DNA of 64,000 nt. Source: Planctomycetes bacterium MalM25. GTDB taxonomy: Bacteria; Planctomycetota; Planctomycetia; Pirellulales; Lacipirellulaceae. The stretch spans positions 1,945,001 to 2,009,000 of the forward strand of contig CP036424.1 of assembly GCA_007745835.1 (NCBI GenBank). Direction: 5' to 3'. The position numbers and the translations under genes were made by a program. The notes beneath the pieces are model-generated. The model saw only the letters and a list, made by a program, of their open reading frames with translations. It did no database searches and was not told the origin of the DNA. Of this stretch, positions 1 to 64,000 are shown one piece after another. Every line of letters starts with the position of its first letter. Position 1 is the first letter of the stretch.

Positions 1-1
1 C

Positions 2-232
2 CTGGCCAGTTGGCAAGAGCAGGGGCAGTCTCAGCACAGCCCGAGGCGGCTGATGGCCGAGCTGTGCGATGCACATGGACTCGGTTTTCGAGAGCGGCGT
101 CTCTGTCGCCGGGTCGCCAAGGAACTGCAGCTCAAGCAGCCGGCCGAGCTGTTTGTCCGGACCGAGGCGCTGAAGCAGCTGGCCAAGAGCGATGCGGCCC
201 TCGCGAAGCGCTTGCTCGGCCAACCGCAGTAA
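2..232 (+). CDS. C-terminal end of an unrecognised protein (cut by window start)
   Basis: An open frame runs from the first bases of the window to a TAA at 230-232, giving the last 76 residues of a protein whose start lies outside. The tail is rich in Lys, Arg, Leu and Ala and looks helical and cytoplasmic, with Leu-Ala-Lys repeats near the end. No domain is recognised. It converges on the minus-strand gene that ends at 324. The frame is supported by plausible G+C-rich codon use, but a fragment this short cannot be assigned a function. Confidence 0.5.
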   Translation: MASWQEQGQSQHSPRRLMAELCDAHGLGFRERRLCRRVAKELQLKQPAELFVRTEALKQLAKSDAALAKRLLGQPQ

Positions 233-323
233 TCGCAACCAAGCACTCCCAGTGCGTGGGGGGCGAGCCTACCGGTGAAATGCTGCTGACCGATCAGCCA
301 CCGGCGGCTGGCGCCGTTCCGGC

Positions 324-1682
324 TTACGGGGTCCGGAAGCGGAAGCTGGTCGGCGCTCCGCCGGCCCCACCCGAGCGGGCCTGGCTGCTGCCGGTGAAGC
401 GGAAGGTCGACTCGGCGGGGCGGTAGCCCATCCGATCGAGGAACTCCGGCAGCGTGATCGTCTCGACGCCCAGGTTGGCCGCCTCGGCGCTCATCGTCTG
501 GAAGCCGTCGCGGTAGAGGGCCTTGCTCGGCTGGTCGGGCGAGTCGCCCAGCACCAGGTAGCGTGTTTGGACAGTCATTTCGCCGTCGATATCGCCGTCC
601 TCTTCAAGCGACACGTCGACCACGCCGCCGTTGAGCGCGATCAGGTCCTTGGCCTGCTGCAGGTCGCTCTGGCCGTCGTTGTCCAGATCGACGAAGCCGG
701 TCAGGCCAAAGCGGAGCTGCTTGCCGCGTTGCCAGACCTGGCTGTAGATGCGGTCGCCGGGGACGATCGGCTCGCGGGGGTTGTCGGAGGTGATCTTGAC
801 CTCGGCGATGTGGTCGCCCAGCACGCGGACGACCTCGAGGCTGCCCTTCCGCTGCGCCTTGCCGGCGTCGTGAAGGGCGGAGTCGAACACGCTGAAGGTC
901 ACCTGGCGGCGGAGCGCGTCCGCTTCGCCCAGGTCGATCCAGGCGGTCTGGGTCGCTTGGTTCACGTAGGTGACCTGGCCGTCGGCCACCTCGGAAGTCG
1001 GGTCGCCCACGCGGCGCTCAGCGAGCAGCGTGGCCCGTGAGCGGTCGCTCTTCACGAGCTGCTCCTGCGCCTCGTCGCGGGCGGCGATCGCCTCGGCGAG
1101 GCGCGTCTCGAACTCCTTCTCCTTACGGGCGATGGTCGCCGTCAGCGTCTTGCGGTTCTGGTCCAGGCGGTCGAGCTCGGCCTTGTACTTGGTCTGCTCC
1201 GAGGCGAGATCACGCTTCGCCTTGTCGGCCTCCGCCTTCTGCTCCTCGAACTGCTTGGTCCACTCGTCCTTCAGGGCGACCAACGCTCCCTCGAGCTGCT
1301 TGACCTGCTGCTTGGCGACGTTCTCTTGCTCCGCGATCTTCTTGTTCTCGGTGTACACGTAGTCGAGCGAGTTGCGGTAGCTCTTCTCGGCGTTGGACAT
1401 CGTGCCCATGAACAGGGCTTGGTCGCTCTTGTACTGAGTCTCCGCCTCTTCGAAGGTCGTGGCCGGATCGAGTCCGATCATGCTCATCAGCGCCTCGGCC
1501 TGCTGAACACGCTGGCGGGCGTTGTTGTCGGCGTCGCTCTTTTGCTTGGCGAGATCCTTCCCCCTAGCGTCCGCCTTCTTCCACTCGGAGTACGTAACGT
1601 AAGAAACGATGCTCATGATTCCGAAAAGGATCAACGCCGTGATGGCGAGAGCAAATGTTCCTTGGTCCTTGCTTGCGGCCAT
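324..1682 (-). CDS. Membrane-anchored coiled-coil protein of unknown function
   Basis: This 452-aa protein starts at ATG 1682, preceded by an AAGGA-type ribosome binding site. Residues about 10-32 form one hydrophobic segment following a short N-terminus (MAASKDQGTF), so it is probably a single-pass membrane anchor. Residues about 35-220 are almost purely charged and helical (Lys/Glu/Gln/Ala heptads), a long coiled coil. From about residue 230 a beta-rich domain follows, containing a short DLDNDGQSD motif that resembles a calcium-binding loop. The last 30 residues are Ser/Gly/Arg-rich. No named family is recognised. The architecture suggests an envelope spacer or scaffold, which is inference. 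Confidence 0.75.
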   Translation of the reverse strand: MAASKDQGTFALAITALILFGIMSIVSYVTYSEWKKADARGKDLAKQKSDADNNARQRVQQAEALMSMIGLDPATTFEEAETQYKSDQALFMGTMSNAEKSYRNSLDYVYTENKKIAEQENVAKQQVKQLEGALVALKDEWTKQFEEQKAEADKAKRDLASEQTKYKAELDRLDQNRKTLTATIARKEKEFETRLAEAIAARDEAQEQLVKSDRSRATLLAERRVGDPTSEVADGQVTYVNQATQTAWIDLGEADALRRQVTFSVFDSALHDAGKAQRKGSLEVVRVLGDHIAEVKITSDNPREPIVPGDRIYSQVWQRGKQLRFGLTGFVDLDNDGQSDLQQAKDLIALNGGVVDVSLEEDGDIDGEMTVQTRYLVLGDSPDQPSKALYRDGFQTMSAEAANLGVETITLPEFLDRMGYRPAESTFRFTGSSQARSGGAGGAPTSFRFRTP

Positions 1683-2144
1683 AGGGTTTCCTTCAGTCGC
1701 TTGGCTGGTGGGGGCGCTGGGCGGCCGCCACGGGTGGGAACGTCCCCGGGCAGGGGCGTAAGAGCGGGGCGACTGGGGTGACTAGGTGGAGTGGTGTGAG
1801 CGACAGCAGCAGTGTCGGCTCGTGGGACGCACGACGCAAGCAGCCGCCGGGGCGGTCCGCCGCGCTCGCGCCCCGCCAGCCGGGGGTGGAGCCTCTCCTC
1901 AGCCGTCGCTCGGTTCAGCGGCAGCCACGGAGCCTAAGTCGAAACTAGTTAGGGGATTAACGCGTGTCAACGAACGGGGTAGAGTCCCCCCCAGACGGCT
2001 GCAAAATCGCGCCAGCGGGCCTCTCCGGGCGGTTTCTGGACCGGTCGGTCGGGATAAGCCGATTGGAGGGGCCCACGGCTCCGTCGCCGCGAGCCCGTCA
2101 CCCGGCTGGCCGTCCCCATCCGACCACTATCTCGGGGCTTCCCC
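1683..2144. other. Divergent intergenic region without a recognisable gene
   Basis: These 462 bases separate the minus-strand coiled-coil gene from plus-strand polA, so promoters for both should lie here. The stretch is G+C-rich with one more A/T-rich patch around 1938-1965 (ctagttaggggattaacg). Small frames exist but none looks coding. No RNA gene, hairpin terminator or repeat was recognised. Confidence 0.4.
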
Positions 2145-4880
2145 TTGTCCGACATGCTGCCCGCCGGCTCGACGGTCTACGTCGTTGACGCTCACTCGCT
2201 CATCTTCCAGGTCTTCCACGCGATCCCGGAGATGACCAGCCCGCGCGGCGAGCCGGTGAACGCCGTCTTCGGCTTCACCAAGGACCTGCTCAAGCTCATC
2301 GAGGAGAAACGGCCCGACGCCCTCATCTGCGCGTTCGACCCCCCGGGCGACACCTTCCGGCACGACCTCTACCCGGTCTACAAGGGCGAGCGGGGCGAGA
2401 TGCCCGGCGAGCTCCGCTCGCAGTTCCCCATGATCCAGAGCGTCGTCGAGGCGCTCGGCGTGCCCATCGTCTCGGTCCCGCGGTTCGAGGCGGACGACGT
2501 CCTCGCGACCGTCTCACGCCTATGCGACGAGGCCGAGGTCCGCTGCCGGCTGGTGACCGGCGACAAGGACTGCCGCCAGCTCATCACGGAGCACGTGGCG
2601 GTCTACAACATCCGCAAGGACCACGTGTACGACGCGGTCGCCCTGGAGTCCGACTGGGGCATCCGCCCCGACCAGGTGGTCGATTTCCAAGCCCTCGTGG
2701 GGGACAAGGTCGACAACGTGCCTGGCGTGCCGCTCATCGGCCCGAAGATCGCCCGCGAGCTGCTGACGCAATTCGGCGATCTGAAGGGCGTGCTCGACAA
2801 CGCCGAGCTGGTGAAGGGCGCCAAGCGGAAGCAGAACCTCATGGAGGGGCGCGAGATGGCCCTCCTGTCGCAGCAGCTGGTGCGGCTCGACCAACACATG
2901 GCGATCGAGATCGATTGGCAGGCGGCGAGGATCGGAGAGCACGACCACGATCGCCTCGCCGAGCTGTTCGCCGGCTTCGGATTCCGCAGCCTGGGCGAGC
3001 GGGCCGCCGCCCTGGGCGGCGGGGGCGGCGTCGAGCAGGCCCAGTGGGAGGCCGACTACCGCGTTGTCGACACGCCCGAGACGCTCGACGAACTGGTCGA
3101 GACCCTCCGGGGCTGCGAGACGATCGCCGTCGACACGGAGACGACCTCCATCAACCAGCGCGAAGCGCAGCTGGTCGGCATCGCCGTTGGCTGGGCCGAG
3201 GGCGAGGCGGCCTACGTGCCGGTCCGTGGGCCCGACGGCGACCGCGTGTTGCCGGTCGATCTGGTGCTCGAGAAGCTGCGGCCAATCCTCGAGAACCCGT
3301 CGGTCGCCAAGGTTGGGCAGAACCTCAAGTACGACGCGGTCGTCTTCCGCGGCGCCGGCGTGACGCTCCGTGGCGTGGCGTTCGACACGATGATCGCCAG
3401 TTACCTGCTCGACGCGGGCGAGCGGACCCACAACCTCGATGTGCTTTCGGAACGCTACCTCGGCCACACGACCACGAAGATCAGCGAGCTGATCGGTAAG
3501 GGGAAGAACCAGAAGCGGATCGACAGTGTGCCGGTCGCCGACGTGGGGGCTTACGCCGGCGAGGACGCCGATGTGCCGTTCCGCCTGTGGCCGCTGCTGC
3601 ACGACCGGCTCGACCAGCAGAGCTTGTTGACTTTGGCCGACGACCTCGAAACGCCCCTCATCGAGGTTCTCGCCGAGATGGAGTGGAACGGCGTGCGGGT
3701 CGACAAGCAGCGGCTTGCGGAGCTGAGCACGCAGTTCGGTGACCGATTGCAAGAGCTGGCCGAAGAGATCGAATTGTTAGTTGGGCACCCCTTTAATCTT
3801 GCGTCCCCAAAGCAATTAGCGGCGGTTCTCTTCCAAGAATTAGGCCTCCCGGTGGTCAAAAAGACCAAGACCGGGCCCTCGACCGACGCCAGCGTGCTGG
3901 AGCAACTCGCCGAGCAGCACCCGTTGCCGAAGCTGATTGTTGAGCACCGTCAGTACGCGAAGCTCCGCGGCACGTACGTCGACGCCCTCCCCGAGCTGGT
4001 TAACGCCGAGACGGGGCGGGTCCATTGCTCGTTCAACCAGGTCGTCGCCGCTACCGGCCGCCTCAGTTGCAGCGACCCCAACCTGCAGAACATCCCGATC
4101 CGCACCGAGGAGGGACGCCAGATCCGCTCGGCATTCACCTCAGCGGAGTCAGGGTGGAAGCTGCTTTCAGCGGACTATTCGCAGATCGAGCTGCGGGTTC
4201 TGGCCCACTTCTCCGAGGACGAGACCCTCTGCCAAGCCTTCGCCGAGGGGCAGGACATCCACACGCTGGTCGCCAGCCAAGTGAACGGGGTGTCGCTCGA
4301 CGAGGTCACCAGCGACCTCCGCCGCGGGGCGAAAGCGGTCAACTTCGGCATCATCTACGGGCAGTCGGCCTTCGGCCTCGCCAAGTCGCTCGGCATCCCC
4401 CAGGACGAGGCGGCCCGCTTCATCAGCGACTACTTCGCCCGCTACCCGGGCGTGGCCGACTTCATGCTCGACACGCTCCAGACCTGCCACCAGCAGGGCT
4501 ACGTGGAGACCCTGCTCGGCCGCCGGCGGGCGATCAGCGGCGTCCGCGCGCCGGGGCCGCCGAAGGGCTCGCTCTTCGACGACCGCCCCCAGCCGATCCA
4601 GATGAACCTGCCCGAGCGGACCGCGGTCAACACGGTGATCCAGGGCACGGCGGCCGACCTGATCAAGCTCGCCATGCTCGCCGTCCACCGCCGGATGCGC
4701 GAGGAGGGCCTGCGGGCGAAGCTGATCCTGCAGATCCACGACGAGCTGGTTTTCGACACGCCCGAGGAGGAGCTCGATCAGCTCACCACGCTGGTGACCG
4801 AAGAGATGCAGAACGTCGCCGAGCTGCGGGCGCCGCTCGCCGTCGATGTCGGCGTGGGGGATAATTGGGCCGAGTGTTAG
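2145..4880 (+). CDS. polA: DNA polymerase I
   Basis: A 911-aa family A DNA polymerase for Okazaki fragment processing and repair synthesis. Residues 1 to about 300 are the 5'-3' exonuclease domain (VVDAHSLIF near the start, DKDCRQLI, then GDKVDNVPG). From about 310 to 500 is the 3'-5' proofreading domain, apparently active: DTET near residue 330, NLKYD and the YAGEDAD motif are all present. The polymerase domain follows with motif A (SADYSQIELR, about 675), motif B (RRGAKAVNFGIIYG, about 725) and motif C (QIHDELVF, about 863). Length matches the E. coli enzyme (928 aa). The frame opens at TTG 2145; ATG 2154, three codons on, is an equally good start. No clear ribosome binding site is visible for either. 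Confidence 0.97.
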   Translation: MSDMLPAGSTVYVVDAHSLIFQVFHAIPEMTSPRGEPVNAVFGFTKDLLKLIEEKRPDALICAFDPPGDTFRHDLYPVYKGERGEMPGELRSQFPMIQSVVEALGVPIVSVPRFEADDVLATVSRLCDEAEVRCRLVTGDKDCRQLITEHVAVYNIRKDHVYDAVALESDWGIRPDQVVDFQALVGDKVDNVPGVPLIGPKIARELLTQFGDLKGVLDNAELVKGAKRKQNLMEGREMALLSQQLVRLDQHMAIEIDWQAARIGEHDHDRLAELFAGFGFRSLGERAAALGGGGGVEQAQWEADYRVVDTPETLDELVETLRGCETIAVDTETTSINQREAQLVGIAVGWAEGEAAYVPVRGPDGDRVLPVDLVLEKLRPILENPSVAKVGQNLKYDAVVFRGAGVTLRGVAFDTMIASYLLDAGERTHNLDVLSERYLGHTTTKISELIGKGKNQKRIDSVPVADVGAYAGEDADVPFRLWPLLHDRLDQQSLLTLADDLETPLIEVLAEMEWNGVRVDKQRLAELSTQFGDRLQELAEEIELLVGHPFNLASPKQLAAVLFQELGLPVVKKTKTGPSTDASVLEQLAEQHPLPKLIVEHRQYAKLRGTYVDALPELVNAETGRVHCSFNQVVAATGRLSCSDPNLQNIPIRTEEGRQIRSAFTSAESGWKLLSADYSQIELRVLAHFSEDETLCQAFAEGQDIHTLVASQVNGVSLDEVTSDLRRGAKAVNFGIIYGQSAFGLAKSLGIPQDEAARFISDYFARYPGVADFMLDTLQTCHQQGYVETLLGRRRAISGVRAPGPPKGSLFDDRPQPIQMNLPERTAVNTVIQGTAADLIKLAMLAVHRRMREEGLRAKLILQIHDELVFDTPEEELDQLTTLVTEEMQNVAELRAPLAVDVGVGDNWAEC

Positions 4881-4887
4881 GGGTTGT

Positions 4888-5081
4888 GAACCACGAAGGA
4901 ACTAAGGAACGAAGGCCGCCTGCTGGACACGACGCGGGTCGGCTAGGTCCGTAGGTAGGAGGTGTGAGGCGATGAGCCATGAGGTTTGGATCCGAAGCTC
5001 AACCCTCATCGCTCACAATTCATTCAGACGCAGGGCTCAGCCTCACGAGTTGGTCGTTGTTCCTTCGTTCCTTTGTGGTTC
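4888..5081. repeat. Nested inverted repeats between polA and coaE
   Basis: The left arm (4888-4915, starting gaaccacgaaggaac) and right arm (about 5062-5081, ending tttgtggttc) are imperfect reverse complements, each built from short AAGGAAC-like units. Inside lies a second inverted pair: gtgaggcgatgag at 4964-4976 and ctcatcgctcac at 5005-5016. The arms belong to the same family as the elements near 13.8, 15.6 and 22.9 kb. No reading frame is evident. Function is unknown. Confidence 0.7.
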
Positions 5082-5100
5082 ATCTAGCTGAGAACAGAGC

Positions 5101-5709
5101 ATGACTATCTTTGGCCTCACCGGCGGGATCGCCAGCGGGAAGTCGTTTGTCGCCGCGCTGTTGGCGGAGCGGGGCGCCGTGGTGCTCGACGCGGACCGGC
5201 ACGCGCACGCGGTGCTGGATGAGCCCGCGGTCCGGGCCGCCCTGGTCGAGCGCTGGGGCGCCGAGATCGTGGCGGAGGACGGCTCGCTTAACCGAGCGGC
5301 GATCGCCGGGCGGGTCTTCGGTGACTCCGACGAGGCCCTCGCCGAGCGGCGGTTCTTAGAGGGGCTGGTCCACCCGCGGGTGCGTGAACGGCTGCGTGAT
5401 GAGCTCGAGGCGGCGCGGCAGCGGGGCGTGCCGGCGGCGGTCTTAGACATCCCGCTGCTGATCGAAGCGGGCTGGGCCGAAGAGTGCGACACCGTGCTCT
5501 TCGTCGATACGCCAGCGGGAGTCCGCCAAGCCCGGGCGGCGGAGCGGGGCTGGTCCCCCGAGGAGCTGGTCCGCCGCGAAGCAGCCCAGACACCGATCGA
5601 GGAGAAGCGGAAGACGGCCACTGCGGTCATCCCCGGCGTGGACGAAACGGCGGCTCAGGCCGCTGTGGAGAAGGCTTGGGGTCGCTGGGTGGGCGCCTTG
5701 GAAGACTAG
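5101..5709 (+). CDS. coaE: Dephospho-CoA kinase
   Basis: This 202-aa protein catalyses the last step of coenzyme A synthesis, ATP-dependent phosphorylation of the 3'-hydroxyl of dephospho-CoA. The N-terminal P-loop GLTGGIASGKS (residues 5-15) is typical of the family, followed by a DADRHAH segment equivalent to the conserved D-x-D/H region and a V-LDIPLLIEAG motif near residue 115. Length fits the family (about 200 aa). The ATG at 5101 directly precedes the P-loop, so the start is secure. It follows polA on the same strand, but a repeat element separates them; the polA-coaE order is common in bacteria. Confidence 0.95.
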   Translation: MTIFGLTGGIASGKSFVAALLAERGAVVLDADRHAHAVLDEPAVRAALVERWGAEIVAEDGSLNRAAIAGRVFGDSDEALAERRFLEGLVHPRVRERLRDELEAARQRGVPAAVLDIPLLIEAGWAEECDTVLFVDTPAGVRQARAAERGWSPEELVRREAAQTPIEEKRKTATAVIPGVDETAAQAAVEKAWGRWVGALED

Positions 5710-6113
5710 GCGGTTTCGCCGGATTTCGCGGTTTCCCTCAAATCGATTCGCGAGATCACCGATTTCGCTACCATCTGCGCAAGGTGTTTGGCATACTGCT
5801 AAGAGTTCGAGGTGAGGTGTTCAGCCGATCCACGAGCTCAGGCCGTTCGGCCAAGACACCGATGAGACACCACGGACGATTCCCCTCGTCTGCTGGCCCG
5901 CCCGCCCCTTCGGCGACCCATTCCTACTCACATCCCCCCCTCCCACCTTCCGGCGATAGCTCGTTCGGCGCCGCGCGGCGTAAAGCCACGCAGCCCCTCT
6001 GACAGCGAAGCCGGGCATCCCCTCGTAGTCCGCGTGCGAAACGATTCCCTCGGCAGGAGCCGAGTGGTCGAAAGCGATCCTCAACGCTGCGCGGCGCTAG
6101 GAACCTTCTAGTC
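5710..6113. other. Intergenic region upstream of rho
   Basis: These 404 bases between coaE and rho hold no convincing frame, RNA gene or repeat. Being long for a same-strand gap, the region probably contains the rho promoter and a leader. Rho autoregulates through its leader in some bacteria, but no specific element can be pointed to here. Confidence 0.35.
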
Positions 6114-7667
<1,554 letters not shown>

Positions 7668-7785
7668 GGAAGCCTTCTTCAGCGATCCAGTCCACATTGC
7701 GACGTACCGCTGGCTCAGCCCGCGATATCCCACGGCTAGTGAGCTTTGGCAAGCTGACCCGCTGGATGTTCTGCGTGGGTACCGT

Positions 7786-8103
7786 TTGGACACTTGGAGG
7801 TGTTTAACGGACTATCTTGCTAGCGAGTGGGGAGTCGTGTTGGCCGGCAATTTGCCGACCGGCTTATTCGTTTGGTCTCGCCATGATGCAACTGTGCTCA
7901 AGACTCGGCTTCGTAAGCGAATGAGTGAGCAGCTTGACGTGCCGGCGCTCTACGGTATCTCTGAGAAAGATGGCGTTAGGCTGACGGCAGAGGGACTTGC
8001 CTTTCTTGCCCGCCAAGCGGACCTTCTACGTCCTGACGACCGACTGGCATTGGTCGTAACGCCAACCGATTTAGAGCTCTTGAATCATCATGCCGGTTTA
8101 TGA
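7786..8103 (+). CDS. Small hypothetical protein overlapping the start of ribH (start uncertain)
   Basis: An open frame continues uninterrupted from a stop at 7648-7650 to a TGA at 8101-8103, overlapping ribH by 14 bases. Within it the only plausible starts are TTG 7786 or a GTG near 7838; no ATG exists, and the residues upstream of 7786 (TYRWLSPRYPTASELW) also look protein-like. The C-terminal half (LTAEGLAFLARQADLLRPDD) appears helical. G+C content and codon use are noticeably less biased than in the neighbouring rho and ribH. It may be a real small gene with an unusual start, or the 3' remnant of a gene that lost its beginning. No family is recognised. Confidence 0.4.
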   Translation: MDTWRCLTDYLASEWGVVLAGNLPTGLFVWSRHDATVLKTRLRKRMSEQLDVPALYGISEKDGVRLTAEGLAFLARQADLLRPDDRLALVVTPTDLELLNHHAGL

Positions 8104-8566
8104 ACTCACAGCGGCACCCGCCGACAGCGCCCGCTACGCGATCGTGGTCGCCAACTGGAACCGCGAGGACATCACCCAGCCGCTGGCCGACGGGGCGGTC
8201 GCGAAGCTCGTCGAGGCGGGGGTGCCGGACGACCAGATCGATCTGGTCTGGGTCCCCGGCGCGTGGGAGATCCCGGTCGTTACCCAGCGGCTGGCGGACA
8301 CCTGCCGGTACGGGGCGATTCTCACCCTCGGCGCTGTCATTAAGGGCGAGACGGCCCACAACCACTGGATCAACCACGGCGTCACCGACGCTCTCATGCG
8401 GATCGCCACGGAGCACTCGCTGCCGGTCCTCTTCGGCGTGCTGATGTGTGATACCCGCGAACACGCCGTCGCCCGTGCGGGCGGCGAGAAGGGCAACAAG
8501 GGCGCCGAATGCGCCGAGGCCGCCTTGCAGATGGTCGCCACGCTCAAGGCGTTGCCGACCTCCTAG
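8090..8566 (+). CDS. ribH: 6,7-dimethyl-8-ribityllumazine synthase
   Basis: This 158-aa enzyme condenses 5-amino-6-ribitylamino-uracil with 3,4-dihydroxy-2-butanone 4-phosphate, the penultimate step of riboflavin synthesis. The family signatures are in order: VVANWNRE near the N-terminus, VPGAWEIP (about 60-67), GAVIKGETAHNHWI (about 81-94, including the His taken as catalytic in this family) and GGEKGNKGAECAEAAL near the C-terminus. Length is as expected for the capsid-forming type. ATG 8090 lies directly before the first beta strand. No other rib genes are nearby, and no FMN riboswitch was recognised upstream. Confidence 0.95.
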   Translation: MPVYELTAAPADSARYAIVVANWNREDITQPLADGAVAKLVEAGVPDDQIDLVWVPGAWEIPVVTQRLADTCRYGAILTLGAVIKGETAHNHWINHGVTDALMRIATEHSLPVLFGVLMCDTREHAVARAGGEKGNKGAECAEAALQMVATLKALPTS

Positions 8567-8637
8567 CGAGCCGGCGGCCCTGTTTGCAGGCAGTGGCCCT
8601 GCGCCGCGAGCCCGCTGGCGGTTATCCTTTAGTCAGT

Positions 8638-8804
8638 GAGGACATTCAAAACGGCGAAGGGCGCCTTTCCCCCTCCCTCCGCTTGCGGGGGAGGGGCTAG
8701 GGGAGGGGGCAGAACCCGGGTACCCGACTCGCCTCCTCCCCTAGCCCCTCCTCCTGAAGGAGGAGGGGAATATCTAAGCGCCCTTCGCCGTTTTGAATGT
8801 CCTC
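8638..8804. repeat. 167-bp palindromic element with perfect 27-bp outer arms
   Basis: The outer arms 8638-8664 and 8778-8804 are perfect reverse complements (left arm begins gaggacattcaaaacggcga). Inside, gaggggctaggggagg near 8691-8706 pairs with cctcccctagcccctc near 8736-8751, and a short cccgggtaccc sits near the centre. The whole unit could fold into one long branched hairpin. It contains no transposase frame, so it resembles a non-autonomous REP/MITE-like element. Its right end lies only 39 bases before the chosen nusB start. Confidence 0.85.
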
Positions 8805-8843
8805 GCTCCAAAGCTGAGCACCCGCCCCCGATCCCGCCGCCGC

Positions 8844-9281
8844 ATGTCCTCCCTCCGCCGTCGCGCCCGCGAAGTCGCCCTGCAGATCCTCTTCGAGGAC
8901 GACGTGAACCCGCGCGCCACCGCGGGTGAACTGGAGTCGTTCTTGCACGGCCGCCTGAACAACCCGGAGGGGCAGGACTTCGCCCTGCGGTTGATCCTGG
9001 GCGTCCGCCAGAACCAGGCGGCGATCGACGAGCGCGTCGAGCAGATCGCCGAGAACTGGAGCGTCAAGCGGATGGCGGGGGCTGAGCGGAACATCCTCCG
9101 CCTTGCGGCTTACGAGGTAATGTTTGGCGAGACCCCCTTCGCGGTCGCCGTGAACGAAGCGATCGAGCTCGCCAAGCGCTACGGCAGCGCCCAGTCGGGC
9201 GGCTTCGTGAACGGGATCCTGGACAAGCTAAGACCCAAGGCTCCCGGTGGGAACGCCGAAGAAGCCTCCGGCACGCCTTGA
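8844..9281 (+). CDS. nusB: Transcription antitermination protein NusB
   Basis: A 145-aa all-helical RNA-binding protein that, with NusE/S10, binds boxA and supports rRNA antitermination. The N-terminus SSLRRRAREVALQILFEDD is the family's conserved first helix. The C-terminal half carries MAGAERNILRLAAYE and the end segment VAVNEAIELAKRYGS followed by GFVNGILDKL, which are the most conserved NusB motifs. The frame is open back to 8793, but that stretch lies in a palindromic repeat, so ATG 8844 is chosen; it gives the normal family length. ftsY follows on the same strand after 84 bases. Confidence 0.93.
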   Translation: MSSLRRRAREVALQILFEDDVNPRATAGELESFLHGRLNNPEGQDFALRLILGVRQNQAAIDERVEQIAENWSVKRMAGAERNILRLAAYEVMFGETPFAVAVNEAIELAKRYGSAQSGGFVNGILDKLRPKAPGGNAEEASGTP

Positions 9282-9365
9282 GCTTTGTGCCCAATCCCTG
9301 AGAATGGCCGTAGGCAGCCGCAGGCGTTGCCTCATAAGCCTCTGCCTCCAGCCTCTCGATAGACC

Positions 9366-10298
9366 GTGGGTTTTTTTAGCCGCATCAAGCAGGGTCTCAA
9401 GAAGACCGGCTCGGTCCTCAAGACCGACATCCGCGACCTCTTCAAGAGCGAGGGGCGGCTGATCGATGAGGATTTCCTCGAGGAGATCCGCGGCATCCTG
9501 TTCCGCACCGATATGGGCTACGACTCGACCGAGGCGCTCGTCGAGGAGATCGGCAAGAAGCTCCGCGGCCGCGTTGTGCAGCTTGAGGAGGTGGTCGACG
9601 TCCTCAAGGCGAAGCTCAAAGAGCTGATGCACCAGCCGGCCGCGCCGATCGAGTTCGCCGCCAGCGGGCCGACGGTCGTCATGGTGTGCGGCGTGAACGG
9701 GGCGGGGAAGACGACCTCCATCGCGAAGCTGGCCAGCCAGTTCAAGAGCGAGGGCAAGAAGGTCCTGCTCGGCGCCGGCGACACGTTCCGCGCGGCGGCG
9801 GTCGAGCAACTCACGATCTGGGCCGAGCGCCTCGGGGCCGGCATCGTCACCGCCCCGCAGGGGACGCACCCCGCCACGGTCGGCTATCAGACGGTCGAGC
9901 GGGCGGTGGAGGAGGGCTTCGATGTGGCGATCGTCGACACGGCGGGCCGCCTGCAGACGCAGTCGGACCTGATGGCCGAGCTGACGAAAATCCGCGGCGC
10001 GATCAGCAAGCCGCTGGCCGATGCGCCGCACGAGGTGCTGCTGGTGCTCGACGCCACGACCGGGCAGAACGGCGTGAGCCAGGCGAGCAAGTTCGCCGAG
10101 GTCGCTGGCTGCACGGGCATCGTGCTGGCGAAGCTCGACGGCACCGCGAAGGGGGGCGTCGTGGTCTCGATCCGCCAGCAGATGGGCCTGCCGGTCAAGT
10201 ACGTCGGCCTCGGCGAGGGGCACGAGGACCTAGCGCCGTTCAACCCAGACGAGTTCGTCGATGCGCTGTTCGCCGACGTGCTGACCGCGACCGCCTGA
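9366..10298 (+). CDS. ftsY: Signal recognition particle receptor FtsY
   Basis: A 310-aa SRP GTPase that docks ribosome-SRP complexes at the inner membrane. Its N-terminal four-helix domain (about 1-95) is followed by the GTPase domain: G1 GVNGAGKTT near residue 108, DTFRAAAVEQL, G3 DTAGR near 190, and AKLDGTAKGG near 256. It ends with the family's conserved GLGEGHEDLAPFNPDEFVDA. The long acidic A domain of E. coli FtsY is missing, as in many phyla; an N-terminal amphipathic segment (FFSRIKQGLKK) could replace it for membrane contact. The start codon is GTG 9366. Confidence 0.96.
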   Translation: MGFFSRIKQGLKKTGSVLKTDIRDLFKSEGRLIDEDFLEEIRGILFRTDMGYDSTEALVEEIGKKLRGRVVQLEEVVDVLKAKLKELMHQPAAPIEFAASGPTVVMVCGVNGAGKTTSIAKLASQFKSEGKKVLLGAGDTFRAAAVEQLTIWAERLGAGIVTAPQGTHPATVGYQTVERAVEEGFDVAIVDTAGRLQTQSDLMAELTKIRGAISKPLADAPHEVLLVLDATTGQNGVSQASKFAEVAGCTGIVLAKLDGTAKGGVVVSIRQQMGLPVKYVGLGEGHEDLAPFNPDEFVDALFADVLTATA

Positions 10299-10516
10299 GC
10301 GCGGGGCGCCGTCAGGGTTTATCTAATCCGCTCGATGGGGGCGGGCCGGTCATCTTCGCGCGCCTGGCGTTTGGGGCCGACAAGAGGCTTCGAACGGGCT
10401 GTTGCGGCCGTGCCGAACGGGGCGATGTCAGTGCTAGCGTGGCGTCTTGTGCGCCGACGCTCCCGCCCTCCCGATCGCAGTCCCCCCTGTGAGAGGCTCG
10501 CCCGAGCCACGTTGCC

Positions 10517-11977
10517 ATGAAGATTTACCTTGTAGCCGGCCTGGCGTTGATCGCCATGGCCAGCGCCGCGGTGGCCGATCAGGTCGCCCAACCGTCGTCG
10601 ATCGACGCGACGACCTTCCAGTACAACAGCTACTACTCGCAGCCGGCGGACACGCTGCCGACCGTGACCCACGCCGACCCCGCCTCGTCGGCCGCTGAGC
10701 CGGCGCCGCTCGCCGCCGCGAGCTGCTGCGAGCCGAGCTGTGGGTGCGAGCCCTCTTGCGGTTGCGACGATGGATGCTGCGGCGACTCGTGTTGCGGCGA
10801 CGCTTGCGGATGCGGATCGACCTGCTGCGGCGGCGGGTGCTCGCTGCTGGGCGACTGCTGCCTGGGCGACGCTTGGACGCTCAAGGGTGAAGTCGACCCG
10901 TGCGGTTGCTGCGCGATCGACTTCGGCGGCTGGACCCAGTTCGGCTACCACAGCGACAACGCCCGGCTGTCGCAGAACCGCAACGACAACCTCGCGTTCA
11001 ACGACCGCGAAGACCGCCTGAACCTGCAGCAGCAGTGGTTCTGGGCCGAGAAGGTCGCCGACGGCTCGTGCGGCTTCGACTGGGGTTTCCGCGCCGACCT
11101 GATGTACGGCACCGACGCCCAGAAGACCCAAGCCTTCGGCAACCCGGCCGGCAGCTGGGACTTCGCCAACGGCTGGGACTACGGCAACGGCGCCGCGGGC
11201 TTCAACTACGGTTGGGCCATGCCGCAGCTGTACCTCGAGATCGCGAAGGGTGACTGGAGCGTGATCGCCGGTCACTTCTACACGCTGGTTGGCTACGAAG
11301 TGGTGACCGCTCCGGACAACTTCTTCTACAGCCACGCCCTCACGATGTTCAACAGCGAGCCGTTCACCCACACGGGTGTCTTGGCGACCTACAGCGGCAT
11401 GGACAACGTGGAGCTCTACGGTGGTTGGACCGCGGGCTGGGACACCGGCTTCGATCAGTACGGTGACGGCAGCAGCTTCCTCGGCGGTTTCAGCACGAAC
11501 CTGACCGACGACGTCGCCTTCACCTACATCACGACGATGGGCGACTTCGGCGCCCGCTCGCGTGGCTTCGGCGCCCCGGCGCTCGGCGCCGGTGGCGACT
11601 ACAGCCACTCGCTCGTGTTCGATGTCGCGGTCAGCGACAACGTGAACTACGTCTTCCAGAGCGACCTCGTCGGCATCGACGACCGCAACGGAACGGTCAC
11701 GGCGAACGACCAGGTCGGCATCAACCAGTACTTGTTCTACACGATGAATGACTGCTGGGCCGCGGGCACCCGCCTCGAGTGGTGGAAGTCGGACGGCTTC
11801 AGCTACCAGGAGCTGACCATGGGCTTGAACTACAAGCCGCACGCCAACGTGATCGTCCGTCCGGAGCTCCGCTACGACTGGACCGCCTCGGACGCCGCGG
11901 CGGCCAACATGGGCTTCGCCGACGCGTCGACCTACAACAACTGGTCGTTCGGCTGCGACGTCATCCTCACCTACTGA
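10517..11977 (+). CDS. Outer-membrane beta-barrel protein (BBP2 type) with Cys-rich N-terminal region
   Basis: This 486-aa protein has a Sec signal peptide (MKIYLVAGLALIAMASAAVA, 1-20). Residues about 70-135 hold 20 cysteines in short CC and CxC clusters. The rest is a run of amphipathic beta strands rich in Trp, Tyr, Phe and Gly, starting at GGWTQFGYHSDNARL and ending in the aromatic C-terminus CDVILTY, as in porins. The barrel resembles the BBP2 family (putative beta-barrel porin-2) common in Planctomycetota. The Cys segment may form a disulfide or metal-bound plug, which is inference. The gene is monocistronic and ends in a strong terminator, suggesting high expression. Confidence 0.8.
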   Translation: MKIYLVAGLALIAMASAAVADQVAQPSSIDATTFQYNSYYSQPADTLPTVTHADPASSAAEPAPLAAASCCEPSCGCEPSCGCDDGCCGDSCCGDACGCGSTCCGGGCSLLGDCCLGDAWTLKGEVDPCGCCAIDFGGWTQFGYHSDNARLSQNRNDNLAFNDREDRLNLQQQWFWAEKVADGSCGFDWGFRADLMYGTDAQKTQAFGNPAGSWDFANGWDYGNGAAGFNYGWAMPQLYLEIAKGDWSVIAGHFYTLVGYEVVTAPDNFFYSHALTMFNSEPFTHTGVLATYSGMDNVELYGGWTAGWDTGFDQYGDGSSFLGGFSTNLTDDVAFTYITTMGDFGARSRGFGAPALGAGGDYSHSLVFDVAVSDNVNYVFQSDLVGIDDRNGTVTANDQVGINQYLFYTMNDCWAAGTRLEWWKSDGFSYQELTMGLNYKPHANVIVRPELRYDWTASDAAAANMGFADASTYNNWSFGCDVILTY

Positions 11978-12019
11978 GCGACGACCCGCTGCTGAAAACC
12001 GGCTGCTAAACACCAACGA

Positions 12020-12054
12020 CCCGCGGGCCCCCCTTGGGGCCCGCGGGATTTTTT
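12020..12054 (+). terminator. Rho-independent terminator of the outer-membrane barrel gene
   Basis: A perfect 12-bp stem (cccgcgggcccc at 12020-12031, ggggcccgcggg at 12036-12047) with a 4-base loop is followed by a run of six T at 12049-12054. It lies 43 bases past the stop of the barrel gene and before the convergent cytidine deaminase gene. The T run is only on the plus-strand side, so it acts for the upstream gene. Confidence 0.92.
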
Positions 12055-12061
12055 ATGCGCG

Positions 12062-12466
12062 TTACTCGGTCAGCCGGAAGCCGGCGGGGAGCAACTCGTT
12101 CAGGGCGACCGTCCGCTGCACCTCGCCGCTGTCGCTATCGACTAGCAGCACCGTCGCCTCGGGGCCCAGCTCGTACATGAATTGACGGCACGCCCCGCAG
12201 GGCGCCGCGGCGCCGGGGGTGGCAACGGCGACGGCGAGGATCTTTCTCGCCCCGGCGGTCACGGCGGCGGTCGCCGCGGTCCGCTCGGCGCAGATCGTCA
12301 GGCCGTACGAGCTGTTCTCGACGTTCACGCCGGCTGTGATCTGGACGCGGTCGTCGAGCACCGCGGCGCCGACGTGGAATTTTGAGAACGGCGCGTAGGC
12401 GTTCGTCCGCGCGGCTAGGCTCACTTCGATCAACGAGCGACGCACTTCCTCGGTTAATTCAGCCAT
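12062..12466 (-). CDS. cdd: Cytidine deaminase
   Basis: A 134-aa zinc enzyme converting (deoxy)cytidine to (deoxy)uridine. It has the family's zinc ligands: CAERTA near residue 58 (Cys plus catalytic Glu) and PCGACRQ near 91 (two Cys). The AYAPFSKFHVGAA and NVENSSYGLTICAER blocks are typical of the small tetrameric class. It is the last gene of a minus-strand run with the nucleoside phosphorylases and deoC, 27 bases after the pyrimidine phosphorylase, so the products feed directly into that enzyme. Start ATG 12466. Confidence 0.95.
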   Translation of the reverse strand: MAELTEEVRRSLIEVSLAARTNAYAPFSKFHVGAAVLDDRVQITAGVNVENSSYGLTICAERTAATAAVTAGARKILAVAVATPGAAAPCGACRQFMYELGPEATVLLVDSDSGEVQRTVALNELLPAGFRLTE

Positions 12467-12493
12467 GCATGCAGCCTAGCTTGCGTCCGCCTC

Positions 12494-13780
12494 TCAGTCG
12501 ATGCGATCGATCACCAGCGGCGGCGAATCAATCGGTTCGTCGCCGATCATGATGGCGCCACGCGTCAGGTTGATCGCCCGCTCGCGACCCCGGTCAGTTG
12601 CGAACAGCCGCACGAGGGGCTGGCCGGTCTCGACCGGCTCGCCGATACGCACGAGGCACTCGAACCCAACCGAGAAATCGAGCGGGTCGCCCTGCTGCTT
12701 GCGGCCCCCGCCCAACTCGATGACGGCGTAGCCGAGCGTTTCGGTGTCGATCGCTGAAACGACGCCCGCCCGTTCCGCGGAGACTACCGTCTCGGCGGCG
12801 CGTGGCCGTGGGGCTTCGAGGTCGCCTTCCTGGGCACGCACCATCTGGGCGAGTTTCTCGCGGGCTGAGCCGTCGTCGAGGGTCTTGGCGATGCGGGCGC
12901 GTCCCTCCTCAATGCTCGCGGCGACGCCGGCGAGGGTGAGGGCCTCGGCGCCCTGTTCGACAACCAGCTTGCGGAGGTCATCGGGGCCGGCGCCCTCAAG
13001 GCAGGCGACCGATTCGTCGATCTCCACGGCGTTGCCCGCGAGGCGACCGAGGGGCTGATTCATATCCGTCACCAGGGCGGCCGTCGCCACCCCCATCCGC
13101 TTGCCTGTGTCGACCAGCGAGCGGGCCAGGGCGGTCGCGTCCTCGCGGGTCTTCATGAAGGCGCCGCTGCCGCACTTCACGTCGAGCACCAAGGCGTCGA
13201 GCCCCTCCGCGAGCTTCTTGCTCATGATGCTGGCGGTGATCAGCGGGATGCTCGGCACGGTGCCGGTCACGTCGCGGAGGGCGTACAGCTTGCGGTCGGC
13301 GGGGACCAACTCGGGCGAGGCGGCGACGATCACGCAGCCGATCTCGTCGGCGAGGCGTTGGGCCTCCTGCACGTTGTAGTCGACGCGGAAGCCGGGGATC
13401 GATTCGAGCTTGTCGAGCGTGCCGCCCGTCGCGCCGAGGCCGCGGCCGGAGATCATCGGCACCCGCACGCCGCAGCAGGCGAGCGCCGGCGCGAGGGGGA
13501 TCGACACCTTGTCGCCGATGCCGCCCGAGGAGTGCTTGTCGACGTTCGGCGCGCCGCCGTCGGGCGAACCGGCGAAGACCTCGCCCGAGTTGAGCATCGA
13601 TTCGGTGAGGGCGGCGGTCTCCGCGGTGGTCATGCCACGGAGAAAGACGGCCATCGCCCACGCGGCCATCTGGTAATCGGGCAGGTCGCCCGCCGCGTAG
13701 GCGGCGATGAAGTCGGCGATCTCGGCCTGCGAGAGTTCGCCACCGTCACGCTTCTTGGAAATGAGTTGGGCTACGTTCAT
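12494..13780 (-). CDS. Pyrimidine-nucleoside/thymidine phosphorylase
   Basis: A 428-aa enzyme of the DeoA/Pdp family, cleaving thymidine, deoxyuridine or uridine with phosphate to base and (deoxy)ribose-1-phosphate. The N-terminal helical domain begins MNVAQLISKKRDGGELS, followed by the phosphate-binding KHSSGGIGDKVSIPLAP (about 80-96), the glycine-rich GRGLGATGGTLDKLES, and LVLDVKCGSGAFMKT. Length matches Pdp/DeoA (433-440 aa). The frame stays open to 13813, but that extension runs into an intergenic repeat, so ATG 13780 is preferred. DeoA (thymidine) versus Pdp (broad) specificity cannot be settled by eye. Confidence 0.93.
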   Translation of the reverse strand: MNVAQLISKKRDGGELSQAEIADFIAAYAAGDLPDYQMAAWAMAVFLRGMTTAETAALTESMLNSGEVFAGSPDGGAPNVDKHSSGGIGDKVSIPLAPALACCGVRVPMISGRGLGATGGTLDKLESIPGFRVDYNVQEAQRLADEIGCVIVAASPELVPADRKLYALRDVTGTVPSIPLITASIMSKKLAEGLDALVLDVKCGSGAFMKTREDATALARSLVDTGKRMGVATAALVTDMNQPLGRLAGNAVEIDESVACLEGAGPDDLRKLVVEQGAEALTLAGVAASIEEGRARIAKTLDDGSAREKLAQMVRAQEGDLEAPRPRAAETVVSAERAGVVSAIDTETLGYAVIELGGGRKQQGDPLDFSVGFECLVRIGEPVETGQPLVRLFATDRGRERAINLTRGAIMIGDEPIDSPPLVIDRID

Positions 13781-13787
13781 GGCCAGA

Positions 13788-13853
13788 TTGAACCACGAAG
13801 ACACGAAGGACACAAAGGCCCTCCTTCGTGCTCTTGGTGTCTTAGTGGTTCAA
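13788..13853. repeat. Inverted repeat between pdp-type gene and PNP gene
   Basis: The left arm (ttgaaccacgaagacacg, from 13788) and right arm (ggtgtcttagtggttcaa, ending 13853) are near-perfect reverse complements made of short ACACGAAGG-like units. The right end overlaps the last codon of the purine nucleoside phosphorylase gene (TGA read at 13850-13852). This is the cleanest copy of the repeat family in the window. Confidence 0.85.
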
Positions 13854-14677
13854 ATTGAGACCACTACGGCCTCGACGATCGCCCGCAGCTTCTCGCCGGC
13901 GGAGGCGGCCGCTTCGACGACCTCCTCGTGCGTGGTCTCGCCGAGCTGGTCGGGCGAGCAGGCGTTGGTGATCGTCGAGAGGCCGAGCACCCGCAGGCCG
14001 GCGTGGCGGGCGGCGATGACCTCGGGCACGGTCGACATGCCGGCGGCGTCGCCCCCGAGAGAACGACACATGCGGTACTCGGCGCGGGTCTCGTAAGTCG
14101 GGCCGAGCATGCCGACGTACACGCCCCGCGGCAGCGGGAAGCCTTGCCCGCGCGCGGTCAGCTCAGCGAGCTTCATCAGTTCCGCATCATACGGCGCCGA
14201 CATGTCGGGGAACCGTGGGCCGAGCGCATCGTCATTCACGCCGATCAGCGGGTTCTTGAACATGAAGTTGATGTGGTCCTCGATCAGCATCACGTCGCCG
14301 ACGGCGTAGCGCGGGTTGAGGCCCCCCGCGGCGTTGGAGACGATGAGCGTCTCGATCCCGAGCCGTTTCATCACCCACACGGGCAGGGCGGCCTGCTGGG
14401 CGTCCCAGCCTTCGTAGAGGTGGAACCGTCCCTGCATGGCCAGGATCGTCCGGCCGGTCCCGCGCAGCTCGCCGACGATCAGCCGCCCCGCGTGCCCGGC
14501 GGCGGTGGAGCGGGGGAAGTTGGGCAATTCTTCGTAGGGGAGGGCGACCGGCGCGTCGATCTGCTCCGCAAGGCCGCCGAGACCCGAGCCGAGGATCACG
14601 CCGACCGTGGGCTTGGCCTCCACCCGGTGGTGGATGGCGGCGACCGCTTCGTCGATGTGCTGGCTGAGTTCGTGCAT
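13850..14677 (-). CDS. Purine nucleoside phosphorylase I (6-oxopurine type)
   Basis: A 275-aa trimeric-class PNP, cleaving inosine, guanosine and their deoxy forms with phosphate. Visible signatures: GVILGSGLGGLAE, the GHAGR block, MQGRFHLYEGW (phosphate-site His), SNAAGGLNP, MLGPTYETRAEY (purine-binding Glu), GMSTVPEVIAARH and STITNACSP. The Asn in TITN aligns with human PNP Asn243, consistent with 6-oxopurine preference. The frame is open to 14734, but those codons lie in a tandem repeat; ATG 14677 gives the normal length. It is followed by a second PNP gene upstream in the same transcription unit. Confidence 0.93.
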   Translation of the reverse strand: MHELSQHIDEAVAAIHHRVEAKPTVGVILGSGLGGLAEQIDAPVALPYEELPNFPRSTAAGHAGRLIVGELRGTGRTILAMQGRFHLYEGWDAQQAALPVWVMKRLGIETLIVSNAAGGLNPRYAVGDVMLIEDHINFMFKNPLIGVNDDALGPRFPDMSAPYDAELMKLAELTARGQGFPLPRGVYVGMLGPTYETRAEYRMCRSLGGDAAGMSTVPEVIAARHAGLRVLGLSTITNACSPDQLGETTHEEVVEAAASAGEKLRAIVEAVVVSI

Positions 14678-14705
14678 AGCGAGCCGCGATTGATTGGCTG
14701 GCGGT

Positions 14706-14750
14706 GGAACCGCCAAGGACGCCAAGAGCGCCAAGGTTCGCCAAGAGCAC
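14706..14750. repeat. Tandem CGCCAAG-unit repeat upstream of the first PNP gene
   Basis: Four near-identical units of about nine bases (cgccaagga, cgccaagag, and so on). Bases 14706-14737 are identical over 32 bases to 16465-16496. It sits in the gap between the two PNP genes and would be absorbed into the N-terminus if the longer start were used, which argues against that start. Confidence 0.8.
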
Positions 14751-14777
14751 CGCTGTTAGGTTATCAGGGCCTTCGGG

Positions 14778-15614
<837 letters not shown>

Positions 15615-15634
15615 GGTCTTTCTGGATTTCTGTT

Positions 15635-15695
15635 AACCACGGAGACACCGAGAACACGGAGCAACAACCCCGTTGCTCTCGGTGTCTTCGTGGTG
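15635..15695. repeat. Inverted repeat between deoC and the second PNP gene
   Basis: Left arm accacggagacaccgag (about 15636-15652) pairs with ctcggtgtcttcgtggt (15678-15694), one mismatch in 17. Between them acacggagcaac and gttgctct give a further short pairing, so the RNA could form a continuous hairpin. Same family as the copies at 13788 and 22927. Confidence 0.85.
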
Positions 15696-15700
15696 ACTGT

Positions 15701-16402
15701 CTAATAGGAGTCGCCTTCGGAGCCCTGCGCGATCGCTTCGGTGGCGCTGGTGCCGAGGCGGGTGGCGCCCGCCTCGACCATCTTCACGGCGTCGGCGTAG
15801 CTGCGGACACCGCCAGAGGCCTTCACCTGCACCTGGGGGCGACACGAGCCACGCATCAGGCGGATGTCTTCGACGGTGGCGCCGGTCGACTTCAGGGCGC
15901 CGTCGTCCCCTTTAACGAAGCCGAAACCCGTGGAGGTCTTCACGAACGCCGCGCCGGCCGCTTCGCTCAGCTCGCAGAGCTTTCGCTTGTGGTCGTCGGT
16001 CGGCATGAGGCCGGTCTCGAAGATCACCTTGGTGATCGCGCCGGCGCTCTTGGCCGCCTCGACGACCGCCGCGATGTCGGAGCCGACCGCGTCCCAGTCC
16101 TCGGCGAGCGCCTGGCCGATGTTCACGACCATGTCGACCTCGCGGGCGCCCTCTTTGCACGCGGTAAGCGTCTCAGCGACCTTGGCCGTGGTGCTCGTGC
16201 CGCCGTGGGGGAACCCGATCACGGTGCTGGGCAGCACCGACGAGTCGGCGAGGCATTCGGTGGCGACCGCCACGTGCGACGGCTTTACGCAGACGCTGGC
16301 GATTCCGAGGCGGACCGCCATGGCGCACGCGTCGCGCACGTCGGCAGCGGTCTGGGTCGGGTGGAGGACGGCGTGGTCAATCAGCGAGACGATTTCAGGC
16401 AT
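15701..16402 (-). CDS. deoC: Deoxyribose-phosphate aldolase
   Basis: A 233-aa class I aldolase splitting 2-deoxyribose-5-phosphate into acetaldehyde and glyceraldehyde-3-phosphate. Motifs: LIDHAVLHPTQT at the N-terminus, SVCVKPSHV, TVIGFPHG, EVDMVVNIG, the Schiff-base lysine in AAFVKTSTGFG, and the second conserved lysine in QVQVKASGGVR. Start ATG 16402 gives family length; the open frame extending to 16549 runs into a tandem repeat. It leads the minus-strand salvage genes, completing degradation of deoxynucleosides released by the phosphorylases. A phosphopentomutase (deoB) would be needed and is not in the window. Confidence 0.95.
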   Translation of the reverse strand: MPEIVSLIDHAVLHPTQTAADVRDACAMAVRLGIASVCVKPSHVAVATECLADSSVLPSTVIGFPHGGTSTTAKVAETLTACKEGAREVDMVVNIGQALAEDWDAVGSDIAAVVEAAKSAGAITKVIFETGLMPTDDHKRKLCELSEAAGAAFVKTSTGFGFVKGDDGALKSTGATVEDIRLMRGSCRPQVQVKASGGVRSYADAVKMVEAGATRLGTSATEAIAQGSEGDSY

Positions 16403-16464
16403 GGCCCGATGATACGGGCTCCGCGGACCGTCGAATAGGAGTCGACAAAGGCTTCCTGGGCAGG

Positions 16465-16496
16465 GGAACCGCCAAGGACGCCAAGAGCGCCAAGGT
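16465..16496. repeat. 32-bp direct copy of the CGCCAAG tandem repeat
   Basis: This stretch (ggaaccgccaaggacgccaa and 12 more bases) is identical to 14706-14737. It lies in the gap between the exported EEP-family gene and deoC. Two identical intergenic copies 1.8 kb apart show the unit is mobile or maintained. Confidence 0.8.
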
Positions 16497-16511
16497 CTGC
16501 CAAACAACCCG

Positions 16512-17552
16512 CTAGTTGGCGGGCGCCTCGGGCAGTTCGAGATCGACAACCACCGGGAAGTGGTCCGAGGTGTCCAGCCCGACGCAGCGGCTTACGAAAG
16601 CCCGCTTAACGTAGGGCTCCAGCTGCTTAGGCAGCAGGATGTGGTCGATCATCGTGAAGACGTCGTCGCCGTCGGCGGCGCCGTTCTCGTTCCAATCCCA
16701 GTGCGACGTGTAGCGGTCCGCCTGCCGCGGCATCCACTTCGCCGCGTTAACGAGTTCGTCACCTGGCGACTCGGCGTCGTAGTCCTTGAGCTTGCGGAGC
16801 GTCTCGGTCAGGGTCGAGCGGCTCTCGTCCCGGTCGGGGATGTCCGGGTCGTAGTCGTTCAGGTCCCCGAGGATCAGCGGCAAGTAACCTTTCGGCGCGA
16901 CCTCGCTGCGGATCGCCCGGCGGACGACTTCGACCTCGGCTGAGCGCTTGGCGTTGGAGTACTCGTCGGACGGGTTCGACTTGAGGTGCAGGCCGAAGAG
17001 CCCGAGTTTCCAGCCGTTCACAGTAGCGAAGTAGACCGAGTTGCGCGACAGCGACGTGCTGCTAGTGCGACGGTCGCCCTCCCAGCCGGTGAAGCTGAAC
17101 GACTGCCGCCAAGTTGGGTCTTCACGTTCGGAGTAGATCGTCCGCATCGTGGCGCCGTCGACCTCATCGAGCGGCAGCCGCGTGATGACGCCAACGTCCA
17201 TGCCACTGAACGAGTCGTTCGACTCGATGTGGTAGCCCCGGTAATCCTTGAGGCCCTTCTCGTGCAGGATCTCTACGAGCCGATCGACCGCCTCGCGGCT
17301 GGTCACCTCGACCAGGTTCAGCAGGTCGGGCGAGAGCGTTTCGATCACGTTCGCGACCCGTTCCAGGTGCCCGTTGCGGGCGTGGTCGAAACGGAACTTC
17401 TGCAGCTGACCTGCGCGAACCCGCGGCGCGGTGAGGATCTCCGCGTTGAACGTGACTAACCGAAAAGGAGTCGTGTCGGCCGCCGGGGCGTGGGTCGCCC
17501 CCAGGGTAACCAGCCCCAAGGCGAGGCGCGCCAGAGCGATGCGGCCGATCAT
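16512..17552 (-). CDS. Exported endonuclease/exonuclease/phosphatase-family protein
   Basis: A 346-aa protein with an N-terminal signal peptide (about 1-25, MIGRIALARLALGLV and an Ala-rich cleavage region). It then has the EEP fold motifs in order: LVTFNAE, LLNLVEV (metal-binding Glu), GLFGLHLKSNPSD, LGDLNDYDP (catalytic Asp/Asn) and TSDHFPVVVDL (catalytic Asp-His) near the C-terminus. Members cleave nucleic acids or phosphodiester/phosphoester bonds in lipids and inositols. The signal peptide and position ahead of a nucleoside-degradation cluster make an extracytoplasmic nuclease plausible, but the substrate is not shown. Its start overlaps the preceding DUF1559 gene's stop by four bases, indicating translational coupling. 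Confidence 0.8.
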   Translation of the reverse strand: MIGRIALARLALGLVTLGATHAPAADTTPFRLVTFNAEILTAPRVRAGQLQKFRFDHARNGHLERVANVIETLSPDLLNLVEVTSREAVDRLVEILHEKGLKDYRGYHIESNDSFSGMDVGVITRLPLDEVDGATMRTIYSEREDPTWRQSFSFTGWEGDRRTSSTSLSRNSVYFATVNGWKLGLFGLHLKSNPSDEYSNAKRSAEVEVVRRAIRSEVAPKGYLPLILGDLNDYDPDIPDRDESRSTLTETLRKLKDYDAESPGDELVNAAKWMPRQADRYTSHWDWNENGAADGDDVFTMIDHILLPKQLEPYVKRAFVSRCVGLDTSDHFPVVVDLELPEAPAN

Positions 17553-18601
17553 GGCGCCTCCGTCGCGACGTCGCCAGCGGCGCGGGTGAAGAGCGTGACG
17601 AACAGCTCAAGGTCCAGGTCTTCGCCGTGGAAGTGGACCGAGCCGTCACCGTAGAGGAAGTTGGCTCCTCCCGGGTGGAACGCGTAGATCTCGTCCCAGT
17701 TGCTGCAGTTCATGAGTGTCGTGGCGCCGCAGTCGAAGGAGTTGGGCCAGATGAAGTACGAGTCCGGATCGGCCCAACCGCCGCCCGATTCGACGCCTGG
17801 CCGCCCATCGTTATCGCTGTCGAAGAGTTGTTCGCCTTGCACGTAGTGAAGCGGACGACCCGCGTCCTCGAAGACCATGAAGGTCTTGGAGAGGCCGTCG
17901 GTGCACTTGCGCAGGCTGGTCGGGGTGTCTTGGATCAGGCCGGGTAGATTATCGATGTTGCGTGGTTGAACTAGGCCCAGTTCGACCAGCTCGCAGAAGC
18001 CTTCACTGCCGCCCGACGGTGTGTAGATGTCAACCAGCAAGGCGTAGTCTGAGGCAGCTCCACCAACAAACTCATCGAAGGCCTTGATCTCCTGCGTTCC
18101 GTTTCTTTCCTCGATCGTCGGGCCAGAAGGGCAGATCAATGCGGGGATCGGCGTGGTGGAAACGTCGATGTTCCTGACACCACTCGAGTTCGTGCTGATA
18201 TCGAACCAGTGGAGGTCGAAGTCCATCTGGTCGTAGAGGCCCTGCTCTTCAAGGTAAGGCAGGATAAAGGAGACGAAATTGTGCTGACGCTTGCCGTTCC
18301 CCTCAGGGCGGGGCAGCGCTTCGCCGGGGCAGTCCCCACCGATCGGCGGGCGCGATGAGCTGCCGCGGTAATTAGGCGTGTAGGCCAGCGGCAACTCGTT
18401 GTTCGCCGACTCATAGTTCAGAATCGCCAAGCCAAGCTGCTTGAACTGATTCGTGCATTGAATTCGCCGTGCCGCTTCACGGGCTGCCTGCACCGCCGGC
18501 AGCAGGAGGGCGACCAAGATCCCGATGATCGCGATCACGACTAGCAGTTCAACGAGAGTAAATGCCGACCGCTTACCGGCTTGGATGGGCTTGGTGTTCA
18601 T
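17549..18601 (-). CDS. DUF1559 prepilin-like protein
   Basis: A 350-aa member of the large planctomycete family with a type IV prepilin-like N-terminus: basic leader to about residue 13, then FTLVELLVVIAIIGILVALL as hydrophobic helix, followed by the family block LPAVQAAREAARR. The C-terminal region carries the usual AFHPGGANFLYGDGSV motif. Such proteins are processed by prepilin peptidase and are thought to be exported; their function is unknown, although genomes often hold dozens. It overlaps the next gene by 4 bases and lies 47 bases after a small lipoprotein gene, an arrangement repeated at 62.1-63.9 kb. Confidence 0.92.
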   Translation of the reverse strand: MNTKPIQAGKRSAFTLVELLVVIAIIGILVALLLPAVQAAREAARRIQCTNQFKQLGLAILNYESANNELPLAYTPNYRGSSSRPPIGGDCPGEALPRPEGNGKRQHNFVSFILPYLEEQGLYDQMDFDLHWFDISTNSSGVRNIDVSTTPIPALICPSGPTIEERNGTQEIKAFDEFVGGAASDYALLVDIYTPSGGSEGFCELVELGLVQPRNIDNLPGLIQDTPTSLRKCTDGLSKTFMVFEDAGRPLHYVQGEQLFDSDNDGRPGVESGGGWADPDSYFIWPNSFDCGATTLMNCSNWDEIYAFHPGGANFLYGDGSVHFHGEDLDLELFVTLFTRAAGDVATEAP

Positions 18602-18648
18602 GGCCGTGATCCTGTAGTGGAGATGCCCCCGGCGGAGCTTCGCTCAGT

Positions 18649-19104
18649 TTACTTCTTTCTCGATTTAGCCTCGAACGGAGCCAACTCATTGGGGCCCGCT
18701 TCGATTGTCACTTTAATCGGCGAGGTGTCCGGTTTCCCATATTCACGCCCAATCGAGGGACGCTTCGCCCAGCGTTTGTACTGATCGGGGTTCTTGGCAG
18801 TCCCGTTGCGCAGAACCACGGTGTACTCACCAGCGGGAGCGCCGTCGGCTTTGCCGAAAGTCGTAAGTTCGAACCTGCCCGCTTCGTCCGTGGTCCCGAA
18901 CGGACGCTCCTTCATGAACGCCTCATTGCCCGAAATCGGATTCAGGAAGACCCGAGCCCCCTCGTACGGTTTCCCATCGACTAGGACCGAACCGCTCACC
19001 GGGTAGCGGGCGATCTTGCCGTCGCCGCAGCCGGCCAGGGCGGCAATCGACGCCAGCGCCCAAATCCATCGGGGTCGGGCTAGCGGAGAACGACGTTCAA
19101 ACAC
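18649..19104 (-). CDS. Small lipoprotein with carboxypeptidase regulatory-like fold
   Basis: A 151-aa protein with a lipobox (IAALAGC, Cys near residue 26) after a basic leader and hydrophobic segment. The mature part (YPVSGSVLVDGKPYEGARVF, then TTDEAGRFELTTF, GEYTVVL) has the strand pattern of carboxypeptidase-regulatory/transthyretin-like domains. Such lipoproteins commonly accompany DUF1559 genes in Planctomycetota. It lies 47 bases upstream of the DUF1559 gene on the same strand and is probably the first gene of that unit. Function unknown. Confidence 0.8.
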   Translation of the reverse strand: MFERRSPLARPRWIWALASIAALAGCGDGKIARYPVSGSVLVDGKPYEGARVFLNPISGNEAFMKERPFGTTDEAGRFELTTFGKADGAPAGEYTVVLRNGTAKNPDQYKRWAKRPSIGREYGKPDTSPIKVTIEAGPNELAPFEAKSRKK

Positions 19105-19268
19105 GGCGGGATGGCGTTGTGCTGGCGGCGGGAGGTGGGCCTAGCCCCCGGCGGCGGGGGGGCGGGGGGCTTGGACTTTGCGGCATGATAGCGGTGGTGG
19201 GGGCAGAACGTCCAGTTAAGCGCAGCCCGGGGAACGTTTTCCGACGATCTTCACAGGTTGAGTGACCT

Positions 19269-20045
19269 CTAATATCGGAAGTGCTTGATCTCCTCGCCCA
19301 GATCGCCGATTTCGCTGAGCGCCTCGATGCCCAGGTCGAGGTGTTTCTCCGCCCAGTCGCGGCTAACCGCCGCGTCGCTCTCCGTGGTTTTCACTCCCTC
19401 CGGGCTGGTCGGGACGTCCGACACCAGCAGCAGGGCGCCCCGCGCGATCTGGTTGGCGTGGCCGACGATGAAGATCGTGGCGGTCTCCATGTCGATGCCG
19501 ATGGGCGAGTAGGAGTGCAGCTTCTCGGTGAACTCCTGGTCGTGCTCCCAGACCCGGCGGTTGGTCGTATAGATCACGCCGGTCCGGTAATCGAGGCCTT
19601 GGGCGACCAGCTTCTCCGAGACAAACTTGTGCAGCTTGAAGGAGGGCAGGGCGGGCACCAGCGGATCGAGGTAGTCGTTCGAGGTCCCCTCACCCCGGAT
19701 AGCGCCGATCGGCAGGATGAAGTGCCCGATCTCGGTCGAGTGCTTGAGTCCGCCGCATTTCCCAAGGAAGAGGACCCCCTTGGGGCGGTGAGCGGTCAGC
19801 AGGTCCATCACGGTCGCCGCGTTGGGCGAGCCGATGCCGAAGTTGATGATCGTCAGGCCGTCGCCGTTGGTGGCGGCCTGCATCGGGCGGTCGAGGCCGT
19901 GCACCTGGCAGCCGAATCGCTCGGCGAACCGGACGACGTACTCGCTGAAATTGGTGAGCAGGACGTAGTCGCCAAATTCCCCAAGCGGCATGCCCGTGTA
20001 GCGGGTGAGCCAGTCCTTGGCGATCGCTTCTTTGGTCAGCGACAT
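19269..20045 (-). CDS. AMP nucleosidase, short form
   Basis: A 258-aa protein of the nucleoside phosphorylase superfamily resembling the catalytic domain of AMP nucleosidase (AMP to adenine plus ribose-5-phosphate). Visible: IINFGIGSPNAATVMDLL, GVLFLGKCGGLK, LPIGAIRGEGTSNDY (substrate phosphate/ribose side), YTTNRRVWEHD, GIDMETATIF (catalytic Glu-rich segment) and LLVSDVPTSPEGVKT. E. coli Amn is 484 aa with an N-terminal regulatory domain; this version lacks it, as the AMN-like group in Bacteroidetes and others does. It stands alone on the minus strand and adds to the purine-recycling genes nearby. Confidence 0.88.
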   Translation of the reverse strand: MSLTKEAIAKDWLTRYTGMPLGEFGDYVLLTNFSEYVVRFAERFGCQVHGLDRPMQAATNGDGLTIINFGIGSPNAATVMDLLTAHRPKGVLFLGKCGGLKHSTEIGHFILPIGAIRGEGTSNDYLDPLVPALPSFKLHKFVSEKLVAQGLDYRTGVIYTTNRRVWEHDQEFTEKLHSYSPIGIDMETATIFIVGHANQIARGALLLVSDVPTSPEGVKTTESDAAVSRDWAEKHLDLGIEALSEIGDLGEEIKHFRY

Positions 20046-20267
20046 GGGTTCTGTCGTGGGAGGAACCGATCGACGCCGGGGGGCGTCGGAATAGGCAAAC
20101 TACGGCTTTCTGGCCGTCCGCTGCAAGTTCGTCCCAGAAAAAGTACCGGCCCGGCAATAATCCCCGGCGCCCCCGCGCCCCCACCGCAGTTAGTACATTA
20201 GGAGCGGCGGCCGATGCTCCTCTGAGTTCAATTCCAAAGAACCTCTTGTGGTTGGAGAAACCCGAAC

Positions 20268-21068
20268 ATGGAAGCCATACCTCGCTTTCGTTTGTTGCTG
20301 ACACTGGCGGTCTACGCCGGTCTCGCGGCGGTCGCCGTCGCCCAGGGGCCCCCCGGCGGTCGTGGTCCTGGTGGCCCTGGTGGGCGCGGACCGGGAGGAC
20401 CCGGTGGCGGCGGCATCGGCGGTCTGCTCCGTGTCCCGGAAGTCCGCGACGAGCTCGAACTGCTCGACGACCAGCAAGAACAGCTCCGCGAATTGGAAGA
20501 GTCGATGCGCAGCCGCATGCGGGAACGCTTCGAAGAGATGCGGAACAACCGCGGTGAAGGGGGCGACCGCCGGCAGCGTTTCGAGGGCATGCGGGAGGTC
20601 TTCGAGGAGATGCGCAAGGACGCCGAAACGCAGGTCGGCGACATCCTCACGACCCAGCAGCTCGATCGCCTGAAGCAGATCAACGCTCAGCAGCAGATGC
20701 AGCGGGGCGGCGGCCGTGCCCTGATGGGCGGCCCCCTCGCCGAGGCCCTCGACCTGACCGAGGAGCAGCAGGAACAGATGCGGGAGCGGTCTCAGGAGAT
20801 CCAGGCCGAACTGCGTGACAAGATGCGGGAGGCTCAGGCCGAGGCCCGCGAGAAGCTGCTGGAGCTGCTCACCAGCGAGCAGCGGGCGAAGCTCGATGAG
20901 ATGATGGGCGATCCGTTCGATCTGCCCGAGCCGCAACGCGGTTTCGGCGGCCGGCGTGGGCCGGGCGGACCGGAGGGCGCCGACGGACGCCGGGGAGGGC
21001 GTGGCCGCGCCGGACGCGGAGGTGGCCGCCCCGGCCCCCCGCCCCCCCCGCCAGGCGATGAGCTTTGA
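20268..21068 (+). CDS. Exported Gly/Arg/Pro-rich helical protein (Spy/LTXXQ-like)
   Basis: A 266-aa protein with a signal peptide (about 1-26, LLLTLAVYAGLAAVAVAQ). It continues with a GPGGPGG-type low-complexity linker, then two similar charged helical segments: VRDELELLDDQQEQLRELEE at about 58-77 and LAEALDLTEEQQEQMRERSQ at about 158-177, each followed by long helices ending in ILTTQQLDRLKQI and LLTSEQRAKLDEM. These L-x-x-x-Q repeats recall periplasmic CpxP/Spy chaperone-type proteins, but the similarity is weak. The C-terminus is again Gly/Arg/Pro-rich. Planctomycetes often carry such proteins; function unknown. Confidence 0.7.
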   Translation: MEAIPRFRLLLTLAVYAGLAAVAVAQGPPGGRGPGGPGGRGPGGPGGGGIGGLLRVPEVRDELELLDDQQEQLRELEESMRSRMRERFEEMRNNRGEGGDRRQRFEGMREVFEEMRKDAETQVGDILTTQQLDRLKQINAQQQMQRGGGRALMGGPLAEALDLTEEQQEQMRERSQEIQAELRDKMREAQAEAREKLLELLTSEQRAKLDEMMGDPFDLPEPQRGFGGRRGPGGPEGADGRRGGRGRAGRGGGRPGPPPPPPGDEL

Positions 21069-21110
21069 GCCTTTCTCAGAAGGGCTCCCCGGGGCCCGTC
21101 GATCCGAATC

Positions 21111-21150
21111 CCGCACGCCGTCCGGTCCTTATTTGCCGGGCGGCGTGCGG
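21111..21150 (+). terminator. Strong hairpin after the Gly/Arg-rich protein gene
   Basis: ccgcacgccgtccgg (21111-21125) pairs with ccgggcggcgtgcgg (21136-21150), 15 base pairs including one G-T, with a 10-base A/T-rich loop. It lies 42 bases past the stop codon. The downstream bases are not a T run, so it could be a Rho-assisted terminator or an mRNA-stabilising hairpin before the secretion operon. Confidence 0.5.
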
Positions 21151-21208
21151 TCGTTGATAATCAGAGGGCTGCGAGCAATCCGGACCCTAACTCGACGAAC
21201 CGACTTCT

Positions 21209-22915
21209 ATGGACCCTGTCGCGCTGATGCTGGAGCACGGCGCCCTCACCCCCGAGGGCGCGGCCGAGCTGCGCGGTCTGAACGGCGAGGCCGAGGGCCG
21301 GCCGTTGCACGAGGTGGCGGTCCAACGCGGCCTGGCCTCCGAAGAGGACGTGCTGGCGGCTTTCGCCGCGGCGATCGGCGCCGAGTGCGTCGATCTCAAC
21401 AAGGTCGAGCCCGACCTCTCGCTGCTCGAGGCGTTCCCGCAGCGCCTGATGCACCGCAACGGGCTCTTCCCGGTCAGCCGCGAGGGGGACACGCTCCGCA
21501 TCGCCACGGGCGATCCGCTCGGGTTCGAGGCGCTCGACGAGATCGGCGCCGTCACGGGCCTGACGATCGAGCCGGTGCTGGCGACCCGCCGCCAGATCGC
21601 CGAGCGGCTCAAAGCCCACCTGGGGGTCGGCAGCGAGACGGTCGAAGGCTTGGTCGCCGCCCGCCAGGCGGAGGGGGGCGTTGAGCTGCTGGAGGAGATC
21701 GACGCCGACGCGGCCGAACTGGCCGAAGAGGCCCAGGAGGCCTCGGTCGTCCGGCTCGTCAACGAGATCCTCCTCGAGGCGATTCACAACCGCGCGTCCG
21801 ATGTTCATATCGAAGCCGAAGCTGCCGGCCTACGCATCCGCTACCGCATTGACGGCCTGCTCGTGGAGCAGCCGACCCCGCCGGAGATCAACCACTTCCG
21901 TGCCGCGATCACCAGCCGCCTGAAGATCATGGCGCACCTGAACATCGCGGAGAAACGCTTGCCGCAGGACGGGCGGATCAAGCTCCGCGTCGAGGGGCGC
22001 GAGGTCGACGTCCGCATGTCGGTCATCCCGATGGTCCACGGCGAGGGGATCGTTATGCGTCTCTTGGACAAGGGACGCATGAACTTCTCGCTCGCGTCGC
22101 TCGGCATGGGCGAGGCGCTCAACACGCAGATCAACGACCTGATCCGCGCCCCGCACGGCATCGTGCTGGTGACCGGCCCGACCGGCTCGGGCAAGACGAC
22201 CACGCTCTACAGCGCCCTGACCGACATCCGCGACGAGACGACCAAGATCATCACGACCGAAGACCCGGTCGAGTACCAGCTGCCCGGCATCGCGCAGATC
22301 CAGGTCCATCCGAAGATCGGCCTGACGTTCGCCGCGTCGCTGCGGTCGATCTTGCGCCACGACCCGGACGTGGTGCTGGTCGGTGAGATCCGCGACCACG
22401 AGACCGCCGAGAACGCCATCCAGGCGGCGCTCACGGGCCACTTGGTCTTCAGCACGCTGCACACGAACGACGCCCCGAGCGCCTACACGCGGCTGATCGA
22501 CATGGGCATCGAGCCGTTCCTCGTCGCCAGCACGATCGAGGCGGTCATGGCTCAGCGGCTTGTTCGCCGGCTCTGTGAGAAATGTCGCCAGCCGGTGACG
22601 CCCCGCAAGGCGGACCTGCCGGATGACTTCCCTTGGGAAGAGTTAGAGGAGGCGGGCGGGCGGCTGTACGAGGCCAACGGTTGTCGCGAGTGCCGCGAGC
22701 TCGGCTACGCCGGCCGACAGGGCATTTTTGAGTTGTGCGCAACGACCGACCCCGTCCGGCAACTGGCGCACGACCGCGCCAGCAGCTGGGAGATCCGCCA
22801 AGCGGCCCTTAAGACCGGCATGCGAACCCTCCGCCAAGACGCCTGGCGCCAGTGCTGCGCGGGCGTGACGACCGTCGACGAGGTCGTCCGAGTCACCCGC
22901 GGCGACAGAACTTAA
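21209..22915 (+). CDS. gspE: Type II secretion ATPase GspE
   Basis: A 568-aa hexameric ATPase powering pseudopilus assembly. An N-terminal MshEN-like domain (about 1-150, [18 protein letters not shown]) precedes the catalytic part: [11 protein letters not shown], Walker [10 protein letters not shown] near residue 322, Asp box, Walker [15 protein letters not shown] near 388, and the His box [12 protein letters not shown] four-cysteine zinc motif (CEKC near 455, CREC near 492) is typical of GspE/PilB. It is the first gene of a plus-strand secretion operon. PilB of type IV pili is the alternative, but the gspG-K and GspL/M-type genes downstream favour type II secretion. Confidence 0.93.
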
Positions 22916-22926
22916 TAATCTGATTA

Positions 22927-23008
22927 ACCACAGAGAACACAGAGTGCACAGAGAGGAATCTTAGTACGGCCGAGTCAGTTACTCCGTGCCCTCTGTGTTC
23001 TCTGTGGT
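22927..23008. repeat. Inverted repeat between gspE and gspF
   Basis: accacagagaacacagagtg (from 22927) pairs with tctgtgttctctgtggt (to 23008), the arms differing in only a few positions over about 27 bases, with a loop of about 28 bases. It belongs to the ACCAC(G/A)-AGA family seen elsewhere in the core. Its location inside an operon means that it is transcribed and could fold in the mRNA. Confidence 0.85.
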
Positions 23009-23020
23009 GAAACCTGCCTC

Positions 23021-24229
23021 GTGCCCGATTTCGCTTACCAAGCCCGATCGCTCGCCGGCGAGCTCCTCGAGGGGACGCTCTCGGCCGGCTCACAGCGCGA
23101 GGCGATGGCGCAGCTTTCCGCGAAGGAACTCTTTCCACTGAAGGTCGAGCCCGCCAAGGGGACGGTCTCTGCTGGCGCCGATGGCTCGATTCGCGTTCCG
23201 TCCGCCAAGGTCACCCCGGTCTACAACCAGCTCGCTTCGCTCCTGCGTAGCGGTGTGCCCCTCCTGCGGTCACTGGCGGTCATCAAAGAGCAGTCCTCGA
23301 ACAAGGCGCTCCGCGCCGTGATGCAGGACGTCCACGCCCAAGTTGAAGAGGGCGCCAGCCTCGCCGAGGCGATGGCTCGTCACCCGCGAGCGTTCGGCGA
23401 ACTGGCGGTCAGCATGGTTCGCGCGGGCGGCGAGGGGGGCTTCCTCGAAGACTCGCTCGATCGTGTCGCCGCGTTCACCGAGCAGCAGGCCGAGCTGCGT
23501 GGCAAGGTGGTCGGCGCGCTCGCCTACCCGGTCATCCTCTCGGTGATCGGCGTGCTGGTGGTGACCGGCCTGGTGGTGTTCGCGGTGCCGATGGTTTCGG
23601 AGATCTTCGGGCGTCTCAAGGAGCGGGGTGAGTTGCCCTGGGTCACCGAGGCGCTACTGGGGCTCAGCGCCTTCTTGGGTGACTACGGGCTGTTTGTCCT
23701 GGCGGGTCTCGTCGCAGCGGGCTACGCCCTCTCGCAGTGGCTGGCGACGCCCCACGGGCGCGAAGTGGCCGACCGGGTCCGGCTGAAGACCCCGCTCCTC
23801 GGCCCGATCAACCGCAGCCTCGCCGTGGCGCGGCTCTGCCGGGTGCTCGGCACACTCCTCAAGGGGGGCGTGCCGATCGTCCGGGCACTCGACATCGCGG
23901 CCGATTCGGCCGGCAACCGGATCCTGACCGCTGTGGTGCGAGATGCGGCGGAGAACATCAAATCGGGCGAGTCGCTTGCCGCCCCGCTCGGCGCCAGCGG
24001 CGACTTCCCGCGCGACGTGGTCGAGATGATCGCTGTCGCCGAGCAGTCGAACAGCCTGGAGACCGTTTTGGAGCAGGTCGCCGATTCGCTTGAGCGGAGC
24101 ACCTGGCGTAAGATCGAGCTGGCCGTTCGACTGATCGAGCCGCTGATGCTCGTGATCTTGGCGGGCGCCGTGCTGGTGGTGGTGATCGCCCTGTTGATGC
24201 CGATCATCAACGCGGGCGGCGCTTTATGA
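23021..24229 (+). CDS. gspF: Type II secretion inner-membrane platform protein GspF
   Basis: A 402-aa polytopic membrane protein forming the assembly platform. Two repeated GspF domains are visible: the first begins KVTPVYNQLASLLRSGVPLL (about 65) and the second NRSLAVARLCRVLGTLLKGG (about 265). Membrane helices follow at about 165-190, 215-240 and 370-398 (LVILAGAVLVVVIALLMPII). The N-terminus FAYQARSLAGELLEGTL-like segment is the usual cytoplasmic start. Translation starts at GTG 23021, 105 bases after gspE, past an inverted repeat. Confidence 0.93.
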   Translation: MPDFAYQARSLAGELLEGTLSAGSQREAMAQLSAKELFPLKVEPAKGTVSAGADGSIRVPSAKVTPVYNQLASLLRSGVPLLRSLAVIKEQSSNKALRAVMQDVHAQVEEGASLAEAMARHPRAFGELAVSMVRAGGEGGFLEDSLDRVAAFTEQQAELRGKVVGALAYPVILSVIGVLVVTGLVVFAVPMVSEIFGRLKERGELPWVTEALLGLSAFLGDYGLFVLAGLVAAGYALSQWLATPHGREVADRVRLKTPLLGPINRSLAVARLCRVLGTLLKGGVPIVRALDIAADSAGNRILTAVVRDAAENIKSGESLAAPLGASGDFPRDVVEMIAVAEQSNSLETVLEQVADSLERSTWRKIELAVRLIEPLMLVILAGAVLVVVIALLMPIINAGGAL

Positions 24230-24345
24230 AATCAATATCTTCAATCGGAACACGGGCGGGAAGCAAGGAAACGCGATCGTTTTCGAATAACGCCTTGTTC
24301 GTTCCTTTCAGGCTCTCAACCCTAGACAAGAGAAGAGGCAATCGC

Positions 24346-24765
24346 ATGGATAGGCGTAACAGACGGCGGCGGGCCGCGGCGGCGTTTACGCTGCTCGAGG
24401 TTCTGCTCGTGCTCGTGATCCTGGTGGTGCTCGGATCGATGGCGACCGTCGCCATCACCGGCCAACGCGACAACGCCGACCGAAAGGCCGCACGGTCTCA
24501 GGTGCAGATCATTAGTCAGGCGATCAAGTACTACCAGTTCGATATGAAAAAGTACCCCCAATCGCTCGAGGACCTGCGCGAGAAACCGAGCGATTCCAAG
24601 ATGGCGGAGCGTTGGGGAGGGCCCTACCTCGATAAGAAGCTCCCGCTCGACCCATGGGACGAGGACTATCGCTACGAGAGCAAAGATAACTCCTACCGCG
24701 TCTGGTCGGTCGGACCGGACGGCAGCGACGGCACCGATGACGACATCGCTTCGGACGACGAATGA
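24346..24765 (+). CDS. gspG: Major pseudopilin GspG
   Basis: A 139-aa pseudopilin. After a short basic leader (MDRRNRRRRAAAA) comes the prepilin site and helix FTLLEVLLVLVILVVLGSMA. The globular part has the family's IISQAIKYYQFDMKKYPQSL, the WGGPYLDKKLPLDPWD block and YRVWSVGPDGSDGTDDDI, the last matching the calcium-binding end of GspG. The frame is open from 24226, but ATG 24346 follows an AGAAGAGG ribosome binding site and gives a normal leader. Prepilin peptidase GspO is not encoded in the window. Confidence 0.95.
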   Translation: MDRRNRRRRAAAAFTLLEVLLVLVILVVLGSMATVAITGQRDNADRKAARSQVQIISQAIKYYQFDMKKYPQSLEDLREKPSDSKMAERWGGPYLDKKLPLDPWDEDYRYESKDNSYRVWSVGPDGSDGTDDDIASDDE

Positions 24766-25303
24766 TCGACGGCGCCGCGGTGGCTTCACCCTGGTGGAGC
24801 TGCTGCTGGTGTTGGCCTTGGCGGTGGTGCTCGCCTCGTTGGCGGCGCCCTCGCTGAGCGGCACGCTCGCGCGCGTGCGTCTCGACGCGGCGGCGGACGA
24901 GGTCCGCGAAGCGTGGAACGACGCACGCCTCGAGGCGATCCGCACCGGCGAGCCCGTGGCGTTCCAGTGCCAGCTCGGCACGGGCCGCTACACGCTCTCG
25001 ACCCTCGCCGACGCGGCCGCCGCTCAATCGGGATCGACCGAGGTCGCGGATCAAGGCGCCCTCGCGGACGACGAGTACGAGGATCTGGGCGAGGTCAACT
25101 TCGTGCAGCTCTCCCGCGGAGTGGAGGGGGATGCGGAGATCGATCCCACCATCGCCGATTGTCTGGTCTTCCGCCCCGACGGCGGTGCGGACGACGCCTT
25201 TGCTATTGTGCGATCCTCGCGAGGATCGCAGCGCAAGATCGTGCTCCGCGGCCTAACCGGGGCCGCGCGTATCGATGATGGTTACTCTGTCGAGGAGGAG
25301 TAA
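24737..25303 (+). CDS. gspH: Minor pseudopilin GspH
   Basis: A 188-aa minor pseudopilin with leader MTTSLRTTNDRRRRGG and prepilin helix FTLVELLLVLALAVVLASLA. The next block LSGTLARVRLDAAADEVREAW is typical of GspH/FimT. Overlaps gspG by 29 bases, an arrangement indicating coupling. The globular region is acidic and less conserved. It is called GspH from position and helix; orthology rests on operon order. Confidence 0.82.
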   Translation: MTTSLRTTNDRRRRGGFTLVELLLVLALAVVLASLAAPSLSGTLARVRLDAAADEVREAWNDARLEAIRTGEPVAFQCQLGTGRYTLSTLADAAAAQSGSTEVADQGALADDEYEDLGEVNFVQLSRGVEGDAEIDPTIADCLVFRPDGGADDAFAIVRSSRGSQRKIVLRGLTGAARIDDGYSVEEE

Positions 25304-25305
25304 TC

Positions 25306-25836
25306 GTGTGCAAAGGTGGTACGGGAACGAAATGGGCCAGTCCTGTGCGGTTGGGGATTAACCCCGACCAAGCTCGGGCGGGGCGGCGGTCCGAGCGACT
25401 CTCGGCACGATTGCATCGCGCTCCGTATGCCTTCACGCTGTTGGAAGTCATTTTGGCCCTCGCGATCCTCGGCTTTGCCTTAGCAACCCTGGGCCAAGCG
25501 AGCGGTCGTTCGCACGGCAACGCGCGCCGAGCGGCCGATGAGTCGGAGCTCGCCGTTCACGCCGAGTCGGTGCTTGATGAGTTGCTGTGCGGCTTGCGCG
25601 AACTGGCCGCGATCGATCGGGAGCCGATCGCCGACGCCGAGGACCCGAGCGCCCCGCCCGTGGCCGTTGTATCGATCGGGATCGAGAACGGCCCGCTCGA
25701 CGGCTTGCTCGTGGTCCGCGTGCGTGTCGATCCGGCCGAGTCGGTCGCCGGCTCCGCGTCAGCGCTCGACGCGGTCGAGCTGGTGCAGTGGATCGTCGAT
25801 CCTTCGCTCTCCGAATCGAGTGGGGGGGGCCTGTGA
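25306..25836 (+). CDS. gspI: Minor pseudopilin GspI
   Basis: A 176-aa minor pseudopilin starting at GTG 25306, two bases after gspH. Its leader is unusually long, about 42 residues, before the prepilin helix FTLLEVILALAILGFALATL. The residue before the cleavage point is Ala (PYA-F) rather than Gly. The globular part includes SELAVHAESVLDELLCG, similar to the conserved helix of GspI proteins. A shorter start within the leader is possible but no ATG occurs there. Position between gspH and gspJ supports the assignment. Confidence 0.8.
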   Translation: MCKGGTGTKWASPVRLGINPDQARAGRRSERLSARLHRAPYAFTLLEVILALAILGFALATLGQASGRSHGNARRAADESELAVHAESVLDELLCGLRELAAIDREPIADAEDPSAPPVAVVSIGIENGPLDGLLVVRVRVDPAESVAGSASALDAVELVQWIVDPSLSESSGGGL

Positions 25837-26684
25837 GTCGTCGTGGTTTCTCGCTGTTGGAACTGGTCCTGGCGATCAGCCTGTCGGTCACCTTGGTGGC
25901 TTTGCTCGGCTTCGCGTTCCAGGTCCACCTGAGTCGGCTCGACTCGAGCCGCTCGACGATCGAGCAGGCGCAGGTCGCCCGCGCGGTGCTCGACCGGATC
26001 GCGTCCGACCTGCGGGCGACGACGATGGCGCCCACGCAGGACCTGTCCGAGGCGATGGCTTCTGCCGAGGCCGCCGGTCAGTTCAACGTCGATGAGGTCG
26101 ATCAGACTCAAGAGGACGCCGACGCGGGCGAGGACCTCGCCTCGGAGACCGACGCCCCGCCCGGGGTGAACGGGCTGCTCGATCGGCTAACGATCGATCA
26201 CCGCCTGATGCGTCAGACACTCACGACCACGGCCGAGAACCCGACCCCCGCAGCCCGGGCGGACGCCGGTTGGGTGCAGGTTGAGTACCGCCTGTCGGCC
26301 GATCCGAACGCGCCGGGCCTGATCCGGACTGAGTCGGCCCGAGACGCCGTGGTTTGGCGGATCGAGCAGGGCCAGCCCGCGGCCCTATCGGCGCCCTTCG
26401 CCTCGGAGGTGCAAGCGGTGGCGTTCCGCTACTTCGACGGGGACCAGTGGCTGGAGATGTGGGATATGGGCGAAGAGGAGACGCTCCCGCTCGCTGTCGA
26501 AGTGAAGGTCATCCTCAGCCCGGCCGACGACCCGGAGAACCTCGACGCCCCCGCCGAACGCCGCCGACCACGCACGTACCGGCGTGTGGTGCGATTGGCC
26601 GCCGCCGAGGACGAGGCGCCCAGCGACGCGGCGTCCAGCAACGCGGCGGGCGCCGCCGAAGCCTCGGACCTGGGGGGGGGGTGA
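25833..26684 (+). CDS. gspJ: Minor pseudopilin GspJ
   Basis: A 283-aa pseudopilin beginning at GTG 25833, overlapping the gspI stop in a GTGA arrangement. It has a very short leader (MSRRG) and the prepilin helix FSLLELVLAISLSVTLVALLG, then HLSRLDSSRSTIEQAQVARAVLDRIASDLR-type conserved helix (about 27-56). The C-terminal half has the EYRLSADPN and FRYFDGDQWLEMWD blocks found in GspJ. The reading frame extends upstream inside gspI, but only this start gives a prepilin leader. Confidence 0.85.
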   Translation: MSRRGFSLLELVLAISLSVTLVALLGFAFQVHLSRLDSSRSTIEQAQVARAVLDRIASDLRATTMAPTQDLSEAMASAEAAGQFNVDEVDQTQEDADAGEDLASETDAPPGVNGLLDRLTIDHRLMRQTLTTTAENPTPAARADAGWVQVEYRLSADPNAPGLIRTESARDAVVWRIEQGQPAALSAPFASEVQAVAFRYFDGDQWLEMWDMGEEETLPLAVEVKVILSPADDPENLDAPAERRRPRTYRRVVRLAAAEDEAPSDAASSNAAGAAEASDLGGG

Positions 26685-26685
26685 C

Positions 26686-28305
26686 ATGCGACGCCGTCCT
26701 TCTAGTGCTCGTCATGGCGTGCTGCTCTTGGTGGTGTTGGTCGTGGTCGCGCTCTTGTCGATCGCGAACCTCTCCTACTTCGAGTGGACCTTCGCCGAGC
26801 GCAAAGCGGCCAACGCCTCGACGCGCCGCGAGCAGGCACACGCGGCCGCCGAGTCGGGCGTCGCGATGCTGCGGGTCTACCTGTCTCAAGAGGCCGACGC
26901 GATCGATCAGGACGGCGGTTGGTACGACAACCCGCCCCGGTTCCGCGGCGTGATGATCTCCGACGGCGTCGCCGCGGAGCTCCGTCCCCGCGCGGCGGCG
27001 GTCTCGCCGCGGTGGGGGTCGCAGCAGCTGGAAGGCCCCCGCTTCGGCCTGGAGGACGATTCGGGGCGGCTGAATCTCAACACGCTGCTGGTCGCGGAGA
27101 CCCGCGAGGAGGGCGCCGGACGCAATCAGCTGCTCGCGTTGCCCGGCATGACCGAGTCGATCGCCGACGCGATCCTCGACTGGCTCGACGAAGATGACGA
27201 GGTCCGCTCGCTCGGCGCCGAACGTGATTACTACTCGACGCAGGAGCCGCCCTACGCCCCGCAGAACGGACCGCTCACGACCCTCGAGCAGTTGCTCATG
27301 GTCAAGGACGTCACGCCCGAATTGCTTTGGGGGCTCGATCAGGACCGCAACCATGAGGTCTCGCCGAACGAGGCGGCGACGGTCTCTTTGCCGATCGACA
27401 ACTCGACGGGGGAGCTGAACGGTGGTTGGGCGTCGATGCTCACACTGTACAGCGTCGAGTCGAACGCGCAGCCCGACGGCGCGCCGAAGATCAACGTCAA
27501 TTCCGACGACCTCGAGCAACTGCACACGCAGATCGCTGATTTGCTGGGCGAAGGGCCGGCTAACTTCGTCGTCGCCTATCGCCAGGGCGGGCCGCTGGAG
27601 CAACCCGAGCTGGAGGAGAACGGGTTCGATTCCGGCTCGGATGGGCAATCGGGGCAGGGCGGGGGCCCCGGAGAGATCGCCCCGCCGCCGGTCAAGGACG
27701 CGGACCAGATCGATATCGACTTCGACACGCCCGCCGCCGTGCCGATCCAGGACCCGCTCGACTTGGTCGATGTCGAGGTGAGCGTCGTCGAGAAGGGAGA
27801 GCTGACAACGACCACGGTCCTCTCCCCCTGGCGCGAGGAAGACGGCTCGCTCGCGAACGGGTTGATCTCGATGATGGAAGCCCTCACCACCACCGACGCC
27901 GAATCGATCCCCGGCCGGGTGAACATCAACCAGGCGCCGCGAGCGGTACTCCTAGGCCTTCCCGGCATGCCGGTGACGGCGGTCGAAGCGATCCTCGCCA
28001 ACCGTGACCCGGACGCCGGAGCGAGCCGCCCCGAACGTGAGCAGGCGACCTGGCTGCTGTCGGAGGGGTATCTCGAGCTTGAGGAGATGCGAGCCCTGGC
28101 GCCTTACGTGACGGGGCAGGGGGCCGCGTACCGGGCCCAGGTGGTCGGCGGATTCGAGTCGGGGGGGCCTGTCCGGCGTCTTGAGGTGGTGCTCGACACA
28201 ACGATCCTGCCCCCCCGGGTCGCGATGCGGCGTGACCTGAGCCCCCTGGGGGCCGGGTTCGCCCCCGAGCTGACTCTGACTCCCGAACCGACGGCGGCGC
28301 GTTGA
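26686..28305 (+). CDS. gspK: Minor pseudopilin GspK
   Basis: A 539-aa protein starting at ATG 26686 right after gspJ. The N-terminus MRRRPSSARHGVLLLVVLVVVALLS has the GspK-type prepilin helix, which characteristically lacks the Glu at +5. Two helix-hairpin-helix/SAM-like segments are visible (LLALPGMTESIADAILDWLD about 145-165 and LLGLPGMPVTAVEAILANRD about 420-440), as in GspK's alpha domain. It is larger than E. coli GspK (about 330 aa) owing to an acidic, Gly/Pro-rich insert near 320-370. GspK caps the pseudopilus tip. Confidence 0.86.
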   Translation: MRRRPSSARHGVLLLVVLVVVALLSIANLSYFEWTFAERKAANASTRREQAHAAAESGVAMLRVYLSQEADAIDQDGGWYDNPPRFRGVMISDGVAAELRPRAAAVSPRWGSQQLEGPRFGLEDDSGRLNLNTLLVAETREEGAGRNQLLALPGMTESIADAILDWLDEDDEVRSLGAERDYYSTQEPPYAPQNGPLTTLEQLLMVKDVTPELLWGLDQDRNHEVSPNEAATVSLPIDNSTGELNGGWASMLTLYSVESNAQPDGAPKINVNSDDLEQLHTQIADLLGEGPANFVVAYRQGGPLEQPELEENGFDSGSDGQSGQGGGPGEIAPPPVKDADQIDIDFDTPAAVPIQDPLDLVDVEVSVVEKGELTTTTVLSPWREEDGSLANGLISMMEALTTTDAESIPGRVNINQAPRAVLLGLPGMPVTAVEAILANRDPDAGASRPEREQATWLLSEGYLELEEMRALAPYVTGQGAAYRAQVVGGFESGGPVRRLEVVLDTTILPPRVAMRRDLSPLGAGFAPELTLTPEPTAAR

Positions 28306-28371
28306 TTCGCAATCCCCGAGCCGGCGTGTCAAACTGAAGCGACAGCCCCCCTCCAACCGTCCCCGTCCTCT

Positions 28372-29811
28372 GTGCAGCACCTCGCCCTCCAAACCGACAG
28401 CCGCGGCGTCACCGGCGTGCTCGTTGAGCTCTCCAAAGGGGGCGCCGCGCGATGGCTCGGGTCGGTCGAGGCGCGGACCGCGGGGCGGTCGGCCGAGAAG
28501 GTCGCTGCGGAGCTCAAGCAATCGTTGTCGAAAATCGGGGCCAGCCGTCCCGAGGTGGCCGTAGCGCTCGGGCCCGAAGAGGCACGCGTCCGCCGTTTGG
28601 CGGTCCCGCCGGCCCCGCCCGAGGAGCTTCCTTCGATCGTCGCCATGCAAGCGGCGCGCGACGCGGGCGCGGACCCAGAGCAAACGGTCGCTGACTTCTT
28701 GCCGCCCCTCGCGGGGGAAGGCGCCGAAGAGGTCTTGGCGGTCTCGGCCGACGAGGCGACGCTCGCCTTCTGGCGCGAGGTCGCCGCGGCGCTCGGCGGC
28801 AAGCTCGTCGCGGCGACGCCCCGCCCGCTGTCGCTCGGGGCCTTGGTCGATTCGACCGAGCCGATACTTGTCACCGCCGCCGCGGGTGACGCACTCGACT
28901 TCCTGGCGATCGAGGGCGAGACGCCTCGCCTGATGCGTTCGGTCCGCGTCGGTTCCGACACAGGGGCGGCGACGGGGCGCGAGCTTCGCCGCACGCAGAT
29001 GACGCTCACGTCCGAACTGCCCAACGCGACCGTTTTCGCCGCTCAGGCGGCGGGCGAGGGGATCAACTCGATCGACTGGCAAGCGATCGCCAGTGAGATC
29101 GACGCTGAGGGCTCGCTCGAGGGCGCCGCCGCCGCCGTCGGCTTGATCCAGCGACGACGCCGCGAGCAAACCCCAGCGCTCAACCTGGCCGACCCACGCC
29201 GTCCGCCGGTCGTCGAAACGGGGCGGCGCCGAACCGGCTTGCTCGCCGGTGCGGCGGCGGCGGTGTTGCTGGCGGGCGTGTGGATGGCCTACGACCGGAT
29301 CGCCCGCCTCGATCGGGAGATCGCCGACAAGCGGGCCGAGATCAAGGCCGCCGAAGAGGACGCCGAAGCGTTTGAGCCGTACCGCGAGCGCGTCGCCACA
29401 ATCGACGCTTGGCGCCGGAGCGATGTCACTTGGCTCGACGAGATCGAGCGGCTCGGCGGCAAGCTGCGACCGGCGAAGCTCGACGCCGAGGACTTCCCGG
29501 TCGCCAGCGACCTCCGCGCTACGCAGCTGACGGCGTCGGCCATCATCGGCGGCGATCAACCGGGCGGGCGGATTGACCTGACGGCGATGGCCCGCACCTC
29601 GTCTTCCAGTGAACTCGAGGATCGCCTCCGCGACGATCTCCACCCGGTCGAACCGATCTCGACCTCCGAGACCCCGACCGACGACGCCTATCGATACAAG
29701 TACAGCGCGCTGCTCCGCGCCCCCGCGGAGGTCGAAGAACCCGAGCCGACCGAAGCCGAGGCAGAGCCTTCCGCCACTGAGCCCTCGCCGGATGAGGAGG
29801 GCGCGGCATGA
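28372..29811 (+). CDS. GspL/PilM-N-like secretion platform protein
   Basis: A 479-aa protein starting GTG 28372. Residues 1 to about 250 form a cytoplasmic actin-like domain as in GspL/PilM (start VQHLALQTDSRGVTGVLVEL, ALGPEEARVRRL, PEELPSIVAMQAARDAG). A single membrane helix lies at about 288-306 (TGLLAGAAAAVLLAGVWMAY), followed by a coiled coil and a periplasmic ferredoxin-like region with a Glu/Pro-rich tail. This order matches GspL. Its stop overlaps the start of the next gene by four bases, so the two are coupled as gspL-gspM usually are. Confidence 0.75.
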   Translation: MQHLALQTDSRGVTGVLVELSKGGAARWLGSVEARTAGRSAEKVAAELKQSLSKIGASRPEVAVALGPEEARVRRLAVPPAPPEELPSIVAMQAARDAGADPEQTVADFLPPLAGEGAEEVLAVSADEATLAFWREVAAALGGKLVAATPRPLSLGALVDSTEPILVTAAAGDALDFLAIEGETPRLMRSVRVGSDTGAATGRELRRTQMTLTSELPNATVFAAQAAGEGINSIDWQAIASEIDAEGSLEGAAAAVGLIQRRRREQTPALNLADPRRPPVVETGRRRTGLLAGAAAAVLLAGVWMAYDRIARLDREIADKRAEIKAAEEDAEAFEPYRERVATIDAWRRSDVTWLDEIERLGGKLRPAKLDAEDFPVASDLRATQLTASAIIGGDQPGGRIDLTAMARTSSSSELEDRLRDDLHPVEPISTSETPTDDAYRYKYSALLRAPAEVEEPEPTEAEAEPSATEPSPDEEGAA

Positions 29812-30779
29812 CCCAGCGTGAGAAGACCCTGATCATCGCGATCGTCACGCTCGGCGGGCTCTGGTTCCTCTGGCGGGGCTTCGATAGCTACCAGCAGGCC
29901 TACAACGACCGCGTCCGCGACACGGAGCGGTTGCAGGACGAGCTGTTCGACCAGCAATTGGAAGTCCGCCGCGGCAAGCAGGCGCTCCGCCAACTCGAAC
30001 GCTATCAGAGCCAGTCCCTGCCGATCGACCCGGACGTCGCGCGTTCGGACTACTCGGACTGGCTGAAGGAAGCGATCCAGTCGTCGGGCCTGGAACTTGG
30101 TTCGGTCAAGTGGAACGCGACCCGCCCCGAGGGGGACGCCGCGACGGCTCTCACCTTCAGCGCCAACGCGGCTGGTTCTCCGGAGGGGGTCGTTCGCTTG
30201 CTGGATGCGTATCATCGTCTTGACTCGTTGCACCAGCTCACGAATCTACAGCTCCGCCCCACCGACGAGGAGGGCAGCCGCTGGGCGATCACACTCACGA
30301 GCGTGGCGTTGATTCTTGAGGGTGCTGAGCGGGAGGAGGGCCTCCCCGAAGAGCCGATCGAACCGCCGCGACTCCGTTTGGCGACCGCGGATGAGTACGT
30401 TGACAGCGTCGTCGGGCGCAACCTGTTCACTAGCTACACGCCCCCACCCCCGCCGCGTCCCGAGAAGCCGAAGGTTGTTCGGCGTGACCCGCCGCCGAAG
30501 CCCTCGCCGCCGCCGTTCGACGACGCCAAGCACGCCCAGTTGACCGGCATTGTCGAGACGGGCGCTCAACTCCAGGCCTGGATCCGCATCCGCACCACGG
30601 GCGAAACGCTGCGTCTCCACGCCGGCGACGAGCTCGAAGTCGGCCTCCTAAAGGGGCGGGTGCAAGCGGTGCTGCCTCGTGAGATCGTCGTCGAGTCGGA
30701 GGAGGGGGTCGTTTGGCGGGCGGCTTTGGGTGACAAGCTCCGCGACGCCCGGTCCAAATCGGCCAAGCCCGCCGCCTGA
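29808..30779 (+). CDS. GspM-like protein fused to a GspC/PilP-type periplasmic domain
   Basis: A 323-aa protein. The N-terminal membrane helix (TLIIAIVTLGGLWFLWRG, about 7-24), coiled coil (to about 70) and ferredoxin-like domain (to about 180) match GspM/PilO. A linker follows with VGRNLFTSYTPPPPPRP, the segment that in GspC and PilP joins the membrane part to the secretin-binding HR domain. The C-terminus (about 240-320: AQLTGIVETGAQLQAWIRI, LHAGDEL, GRVQAVLPREIVVE) has that small beta domain's pattern. The operon lacks a separate gspC, so this fusion could do both jobs. Domain calls are by pattern, not alignment. Confidence 0.72.
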   Translation: MTQREKTLIIAIVTLGGLWFLWRGFDSYQQAYNDRVRDTERLQDELFDQQLEVRRGKQALRQLERYQSQSLPIDPDVARSDYSDWLKEAIQSSGLELGSVKWNATRPEGDAATALTFSANAAGSPEGVVRLLDAYHRLDSLHQLTNLQLRPTDEEGSRWAITLTSVALILEGAEREEGLPEEPIEPPRLRLATADEYVDSVVGRNLFTSYTPPPPPRPEKPKVVRRDPPPKPSPPPFDDAKHAQLTGIVETGAQLQAWIRIRTTGETLRLHAGDELEVGLLKGRVQAVLPREIVVESEEGVVWRAALGDKLRDARSKSAKPAA

Positions 30780-30914
30780 GCCGCGATGAAGGTGATAAAA
30801 ACCTTGGCGCCGGCTGGCAGACTTTGCCGATGATCCGGGTGACGCCGGTCATGCCGATCGGCGAAGGGGTGGTGCGCGAACTGCGTTCGCACGCCGCACG
30901 GACCGGGGGGCAGG

Positions 30915-33900
30915 ATGCCTGTTTCTGCTACACAAACGTTTCGCACTCGCCTCAGGCGAGGGGGCGTCTGCCTGCTGGCGGTCCTCGCCACGGCGGCTTC
31001 CACCAGCGCGCAGCCCGCGGTCGGAGACGCCGTACTGCAGGCGCACACGATCCCTGCCGAGCGTCGCGAAGCGGTCGATCACTGGCGGAACACCTTGCCG
31101 CCCACGGTTCGCACCGTCTGGGACCAGCGCACGGGACGCCTGCTGCTGCTGGGCCCGCTCGAGACCCACGGTCAGCTGCTGCAGCTCATGAACGGCCCGT
31201 CGAGTGCGAGCGTTTCCAAGGGCGAGCCTTCCGGATCGACCCCACTGGTTGCCGAGGCCCCACTGGCGCCGAAGGTGGCCGCCGGTGAGGGGCCGCTCAA
31301 GCTGAAGAGGCTCTCGCCCACGGAGTTGCATAGCCGGCTCGAGTCCCTGTCGCGTCGGCCCCTGCCGGCAACCTGGGACGCGGCCCGGACGGTGCTTGCC
31401 TTCCCGGCTTCGCTGGGAGATGGCGCTGGGGTGAAGTTCCGTGTTGAAGCGGCCACGGGCGTCACCACGATCAACGGTCCTGCCGAGGCGGTCGCCGCGT
31501 GGCGGAGCGTCGTGGCGGCGATGGACGAGTCGATCGACGCCCCCGGCAGCAGCGGCGCGATGAAGATCGTCTCGACTGCCCGGGCGCCACGCGATCGGGT
31601 CCGCCAGGCGGTGCGAGCCATCCAGGCCTCGGCTCCCATTGAAGGCGCTGACTCCACGCCCAAGCCGACCCCCGCTGTGCCTCCCCAGGGCGCGGCGCGG
31701 CTTGCGGAAGATCAATCGATTCTTGGACCGGTGCGTATCGAGTTCGTCGAGGGGCTCGATGTGATCGTGCTGAGTGGTGATCAGGAAGACGTCGAACGCG
31801 TCGAACGGATCATCGCCCAGATCGAGCGGCTCAGCGCCGAAACAACACCCGAAATCCGCGTCCGCCGGCTTCAGCACATCGACGCCCAATCGCTGGCACA
31901 GCTCCTGTCGAGCGTCTACCAGCAGGTGCTCGGCCCTCGGGTTGGTGAGCTGAGCGTCACCGGATTGGCGAAGCCCAACGCGTTGCTGCTGGTAGGGCGT
32001 GCGGAGAACGTCCAGCTTGCGATGGGGCTTGTTGATCAGTTGGATCAGCCGGTCGAGCCGACCAGTCGGTTCGAGGTTTACCCCCTGCAGCACGCTTCGG
32101 CTGCGGACGTGAAGACCTTAATCGATGACTACTTCGAACAGCAAGCCGAAGCAGGCGACGACGACACCGCTTCGCTGCTCCGTTCGCGTGCCTTTGTAGT
32201 CGCCGATTACCGCAGCAACGTGGTCGTCGTGAACGCGGCTCCACGCGATCAGGTCGAGGTGAAGGCGCTCGTCAGGCAGATCGACGCCGCTCGGGGCGAA
32301 GCGGTCGATGAGGTGCGGGTCTTCCCGCTGCGGAACGCCTTGGCCGAGGACTTGGCCGAGGTGCTTCAGCAAGCGATTAGCTCCGAAGGAGCGGTTGAGG
32401 ATGACAACTCTTCGCCCCGCGCCGCGGCGTTGCGGCTGGGCGTGGGGGAGGGAGACCCCTCGGCGCTCGAGTCGGGAGTGCTGACCGGGGTGCGCGTCGC
32501 GCCGGACACACGGGCGAACGCCCTGGTGGTGACAGCGCCTGCGGGCAGCATGGGCTTGCTCGCCGGACTCATCGAAAGACTCGACCAAGCGCCGGACGCC
32601 GCCGCCGAGCTAAAAGTGTTCACCGTCGCCAACGGCGACGCGGAATCCCTCGCCGAGATGCTCCGCAGCATCTTCGGGAGCGACGAGGACGACGACGAGG
32701 CGGGCGGATACGGCACAGGCGGGCTCTCGCCGCTCAACGTCACAACGGACCTGCGAACCAACAGCATCATCGCCGCCGGCACGGCGGACGACTTGGCGGT
32801 CGTCGAGGCGATCCTCTTGCGGCTGGACGACGCCGAAGTCCGCTCGCGACAGACCACGGTGTACCGCCTCAAGAACGCCGAGGCGGAGGTCGTCGCCGAG
32901 GTGCTCAACGAGTGGCTCGAGACCGAGCGTGCCGCCGAGGATGACGCCGACCTCGCCTACAGCCCGCGTGAACTGATCGACCGCGAGGTGGTGGTCGTTG
33001 CCGAGGCGGCGACCAACAGCCTGATCATCAGCGCCACGCCGCGTTACGAGATGGAGCTGCGGGCCTTGGTCGAGCAGCTCGACGAGCGTCCGCCCATGGT
33101 CATGATCCAGGTGCTCATCGCGGAGGTCGGTCTCGATGATACTGACGAGTTCGGCGTTGAGCTCGGCTTGCAGGACTCGCTTCTGTTCGACCGTTCGCTG
33201 CTGTCGGACATCGAACGGATCACGACGACAACGACCAACCAGACGCCCGGCGGGGCGACGGTAACCACCGAGACCGAGAACATCATCTCGAGCAACCTGA
33301 CGCCCGGCTTCAACTTTAATAACCAGTCGCTGGGCAACAATGGCTCGACCCAGGCGCTCGGCCGGGCGGGCAACGTCGCGGCGCAGGCCCTGTCGAGTTT
33401 TGCGCTGAACCGAGTCAACAGCGAGCTGAACTTCGGCGGCTTCGTCTTCTCCGCCAGCAGCAGCAACGTCAGCTTCCTGATGCGGGCGCTGCAGGAGAAT
33501 CGCCGCCTCGAGGTGCTCAGCCGCCCGCAGATCATGACGCTCGACGGCAAGCCGGGCACCGTGCAGGTGGGCGCCCGCGTGCCTCGCATCACGGGGGTCA
33601 ACCAGACTCAGTTCGGACAGACCAACAACATTGATTACGAAGACGTCGGCATCATCCTCGATGTGACTCCCCGTATCAGCCCCGACGGCCAGGTGGTGAT
33701 GAACATCAGTGCTGAGAAGTCGGAGGTCGGTGAGGAGGAAGACGGCATCGCGATCAGCATCGCGAACAACGGCGAGGTGATCCGAGCTCCGCAGATCGAC
33801 ACCACCCGCGCGATCACCACCGTCAGTGCCGCTAGCGGCCAAACCGTCTTGTTGAGCGGGTTGCTGACCAAGCGGACGTTCGATGTCCACCGGCGGGTGC

Positions 33901-34319
33901 CGCTGTTGGCCGATATCCCGCTGTTGGGTGATCTGTTCCGTTACGACGGCGTCGAAGAGACCCGGACTGAGCTGCTCATTATCATGACGCCACGCATCAT
34001 CCGCTCGGAACTCGACGCGGAGATGCTCAAGCAGGTTGAGTCATCGCGTATGAGCTGGGTGCTGAGCGACGTGATCGACCTTCACGGTCCCGCCGGCCTC
34101 CGCACCCGCGGTGACGCCTGGGGCGAGTCGGAGGCGTGTTACCCGACCGAAGTCCCGACCGACATACGGATCGACGACACGACCTACGGTGAGACAACGC
34201 CCCTCACCGAGCCTGCTCTCGATAGTTCGGTTCCGCAGGAACCGGCCGAGAACCGTGTCGAGGCGGCGACCTACTTGCAGCCCGAAGGCCCGCGGCGTCT
34301 GCCGGCGCCCGCCAGGTGA
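30915..34319 (+). CDS. gspD: Type II secretion secretin GspD, unusually long
   Basis: An 1134-aa outer-membrane secretin, well above the usual 650-700 aa. A signal peptide (about 1-33) is followed by about 280 less conserved residues. Then come five secretin_N-type modules, recognisable by their first strand: VRRLQHIDAQSL (about 316), FEVYPLQHASAADV (385), VRVFPLRNALAEDL (466), LKVFTVANGDAESL (566) and TVYRLKNAEAEVV (648). The secretin core (about 725-1040) has PPMVMIQVLIAEV, VLSRPQIMTLDGKPG, the gate region, and VPLLADIPLLGDLFRYDG then ELLIIMTPRII. A 90-residue tail could bind an outer-membrane anchor. It is the last large gene of the operon. Confidence 0.93.
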   Translation: MPVSATQTFRTRLRRGGVCLLAVLATAASTSAQPAVGDAVLQAHTIPAERREAVDHWRNTLPPTVRTVWDQRTGRLLLLGPLETHGQLLQLMNGPSSASVSKGEPSGSTPLVAEAPLAPKVAAGEGPLKLKRLSPTELHSRLESLSRRPLPATWDAARTVLAFPASLGDGAGVKFRVEAATGVTTINGPAEAVAAWRSVVAAMDESIDAPGSSGAMKIVSTARAPRDRVRQAVRAIQASAPIEGADSTPKPTPAVPPQGAARLAEDQSILGPVRIEFVEGLDVIVLSGDQEDVERVERIIAQIERLSAETTPEIRVRRLQHIDAQSLAQLLSSVYQQVLGPRVGELSVTGLAKPNALLLVGRAENVQLAMGLVDQLDQPVEPTSRFEVYPLQHASAADVKTLIDDYFEQQAEAGDDDTASLLRSRAFVVADYRSNVVVVNAAPRDQVEVKALVRQIDAARGEAVDEVRVFPLRNALAEDLAEVLQQAISSEGAVEDDNSSPRAAALRLGVGEGDPSALESGVLTGVRVAPDTRANALVVTAPAGSMGLLAGLIERLDQAPDAAAELKVFTVANGDAESLAEMLRSIFGSDEDDDEAGGYGTGGLSPLNVTTDLRTNSIIAAGTADDLAVVEAILLRLDDAEVRSRQTTVYRLKNAEAEVVAEVLNEWLETERAAEDDADLAYSPRELIDREVVVVAEAATNSLIISATPRYEMELRALVEQLDERPPMVMIQVLIAEVGLDDTDEFGVELGLQDSLLFDRSLLSDIERITTTTTNQTPGGATVTTETENIISSNLTPGFNFNNQSLGNNGSTQALGRAGNVAAQALSSFALNRVNSELNFGGFVFSASSSNVSFLMRALQENRRLEVLSRPQIMTLDGKPGTVQVGARVPRITGVNQTQFGQTNNIDYEDVGIILDVTPRISPDGQVVMNISAEKSEVGEEEDGIAISIANNGEVIRAPQIDTTRAITTVSAASGQTVLLSGLLTKRTFDVHRRVPLLADIPLLGDLFRYDGVEETRTELLIIMTPRIIRSELDAEMLKQVESSRMSWVLSDVIDLHGPAGLRTRGDAWGESEACYPTEVPTDIRIDDTTYGETTPLTEPALDSSVPQEPAENRVEAATYLQPEGPRRLPAPAR

Positions 34320-34354
34320 TCTCGCATCGACCTCGACGCCCGGGAGGCGTCTCC

Positions 34355-35080
34355 ATGACCACTTTGTCACAGCGTGTTATCACTGGCGGACTGCTCTTGG
34401 CCCTAATCGTCGGGTGCCGTGGACCTCTGTCGTCTGATGAGGGGGGCGGTAAGCCGTTTGTCTCGATCGGCAACCCGCTCGAGTGGGGCGCCGAATCGAG
34501 CGAGCCGCGCAGCGGCACGCCTCAACGGATTGTCGCCACGTGGTCGGACACCATCCGTCAGAAGATGGGCGAGTCGGCGGAGCGTGGGTTCGGCGGGAGG
34601 CTTTACTTCTACGACAGTGAGGTCGATCCGATCACCGTCGACGGCCGCCTTGTGATCTACGCTTTCGATGAATCGAATCGGAACCCGACCGACCACAAGC
34701 CGACCCGCAGGTACATCTTCCCGACCGACCAGCTGACCAAGCATATGAGCGAGTCGGAGATCGGCCCCTCGTACAGCGTTTGGTTGCCGTGGGGCGGGGT
34801 TGAAGGGGCGCCGACGCACGTCAGTCTGATCGCTCGCTTCGAGCCCTCCGAGGGGGGCGGGCTCGTTGTGAGTGAGCAGGCGCGCCAGCGGCTGCCCGGC
34901 CGCGGGATCGCCACGCCCGACTCGGGCGTTGAAGTGATCGCCAATCAGCCGAGCACGGAAGGCGTTCGCCAAACTGGCTTCGAGGCGCCGGTCACCGTGA
35001 AATCGGTGGCGGGGACGGCGAGCGAGGAGAAGGCGGATCGCAAGAAGCTGTCGACGACAACGATCCGACTATCGCGTTAG
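34355..35080 (+). CDS. Lipoprotein following the secretin gene
   Basis: A 241-aa protein with lipobox LALIVGC (Cys at about residue 22). ATG 34355 follows a GGGAGG ribosome binding site; the frame is open back to 34316 but earlier starts would spoil the signal peptide. The body contains GRLYFYDSEVDPITVDGRLVIYAFDE and a VWLPWGGVEGAPTHVSLIARFEP-type segment (split here for length; residues about 85-175), beta-rich and well structured. It lies 35 bases after gspD, so it may be an outer-membrane partner (pilotin-like) of the secretin. That role is guessed from position only; no family is recognised. Confidence 0.75.
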   Translation: MTTLSQRVITGGLLLALIVGCRGPLSSDEGGGKPFVSIGNPLEWGAESSEPRSGTPQRIVATWSDTIRQKMGESAERGFGGRLYFYDSEVDPITVDGRLVIYAFDESNRNPTDHKPTRRYIFPTDQLTKHMSESEIGPSYSVWLPWGGVEGAPTHVSLIARFEPSEGGGLVVSEQARQRLPGRGIATPDSGVEVIANQPSTEGVRQTGFEAPVTVKSVAGTASEEKADRKKLSTTTIRLSR

Positions 35081-35085
35081 GCGGT

Positions 35086-35166
35086 TCTCTGGGAGGGCGA
35101 AGCTCCTGCTGAGCCAGCGCTGGGTACTGCGGTCATGGCTCGGCAGGAGCCTCGCCCTCCCGGAGA
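35086..35166. repeat. Long imperfect hairpin between convergent genes
   Basis: The left arm gggagggcgaagctcctgct (within 35086-35116) pairs with the right arm cggcaggagcctcgccctcc (within 35136-35166): about 30 base pairs with a few mismatches and a loop of about 19 bases. It lies exactly between the stops of two convergent genes, five bases after one and three before the other. It could work as a bidirectional terminator; I recall similar GGGAGGGCGA...GCTCCTGCCGAGCC elements in other planctomycetes. Confidence 0.8.
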
Positions 35167-35169
35167 GAG

Positions 35170-35889
35170 CTACCGCTGAAGCGGGTAGACCTCTTCGGCC
35201 GGCTCGACGACGCGCAGCCGGTTCTCAACGCGGCGGACTCCCGGCTCAATCGCGGCGAGCTTCTCGGCGAGCCGGCGTTGTGAGTCGCTCTCGACAACGC
35301 CTTCGAGCGTCGTCACGCCTTCGTTGGCAGAGAGAGTGACGCTGTTCATGCCTTGTCGCGTCAGCCGTCTCGCGACCTGATCGATCGCGATATCCACACG
35401 GGGGCGTACGCCCGAGACGCTGCGACGTAGCTCACGGGATGCGGAGAGCGAGACACGGACCAGCGGGCGCCGGCCCGCCTCGGAAGAAGAGTCGCCCCCC
35501 CCTCCGCCAGAGCGTGACGAGCGTGTATCGGTCGTCTGGAAGGCTTGGTTGGTGGATCCGAAGAAGGTCTGTATGTCGGCGGCGCTGCGCCCGATGAAGC
35601 CCTGGTCGGTGTTGGTGATCGCATTGAAGCCACCGCCGGCGCCGCCCGTCGTGCTGCCGAACCCCGACTGCCCGAAGCCCGAGCTGCCAAATGAGGATCC
35701 GCCGAAACCGGACTGGCCGAAGGAGGAGGTTCCGGCGGATGAGGAGCCGAACGAGCTGAACCCGCCGCTTGTAGCCCCACCGCCTGTGCCGCCACCCTGT
35801 GCAAAAAGTGAGGGGGAAGCCGCCAAGAACCCGGCAAGAGCCGCGAACAACAACGGATTCGGCGGACCGAGTTTAAATTGCTGGTGCAT
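35170..35889 (-). CDS. Exported BON-domain protein with Phe-Gly-Ser repeats
   Basis: A 239-aa protein with a signal peptide (about 1-30, PLLFAALAGFLAASPSLFAQ). Residues about 32-85 are a low-complexity run of GSSxFGxSGFG units. The C-terminal 75 residues form a BON domain (IDQVARRLTRQGMNSVTLSA, then VTTLEGVVESDSQRRLAEKL and GVRRVENRLRVVEP). BON domains are found in envelope proteins and bind membranes or polymers. It converges on the secretion operon across a shared hairpin. Function unknown; relation to the secretin is only positional. Confidence 0.8.
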   Translation of the reverse strand: MHQQFKLGPPNPLLFAALAGFLAASPSLFAQGGGTGGGATSGGFSSFGSSSAGTSSFGQSGFGGSSFGSSGFGQSGFGSTTGGAGGGFNAITNTDQGFIGRSAADIQTFFGSTNQAFQTTDTRSSRSGGGGGDSSSEAGRRPLVRVSLSASRELRRSVSGVRPRVDIAIDQVARRLTRQGMNSVTLSANEGVTTLEGVVESDSQRRLAEKLAAIEPGVRRVENRLRVVEPAEEVYPLQR

Positions 35890-35999
35890 GCCGGCGGCGC
35901 CTCAGCGGCAGGAATTGGTTTATCCTTACAGCTTATCATGGGCGTCCCACGCCGTGGCGTGGGGCCTCGATATTGATCTCGTCTGGGGAGCAACGAAAC

Positions 36000-37958
36000 G
36001 TGCGAAGCATCCTGAAAAGTCTGGTTCTCACGGCCGGATTGACGGCCGCGACCTTCACGCTAGCCGAGCGCCCCGGCGCCATGCGGCTCTACCCCAGTCG
36101 ATCCGTCGTGTTCGTCCGAACGCCCGACGGCGCCGAATTCATCGATAAGTTCCAGAGCTCTCGGTTCTTTCAGGACCCGGAGATCGCTCCTTTTCTCGGA
36201 TCGCTGTTCGGCAAGATCGACGAGGCGTACCAATCCGGCCCGGGCGAGGTGACCGGCGGCGGGATCAGCGATCTGATGCAGCTCGCCCAGGGCGAGGTCG
36301 CCTTTGGCGTCGTGCCTCGGCGCAACGAGGGGCCGGGCCTCCTGTTCTTGGCCGACACGGTTAGCGCCGCCGACCGTGAGGCGAACGACTCGGTCGCCAT
36401 CGCGGAAGGGCTAGATCGAGCCACTCACCTCTTCGACTCGATCCGTGCAGCAGCCACGAAGGATGGGGACGTCCGGATCGCCGAGGAGCAGGTGGCTACG
36501 ACCAAGGTCACCGTGTTTCGCAGAGGGGATAAAGTCCGCGCAGCGGTCGGCTTTGCCGAACGCGAAGGCGTACTGATCTTCTCAAACGATCGCATCCTGC
36601 TCGAGTCGCTCATCACCAAGTGGGACGAAGCGGAGGGGCTCGCGGCCATCGAACCCGTCGCCGAGCAGGCGACGGAAGAAGAGACCGAGATCCAACCTGA
36701 CGACGACGAACGCAAGCGGGCCGAGCGTCTCCGCCAGCGGTACACCGAGCCGTTGGCGGACAACCCGGGGTTCACCGAGTCGCTTCGTGAGTGTGTCAGC
36801 GAGCGGATCGGCGGCGGCGACGACACGCCGCCTCAGCTGACGATCTTCGTCGATCCGGTCGGCATTTTCCGGGCCGTTGCTCAGCAGAACGCCGGGATGC
36901 GGATCGCGTTGGCGACCCTGCCGGTGCTAGGCCTCGACAAGATCGAGGGGGCCTCAGCCGCCATGTGGATCGACCAGGGCGATTGGGATAGCCTGATCCG
37001 CGCCCACCTGTTGCTCGGCACGCCGCGATCGGGCGTGCTGAAGATGCTGCGGCTCAAGCCGTGCGACCCGACACCCGGCAAGGCGATCCCGGATCAGGTC
37101 GCCACTTACCAGTGCGGGGCGGTCGATTTCGCCGCCACGCTCGAGGGTGCCGGCAAGCTGTACGATCGCATTCGCGGCGAGGGAGAGTTCGCGAAGCTGG
37201 TTGAGGAGCAGTTCACGAAACGGACCGGTCTGATTCCCACCGAGACGCTTGAGCAGCTGACCGGTCGCTTTGTGTCGTTGCAGGCTTACGGCGACATTGA
37301 GGAGGGCGCCGCGCCGCGCGTCACCCCCGCCCGGGCGATCCTGCTCGACGTGGAAGACCCCGAGTGGGCGAAGCGGACACTCCGCGAAACGCTCGATCGC
37401 ATCAAGGTGTCACCGAAGTGGGACGAGCACGGCGGCGTCGAATACGCGCGCCTCGCTCAACCCGAGGCGGACAGCGAGGAGGGGCGACGGCGGCAGCGCC
37501 GCCGCGGAGGCCCCTTCGCTGCGCATCTTGCGGTGATCGGTGAGCAGTTCGTCTACGCGGAGACCGAGGCGCTGCTTCACAAGCTGATCGACACCCACGC
37601 GGGAATCGGCCCACGGCTCGCGGAGCATCTGCCCTACCGACTCACTGCCAGCCGTACCAAGCGGCTCGGCAAGGCGACCGTCGGGGGCGAAGAGGGGCGC
37701 ATCGTCAAGTACGAAGACCCCTCTACCCAGTTCCGCCAGTGGCATGTTGCGGGCAACTCGGACGCCTCGCGCGAGCAGCTCGATCGGATGGCGGAGTTCG
37801 CACCCCCGATGCGCTGGCTGCGCGACGCTCTCGACGAGACCGGCGTGCCGCCACTCGAAGCCCTGATGCGCCACGCGGCCCCCGCGGGAGCCGCGATTTA
37901 CGACACGCCGCGTGGTTTCCGCTTCGTGCAGTTCAACTTCAGGATGGAAGAAGAATGA
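36000..37958 (+). CDS. Large exported protein of unknown function
   Basis: A 652-aa protein starting at GTG 36000, eight bases after a GGGGAG ribosome binding site; an in-frame TTG at 35973 is less likely. A signal peptide is visible (LKSLVLTAGLTAATFTLA, about 5-22). The body starts with MRLYPSRSVVFVRTPDGAEF and continues with mixed alpha/beta sequence, an acidic linker near residues 225-245, and a basic RRRQRRRGG patch near 500. The opening resembles planctomycete proteins of the DUF3352 type, but this is not certain. Divergent from the BON-domain gene. Confidence 0.7.
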   Translation: MRSILKSLVLTAGLTAATFTLAERPGAMRLYPSRSVVFVRTPDGAEFIDKFQSSRFFQDPEIAPFLGSLFGKIDEAYQSGPGEVTGGGISDLMQLAQGEVAFGVVPRRNEGPGLLFLADTVSAADREANDSVAIAEGLDRATHLFDSIRAAATKDGDVRIAEEQVATTKVTVFRRGDKVRAAVGFAEREGVLIFSNDRILLESLITKWDEAEGLAAIEPVAEQATEEETEIQPDDDERKRAERLRQRYTEPLADNPGFTESLRECVSERIGGGDDTPPQLTIFVDPVGIFRAVAQQNAGMRIALATLPVLGLDKIEGASAAMWIDQGDWDSLIRAHLLLGTPRSGVLKMLRLKPCDPTPGKAIPDQVATYQCGAVDFAATLEGAGKLYDRIRGEGEFAKLVEEQFTKRTGLIPTETLEQLTGRFVSLQAYGDIEEGAAPRVTPARAILLDVEDPEWAKRTLRETLDRIKVSPKWDEHGGVEYARLAQPEADSEEGRRRQRRRGGPFAAHLAVIGEQFVYAETEALLHKLIDTHAGIGPRLAEHLPYRLTASRTKRLGKATVGGEEGRIVKYEDPSTQFRQWHVAGNSDASREQLDRMAEFAPPMRWLRDALDETGVPPLEALMRHAAPAGAAIYDTPRGFRFVQFNFRMEEE

Positions 37959-38062
37959 TTTCGGCGTCTGTAGAAGGCGTCTCCCGACGCCGATCGCGGC
38001 ATGCCAGCCTTAGCGCCTAGCATCGCGTTATCGGCGTCTACAGCACGAATCTGGCCCGAGGC

Positions 38063-39715
38063 TCAATGCGTCGCCCGCTGCTTATAGAGCGGCAGGTGTC
38101 GGTAGTAGACCTCCAGCGTGTAGATCGCGAAGCACGTCGTGTAGAGCCGGCCGCCAGAAGCGCCCCAGGGCATATCGTCTCGTGGGTCCCAGCTCCCTTT
38201 CTCGGGCCCCTTCTTCTCTTGGTGCTCCGGCAACAGCTCGCGCATCACGAGGTTCCATTTCGGCCAGCTTGCCCCCCCTTTGTGCATCAGCACTTGGGTC
38301 GCGTAGTACCAGTAGTACAGGTTGGTCTTGCCGCGGCGCCACTCCGGCTTGTGCGTCAGCAAGAAGTCGACGCCACTCTCAAGACGCCGTTCGTCGAGGG
38401 GCCAGCCTAGGTACTGCCGGCAGAGCAAACCAACCGCGGTCATGGTGGGGATCGCTTCGCGATTGAAGATGTCGGAACTCTCGTAGACATAGCGCGAGCC
38501 GCGGTCGATGTCCGACATCGATTCGGCCCGCGAGACCGTGTCGAGATAGTCTTCGATCTTCAGGAAGACAGGGGAGGGGACCTCGATGCCCGCCATCCTC
38601 GCGCTCTTGAGCGCCATCAAGACCCAGCCCGTAACCGAGAGATCGCTCTGCGGGCCCGGATAGTACTTCCAGCCGCCGAGTTCGCTTTGTGACGAGATGA
38701 GATACTCGACCGCCTTGGAAGCCGGCTTACGATACTGCTCATCGCCCGTCATCGCGAGCAGCTCGCACAACGCGATGGTGCAGAGCGCTTCGGTGTAGAA
38801 GCGGTGGTTGCTGCCACCGCGATGGAAGAACGAGCCATCCTCGTTCTGGCGTTCGAGTAACCAGTTCCATCCGCGACGCACGACTCGGCCAAAGTCGTCA
38901 CGCGAGTTAGTCGGGAGCTTGCCCGCCCCTTGGAACGCGAGCAACGCCATGGCGGTCGCCGCCTCGCGGTTCTCATTGGGGGAACCCTGCGCATATGGCC
39001 CTTTGAGCGACCAGCCGCCGTCTTTGCGTTGCTGTTTCTGCAACCACTTGAGCCCGGCGAGCACCGCCGCCTCGGTCTGCGCCGTAGCGCCCATCTGCTT
39101 GAGCAGCATCTGCTTCATCCCCGGCGTGCGGCCTGACAGGGCCACGCCGGGGGACACGACCGCCAGGTCCGACGCCATACCGATCCCCGTCGGCGTAACA
39201 GGGGCTTCGGGGGGAGTCGCCAGAGGGTCGTTGACTTCGGGCAGCAGCTCGGGCGTGATCAACTGCTCGGGGACTTCCAACTCGGTCGCGGCGGTCAGGT
39301 CGAGGCTCTCCTCGATCATCTGCTCACCGAGGTCCTCGGCCACCCCCACGCTGAGGCTTAGCGTGTCGTCCTCGGCCGCTCCCATGACCAGCAAGGCGCC
39401 CAGGATCAGCAGGGTGAGGTGCAGAATTGCACTCGCCAGCCAGGCGGGATCGGAATCGAACCAGCGGCCGATCGGTCCGAGCCCGAGAGACCCGCGCCGC
39501 CCCTCGTCTGCCGCTTCGAAATTGTCGTCAACCGTCACCGGCTGTATCGGGTCCCCCAGATCGGCGCCTACTTGTGGCGGCGCCGGAGGCGGGGCGGCGA
39601 TAGGGGACAGATTGGCCAAAGGACCGTTGTGGCTGGGAGTGACGGCGACCGGCCCCAGCAGGGGGCGATCCGGTCGCCTATAAGGAACCGTATCGGCCGT
39701 CCCGACGCCGGGCAA
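38063..39715 (-). CDS. Membrane-anchored squalene-cyclase/prenyltransferase-like toroid protein
   Basis: A 550-aa protein. Residues about 1-90 are Pro-rich and probably cytoplasmic; one membrane helix lies at about 91-113 (LASAILHLTLLILGALLVM); an acidic linker with Pro/Glu follows to about 190. The C-terminal 350 residues are an alpha/alpha toroid with repeated motifs: LKWLQKQQRKDGGWSLKG, WNWLLERQNEDGSFFHRG and EYLISSQSELGGWKYYPG. The catalytic DxDD of squalene-hopene cyclase is not seen, so cyclase activity is doubtful. The family is common in Planctomycetota. The start is a TTG at 39715 next to an in-frame stop, so the true start may be different. Confidence 0.8.
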   Translation of the reverse strand: MPGVGTADTVPYRRPDRPLLGPVAVTPSHNGPLANLSPIAAPPPAPPQVGADLGDPIQPVTVDDNFEAADEGRRGSLGLGPIGRWFDSDPAWLASAILHLTLLILGALLVMGAAEDDTLSLSVGVAEDLGEQMIEESLDLTAATELEVPEQLITPELLPEVNDPLATPPEAPVTPTGIGMASDLAVVSPGVALSGRTPGMKQMLLKQMGATAQTEAAVLAGLKWLQKQQRKDGGWSLKGPYAQGSPNENREAATAMALLAFQGAGKLPTNSRDDFGRVVRRGWNWLLERQNEDGSFFHRGGSNHRFYTEALCTIALCELLAMTGDEQYRKPASKAVEYLISSQSELGGWKYYPGPQSDLSVTGWVLMALKSARMAGIEVPSPVFLKIEDYLDTVSRAESMSDIDRGSRYVYESSDIFNREAIPTMTAVGLLCRQYLGWPLDERRLESGVDFLLTHKPEWRRGKTNLYYWYYATQVLMHKGGASWPKWNLVMRELLPEHQEKKGPEKGSWDPRDDMPWGASGGRLYTTCFAIYTLEVYYRHLPLYKQRATH

Positions 39716-39813
39716 TCAGCCGGGCGATTTCAGGGAATGCCGACAAGTCCAGAATCCATCAAGCTGCAGTGGTTGCCCAGCCGATTCGGAGCGGGTACGA
39801 TCACATATTCCAC

Positions 39814-39887
<74 letters not shown>

Positions 39888-39960
39888 CTTTTTCTAAGTC
39901 CTGCTGATACCTAGCTTTAGGTAACCCATCGGCATCGGTGGCGCGGCTCGTTTTTGAGCG

Positions 39961-40005
39961 CAAAGGGGTAGTCAAAGGGGTAGCCTGCTCCTCGCAAAGG
40001 GGTAG
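39961..40005 (+). repeat. Three direct copies of CAAAGGGGTAG near the integrase start
   Basis: Identical 11-base units occur at 39961-39971, 39974-39984 and 39995-40005, between the tRNA and the recombinase frame. Direct repeats at such a place could be recombinase arm-binding sites, but this is not shown. Confidence 0.6.
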
Positions 40006-40052
40006 TCGCCTCGGGAACTACGCCTTTGGCGATCTCCCAGCGAGCTACCATC

Positions 40053-41348
40053 ATGCCCCATCTCAGGCACCAGCCGCCGAAATATCGGCTGCACAAAGGT
40101 TCTGGCCAAGCGATCGCCTCGCTTAACGGCCGACGCGTCTACCTCGGCAAGCACGGCTCCGACGAGAGCCAACGTCGCTACCGAGAGCTGCTTCAAGAAT
40201 GGGAGCGGCAACGCTGCTCCGACACGGACGCCGAGCCCCTTCCGCCGGCTTCCGATCTGGCCGAAGCGAGTCTAGCCGAAGTCGTGACCCCCAAGGCCCT
40301 GCGAGCCAAGCTCCGTGAAGGCGTCCCGGTCACGCTCGACGAACTCATCTTTGTCTACCGACGCCACGCCACGGCCTACTACGTTAAGAATGGCCAGGTG
40401 ACACGCGAAGCCGAAATGGTCGCTGAGGTGACCGGCTTGCTCGGCCGCAAGCACGGCGACGAGTACGTCGATGATTTCGGGCCCGTCAAGCTTGACGACT
40501 TCCGCGACGACCTGATCACCGACAAGGACTGGAGCCGGAAGTACATCAACAAGCAGCTGACCCGGCTCGTTGCGATGTTCAAGTGGGCGGTCGCTAAAGA
40601 GCTGTGCCATCCCGAGGTCCACGCCCGTCTCGCCGCCCTGGGAGGTCTCAAGAAGGGACGCACGGCGGCACGCGAAACCCCCGGTGTCACCTTGGTGGAG
40701 GACGCCCGCGTCATCGCGACGCTGCCCTATCGGTGCGTCGCCACATCTCCTGAAGGACTCGTGCAGCAAGTGGCGGTCAGCTACCTCAGGCACGGGTACT
40801 GGTTCTACGTCACGGGTCGGATCAAGCCAGGCAAGGATCCCGAAACGATTGATCGGAAGCTGATCGCCAAGTATGGCATCGACATCAGTGAGCGGGAACG
40901 CTCTCGCCGCAAGCGACGCGGGGTCGCGAACCTGCAATACATCCGCTACCAGAATTGGTTTGTCATCCTGGCGACCGAAGGGCACCACCCGTTCAAGCAG
41001 CAGGAACGCGGCCAGATCCGCGACGTGCGTCGAGTCTCAATCAAGTTTGAGGGGTACTCGATCAGCTATCGGCGCTGCGGTCAGACTCCCGTTGGTGGAG
41101 GTCCGCCGAAGTGGCGGTCGTGCGTGCGTATCGATAACGAGACCTACCGCGACCTCAAGGCGTTCTTCTTGAACCGGGCATGCCATCGGTCGGCTGAGAA
41201 CCCGTATGGTCCAAAAACTCCGCCGACGCGAAACGCCTTGATTTGTAGGCTTTGTGGACCGCCGGGTCCAGCGATTTCGGTCGAGAATCCTGGCCGAGAT
41301 TCGGGTAGATTGGGGGCACCGAGCATGCTTCGCAAGGAGTCCGCATGA
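40053..41348 (+). CDS. Chimeric ORF: tyrosine recombinase N-terminus joined to an unknown domain, then run into an insertion sequence
   Basis: One open frame from ATG 40053 (open back to 40026) combines three parts. Residues 1 to about 226 are a phage-type tyrosine recombinase N-terminal half: arm-binding start PKYRLHKGSGQAIASLNGR and core-binding region WSRKYINKQLTRLVAMFKWA, ending at RVIATLPY near 40730. The catalytic domain (R...HxR...Y) is absent. Next, about 155 residues (LRHGYWFYVTGRIKPGKDPE through FFLNRACHRSAEN) belong to a different, unidentified basic protein. From 41203 the frame reads into the left end of an insertion sequence and ends just past the transposase start. The product is unlikely to recombine DNA. 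The integrase piece marks an old island beside the tRNA. Confidence 0.7.
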   Translation: MPHLRHQPPKYRLHKGSGQAIASLNGRRVYLGKHGSDESQRRYRELLQEWERQRCSDTDAEPLPPASDLAEASLAEVVTPKALRAKLREGVPVTLDELIFVYRRHATAYYVKNGQVTREAEMVAEVTGLLGRKHGDEYVDDFGPVKLDDFRDDLITDKDWSRKYINKQLTRLVAMFKWAVAKELCHPEVHARLAALGGLKKGRTAARETPGVTLVEDARVIATLPYRCVATSPEGLVQQVAVSYLRHGYWFYVTGRIKPGKDPETIDRKLIAKYGIDISERERSRRKRRGVANLQYIRYQNWFVILATEGHHPFKQQERGQIRDVRRVSIKFEGYSISYRRCGQTPVGGGPPKWRSCVRIDNETYRDLKAFFLNRACHRSAENPYGPKTPPTRNALICRLCGPPGPAISVENPGRDSGRLGAPSMLRKESA

Positions 41349-42424
41349 CCACGCATCTGCAACCTTGGCACGTCGCTTTCACCTGGGCGGTGGGGTGGGT
41401 GAACCGGCAGCAACAGTTGGTGATCGAGTACCTCTGCGCCGAGAACCGAGTGCTCCGCGAGCAGACGGGCAAGAAGCGCATCCTGCTGACGGATGACCAG
41501 CGAAGACGGCTGGCGTTGAAGGGGAAGGAGCTTGGCCGCAAGGGGTTAGAGTCGATCGCTACTCTCTTCACGCCCGATACGATTCTGCGTTGGCATCGCC
41601 AGCTCGTGGCCCAGAAGTGGGACTACAGCCAGCGACGGAAGAGGGCAGGGCGGCCACCGATACCCGAAGAAGTCACGAAGTTGATCGTGCGGTTTGCGAA
41701 GGAGAATCGTTCCTGGGGCTACGGGCGGATTCAGGGAGCGCTAGCGAACCTGGGCCACGACGTCTCGGAATCGACTGTTGCGAATGTCCTGAAAGCCAAT
41801 GGCTTAGAGCCGGCTCCGATCCGCAAGAAACGAACGCCTTGGAAGGAGTTCCTCAAAGCCCACTGGGACCAGCTCTCAGCGGTCGACTTCACGAGTGTGG
41901 AAGTTTGGACGCCGCGAGGCCTGGTCACCTACTACCTGCTGTTCGTGATCCAGCCGAAGAGCAGGAAGGTCTGCTATGCCGGAATGACGACCTCGCCGAA
42001 CGACGCCTGGATGCAGCAGATCGCAAGGAATCTTATTGATGACGAGGACGGCTTCCTCAGGGACTCGCGGCTGCTGCTAATGGACCGTGACACGAAGTTC
42101 TCTGCCGCGTTCCGCCACACGCTGAGCCTGAGGGGCGTGCATGCACTCCGGCTTCCGCCGAAGACGCCGAACCTGAACGCTTACGTCGAGCGTTTCATGC
42201 GGAGCATCAAGCAGGAGTGTCTCGACCGGATGATCTTCTTCGGCGAGGACGCGTTGCGTAACGCCATCGGAGAGTACGTGGCTCACTACCACACCGAACG
42301 CAATCACCAGGGAATCGAGAATCGGCTGATCGAAGAGCCTGGCGAGCCGCCGCCGGACGGTGTAGTCCAGTGTCGCGAGCGGCTTGGCGGGATGCTCAAG
42401 CACTACCACCGAGTGGCAGCCTAA
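41345..42424 (+). CDS. DDE transposase with integrase (rve) core
   Basis: A 359-aa transposase of the IS3/IS481-like retroviral-integrase superfamily. The N-terminus is helical (VGWVNRQQQLVIEYLCAENR), followed by a helix-turn-helix region with RSWGYGRIQGALANLGHDV. The catalytic core has the three acids: D in LSAVDFTSVEVW (about 178), D in LLMDRDTKFS (about 246) and E in NLNAYVERFMRSIKQE (about 281). ATG 41345 has an AAGGAG ribosome binding site. All core motifs are present and no stop interrupts it, so it may be active. I know close relatives as multicopy genes in planctomycetes and acidobacteria, but cannot name the IS family with certainty. Confidence 0.9.
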   Translation: MTTHLQPWHVAFTWAVGWVNRQQQLVIEYLCAENRVLREQTGKKRILLTDDQRRRLALKGKELGRKGLESIATLFTPDTILRWHRQLVAQKWDYSQRRKRAGRPPIPEEVTKLIVRFAKENRSWGYGRIQGALANLGHDVSESTVANVLKANGLEPAPIRKKRTPWKEFLKAHWDQLSAVDFTSVEVWTPRGLVTYYLLFVIQPKSRKVCYAGMTTSPNDAWMQQIARNLIDDEDGFLRDSRLLLMDRDTKFSAAFRHTLSLRGVHALRLPPKTPNLNAYVERFMRSIKQECLDRMIFFGEDALRNAIGEYVAHYHTERNHQGIENRLIEEPGEPPPDGVVQCRERLGGMLKHYHRVAA

Positions 42425-42435
42425 GAGGCATCAGG

Positions 42436-42693
42436 ATGTTTCGTTGGCTGAGAGATCGATGGGTGAAAGCGAGAGAAATCGCTCGGCTTTACGAAGAGTC
42501 TCGAAGGCTGAAGGATGAACTCGAACGTCTAACCGGGGAATCGGTGAAGCTGACCGATGAAGAACGCTCTCAACTGAGCCAAGCAGCTGAGGGACTCGAC
42601 AGAAAAACGCTAGAACGGCTTTCTGCATTCGACCCCAATGTCATCTTGCCGGACAAATCGAGCGAGTCTCCAAGTAGCGATACGAAACAATGA
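42436..42693 (+). CDS. 85-aa charged helical protein inside the insertion sequence
   Basis: A small frame starting 11 bases after the transposase stop, with an AAGAGG ribosome binding site, and ending 15 bases before the right terminal repeat. The protein begins FRWLRDRWVKAREIARLYEE and is highly charged and helical, probably a coiled coil, with a Ser-rich tail. It lies within the terminal repeats, so it appears to travel with the element, either as an accessory transposition factor or as a passenger. No family is recognised. Confidence 0.6.
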   Translation: MFRWLRDRWVKAREIARLYEESRRLKDELERLTGESVKLTDEERSQLSQAAEGLDRKTLERLSAFDPNVILPDKSSESPSSDTKQ

Positions 42694-42725
42694 ATGGACG
42701 TTTGTTCGAGTATTTGGACCATACG

Positions 42726-43162
42726 CGCCCTCGGTATAGGCATCGTTGAGTCCAAAGCAAGGGCGATGCGAGTAGGACGCTAGGCTGTCCCAAGAAGGTG
42801 TCGAAGATCCACTGCTGTTCGATGACGACGTTCTCAGAGGTCGCCGATGATCAGCGGGCACTTGATCTGGCCCTCACGGGCCTGCCGACAGATAGCGCCT
42901 TCCTTATGGGTGGCTTGAACTGGCGGACGTGCAGAGCGATGGCCCCCTGCGTTGGCAATAATCAGGAGCGAACCTAACAGGGCTACGACGCCACGACCAG
43001 TCTGGGCAAGATCCGCTGGCATGTCGAGCGGGCGACAAACAGATAGCGCCGTGGAAACCCGACGAGACCGAGAACCCGTCATCTGCGAAGCCCTCGTTCA
43101 ACTCGCATCCGCACTTGTCGCTTACCCAAACACTCGTCGCCTGAACGTTCTGATCAAACGTT
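42726..43162. other. Gap between the insertion sequence and the BNR_4 gene
   Basis: The first 24 bases (to TGA 42747-42749) look like the displaced 3' end of the gene split by the insertion sequence. The remaining bases hold no convincing gene. A direct repeat cagatagcgcc occurs near 42890 and near 43040. A minus-strand frame at 42834-43082 exists but does not look coding with any confidence. Confidence 0.4.
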
Positions 43163-44668
43163 CTAGCGTACTCCGCTCGGTGAAACCTCTTTCGCTTGAA
43201 ACTGGAAATCGATCACGTTCAAGGGCGACGACGCGCCATCGATCGGTTCGAGGCTTTCGGTTCGGACTATCTTCGGTGGCTCGTCTTGATAGTAGACGGA
43301 CAGGACCTGCTCTGACTCCCAACGTTGTTTATCTAGGAGAGGATCGCAGGCCATCTTGAAAGGCTGCCCAAGAAAAACTTGGCACCAAGACCAGCTGGTT
43401 CGGTTTGCCTTGGGAACTCCCTTCAGCATCAAAAGCTGATTGCTGCCGTCGCGTTTGTCCTCGCCGCTATAGACAAGAATCAGTTCGCGATCGGGATTGC
43501 CAACCAGCTTGGGTCGATTTCCCGAGCAAGGAAGCACCTCTTGGCTCCAGGCTCCTGCGCGGGTCCGCCAATAGTGATGGTAACGTCGCTCTTTGGTTCC
43601 TTCGATCCGTTGCCTCATGACGATATGGATGCTCCCATCGTCGTAGGCATAGTGTGTGTTCTGATTCGAAACCCTGGCGGCTGTTGGGATCGACGCAACG
43701 ACAACGTCGGAAGAATCGAGGTGGATAAACTCGGTCCCCGTTTGACCGATCCTCACTCCGTCAGAATTCTGCCAGGTTCTTCCGCGGTCATCGCTGTACG
43801 CGTAACATAGGTCGTGCTGATTTCTTGGGCTGGTCTTCTCGAAGCGGTCTCGCCACACCCAAGACGCATGTAGCCGCGTTCCGGCGAAGGACAAGGCGTT
43901 CATGTAGGGGCAGCGGTAGTTGCTAGTCCTGCCGTCGACGGTGTAAGTGCCGATATCGCGTGCGATGAACTTGCCTAGTCCGGGTGACCAGTCGTGGGTG
44001 TGGCCGTTGTACTCCTCAATCATCCCATCGCCATTGCCGGACGTGACCGAACGATAGTAGAGCATCAGATTGCCGTCGGGAGCCGGAATAAATCGGGGGT
44101 ACGTAACACGGTCTTCAGGAATCACCGACCCGAGTGTGTGCAAGACGCTCCCAAAGAGATCCGCATCCCACGGCACCGAATTCGGTTGATGGGCGGCCCC
44201 CAAGCTGGAAACCCGATAGTTCAGTTTGCTTGCGTGGTGATCAAACGCCAAATGGATTGTACCGTCGGCGTCACAAATGCCGATGACACAGGTGTTATGT
44301 GAGTCATTGGATATGAACTTGTGGTCTTGGAAGCGAATGACCTCCCATGGGTGTTTGGGGAGCTTTCTTCGGCCAGCGCAAATGTTTCGTTCCGAGTCAA
44401 CGTAAGTCGTGTATTGAAACCCTCGATAGGTGGTAATGGGAACTTGTTGGTGAGATCGCCCATTGACAAAGGTCGCGAACTTTGCGGCGGGCCCTTCGGC
44501 AAACGTAAGCGCTGCCGGATCCACAGTGGATTTGTCCAAGAGCTTGACAGCGTCGCCTTGGGCGCACGTGGAGAAGACCATCGCAGCAAGACTGGTCAGA
44601 GCCTGCGCGAGGTATTGCATCCTCTGGGTCGAGTGCATTGACGAGTAGGCTTGCGGCATACGGAGCAT
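43163..44668 (-). CDS. BNR_4 beta-propeller protein, PL24/PL25 ulvan-lyase-like
   Basis: A 501-aa exported protein. The hydrophobic signal region is about residues 17-38, so starts at ATG 44638 or 44620 are also possible. The rest is a BNR_4-type propeller: SHNTCVIGICDADGTIHLAF with His124, the DHH motif (143-145), DRVTYPRFIPAPDGNLMLYY, CYAYSDDRGRTWQNSDG and RYHHYWRTRAG. Several PL24/PL25 ulvan lyases have this fold and use histidines in SHN- and DHH-like positions with a Tyr and Arg. Lyase activity is therefore plausible but unproven, because the fold also occurs in uncharacterised proteins. The last residues (about 470-501) are a loose tail. It shares all these motifs with the larger protein ending at 59558. 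Confidence 0.78.
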   Translation of the reverse strand: MLRMPQAYSSMHSTQRMQYLAQALTSLAAMVFSTCAQGDAVKLLDKSTVDPAALTFAEGPAAKFATFVNGRSHQQVPITTYRGFQYTTYVDSERNICAGRRKLPKHPWEVIRFQDHKFISNDSHNTCVIGICDADGTIHLAFDHHASKLNYRVSSLGAAHQPNSVPWDADLFGSVLHTLGSVIPEDRVTYPRFIPAPDGNLMLYYRSVTSGNGDGMIEEYNGHTHDWSPGLGKFIARDIGTYTVDGRTSNYRCPYMNALSFAGTRLHASWVWRDRFEKTSPRNQHDLCYAYSDDRGRTWQNSDGVRIGQTGTEFIHLDSSDVVVASIPTAARVSNQNTHYAYDDGSIHIVMRQRIEGTKERRYHHYWRTRAGAWSQEVLPCSGNRPKLVGNPDRELILVYSGEDKRDGSNQLLMLKGVPKANRTSWSWCQVFLGQPFKMACDPLLDKQRWESEQVLSVYYQDEPPKIVRTESLEPIDGASSPLNVIDFQFQAKEVSPSGVR

Positions 44669-44921
44669 GTAGATTCACTGATAGGCGAGCTAGACAACGG
44701 CACTCAACGACCTCGAGATTGGCAGGCACCAAGAGCCAGTTTCCCGAATACTATAAGGCCAAATCGCCGAGGTTGTCTCATTAAGTGCGGGTTAGCCGGC
44801 GACCGAATTTGCTCAGACTCGGTTCCGCCGGGATTGAGTCTCGACAATTATGCTAGCTCGCGGAAGTCGCTACGAATTTCTAAGTGCGAGCCTCGTGTTC
44901 GCGCAGACCCGACCGGCCCGG

Positions 44922-45090
44922 ATGGAAGTCCTGCTTCCGGTGCTGAGCGCGGCGGAGAACGAGAGCGGCGAGGCTCTCGCCCTCTACGATCTGATCGATG
45001 ACACGGCCGAGACCACCGATGTTGCCGAACAAAATCCCGATGTGTACCACCATCTCATCCGTGCCCAGAAAGAGTTGGACGCCCGTAGGT
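44922..45090 (+). pseudogene. Sulfatase C-terminal remnant (plus strand)
   Basis: The plus-strand frame reads MEVLLPVLSAAENES, then LALYDLIDDTAETTDVAEQN and PDVYHHLIRAQKELD. This is the familiar end of arylsulfatases (LYDL-x-x-DPGE-T-x-N/D-x-A-x-x-P-x-V). No sulfatase N-terminus precedes it, and the gene-like sequence breaks off near 45090, where a sulfatase N-terminal fragment begins on the opposite strand. It is interpreted as debris of a broken sulfatase gene. Confidence 0.65.
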
Positions 45091-45432
45091 CATGTCGCCA
45101 GCGGCGTGCATCGGCATGCCGGCTAGTAGGGCGACTCGCGATTTTGAACACACCGGGGTTGCCCTGAATTGTGAGTAGAGCGTCCCCCGCTCCGCTAGCA
45201 GGTCCAGGTTTTTCGTCTCGATCTCGCCGCCGTAGCACCCAAGGTCGGCATATCCGAGATCGTCCGCCATGAGGACGATGATGTTCGGCCGCTTGGGCTC
45301 AGCCGTACAGCTTGGTGTGGACATCCGCCCCAACCCCCAAAGGCTAAGGGCCATGACGAGTAGGACCCGGGGTCGGCAGGCCAGATAGGAACGCATCAAG
45401 TCGTTTGCTGTTGGGTGCACTCGCAAGGGCAT
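45055..45432 (-). pseudogene. Sulfatase N-terminal remnant (minus strand)
   Basis: A 125-codon frame holds a complete sulfatase start: signal region (about 20-45, VLLVMALSLWGLG), RPNIIVLMADDLGYADLGCY, KNLDLLAERGTLYSQF and the formylglycine site ATPVCSKSRVALLAG (Cys95), which has Lys where Pro is usual. Homology stops after MPMHAAGDM near 45097; the last dozen codons are antisense to the C-terminal fragment. A working sulfatase is about 450-500 aa, so this is truncated. The two fragments face each other, suggesting inversion plus deletion, or the junction of two decayed genes. Confidence 0.7.
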
Positions 45433-45473
45433 TCGGCCGAGTTCCCCGCGAGTTCTGCGAGACCAGTGGGAGG

Positions 45474-47399
45474 CTATTGAGCTGTCCAGATGGGCAGCAA
45501 CGTGCCATCCTCATCGACCAACGAGAGCCTGCGTAGAGTGGTTGTCCCCGGCATGCGACTGGGGTCGAGCCTCAACTCGGTGATCGGCTTGGCTGCCTTG
45601 ATCTCCCCTCGGAAGGTCGTACCTGATCCTTCCGGCACCCGACCGAGTGCAACGCTGCGCCCAGCTGCGAACGCCGGCTTCGCCTTGCCTTCACGCCAGT
45701 AGACCTCGACGTCGGCGGGGCCATCCACTCGCAGTTCTAGCTCAAGGCAATAGGTTCCTGCGGGCAACTGCTTGGGCAGTTTGAACTTCAGATAAGGGTC
45801 AGAGCCGACCGAAGCGATCGTGAGCAAGCCATCGGCAAGCTTGAGGCGGCAGTCGTTGACAGCCTGCCAGCCGGCGACGGGGGCCGTAGGCGGCTGCTTC
45901 CGCTTTTTGCGGTTCATACGTGAGACCCCTTCGGCTGCTTGGTCGTACTCATCAGGGGCGAAAGCCGGATTCCTTGCAGGCAGGACCGCGTCAGACTCTT
46001 TTAGGTGCTGTTCGATCAACGCATCGAGTTCGGCGACCAGCTCGGGCCGTTCGGCAGTCAGGTCACGACGCTCGCCCGGGTCTTCTCTTAGGTTAAAGAG
46101 CTTCCACCGATGCTCTCCTTCCCCGCCAGCGTAGAAGAGGCGGATTAGTTTCCACTCGTCGCGAAGCACCGAGGCCGAAGGAGGGAGCCAGTCCGGCACT
46201 TTAGGGCAGTGCGGAAAGTACGTGAACAGCGGGCGTGAAGGGCCTACTCCGGCGGTATCGATGGCTCCCTTGAGGACGTCGGCGAAGCTCACGCCGTCGA
46301 ACTTTTGCCTGCTGTGCGCCTTGAGACCGAGCATCTGCAGGAGCGTCGGGTAGTAATCGTAGCTCGAAATAGGAGTGTCGGTCTCCGTCCCCGGCGTGGT
46401 CACCCCGGGCCAGACTACGATGCAGGGACCGCGGACGCCACCCTCGTACATCGTTGCCTTGCCGCCGCGCAGCGGGGCGTTCGAGGTCGGGGCGACCCCT
46501 TCAACGACGTTGTACATATTGCCGCCGTTGTCCGAAGCGAAGACGATGATCGTCCGGTCGGCTATGCCGAGGGAGTCGATCGCGTCGAGCAGAGTGCCAA
46601 CTGCATCGTCCATGCTCTCGATCATCGCCGCGTAAGTCGGACACCTCTGAGGAGACGCGGGGTCTGTTCGTGCGCGGTACTTCTCGATCAGATCCGGCTT
46701 TGCATCGAACGGGGCGTGAACGCTGAACATCCAGTAGTTGAGAAAGAACGGCTGGTCACATTCCGCGGTCATGAACGCGACGGCTTCCTCGGCCATCCGG
46801 TCCTCGATGTGTTCGTTGGGTGTCTGCGGATCGAAGTCGGGGTAACGCCACGGGGCGACGTAGCTGCCGGCTGGGCCTGGCCCAGGCCAGTGCGGCACAT
46901 CGATGTCGAAGCCGTGTTCGAGCGGCGAGTAGGGCTCGAGACCGAGGTGCCACTTGCCGAAGTGCCCGGTGCGGTATCCCTCGTCTCGCAGCCTTTCTGG
47001 GAGCGTGTCGTATTCCGTCACCAAGCGGTTGATCGTATTAACTGTCGTGGCGTGTTGGTCAGCTGGCGCTCGCTTGTCAGCGGTTGCTTTCAGCGTGACC
47101 TGTGGCAAATGGCAATTGGGCGAGGTGATTCCGTGCCGCGCGGGAGCGAGCCCCGTCAGAATGCTGGCCCGGGTTGGCGAGCAAAGGGGGCTAGAGGCGT
47201 ACGCTCGGGTGAAGGTCATCCCGCGTTGGGAGAGCCGTTCGATCTGAGGGGTCTCATAGTACGAGGTTGTACCGAAGAGAGTTGTGTCGCTCCAGCCGAG
47301 GTCGTCCGCGAGGATGAAGACCACGTTCATGGGGTCCGCGGCGCCGTATGATGTGGCGGTGATAAGCAGGAGAAACACTGCGGATTTCGTGCAGGTCAT
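45474..47399 (-). CDS. Type I (formylglycine) sulfatase with C-terminal beta-domain
   Basis: A 641-aa exported sulfatase, start ATG 47399, signal peptide about 1-20 ([15 protein letters not shown]). The core has [18 protein letters not shown] (metal Asp pair), the maturation motif [11 protein letters not shown] with Cys73 converted to formylglycine, [12 protein letters not shown] (catalytic Lys/His) and [11 protein letters not shown] (metal Asp/Asn). After the normal end of the sulfatase fold (about 470: [19 protein letters not shown]) about 140 extra residues form a beta-rich domain, perhaps carbohydrate-binding. Likely removes sulfate esters from polysaccharide sugars. It lies 17 bases after the rhamnosidase gene in the same transcription direction, suggesting an operon. 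Confidence 0.93.
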
Positions 47400-47416
47400 G
47401 GCGAGTACTCTAGCGT

Positions 47417-49744
47417 TCAGTCTTGGTCGGTGGTTGCGGTAAGGTTCCATTCGCCGGGGGCGACGGTGAACACGAGGTAGTCGTCGTTCTCTCCGAAGCA
47501 GCGCACGCCCTCGATGCCTCCTAGGGGTTCGCCGTCTAACCAGACCGCATGCTGGTTAGCAGAGACACGGCTCACGCGTCCGATCGACTTGGGGATCCCT
47601 ACGCGGGCCACGGTTCCAACCGGCGATGACAGTTCAAGCGAGAAAGTCCCCTCGCCAAGGTTCATGCGAACCGCAATCTCGCCCTGGACGCTCGGAACGA
47701 GCTGCTCGACCGAAGTGAGATCGAGCAGTCGGGGGAAGACGTGATAGGACTCCCAACCTGGGGAGTCCGGGGCCAAGCCGGCGACGTACTTGGACAAGAT
47801 GTAGTTCGGCGCGTTCCAGGCGTGGTTGTAAGTCCCGCCGTCGCGGACCCCGAGGTACTCATCGAGGGTGGTGCGTTCGTCGTTGTCGATCTGACTCTGG
47901 TAGCGTTCTCGCATCCGGCGCAAAGCCTCTTCGGGAGCTCCGGCGAGCACCATCGCCTCTTCGACGATCCATTCCATGTGGGGACTCGCCCCGCGCACCG
48001 GGATCAGCACCTCTTCCATGATACTGTTGTAATGGCTGGGGCGGGCCAGGCCCGCGAGGATCGCCAGAGCGTTGGCACGGTCGTCTTTGAACTCACCGCT
48101 CGTGTAGTATTTACCGTTCCAGTAGAGCTTGTCGAAGTTTGCGGAGATGGCTTCCAGTCGCTCCTCATACATGGTGAGGTCGCTGGAGTGGCCTAACTCG
48201 GTCGCCATTCGCTTCGCCGCCTGCAGGGCCAGCACGTACCAGCAAACCTGGGTCGGCGGAGGGTCGACCCCTTCGCCCCAGTCCGCCCAAGCCGTGCGGC
48301 CCTCACGCCAGGAGGGCATGCCGTTGGGCTCCATGCCCCAAAGCTGGAGGTACTCTCGTACCAAGGGGTAAGCGTAGGCCAGGGTCTCCGAATCTCCCGT
48401 GTTGTGGTAGTAACGCCAGATGCCTTGGTCGATGAACTGAAGGCTTTGCATCGGCAGCTCGTCGATGAGCCCGGGGGCAAGGCCCGCGATGATACCGTCT
48501 TCGCTGTATCCGACCGTCGTCCGGATCGCTTTCTTGAGTAATTGCCGGCCCGCGTCGTCCAGGGTGTAGAAAACGGGCCCGCACTGATCAGCCACATCAC
48601 CAATCCAAAGACCACGTTCGCGGTCCGGGCAGTCCATGTAGCCGTCGCGGGCGCACACATACAGAGTGTTGCGAGCCATCCACCACAGTCTCGTCAGCGC
48701 GGGATCGCTGCAAGCAAACTTGCCTTTCATCTCCCCCACGCCGGTCCATCGGTACTTGAGGGCGTTGACGACAACGCCCTTGGGGATCTGGTACTCCACG
48801 TAGTGCCCGTTCACCCAGGCGTACGACTCGAACGCCTGGCTTCCGGAGCGTGTTCGGTACGTGGTTGATATCCGATTGACTCGGTTGTCGAGACGCACGC
48901 GGATCGACTTCCCCGGGGGGGAGACCACTTTGAAGTAAGGAGTCACCTGCTGATTGAAGGGGAGCTTGCACCGGATCACGGAGCCGTCACTGGTGAATGG
49001 GAATTTGCTCTCCGGGTAGTCCTCGTAGTTCACGAGACCGCGATCGTTTAGGTGCGGTACGTAGTTCAGCTCCAGCTCATTCCAAGGGCTGGCCGGCGGG
49101 CATCCTTTCTCGACGGCGTCTTGCCATGAGCTGTCGTCGTAGCCCGGCGTGTACCAAGCCGAGTCGGTCCAATCCCCGAGCGACTTCCTGGCGTCGTACT
49201 TGATGTTGTACTGCGGGATCTGTCGGTCGTTGCCGCCGCCCCCACTTGCCGGGTCGTAGGCTGGGTGGTGCTTCACTTTCCAGCTCCGGTCGGTCTTCAG
49301 CATCGTGTCGCCCAAGTCGGCTTGCAGCACGAGTCCACCTTGCCCACTGTCGGCGTGGGCTTTGCGTGTCCTGCCGAAGTGCCAAACGAGCAGAGCGATG
49401 GTGTTGTCGCCCTCTTGCAGATAGGGGGCGAGGTCGACTTGTTCATAGAAGGTGTTCCCCTTCCTCGGTCCCCGAGCGATGCCCCCCTCGAACAGAACCT
49501 GTTCCCCGTTCACCCACAGCCAGTATTTGCTATCGACGGCGATCCTGGCGATCGCTTGCTCTGGGGCCTTGGTGACATGGAACTCCTTGCGGAAAGCCAT
49601 CCAGGTATTGGCGGGGCCGGCCTGTTCTTGCCAGATCCACTGCGTGTTCCACTCCCCTGGCTCATCGCCAGCTAGGGGAGGCGATGCCGGGGCCAGAGCT
49701 ACCAGAGTCAAGACGAGTACGTGTATTCTGAAGACCGGAAGCAT
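47417..49744 (-). CDS. GH78 alpha-L-rhamnosidase
   Basis: A 775-aa exported glycoside hydrolase. Signal peptide about 1-25, then an N-terminal beta-domain ([36 protein letters not shown]), a second beta-domain, and the (alpha/alpha)6 catalytic barrel. The catalytic part shows [20 protein letters not shown], matching the GH78 DCPxRE motif with its catalytic Glu, followed by [20 protein letters not shown] and a [17 protein letters not shown]-type segment near residue 660. A C-terminal beta-sandwich closes it. It would release terminal alpha-linked rhamnose. Encoded just upstream of the sulfatase, so both probably act on one polymer. The length fits the family. Confidence 0.9.
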
Positions 49745-49991
49745 CGTTCTTTTACTAGGAGAGGATTGCTAGGCGAAGCGTGATGGCCAAAAGAATTCAC
49801 GCACAACGAGGCGGTCGGATACGAGTGGAGCTGTGGCAAGTCGCCTAACACCATCGCCTACGACGTAAAGTGCCGTGCGCTAGGAGGAAAGCAGCCGCTA
49901 GGCTGACGAAGCCGGCGGTGTCGTAATAGTTCATCAGATTCTATCGAATACATATGGTCTCGCCTCATCATGCTAGTCGGCGCAGCTGGAT

Positions 49992-51428
49992 TCAGGACAG
50001 GATCGCCTTTACCACGCGGGCTTCTTCGACGCCTGTCAGCCGCTGGTCGAGCCCGAGGTGGGGGTACGTCAGGCGTTCGTGATCGATCCCGAGCAGGTGA
50101 AGGATTGTCGCATTGAGATCGCGGACGTGGACCGGGTCTTCGGCGATGTTGTAGCAGAACTCGTCGGTGGCCCCGTGTGTCACACCCCCTTTGACTCCTC
50201 CGCCCGCCATCCAAACTGTGAAACAACGCGGATGGTGATCGCGACCGTAGTTCGCGTTGGTCAGTTTCCCCTGGCAGAACGTTGTTCGTCCGAATTCACC
50301 GCCGAAGACAACCAGCGTATCCTCAAGCAGGCCGTGGTCCTTAAGGTCCTTCAGCAACGCTGCCGCGGGCTGATCGACGTCTCGGGCCTGGGCGCGAAGT
50401 TTATCCGGCAATCCGCGGTGATGGTCCCACCCCCTATGGAAGAGCTGTACAAAGCGGACATCGCGTTCGACCATCCGCCGTGCCAGCAGGCAATTCCTCG
50501 CAAATGAACCCTTCTTGCGTGACTCCGGGCCATATAGCTTGAATACATGCTCCGGTTCGTTCGACAGGTCTGTCAGCTCAGGCACCGAAGCCTGCATCCG
50601 GAAAGCCATCTCTTGCTGGGCTATCGTCGTCTGGATCTCGGGGTCCCCCACCTCCCGGGCGTGCTGGGTATTTAGCTCCGATACTAGGTCAAGCATCTCA
50701 CGCCGCCCGAATCTCGAGACACCCTCGGGATTAGTAAGGTAGAGGACCGGGTCGCCGGAAGGCTGGAACGACACACCCTGGTGCTTCGAGGGCAAGAACC
50801 CGGCGCCCCAAAGTCGGCTGTAGAGCGCTTGGACGTTGTCGGTGTCGCCGCTCCAGAAGGCCGAGCTCAACACAATGAAGTCGGGCAGATTCTCGTTCAT
50901 CCGACCTAAGCCGTAACTCAGCCACGATCCGATACTCGCCCGGCCGGGGATCTGCGAGCCAGTGCAGAAGAGTGTCTTGCCGGGGTCGTGGTTGATCGCT
51001 TCGGTGTGCATTGAGCGTATCAAGCAGAGGTCGTCCGCGACCTCTCCGAGGTGCGGCAGCAACTCGCTCATCTCGACGCCTGACTCACCGCGGCGATCAA
51101 ACTTGAAGCACGACGGCGCGATTAGCTGCTCCTTGCCTCGTGTCATTGCGGTGACGCGCTGGCCTTTGCTAACGCTCGGCGGCAACGGCTCGCGGAATCG
51201 CGCGAGGAGTGCGGGCTTTGGGTCGAAGAGATCGAGTTGGCTCGGCGCACCGGCCATGAACAGGAAGATGACCCGCTTCGCGCTGGCCGGGAAGTGGAGC
51301 CCGTCGATGTGGCTCGCCCGCCCGTGATTGGCGAATAACGATCCGATGGCCGTTGCTCCGAGGCCCATGGCTCCGGTCCGCAGGAACTGGCGTCGGTTCA
51401 CTCTGTCAGCTGGCGTTGTATGGTGCAT
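49992..51428 (-). CDS. DUF1501 family protein with Tat signal
   Basis: A 478-aa protein starting ATG 51428 (frame open to 51464). The N-terminus [19 protein letters not shown] is a twin-arginine signal. The body has [40 protein letters not shown], and the C-terminal [33 protein letters not shown] and [13 protein letters not shown]1501 proteins have an alkaline-phosphatase/sulfatase-like fold; their role is unknown. In Planctomycetota they are nearly always next to a cytochrome-DUF1549-DUF1553 gene, as here, 13 bases apart. Within this locus a role in polymer degradation at the cell surface is conceivable. Confidence 0.92.
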
Positions 51429-51441
51429 CGCGGTCTGTGCC

Positions 51442-53790
51442 TCACGGGCGAGAGCGGGTCTCATCGAGGTTCAGGAGCGAGTGGGCGATTAACGCCCAGG
51501 CGGCTTGCTCGCCGGCGTCCGTTGAGCCGTCGCCACCTACGAACGCTCGGGCGGCATCGGGGTCGTTGCGGTAGAGCGTTCGGAACGAAACGAGTGAGTC
51601 ACGCAGCTTGGCCAGCTCGTGCCTGCCAATCTTGCGTGCTGTGACCCGCTCAACGAGCCGATCCAGTCGTTGGGCATCGTCCATCGTCGGGTCGGCAAGC
51701 ACAGCAGCCGCCATTGCCAGCGCGGCCTCGATTTGCTGGGGCTCGTTCATGAGCACAAGCGCTTGTAGGGGCGTGTTGGTGCGTTCGCGACGGGCGATGC
51801 AGCCCTCTCGGGTTGGCGCGTCAAAGATCGAGAACTGTGGCGGTGGTATCGAGCGACGCCAGAACGTATAGAGGCTTCGCCGATGGGCTCGCTCTCCACG
51901 GTCTGCCTTGTAGACACGCGGATAGCTAGTTGGCATGGTGACGGTCTCCCATAAGCCCGCGGGTTGCGGCGGCATGACGCTCGCGCCGTCGTTCCTGAAC
52001 GACAGCAATCCGGCGAGGGCAAGCGCCTGGTCTCTGATTACCTCCGCGTCGAGACGGAACCGCGATCCCCGTGAAAGCAATCGATTCTCGGGGTCGTTGC
52101 GGTAGGCCGACGGTGTCGTGTGAGAAGTCTGGCGGTAGGTCTGTGACAACACAATCTCGCGGACTAGGCTTTTCACCCTCCAGCCGTACTCAACGAACCG
52201 CGTGGCGAGGTAGTCGAGCAGCTCAGGATGGCTGGGGGGATCGCCTTGAGCCCCGAAGTCCTCGGAAGTCTTCACAAGCCCAACTCCCATAAACTGTTGC
52301 CAGAATCGATTGACGGCCACCCTCGCAGTGAGAGGGTGCGTCGGATCAACGAGCCACTCAGCCAGATCGCGGCGTGTCTTAAGGCCCCCCGTTGCTTTGA
52401 GCTCAGGCAGAAATGAAGGCGTTCCGCGCTCGACCCGCTCTCCCGGCTGGTCGTAGGCGCCTCGTATAAGCACGTGTGCTGGACGTTGCTTGACTCGCTC
52501 CTTCATGATCAGCGCGGCTGGAACCCCTCTTCTAACAGAGGCCAGCTCGTCTTGAAGGGACTCGATCCGCCCCCGCAACCGATCCGGGACAACCGGGGCA
52601 GCATCGGCAACCTTCGACACAGGCTGCGAGGCGTCGATCTCCGCTCGGGACGCCTCGATCTCGCCGGTGAGTCTCTCGATCTCCGCCTGCTGGGAGCGGT
52701 TGGGCAATTCGAGGTACGGGGAATGGAGACCGCGGAGGAAGTCCGATCCCTTCCTGTGGCCGGTTTCTGATTCGCCGTCGAGGTTGTTGAAGAAGCCGTA
52801 GAGTTGATAAAAGTCTTTCTGTGAGATCGGGTCGTACTTATGATCGTGGCAGACAGCACACTCGAGCGTGAGACCCAGCATCGCCGTGCCGAATGCAGAT
52901 ACCCGATCGATCACGTTGCGGTTGAAGCTCTCCTCGGGCAGCGCAGTTCCGACGTCGATGACGAGGTGAAGACGATTGAAACCCGAAGCGATCAGCTGGT
53001 CCGTCGTTGGATGGTCGTACAGGTCGCCCGCGAGTTGCCACGAGACAAAATCCTCGTACGGCAGGTCTTCGTTGAATGCCCGAATCACCCAGTCGCGGTA
53101 GGGCGCCATCTGGCGGTAGTGGTCGTGGTGCAGGCCGTTCGTATCGGCGTACCGAACGAGGTCGAGCCAGTATCTAGCCATATGCTCGCCGTAGCGGTCG
53201 CTAGCGAGCAAGCGATCGACTAGCCGAGCGTATGCGCCGGGGGCATCGTCGTGAACGAACCCGGCGACCTCTTTAGGATTCGGCGGTAATCCCGTCAGGT
53301 CAAGCGTCACTCTCCGGATGAGCGTCCGCCGATCAGCCTTAGGGCTTGGGCAAAGCCCTTCGGCCCGGTGGCGAGATGCGACGAACTGGTCGATCGGGGT
53401 GGACGCCCAGGCGTCGTCTCCTTCCGGAATCTCTTGGACCACAAGCGGCTGAAAAGACCAGTGCTGCTCGTAGGGGGCCCCGTCATCGATCCATGCTTTT
53501 ATCGACGCGGCTTGCTCCGCGGTGATCGCCTTGTGCGATTCAAGCGGTGGCATGCGGTAGCCTTCTTCGTCCGACTCGATCCGCAGCACAACCTCGCCGA
53601 GGTCGATCTCATGTGGCACGTCCAGCCGGACGCCCGCCTCGCGTGTTTGGGCGTCTGGGCCATGGCAGTGGAAACACTTATCCGACAAGATCGGCCGGAT
53701 GTCGCGGCCGTACCGCGGCGCTCCCTCGGCGACGGCAGTCAGAGCCACTATGGCAGTGGCTATCGGCAGCATGAAGCGCGCCAACGTCAT
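51442..53790 (-). CDS. Planctomycete cytochrome C/DUF1549/DUF1553 protein
   Basis: A 782-aa exported protein, start ATG 53790 (frame open to 53829). After a signal peptide (about 1-22) there is a PSCyt1 domain with a single heme site CFHCH in [20 protein letters not shown]. Next is DUF1549 ([52 protein letters not shown]), a coiled-coil middle (about 370-420), and DUF1553 ([51 protein letters not shown]). Function unknown; the heme suggests electron transfer. It is translated just ahead of the DUF1501 gene and the two form the standard pair. Confidence 0.93.
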
Positions 53791-54465
53791 GCCAACAGTC
53801 TCTGGATCAATGTCGGACTCAGTTAGCATATCGCACGACTTACTCTTTTACGAAGGCTCGACCATGGCGCCTTCCTGTCGAGCATGAGATTGTCGAATAC
53901 TGAAACTGGCTTGTACACACGATCTGTCTTGTCCGCTGCGCTTGATAGTCACGCCATCCAGGGGACTCGCCGTCGGTACCCAATTGTCTAGGTCGCTCGC
54001 CACGGAGCTTCCTTCAGATGCTCGCTCACCTAGGCTTTGTACGCTGCCGCCGAGGTGGCCACCATTATTCCTAGAGCGGACGCCGCGGCAGCTAGCAGCC
54101 TCTTCGTCGCCCTGCCTAGTCCCAGTCAAGGTGTTCGGATCTTAGTTGGGCCTTTGAGCAAGCGATCGCAGTGATTGCACGGGCTTGCGTTGGGTCAATA
54201 TTGCCTACGTAGATACGCAGTGCGGATTGGAAAGTGGACAAGGTTTCTGCTTGGAATCTGCCGCTTTCTTTGATCATTATTTGAGACGACTGACAACTTA
54301 AGGGCGGTGCCCATTCTGAAGCTAGCGGCAGTCTGATCGCCGAGGTAGAGTGCGTGAGACTTGCAGCTTGCATGTCGTGATCAGCCTGGGATTTTAGGGT
54401 GCCGCCGATTCCTTGAGTGCGGTATCCGTTGCCCAACGTTGTTAGCGTCCCTGAACACTCGCTGA
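53791..54465. other. Divergent intergenic region in the polysaccharide locus
   Basis: This stretch of 675 bases separates minus- and plus-strand gene blocks and must carry promoters for both the cytochrome/DUF1549 gene and the sulfatase gene. It is A/T-richer than the core gaps. Short frames occur (for instance 54116-54484 minus) but none has recognisable protein sequence. No RNA gene, repeat or regulator site was recognised. Confidence 0.4.
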
Positions 54466-55917
54466 ATGACATCGATGCCCTCATCCTATGACGACTCGAT
54501 CAGCCGATGCATCTGCATGACTGCCGTTGCACTGTTTGTTGCAATGTCAGGCTGGTCTCTCGCCGATTCGCCAAGCCGCCCGAACATCGTTCTCATCGTG
54601 GCTGACGATCTGGGTATCAATCAACTAGGCGCTTACGGGGGAAGGTTGATCAAGACCCCCAACTTGGATCAATTGGCGGCGGGGGGAGTCCGTTTCACAC
54701 AGGCTTACTCGGGCAATACGGTATGCTCTCCTTCTAGGATTTCGCTGCTCACAGGCCGCGATAGTCGGCTCATGAAGGATAACTCTAACGCGGCTCGGCT
54801 CGAACAGACCGACGTAACCGTTGCCCACGTGTTGAAGCAGGCCGGGTACTCAACCGCACTCTTTGGGAAATACTCAGTCGGATACGAGATCGGTCTTACC
54901 GACCCCCTGGCGATCGGCTTCGACACGTGGTTTGGCATGTTTGGGATACTGGAGGGCCACCGGCAGTACCCTTGGCTTCTCTGGGAGGATGGACGCAAAG
55001 TTCGCATCAGGGAGAACGAAGGTGGTAAGAAGGGGGTCTACGCACAAGAGCTTTTCACACAGAAAGCGATCGACTACATCTGTCAGCCGCACACGGATCC
55101 TTATTTCGTGTTGCTGGCGTACTCCTCTCCTCACGCCGAGCTCGCGGCGCCGGCCGAGTATTGCGAACCTTACCAGGAAAGCCTCGCCGGCGAACCTTAC
55201 CTCGGGATGACCCCAAGTGGGCCGAGCGATAAGTACGCACGTTATTACCCTGAGCCCATCGAGAAACCGCAGGCTACGCTCGCCGGTATGGTGGCTGCCT
55301 TGGATGACTACGTGGGTAGAGTGGTTGATGCGCTCGAGGCCAAGGGCGATGTAAGGAACACGCTGATCCTCTTCACGTCTGACAACGGTCCGCACCAGGA
55401 GGGAGGAGGTGATCCCGATTTCTTCAAGGCCGCCGCTCCCTATCGTGGCATGAAGCGTGATCTTTACGACGGCGGTATCCACGTCCCAATGATCGCGCAT
55501 TGGCCCGCGTCGATCACCGAAGGCCGCGTTGAAGAGACGCCCTGGTGCTTCGCCGATGTGCTACCGACGATTGCGGACCTGTCCGAGGTTCCTCTCCACA
55601 CCGTCCCGCGTCTGGAGTCGAACGGAGTGAGCATCCGCTCTTTGCTGCAGGACGACGCTGTAGACCTGCCAGAACGGACCTTGTACTGGGAGTTCGTCGA
55701 GCAAGCCGGCGATCCCAACTCGGGTGTCATGGGCAAGGTTTCCCAGGCGGCTCGTCGTGGGGCTTGGAAGGCGGTCCGCATCGGCCGCGAAGATCCGGTC
55801 GAGGTCTATGACATAGAGAACGATCCCGGCGAGACCTCGGAGGTGAGCGACTCCTATCCCGAGGTCCGCGATTACTTCATCGACTTCTTCTCGAACCCGA
55901 AAGACTCTCAAGAATAG
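54466..55917 (+). CDS. Type I (formylglycine) sulfatase
   Basis: A 483-aa exported sulfatase. The hydrophobic signal begins at about residue 18 (MTAVALFVAMSGWSLA), so ATG 54517 may be the true start. Motifs: NIVLIVADDLGINQLGAYGG, the formylglycine site NTVCSPSRISLLTG (Cys87), ALFGKYSVGYE (Lys), VLLAYSSPHAEL (His), ILFTSDNGPHQEGGG and the C-terminal VYDIENDPGETSEVSDSYPE. Length is normal. It is the only intact plus-strand gene of the degradation locus downstream of the insertion sequence and ends 31 bases before the convergent rhamnosidase gene. Sequence differs strongly from the other sulfatase, so different sulfate positions are likely targets (inference). Confidence 0.93.
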   Translation: MTSMPSSYDDSISRCICMTAVALFVAMSGWSLADSPSRPNIVLIVADDLGINQLGAYGGRLIKTPNLDQLAAGGVRFTQAYSGNTVCSPSRISLLTGRDSRLMKDNSNAARLEQTDVTVAHVLKQAGYSTALFGKYSVGYEIGLTDPLAIGFDTWFGMFGILEGHRQYPWLLWEDGRKVRIRENEGGKKGVYAQELFTQKAIDYICQPHTDPYFVLLAYSSPHAELAAPAEYCEPYQESLAGEPYLGMTPSGPSDKYARYYPEPIEKPQATLAGMVAALDDYVGRVVDALEAKGDVRNTLILFTSDNGPHQEGGGDPDFFKAAAPYRGMKRDLYDGGIHVPMIAHWPASITEGRVEETPWCFADVLPTIADLSEVPLHTVPRLESNGVSIRSLLQDDAVDLPERTLYWEFVEQAGDPNSGVMGKVSQAARRGAWKAVRIGREDPVEVYDIENDPGETSEVSDSYPEVRDYFIDFFSNPKDSQE

Positions 55918-55948
55918 CGGCCCGTCAGGCGGATTGAGTCGGCTTAGG

Positions 55949-58900
55949 TCACGGCCCGGCGGGTAGGTCGACAACCTTCGCGACACGAAGGCTTACCGGG
56001 CCCTTGATCCCGGAGCACGTCAACGCCGAATCGGCATCGGGTGGATGGATCGTCCACGTCTTACGCCCGCCAACAGGTTGGATCGCGTCGTAGACCAAGC
56101 GGTTATGCCAGGTGTTGGTTACCTCCACGCTGATTTCAAGATTTTCCTCCTTTGCGTAGGGGGTGATGTCAACTCGAAAGGGGGGGGCCCATAGCGTTGC
56201 CACTTCCGCCCCGTTGACGCTTACGGTTGCGATATCACCAACACGCCCCAGATCAAGCCACAGTCGCTCATCTTCCGCAAGCGACGGAGCTGCCCGATTC
56301 ATCTTGTAAATTGCACTACCCGAGAAGTGCCTCACCGCTTCGTGAGGTAGATCGGACCAGGGCTGAATCTTATCCAGAAAGAGACGGTCAGGAACGCCCC
56401 ATCCTGGCGGGAACGACAACTCCCAATCTTCCTCCAAGCCAATGGTCTTCGTTCCAGAGATGGAGAGCACCAACGCCTCGCGATTCTTGCGACCGAAGCG
56501 ATAGATCCCGTCATTCCAAGCTATATACCGCTTGCCATCAGGCAGCATGCAGCCAACCAGTGGGGGCGGGTCGATCCAGGGCTGAATCGGCTCGTGCTGA
56601 GACAACCCGAAGTGAGGAAACGGCTTGCCTGTATCGACGCGGCTCGTATCCGTTGAGTCCACCAACACTTTGCCATTGAAGGAGAACGATGTGTAGGCTG
56701 GGCTAGCAGGTTCGTGATGAAAGACCACGAAGGTGGATCCGGCAGCGGGCAGTTGCATCGCCACGGTGGTTCCATGCTCTCCCTGCCAGTAAACCGCAGC
56801 ACGCCGAACCTGTCCCGTCATTGGGTCCCAGAATTCGGGACTCCCCTTGGCGCGAAAGCGAAGATTCGCGTCCAGCGACCCCAGGCGATCTGCAGCAACG
56901 AAGTAAATCTGAGTACTGCCAACATCGCGATGGTTCCAAACAGCCGATCGGGCTCCCGCCACATCAGGCTGAATCCCCAAGTCAACAAGAGTCGTCCGAA
57001 GGTCGCCCCCCCAAAGAAGAGTCCCGCTGCCTATCGCACGCCTGCCCGATTCCTTGGGATGCGGGCCCCAAAGCTCATTGACCAGAGCGTCGAAAGTCAA
57101 GTTCGCGTGCGAAGATCTGCTCAACGATGGATTCGATTCTGGCGGGACGCCAATGACGGTAGCGCCGGCGTGGAGCAACCGCTTAATCGCCTCTAGCGTA
57201 TCGGGCGTTAGCCGACGGCATTGCTCCGGAGCCAGCCAAAGCACACGCCACGCCGTCCCTTCAGGAACCCGAAGCAGCCCCTTGCTCACGGTGATCCTAT
57301 GCTTGAGCGCGTCGGCGTTAAGATAGTCATACCGATAGCCCGTGGGAAACGCGGTGTCTTGCCGCGGTTTATGATCGAGGTCATCCCCCAAATACCAGAG
57401 CACATCGGCGACAGGCTGCCCTTGCTCGAGCATGAGCTGGCAGCGTGCAAGGTACTCGGTGAACAGCGGCATGTGCTTCCACCACGTCTGATTTCTCAAG
57501 AACGGCGACCCTATCGAGCTACCGAACGAGCTGCCCGGCGGGAGGTCGCTCGGGTTGTGCGTGTAGGTGTGAAACACAAGCTGTGTGACCCCTTGCGAAA
57601 ACGCGCGGTCAGCGAAGTTCTTCAGTGCGAACGGGTGATCCTTCCACCTGTTAGGGATGTTCGTGAACGCTTCGGCAGCTATCCGAGGTTTTCCGTAGAT
57701 GTGGGCTGCGGAGACGGTGGGTGCGATCGGCTTTGCCTCGAGGCCGCCGTAGTGGGGGTCGTTCGGCTGCCAGAACTCGCACATCGGGATGTCGGCACGC
57801 CCGAAATACTCCAGGATGTCTCCCGGAGAAACATCACCGAGCGCTGTCTCGAAGGAGACTCGCAGGCCCTGATCGCGTGATAGCTGCGCCATGCGCCCGA
57901 AGTAGTTCTCCACGAGCAGATCACTGATCGTGGCGCGCCAGTCCCGTAGGAAACGCTCCGAGGCATGGGGACTGTCGATCACCCAGCCTGCGAGTGCAGG
58001 CAGCCAGGGGCGGAGCCGATAGCCTTGTCGCTCCTCGAATGCTCGCTCCATAAGTGGAGTCCAGGTCTGCGTGTAGCATTCCCAGCTATCGATCAGCATC
58101 CCATGCAGCCGGCCACGATCTGCCGGCCCACCGGCACGAGTCACCCGGCCGAGGTATCCGGCGAAGTGCTGTTCGGCGCCCGCCGGCGAGAGCTTGTCGC
58201 ACTCAAAACCGGTTGCTTCTGGTGGGGCGGGCTTGTTCTTTACGCCTGTGTTGACGTGCCCAAATCGGACGATCGTCCAATCGCCGCTCGGGGCTTCCCA
58301 GGTGAGTCGACCTTGATCATCGACCCTTTCGCTGAGGTCGATGATGGAACTGCGTGAAACCCAGGCTTCCGGCGCCTGCTCGGGAGTGTCATTCCTCTTC
58401 AGACTTCGCAACGCAAACCCGGCCTGCCCACGCCAGTCGTGCATTCGTGCAGCCGATGAGAGCCTAAGGTAGGACAGATCGATCGGGTATTGGTTGTCGA
58501 AGAGTATCCGGTACCGAGAAGCCTTCGCGTCGGAGACCGCCAGGACCAACGGATACTCAGGTTGACGATCTTGCCAGGTGCCGCGCGGAACCGAGTGATT
58601 TGCTAAGTCTACCCACCCGCTTTCGGTTGCTGCTTGGACCAGGATACGCGTCTCCGGATCGAAGTTGCGACGAGCCATCAGCAACTCGACCGGCGGTAAC
58701 TCGATTGAGCGTATTGCCAAAGGGGTCGAGAACTCAAACTCGACCCAAACCGGCTCGTCAGCAGCTTCTAGACGAACCGACACGCCATCTTCTCTTGCAA
58801 GTAGTTCCCTCCAATTACCCGCTCGATTGCTTCGCACCTTAACGGGACTAAGCCAGTTGTTACGATCTCCCTCAGGAGTTGGAAAGGCCAGCACCGCGAT

Positions 58901-59425
58901 ATCGCGGTAGTCCCGCCAAGGCTCTTCACAAGGCTGAGGCGTATCGAGAGCTAGGAAAACTTGCTCTCCTCCGCTGACTACCGTACGACTTGAAATGACG
59001 TGACGCATCGCCTTATCGGGCGTGATCCAAGGACCGCCCGACATCGCCCAGCCCGGGCAGTTCTGCATCGTAAAGCGCAGTCCCAACCGGCGTGATTCAT
59101 TCGCCACGTGGTCGATCATCGCCTCCCACTGAGGACTCAGGCTCTGGATCTGAGGCGAGACGCCAGGCCACTTTCTGCCACGGCCATGGAACAACTGGAT
59201 GCCTTTCAGTCCGGCTGATGAAACTGCCTCGAGGTCGGCTGTCAACTTCTCCTTATTGACATTACCGCCGATCAGATGGAACCAGGTCTCGGGTCGATGC
59301 CTGTTTGGCGGCGTAATGAACTGCTTGACCAGGTCCTGGGCTGCCGCCATATCGATAAGCAAGAAGATGGTAAGCAGCGCCCAAGCAAAACTTGGCGAAA
59401 ACAGCATTCTGCGAAATTGGGGCAT
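55949..59425 (-). CDS. GH106-type alpha-L-rhamnosidase
   Basis: An 1158-aa exported enzyme, start ATG 59425 (frame open to 59500). Signal helix about 10-30 (SFAWALLTIFLLIDMAAAQ). The N-terminal region carries blocks typical of the GH106 group: FHLIGGNVNKEKLTADLEAV, LKGIQLFHG, FTMQNCPGWAMSGGPWITPD. The TIM-barrel part has GMLIDSWECYTQTWTPLME, RVSFETALGDVSPGDILEYF and AAEAFTNIPNRW, with several candidate catalytic Glu residues. A C-terminal galactose-binding-like domain (LWLDLGRVGDIATVSVNGAE) ends it. Known GH106 enzymes remove alpha-L-rhamnose from complex polymers. The superfamily is broad, so another linkage is possible. Confidence 0.85.
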   Translation of the reverse strand: MPQFRRMLFSPSFAWALLTIFLLIDMAAAQDLVKQFITPPNRHRPETWFHLIGGNVNKEKLTADLEAVSSAGLKGIQLFHGRGRKWPGVSPQIQSLSPQWEAMIDHVANESRRLGLRFTMQNCPGWAMSGGPWITPDKAMRHVISSRTVVSGGEQVFLALDTPQPCEEPWRDYRDIAVLAFPTPEGDRNNWLSPVKVRSNRAGNWRELLAREDGVSVRLEAADEPVWVEFEFSTPLAIRSIELPPVELLMARRNFDPETRILVQAATESGWVDLANHSVPRGTWQDRQPEYPLVLAVSDAKASRYRILFDNQYPIDLSYLRLSSAARMHDWRGQAGFALRSLKRNDTPEQAPEAWVSRSSIIDLSERVDDQGRLTWEAPSGDWTIVRFGHVNTGVKNKPAPPEATGFECDKLSPAGAEQHFAGYLGRVTRAGGPADRGRLHGMLIDSWECYTQTWTPLMERAFEERQGYRLRPWLPALAGWVIDSPHASERFLRDWRATISDLLVENYFGRMAQLSRDQGLRVSFETALGDVSPGDILEYFGRADIPMCEFWQPNDPHYGGLEAKPIAPTVSAAHIYGKPRIAAEAFTNIPNRWKDHPFALKNFADRAFSQGVTQLVFHTYTHNPSDLPPGSSFGSSIGSPFLRNQTWWKHMPLFTEYLARCQLMLEQGQPVADVLWYLGDDLDHKPRQDTAFPTGYRYDYLNADALKHRITVSKGLLRVPEGTAWRVLWLAPEQCRRLTPDTLEAIKRLLHAGATVIGVPPESNPSLSRSSHANLTFDALVNELWGPHPKESGRRAIGSGTLLWGGDLRTTLVDLGIQPDVAGARSAVWNHRDVGSTQIYFVAADRLGSLDANLRFRAKGSPEFWDPMTGQVRRAAVYWQGEHGTTVAMQLPAAGSTFVVFHHEPASPAYTSFSFNGKVLVDSTDTSRVDTGKPFPHFGLSQHEPIQPWIDPPPLVGCMLPDGKRYIAWNDGIYRFGRKNREALVLSISGTKTIGLEEDWELSFPPGWGVPDRLFLDKIQPWSDLPHEAVRHFSGSAIYKMNRAAPSLAEDERLWLDLGRVGDIATVSVNGAEVATLWAPPFRVDITPYAKEENLEISVEVTNTWHNRLVYDAIQPVGGRKTWTIHPPDADSALTCSGIKGPVSLRVAKVVDLPAGP

Positions 59426-59557
59426 TGTGCACCAGACACTATCGATACTGCAGAATGCAGATCGGGGGGGAATCAATAAGCTAGCCACCCGGCATAGCAT
59501 GCGATTAAGTGGCCAAAGACTGAGCGCAACGAAGCGAACGACTCTCTGGCCTCCCTC

Positions 59558-61849
59558 TCATTGGCGGCGGCTAATTCCAAGGTGGAAGAGCGTGACGAGC
59601 AACGCAAGCGCGCCTGGCTCTGGGACCGATACGCCGTTGGCGGGCAGTGTCGCGCCGTAGTTCTCACGCCATGTCGTGTACTGGTCCTGCCCAATAGGGC
59701 CATCGTTCGGGTCATTCGGGAGGGTGCCGGAGAGCGCGCCGAGGTTGTCTTTCCAAACCGTGTAGTCCGCCGCGTCAACGACGCCATCTCTATTGAAGTC
59801 GCCGTCTAAGAACACGCCCTCGAAAGCATCGTAGAATAGCTGCGGCTGCTGAGACTCATCGCTAGCGTTGCCTGACGCGAGGCTCCAACGCTGTGTCGCG
59901 CTCGCATCCACGTTCAGACGCAGGAAGACGTAATCGCCGATCCCTTCTCCACCCGCGTACTGCTCGTTCAAGAACGCAACCAGGTTCTGCCCGCCCGACG
60001 CCGAGGTCAGCACCGAAGCGTCGACCGCCATGTCTTCCACCAACAAATTGTCCTGCAGGAGCGTCGCCTCGGGGTCGGGCGTATCCGATAGGCCGTAGTA
60101 ATCAGAGTTCAGAATCTCAGGTGCGTCGCGACGGTCGATACCGTAGAGGTCCCCGCCAATACCTCCGCTGGTGACGGACTGCGTGAGATAGCCTTGGAAG
60201 CTCGCCATCTGAAAGGGGTCCTCAATGCTGCCTAGGTCGGGGATCTGGAAGACCATCACTGCGGCCCGATCGTATGGGTCCGCCCCCTGCCCGCTCTGCC
60301 CTACGTTGAGCTCGCTGCTGTTGATAACAAAACCTAGCCCCTCGCCGCTAACGTCGCCTGTTGATTTGCGGTACCGCAACGAACCATCAGTAGGGACCGA
60401 CGACAGTGAGGGCGTGGTGGGCGTTATGGTTTCGTACTCTAGTATGTGCAAAGGGGAGCCTGTAGGGTTCGATGGGTGACTGCTTGTTGCCTCTTCCTGT
60501 ATATAAATTGATAAGATGCCATCATCAAGCAAGCGTCTGTTATCTAGTTGCGGAGTGCCCACGAAGTCTCGTGACTGCTCGCGGTGCAAAATATTCCAAT
60601 CGCCGTAGCCCGCCAGTGTTCTCTCAGCACCGGCAATTACTAAGTCGTCGCCTTGGGTGTAGAGACCAAAGAGGTTGCCGTTGCTGTCCACTCCTAGCCG
60701 TGGGCGGCTGCCGACGGCCGTGCCAGACGGGAACACCTTGACATCCCAATTGCCCGACTGCGGCTCACGGTAGTAATGGTGATACTCAGAGTTGCTTCGA
60801 TCGCTGAACGGCGAGTTAGTATAAGTCGGACCTTGGGTTCGATGGAACATTAGCGCATGCACCCCACCGAAGGGGTCGACGATTTGCCCCTGCTGATTCA
60901 GTACCCCTTGCCGACGATCGAGATCGACAACCTCGATGCCGGGTGAATCCAGTGTGACCGGCGAGGCGTTCGTCCCGACAATTGCGCCGTCGTTGTTGTG
61001 CCAAGTTGTGCCTCTATCGTCACTGTAGGCATACATAATATCGTGATTGCCATCCTGCGTGCCTTCACGCCAGGTCCACGTTGTGTGGATCCTGCCGCTG
61101 CTGTCAGCGTGAAACCCATTGTGGTAGGCGTTGCGCCTGTCCGATGGATTGTTGTTGACATCGTCGTAAACCCCGTTCCCAGGTCGGCCACGATTGACGA
61201 AGCGGGTATTGCTCCAGAGACCGGTCTGCGAATCGTAATCCGCAATCTTCACATCGCCGCTTCCGCTCCCGTAGTCGCGATAGGTGAGGACGAGGTCATC
61301 GCCCACATTCGCAAACCTTGGATACGTGACCCTAGGGACCGTCGAACCACCGAGATTCAAGGAATCTCGTTCAGGCTTGAAGACCGCCTGATTCCATGTC
61401 CCGCTCGTCGCGACGCCGGGGTCGGTGGTGAGGTATCGAAGCTGATCCACATGATGGTCATAAGACAGGTGGATGCGACCATCCCCAGAAATCCCCATCG
61501 AGATCACATTGTGAGAGTCCCAGTTCTGGTTGCCATGCACCATGTCATAGCCAGTATCGATGGTCTCCCATGTGTTACCTGCCAGGTCACGGCGCGATAC
61601 GTAGATGTCCTGCTCAGCGCCGTTGTGGTACCAGCTGGCGTACTGATATCCGCCGTGTGTTAGCAACACTTCTTGTTGGTATGGGCTGCCATTGATCAGA
61701 TTGCTGAAGTTTCCCCCGGTCGCCAGCACCAAGGCGTTCGAGTCTGGTGACATGTCGTAGAGCAGGCTCACATCCAACTGCCCGTGCAGTGGTGTGAATG
61801 AGCAGATCAACTGCAGGGCGACTAGCAGTAGCAGCTTTCTTGGCAGCAT
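59558..61849 (-). CDS. Secreted BNR_4 propeller protein (ulvan-lyase-like) with dockerin-like motif and PEP-CTERM
   Basis: A 763-aa protein. Signal peptide about 1-23 (KLLLLVALQLICSFTPLHG). The propeller (about 25-480) shares with the 43.2-44.7 kb protein the motifs DSHNVISMGISGDGRIHLSY (His113), DHH (131-133), RVTYPRF, MYAYSDDRGTTWHNNDG and EYHHYYRE, which resemble PL24/PL25 ulvan lyases. A beta-domain follows. Near 683 DFNRDGVVDAADYTVWKDN is a dockerin-type EF-hand repeat; the end VPEPGALALLVTLFHLGISR is a PEP-CTERM sorting signal. The protein is thus probably delivered to the outer surface and perhaps anchored. Lyase activity is inferred from the fold and motifs only. Confidence 0.82.
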   Translation of the reverse strand: MLPRKLLLLVALQLICSFTPLHGQLDVSLLYDMSPDSNALVLATGGNFSNLINGSPYQQEVLLTHGGYQYASWYHNGAEQDIYVSRRDLAGNTWETIDTGYDMVHGNQNWDSHNVISMGISGDGRIHLSYDHHVDQLRYLTTDPGVATSGTWNQAVFKPERDSLNLGGSTVPRVTYPRFANVGDDLVLTYRDYGSGSGDVKIADYDSQTGLWSNTRFVNRGRPGNGVYDDVNNNPSDRRNAYHNGFHADSSGRIHTTWTWREGTQDGNHDIMYAYSDDRGTTWHNNDGAIVGTNASPVTLDSPGIEVVDLDRRQGVLNQQGQIVDPFGGVHALMFHRTQGPTYTNSPFSDRSNSEYHHYYREPQSGNWDVKVFPSGTAVGSRPRLGVDSNGNLFGLYTQGDDLVIAGAERTLAGYGDWNILHREQSRDFVGTPQLDNRRLLDDGILSIYIQEEATSSHPSNPTGSPLHILEYETITPTTPSLSSVPTDGSLRYRKSTGDVSGEGLGFVINSSELNVGQSGQGADPYDRAAVMVFQIPDLGSIEDPFQMASFQGYLTQSVTSGGIGGDLYGIDRRDAPEILNSDYYGLSDTPDPEATLLQDNLLVEDMAVDASVLTSASGGQNLVAFLNEQYAGGEGIGDYVFLRLNVDASATQRWSLASGNASDESQQPQLFYDAFEGVFLDGDFNRDGVVDAADYTVWKDNLGALSGTLPNDPNDGPIGQDQYTTWRENYGATLPANGVSVPEPGALALLVTLFHLGISRRQ

Positions 61850-62140
61850 CGCAGACTGTTCTAGGTCTAGAGATCAAAGGACTCGTGACAACGCACTTTG
61901 ATTATAGCCCAAGGCTCCAGGGAGGCATAAGCGATTGCATCTACCAGTCGTTGTGTAGCCACCCAGTGATAGGGTGATGCCGTATATCGCACTCCAAGTC
62001 GATGGACATCCGCCGTCAAGAATCCGAGACGGGGAGTATAGACAAGCAAGGCATCAGGCTGTTCTCTACTAGATGCTGGCGGGGAGCCGATGGCGCGTGA
62101 AACAGGCACCCTCCTATCCTTGGACTGATCTACCTTCTCA

Positions 62141-62608
62141 TCACTGCGAGGTCAGCTCAACCAGCAACGTATTACCCTTTCCCGGCTCAACCTCTACCGT
62201 GATGCCTGAGGTGCTAGCGACTGTGTATTTCTTCGGCAGTGATTTCGCAACAGCGGATATGGGAGCGCCTTCCATCGCAGGCGGCGGGAGGATGGTAACA
62301 GGGTGCGATCCCACCTTTGCTCCATCGGAATCGGAGTAGGTTCCTAGTACAAAAGTACCATCAGGCTGTATCTCCCCTTTAGCCATCCTGCCCTCAGCAG
62401 GTGTTACGAGAACGTAACCGTCCGTCAATGGTTCTCCATCAAGTGTTACGGAGCCATGGACCGGCGCTACGCCGTTGGAGTTCCCGCACCCAAGCGTCAA
62501 GATTGCACACGCAGCCATTAGGAAAGTTGCTTCCCAGCAAGCTCTGGACAGCACGCTATGCTCGCCTACAGAACGGCGGATGTTTGCTGGGGGAACGGGT
62601 GGCATCAT
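62141..62608 (-). CDS. Small lipoprotein paired with DUF1559
   Basis: A 155-aa protein with lipobox LTLGC. Translation may begin at ATG 62608 or at GTG 62554, which gives a more normal signal peptide (RACWEATFLMAACAILTLGC). The mature part (VHGSVTLDGEPLTDGYVLVT, then GEIQPDGTFVLGTYSDSDG and KVGSHPVTI) has the carboxypeptidase-regulatory-like strand pattern, as in the lipoprotein at 18649-19104. It lies 205 bases downstream of the DUF1559 gene, the reverse order of the other pair. Function unknown. Confidence 0.78.
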   Translation of the reverse strand: MMPPVPPANIRRSVGEHSVLSRACWEATFLMAACAILTLGCGNSNGVAPVHGSVTLDGEPLTDGYVLVTPAEGRMAKGEIQPDGTFVLGTYSDSDGAKVGSHPVTILPPPAMEGAPISAVAKSLPKKYTVASTSGITVEVEPGKGNTLLVELTSQ

Positions 62609-62812
62609 TCAGAAGTGTTGTGGGCTGCGGCTGTTCGAATTACTGCTGATCTCTTTCGCAAGGCAATTGCAATGTTGCGACGGTAGAAGACTTGATCTAT
62701 CGGGCTCCGACCCATGGTGTTTTTTTGCCTAGCACCAATCGTGGATTTGCCGCGTCGTGAGTGAGTCAGCACCCCCTCGGCTACGGCACCGTGGCCTGCC
62801 CGGCTACCCGGT

Positions 62813-63910
62813 CTATTGGTCGGTACCGACCTCACCCCCAGAGCGGCTTGCGTAGGCATAGAGCGTCCTCAGCTCAACGTCTTCGTTAATGAACCTGACC
62901 GAGCCGTCAGCGAGAGCGAAGTGGCACCCACCCGGGTGTTCAGAACCGAAGCCGACATCGTTCCTTAGCGGCCCGGGCTGCGGGTTGCTGTTGATCGGGT
63001 ACGTCAGGTTGTGAGAGTTGTAGAACCAGGTTGTAGCGGCTCCTATCCACCAGCCGCGTATTCGCTGCTCACTCGGATCCCCGAATGCGTACTCTGCCAT
63101 GATGGCGGTGTGGCTCGAGCCGTCCGTGATCTTTCTGAATCCGACCTTGCCTTCAAAAGTAATCACGCCGTTTGTCGCCACCTTTCCCTCTCCGCCATTG
63201 TGGCAACGGCCGGCTCCAGTACCTTCAAGCATCTCGTAAGGGCTGGTCTCATCAATGCGGTTGCCACGGCCGCAGTAGTTCGGGATGTCCGTATCGGGGT
63301 AGGCGTCGGTGTTGGCACCAAGGATGGCGGGATAATGCGTCGCGGTCCCAAGGTCTTCAAATTCCCCACCGCTACCAAAATCGCCCGTGATAATCGGCTG
63401 TGTTCGGGCGTAGGAGGGGCACTTGAACTCTTCGATCGGAGTGGTGTCAATGAAGTCACGCACTTCCTGAGTTTGCCTGTCGTAGGCGAAGTTGGGATCG
63501 AAGATGTCTCTGACAGCGTCTAGTTCAACGTAGGGAGTCAAGAAGGCGAGATGGCTCCAGTTACCAGAGTCCCGCGCGTTGCGCTTCTCTTCTTGGGGCG
63601 AGAGTTTACCATTTGCCGGAGGAAAGACTCGGTTCGAGTCAACGTAGTTCTGGCAAGCGATCCCCAGCTGGCGTAGTTGGTTGGAGCATTGCGTCCGCCG
63701 CGCCGCTTCACGCGCTGCCTGGACGGCGGGCAGTAGCAGCGCCACCAGGATCCCGATGATGGCGATCACTACCAAGAGCTCGACCAAAGTGAAGCCTTTA
63801 GATTGGCCTCGGGAAGCGGAAAGCGGGCTCCTGGCTGTATGCATTTCCCGGCCGAGTATGTTTCGGCTCAGGACTTCTGCCGACTCGCAGGCTAGATGGT
63901 GGGACATCAT
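62813..63910 (-). CDS. DUF1559 prepilin-like protein
   Basis: A 365-aa member with a long leader (about 39 residues) before FTLVELLVVIAIIGILVALL and LPAVQAAREAARR. The C-terminal motif is GFGSEHPGGCHFALADGSV. ATG 63910 follows an AAGGGAG ribosome binding site by six bases; a start at the internal Met of HTARSP (about 63844) would shorten the leader. Such proteins are pseudopilin-like and exported, function unknown. Its place beside the BNR_4 gene may mean it serves the same locus, but DUF1559 genes are so common in these genomes that chance is likely. Confidence 0.92.
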   Translation of the reverse strand: MMSHHLACESAEVLSRNILGREMHTARSPLSASRGQSKGFTLVELLVVIAIIGILVALLLPAVQAAREAARRTQCSNQLRQLGIACQNYVDSNRVFPPANGKLSPQEEKRNARDSGNWSHLAFLTPYVELDAVRDIFDPNFAYDRQTQEVRDFIDTTPIEEFKCPSYARTQPIITGDFGSGGEFEDLGTATHYPAILGANTDAYPDTDIPNYCGRGNRIDETSPYEMLEGTGAGRCHNGGEGKVATNGVITFEGKVGFRKITDGSSHTAIMAEYAFGDPSEQRIRGWWIGAATTWFYNSHNLTYPINSNPQPGPLRNDVGFGSEHPGGCHFALADGSVRFINEDVELRTLYAYASRSGGEVGTDQ

Positions 63911-64000
63911 CACAAACTCCCTTTTTGAGCTCAGGTCGATAACGATCGAGAAGTCCAGTCAAGAAAAGTCCCCCATAAGCGACCGGTCGCCCCAGAATGG

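Follow-up and report, generated by a model that had tools for sequence, protein, structure and literature searches.

What does a reading frame encode that begins as a tyrosine recombinase and continues as an unrelated domain: a protein of its own, or the remains of two genes? In Planctomycetes bacterium MalM25, such a frame is open from 40053 to 41348 of the window, i.e., the whole 64,000-nucleotide stretch analyzed here, with a tyrosine-recombinase N-terminal part joined in frame to a second domain within 40722-40733. The original prediction had described three layers, namely an integrase half, a second domain and an insertion sequence, with an in-frame fusion near 40730, and all of them are real (Table 1).

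Table 1. Features at the left end of the MalM25 island (window coordinates)
Feature	Position	Strand	Basis or remark
tRNA-Met (CAT), island integration target	39814..39888	+	ARAGORN, Rfam
48-bp att repeat, from the anticodon loop to shortly beyond the 3' end of the tRNA	39846..39893	+	
N-terminal half of tyrosine recombinase, catalytic half missing	40053..~40727	+	72% identity to L045 integrase; PHROG
Fusion joint CTGCCCTATCGG	40722..40733	+	integrase T-L-P-(Y/H/C) meets acpG start M-x-Y-R
AcpG-like gene, first ~70% of protein, 3' end truncated	40728..41204	+	42 loci, start at joint, Thermus AcpG profile match
Insertion sequence, ends (CG)TATGGTCCAAA...	~41203..42725	+	exact ends uncertain by CG on each side
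Transposase	41345-42424		within insertion sequence
Small extra ORF	42436-42693		within insertion sequence
Short tail to stop at 42747	42726..42749	+	no similarity to acpG 3' ends

The fusion is confined to MalM25

The first part of the ORF is homologous to the N-terminal half of tyrosine recombinases: residues 1-227 are 72% identical to the integrase of locus L045 (a 442-aa open frame), and a PHROG integrase was matched at E 5e-5, while Pfam returned only Int_N, below threshold. The catalytic half that a tyrosine recombinase requires is missing, as had been predicted; the RPGEV and QVYAE motifs of intact integrase relatives were not found in the chimeric ORF. Because this half is absent, the chimera, judged from its sequence, should not recombine DNA.

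Among the matches listed from 43 genomes of the family, those to the integrase part that extend as far as the joint stop at about residues 224-230 of the fused protein, a few at 239-248, and second-domain matches begin mostly at residues 222-236. The integrase matches at the joint are mostly frames of 400-500 aa, which continue as TLP(Y/H/C)LPEIVADMVRF..RPGEV into the catalytic part. Only the MalM25 genome, itself one of the 43 and the source of the fused query, has a match across the joint among those listed. In a phylum-wide sample, in which up to four candidates per genome were scored, 54 of 392 genomes (MalM25 included) were matched at E <= 1e-10, with the fusion present in MalM25 only. 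Two rows that seemed to span both parts were discarded, one in G409 being a frameshifted integrase and the other, in G024, a lone acpG with stops before the gene; inspection was confined to these two rows, the doubtful remainder being the integrase rows that extend to 239-248 and, in G010, a pair of domain rows containing stops. The original prediction had named as its counter-evidence full-length homologs in which both parts always occur together; this pattern was sought in the 43 and the 392 genomes and is absent among the listed matches, and a conserved two-domain protein was rejected for want of any other fusion there.

Identity of the second domain

On the evidence of sequence profiles, the second domain is a stand-alone gene of the AcpG family, with its natural start at the joint, rather than a fusion domain. 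In hhalign, an alignment of 33 members matched five Thermus AcpG proteins with a probability of 91.4 and E 9.1e-7 over 169 colinear columns, and an alignment of 43 members matched Thermus AcpG with E 5.1e-6, the integrase control giving E 0.27. The homology to TTHC007 that defines membership in AcpG is indicated by this profile match. A domain initially described as of unknown role thereby receives a family name. Single-sequence tblastn of plasmids with the domain did not reach Thermus, Pfam, NCBIfam and PHROGs gave nothing above chance, the best PDB match by sequence had only E 0.061, and the phage records searched yielded nothing useful.

The domain is present as a single copy in the MalM25 genome and is encoded at 42 loci among genome contigs, mostly in planctomycete records, with two in Competibacteraceae and one in Omnitrophota. 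Complete copies are mostly ~200-260 aa long. Stand-alone genes usually start with M-x-Y-R, and closer relatives with M-x-Y-R-C, where the MalM25 ORF reads L-P-Y-R-C; GGAGG precedes the start in some of them. The stand-alone copies that the original prediction proposed to look for, with their start at the fusion point, were found in these mostly planctomycete loci.

The suggestion that the domain is a mobile-element protein likewise gains from its occurrence on plasmid records and from a RepA-type gene beside many loci. Plasmid records yielded six matches to the domain, one on a planctomycete plasmid and five cyanobacterial. An ORF family lies upstream of acpG in 19 of 44 compared stretches; RepA (PF10134) was matched by one tested member of this family and by a gene on plasmid pK2D_1. 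A ParA-like family, assigned from one tested member, occurs near acpG in five stretches.

Thermus AcpG (~260 aa) and most of the relatives (~200-260 aa) are similar in size and share the colinear family-to-family profile match; the relatives also resemble the Thermus system in having the gene near a circularly permuted (CP) group II RNA and in their association with plasmids. The MalM25 copy, in contrast, is joined to an integrase half, lacks its 3' end and has no detected CP RNA in its vicinity.

A CP group II RNA upstream of acpG in the relatives

AcpG normally adjoins a rare self-splicing RNA, the CP group II ribozyme. Rfam group II D5-D6 matches upstream of acpG, on its strand, in 7/16, 3/8, 2/4 and 5/18 sources led to the paper on this RNA (2021, PMC8637638). 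Its main text gives the domain order D5-D6-D1-D2-D3-D4, splice motifs NU and GGGCG and a residence on plasmids, describes the associated protein AcpG as without homology to another known protein class, and contains no word beginning 'planctomyc'. The two misses in the set of four sources were a Thermus and a Polaromonas plasmid.

A D5-D6 model of 60 columns was built from 13 loci and run on 57 sources, L004 and L019 being left out and a second, incomplete L104 copy not being counted. Loci were considered usable when acpG had ~1.6 kb or more of upstream sequence (n=45); L022, L024, L025, L027 and L034, with under 1 kb upstream, were searched without a match and stand outside the 45. D5-D6 was found upstream of acpG, on the same strand and at E <= 1e-10, in 36 of the 45 usable loci (13 in the model, 23 outside it), at a distance of ~1.0-1.7 kb. 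L106 gave a match at 1e-5, a canonical group II intron splits D5 in L015, L032 and L039, and the model had no match near acpG in the remaining five (L008, L028, L040, L043, L101).

In the most distant pairs of loci, conservation starts up to ~80 nt before D5 and extends ~700-750 nt beyond the start of D5. The order D6 end, linker, GGGCG was observed in 27 of 32 loci with a first pattern; a pattern loosened after the misses had been seen (D6 end, linker, GGGCGA) was matched in 34 of 37 loci, with linkers of 12-110 nt, and in 44 of 2000 random stretches. In the relatives, D5-D6 thus lies 5' of D1, with the splice motifs NU and GGGCG between them, which is the arrangement of a CP group II RNA. 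As far as sequence can tell, the RNA of the relatives is like the CP ribozyme, with D5-D6 first, a short linker, and then GGGCG and conserved RNA.

The sensitivity of the model is bounded: it gave no match on pTT8, which means that distant members are missed. The Rfam group II model (E up to 5) had no match on pTT8 either, though the text of PMC8637638 places a CP RNA there. Three other Thermus plasmids gave weak D5-D6 matches (E 0.1-0.7), as did pPNAP05 with a single one (E 0.026).

The model found no D5-D6 in the MalM25 window or in its own genome, where a degraded copy could escape it, and the RNA region of the nearest relative had no DNA match in MalM25, an empty result that carries no weight alone. 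D5-D6 was detected under strict filters in 16 of the 43 family genomes; the three other genomes of the genus had none. Since none was found in G009, the nearest acpG relative, either, loss of the CP RNA may have preceded the fusion.

The predicted fold of AcpG resembles reverse transcriptases

An AF2 model of AcpG computed from the 43-member alignment reached pLDDT 91.5 and pTM 0.83. A single-sequence fold of the window domain, with pLDDT 45, was set aside. With the AcpG model, the best Foldseek match was a retron reverse transcriptase (E 3.9e-3, TM 0.40), and nothing in the PDB was found at or below 0.001. The top VIA-align match was the group II intron reverse transcriptase 8h2h (Z 10.2, 198 aligned residues, rmsd 4.2), in a procedure that considers only Foldseek's own candidates and in which models lacking any clear match often score Z 7-8. 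Rows 1-10 and 12 were all group II or G2L4 reverse transcriptases (Z 10.2-8.2, rmsd 3.3-4.2), the latter presumably group II-like; DRT9 and Prp8 came next (Z 8.2 and 8.1), and viral RNA polymerases scored up to Z 6.3, so that part of the fold match reflects the common palm. A Z of 10.2 with so uniform a top list exceeds the usual level of 7-8 for such models, yet it is not proof. In the viral fold library, AcpG gave a best E of 0.028, with viral replicases in several rows.

The predicted fold aligns over residues 1-211 with group II intron reverse transcriptases and maturases and with the reverse transcriptase-like domain of Prp8, and by our reading of the model its order of strands and helices is compatible with a palm followed by a thumb; the palm-thumb organization is present in the predicted structure. 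AcpG differs from group II intron reverse transcriptases in being much smaller, in apparently having no conserved YADD-type aspartates and in a sequence match to them that did not reach clear significance. In the columns presumed to correspond to the catalytic aspartates (33, 77, 78 and 79), D occurs in 0, 3, 4 and 1 of 43 members, the columns being paired through a weak profile alignment and column 33 by our own reading; AcpG thus appears to lack the aspartates of motif A and YxDD.

The RT5 and RT7 motifs of reverse transcriptases resemble YADD and FLGY. The best hhalign match between AcpG and reverse transcriptases fell at RT5-RT7 (E 0.017, score 26.2) and pairs YIRFGSWFLLL with YVRYADDFLL and IRFEGYSI with KFLGYEV; one of 100 column shuffles scored higher (27.2). 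A first attempt reached E 0.067 and a score of 21.6, above all 30 shuffles (best 21.2). For other alignment pairs E was 0.037-0.15, and the match moved to another place when only the three closest reverse transcriptases were used. Pfam reverse transcriptase models had no match in 33 AcpG members. Given the shuffles and the shifting alignments, the attempt to prove reverse-transcriptase ancestry by sequence profiles failed.

The model suggests that AcpG could be a maturase relic. Taking the predicted fold together with the gene association, AcpG most likely serves the CP group II ribozyme as a protein partner; it would be a reduced, reverse transcriptase-like and maturase-like protein that has lost its polymerase residues. 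We somewhat favor the further reading that it may be a miniature, catalytically dead reverse transcriptase that descends from a protein encoded by a group II intron and was retained to serve the CP ribozyme as its maturase, a bacterial parallel to Prp8, of which the window would hold a broken, integrase-fused copy.

The insertion sequence and the lost 3' end of acpG

The interruption of the second domain by an insertion sequence, as first proposed, is borne out by a transposase and by inverted ends that match each other, with 84% complementarity between the arms at 41196-41220 and 42708-42732. The left end CGTATGGTCC is present in all seven copies compared, that of MalM25 included. One related copy lies in the MalM25 genome (81%), and two further genomes of the family contain four matches at 77-85%; once shorter or weaker matches count, the total is 11 of 43 genomes. 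Like IS481- and IS3-type elements, it has a similar transposase and terminal inverted repeats; the transposase, however, scores below both curated cut-offs (102.3 of 224 bits for the NCBIfam IS481 model, 94 of 160 bits for IS3), and the family was accordingly left open.

The original prediction further held that removing the element and one CG restores the interrupted gene. The arithmetic stands and gives the stop at 42747, whereas the ancestral gene end is not recovered: the 60 bases right of the element, aligned with the acpG 3' ends of four relatives, scored 7, 9, 8 and 6, with shuffle means of ~8 and maxima of 12-13, and restoration by leaving out the element was rejected for this tail, which is unlike real acpG ends. 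The nearest relative, L046 (231 aa), is ~70 residues longer than the window copy, which has lost the last third of the protein, including the long C-terminal helix of the model.

Origin of the joint in a tRNA-Met island

The tRNA-Met lies just upstream of the chimera, and DNA similarity to the window runs from it towards the integrase in 12 of 38 compared loci. A second copy of the 48-bp att repeat was found at genome position 2049982, 65.1 kb downstream, and behind it begins another, broken integrase; the first 22 bp of the repeat occur again at 2051783. With this tRNA-end repeat 65.1 kb away, the window contains the left part of an island. Compared with the tyrosine recombinases of planctomycete tRNA-Met islands, the window copy occupies the usual place beside the tRNA and is a half, with the catalytic half missing. 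No intact integrase of this group was found in the interior of the island.

In G363, of the same class, tRNA-Met (7998078), integrase (7998338), D5 (8024822) and acpG (8026240) follow one another on the + strand within 28 kb, and with this order on one strand a single deletion would explain the joint. The ancestral island at tRNA-Met would have carried an intact tyrosine recombinase beside the tRNA, with CP group II RNA and acpG further in on the same strand. A deletion would then have brought integrase codon ~225 into frame with the first acpG codons. Lost with it would be the catalytic half of the integrase and, provided that the ancestor resembled the relatives, the CP RNA. The insertion sequence would have landed in the acpG part later, and the acpG 3' end may have been lost at this insertion or separately. 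The ORF is quite probably such a wreck of the left end of the island, in which a deletion fused integrase to acpG and an insertion sequence then hit acpG.

We infer the deletion itself, a short sequence common to both sides of the break, and the succession of events; no intermediate genome showing the deletion was seen. At the break, the sequence common to the integrase side and the nearest acpG (L046) is only TAT, while an acpG start of the ATGCCCTAT type would have 8 bp in common with that side. Codon changes unique to the window in the acpG part number 5 nonsynonymous and 18 synonymous over 154 codons (6 to 24 in L046). In the integrase part (220 codons), the nonsynonymous to synonymous counts are 4:16 for the window and 12:22 for L045, or 2:15 and 7:17 with a second outgroup. 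Both halves are without stops and their changes are mostly synonymous, which fits a young wreck; recent decay is compatible with these changes, though much of the change may predate the fusion.

The original prediction supposed that the domain itself had captured or truncated the integrase. In this account, a mobile unit carrying acpG entered the integrase gene, whose 3' half was lost later; it accommodates the occurrence of acpG on plasmids beside RepA- and ParA-type genes and the coincidence of the fusion point with the acpG start. Insertion would nevertheless not explain the undetected RNA that precedes acpG in most relatives, and the integrase C-terminal half is absent from the island, the four genome matches to it lying elsewhere in frames of 404-433 aa. 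Capture is therefore improbable, and deletion within an island holding both genes, as in G363, is simpler.

A true two-domain protein, formed by recruitment of AcpG to the DNA-binding half of an integrase and maintained by selection, would account for the frame open across the joint and for mostly synonymous change in both halves. The synonymous excess may, however, predate the fusion, acpG has lost its 3' end and is interrupted by the insertion sequence, and the fusion has no counterpart among the matches listed for the 43 family genomes or the up to four candidates scored from each of the 392 phylum genomes, all of which makes selection for the fused protein very unlikely. An assembly artefact at the joint would suit a fusion seen in a single genome, but it is very unlikely in a genome assembled as one contig of 4.72 Mb, where both halves have the strand and the tRNA neighborhood that such an island should show.

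Implications

As an end state of an island the chimera is ordinary, and it matters less than what it revealed, namely a large, mainly planctomycete branch of AcpG in which most usable loci have a CP group II RNA a short way upstream. In a literature search excluding bioRxiv and most subscription journals, no other work on AcpG as a CP RNA-associated protein was found. The analysis also provides a predicted reverse transcriptase-like fold for a protein for which its describers, in the main text of PMC8637638, reported no relative. The question of what the CP ribozyme needs in the cell becomes testable: AcpG may bind the CP group II RNA and assist it as maturases help introns.

Features surrounding the island and its insertion sequence

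Directly behind the island at tRNA-Met lies a 1.8-kb segment flanked by two cores of att, the tRNA-end repeat. The segment contains an N-terminal remnant of another integrase, and together with the island it resembles a tandem array of islands at a single tRNA. Within the insertion sequence that interrupts acpG in the window, a small ORF of about 85 aa lies 3' of the transposase gene; the match to the longest other copy of the element stops at about 42539, inside this ORF.

Coordinates of the features (L numbers, DNA stretches compared, mostly acpG loci of relatives; genome, contig CP036424.1)
Feature	Position	Other positions or copies
Segment between att cores	genome 2049982-2051783	L166:982-2804
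Small ORF	window 42436-42693	
acpG locus of G009	L101:8236-9255	
Repeat of about 93 bp	L101:10655-10748	L007, L010, L011, L015, L016, L023, L033, L035, L036, L106
Canonical group II intron inside D5	L032 about 1986-2655	L015 to 1871; L039 to about 640

acpG loci of relatives

Genome G009, of the same genus, carries an intact acpG. DNA similarity to the circularly permuted (CP) group II RNA of relatives begins only about 1 kb upstream of the gene, and no D5-D6 was detected, as though the 5' end of this RNA had been lost.

Close to acpG, 11 distinct loci contain a conserved repeat some 93 bp long (GCGTTAGGGAT...AACGCCC), with two copies each in L033 and L036; a search of the window found none. 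Rfam at gathering score gave no match for the repeat in its acpG loci. A stem is predicted for it, with a two-sided change in only 1 of 26 pairs.

In three genomes (L032, L015, and L039), a canonical group II intron interrupts domain 5 (D5) of the CP RNA, and D5 picks up again at the same part after it. Only for L032 were both intron ends observed; the copy in L015 encodes reverse-transcriptase, maturase, and HNH domains. These are nested group II ribozymes, in which splicing out of the inner intron would be a prerequisite for the outer active site.
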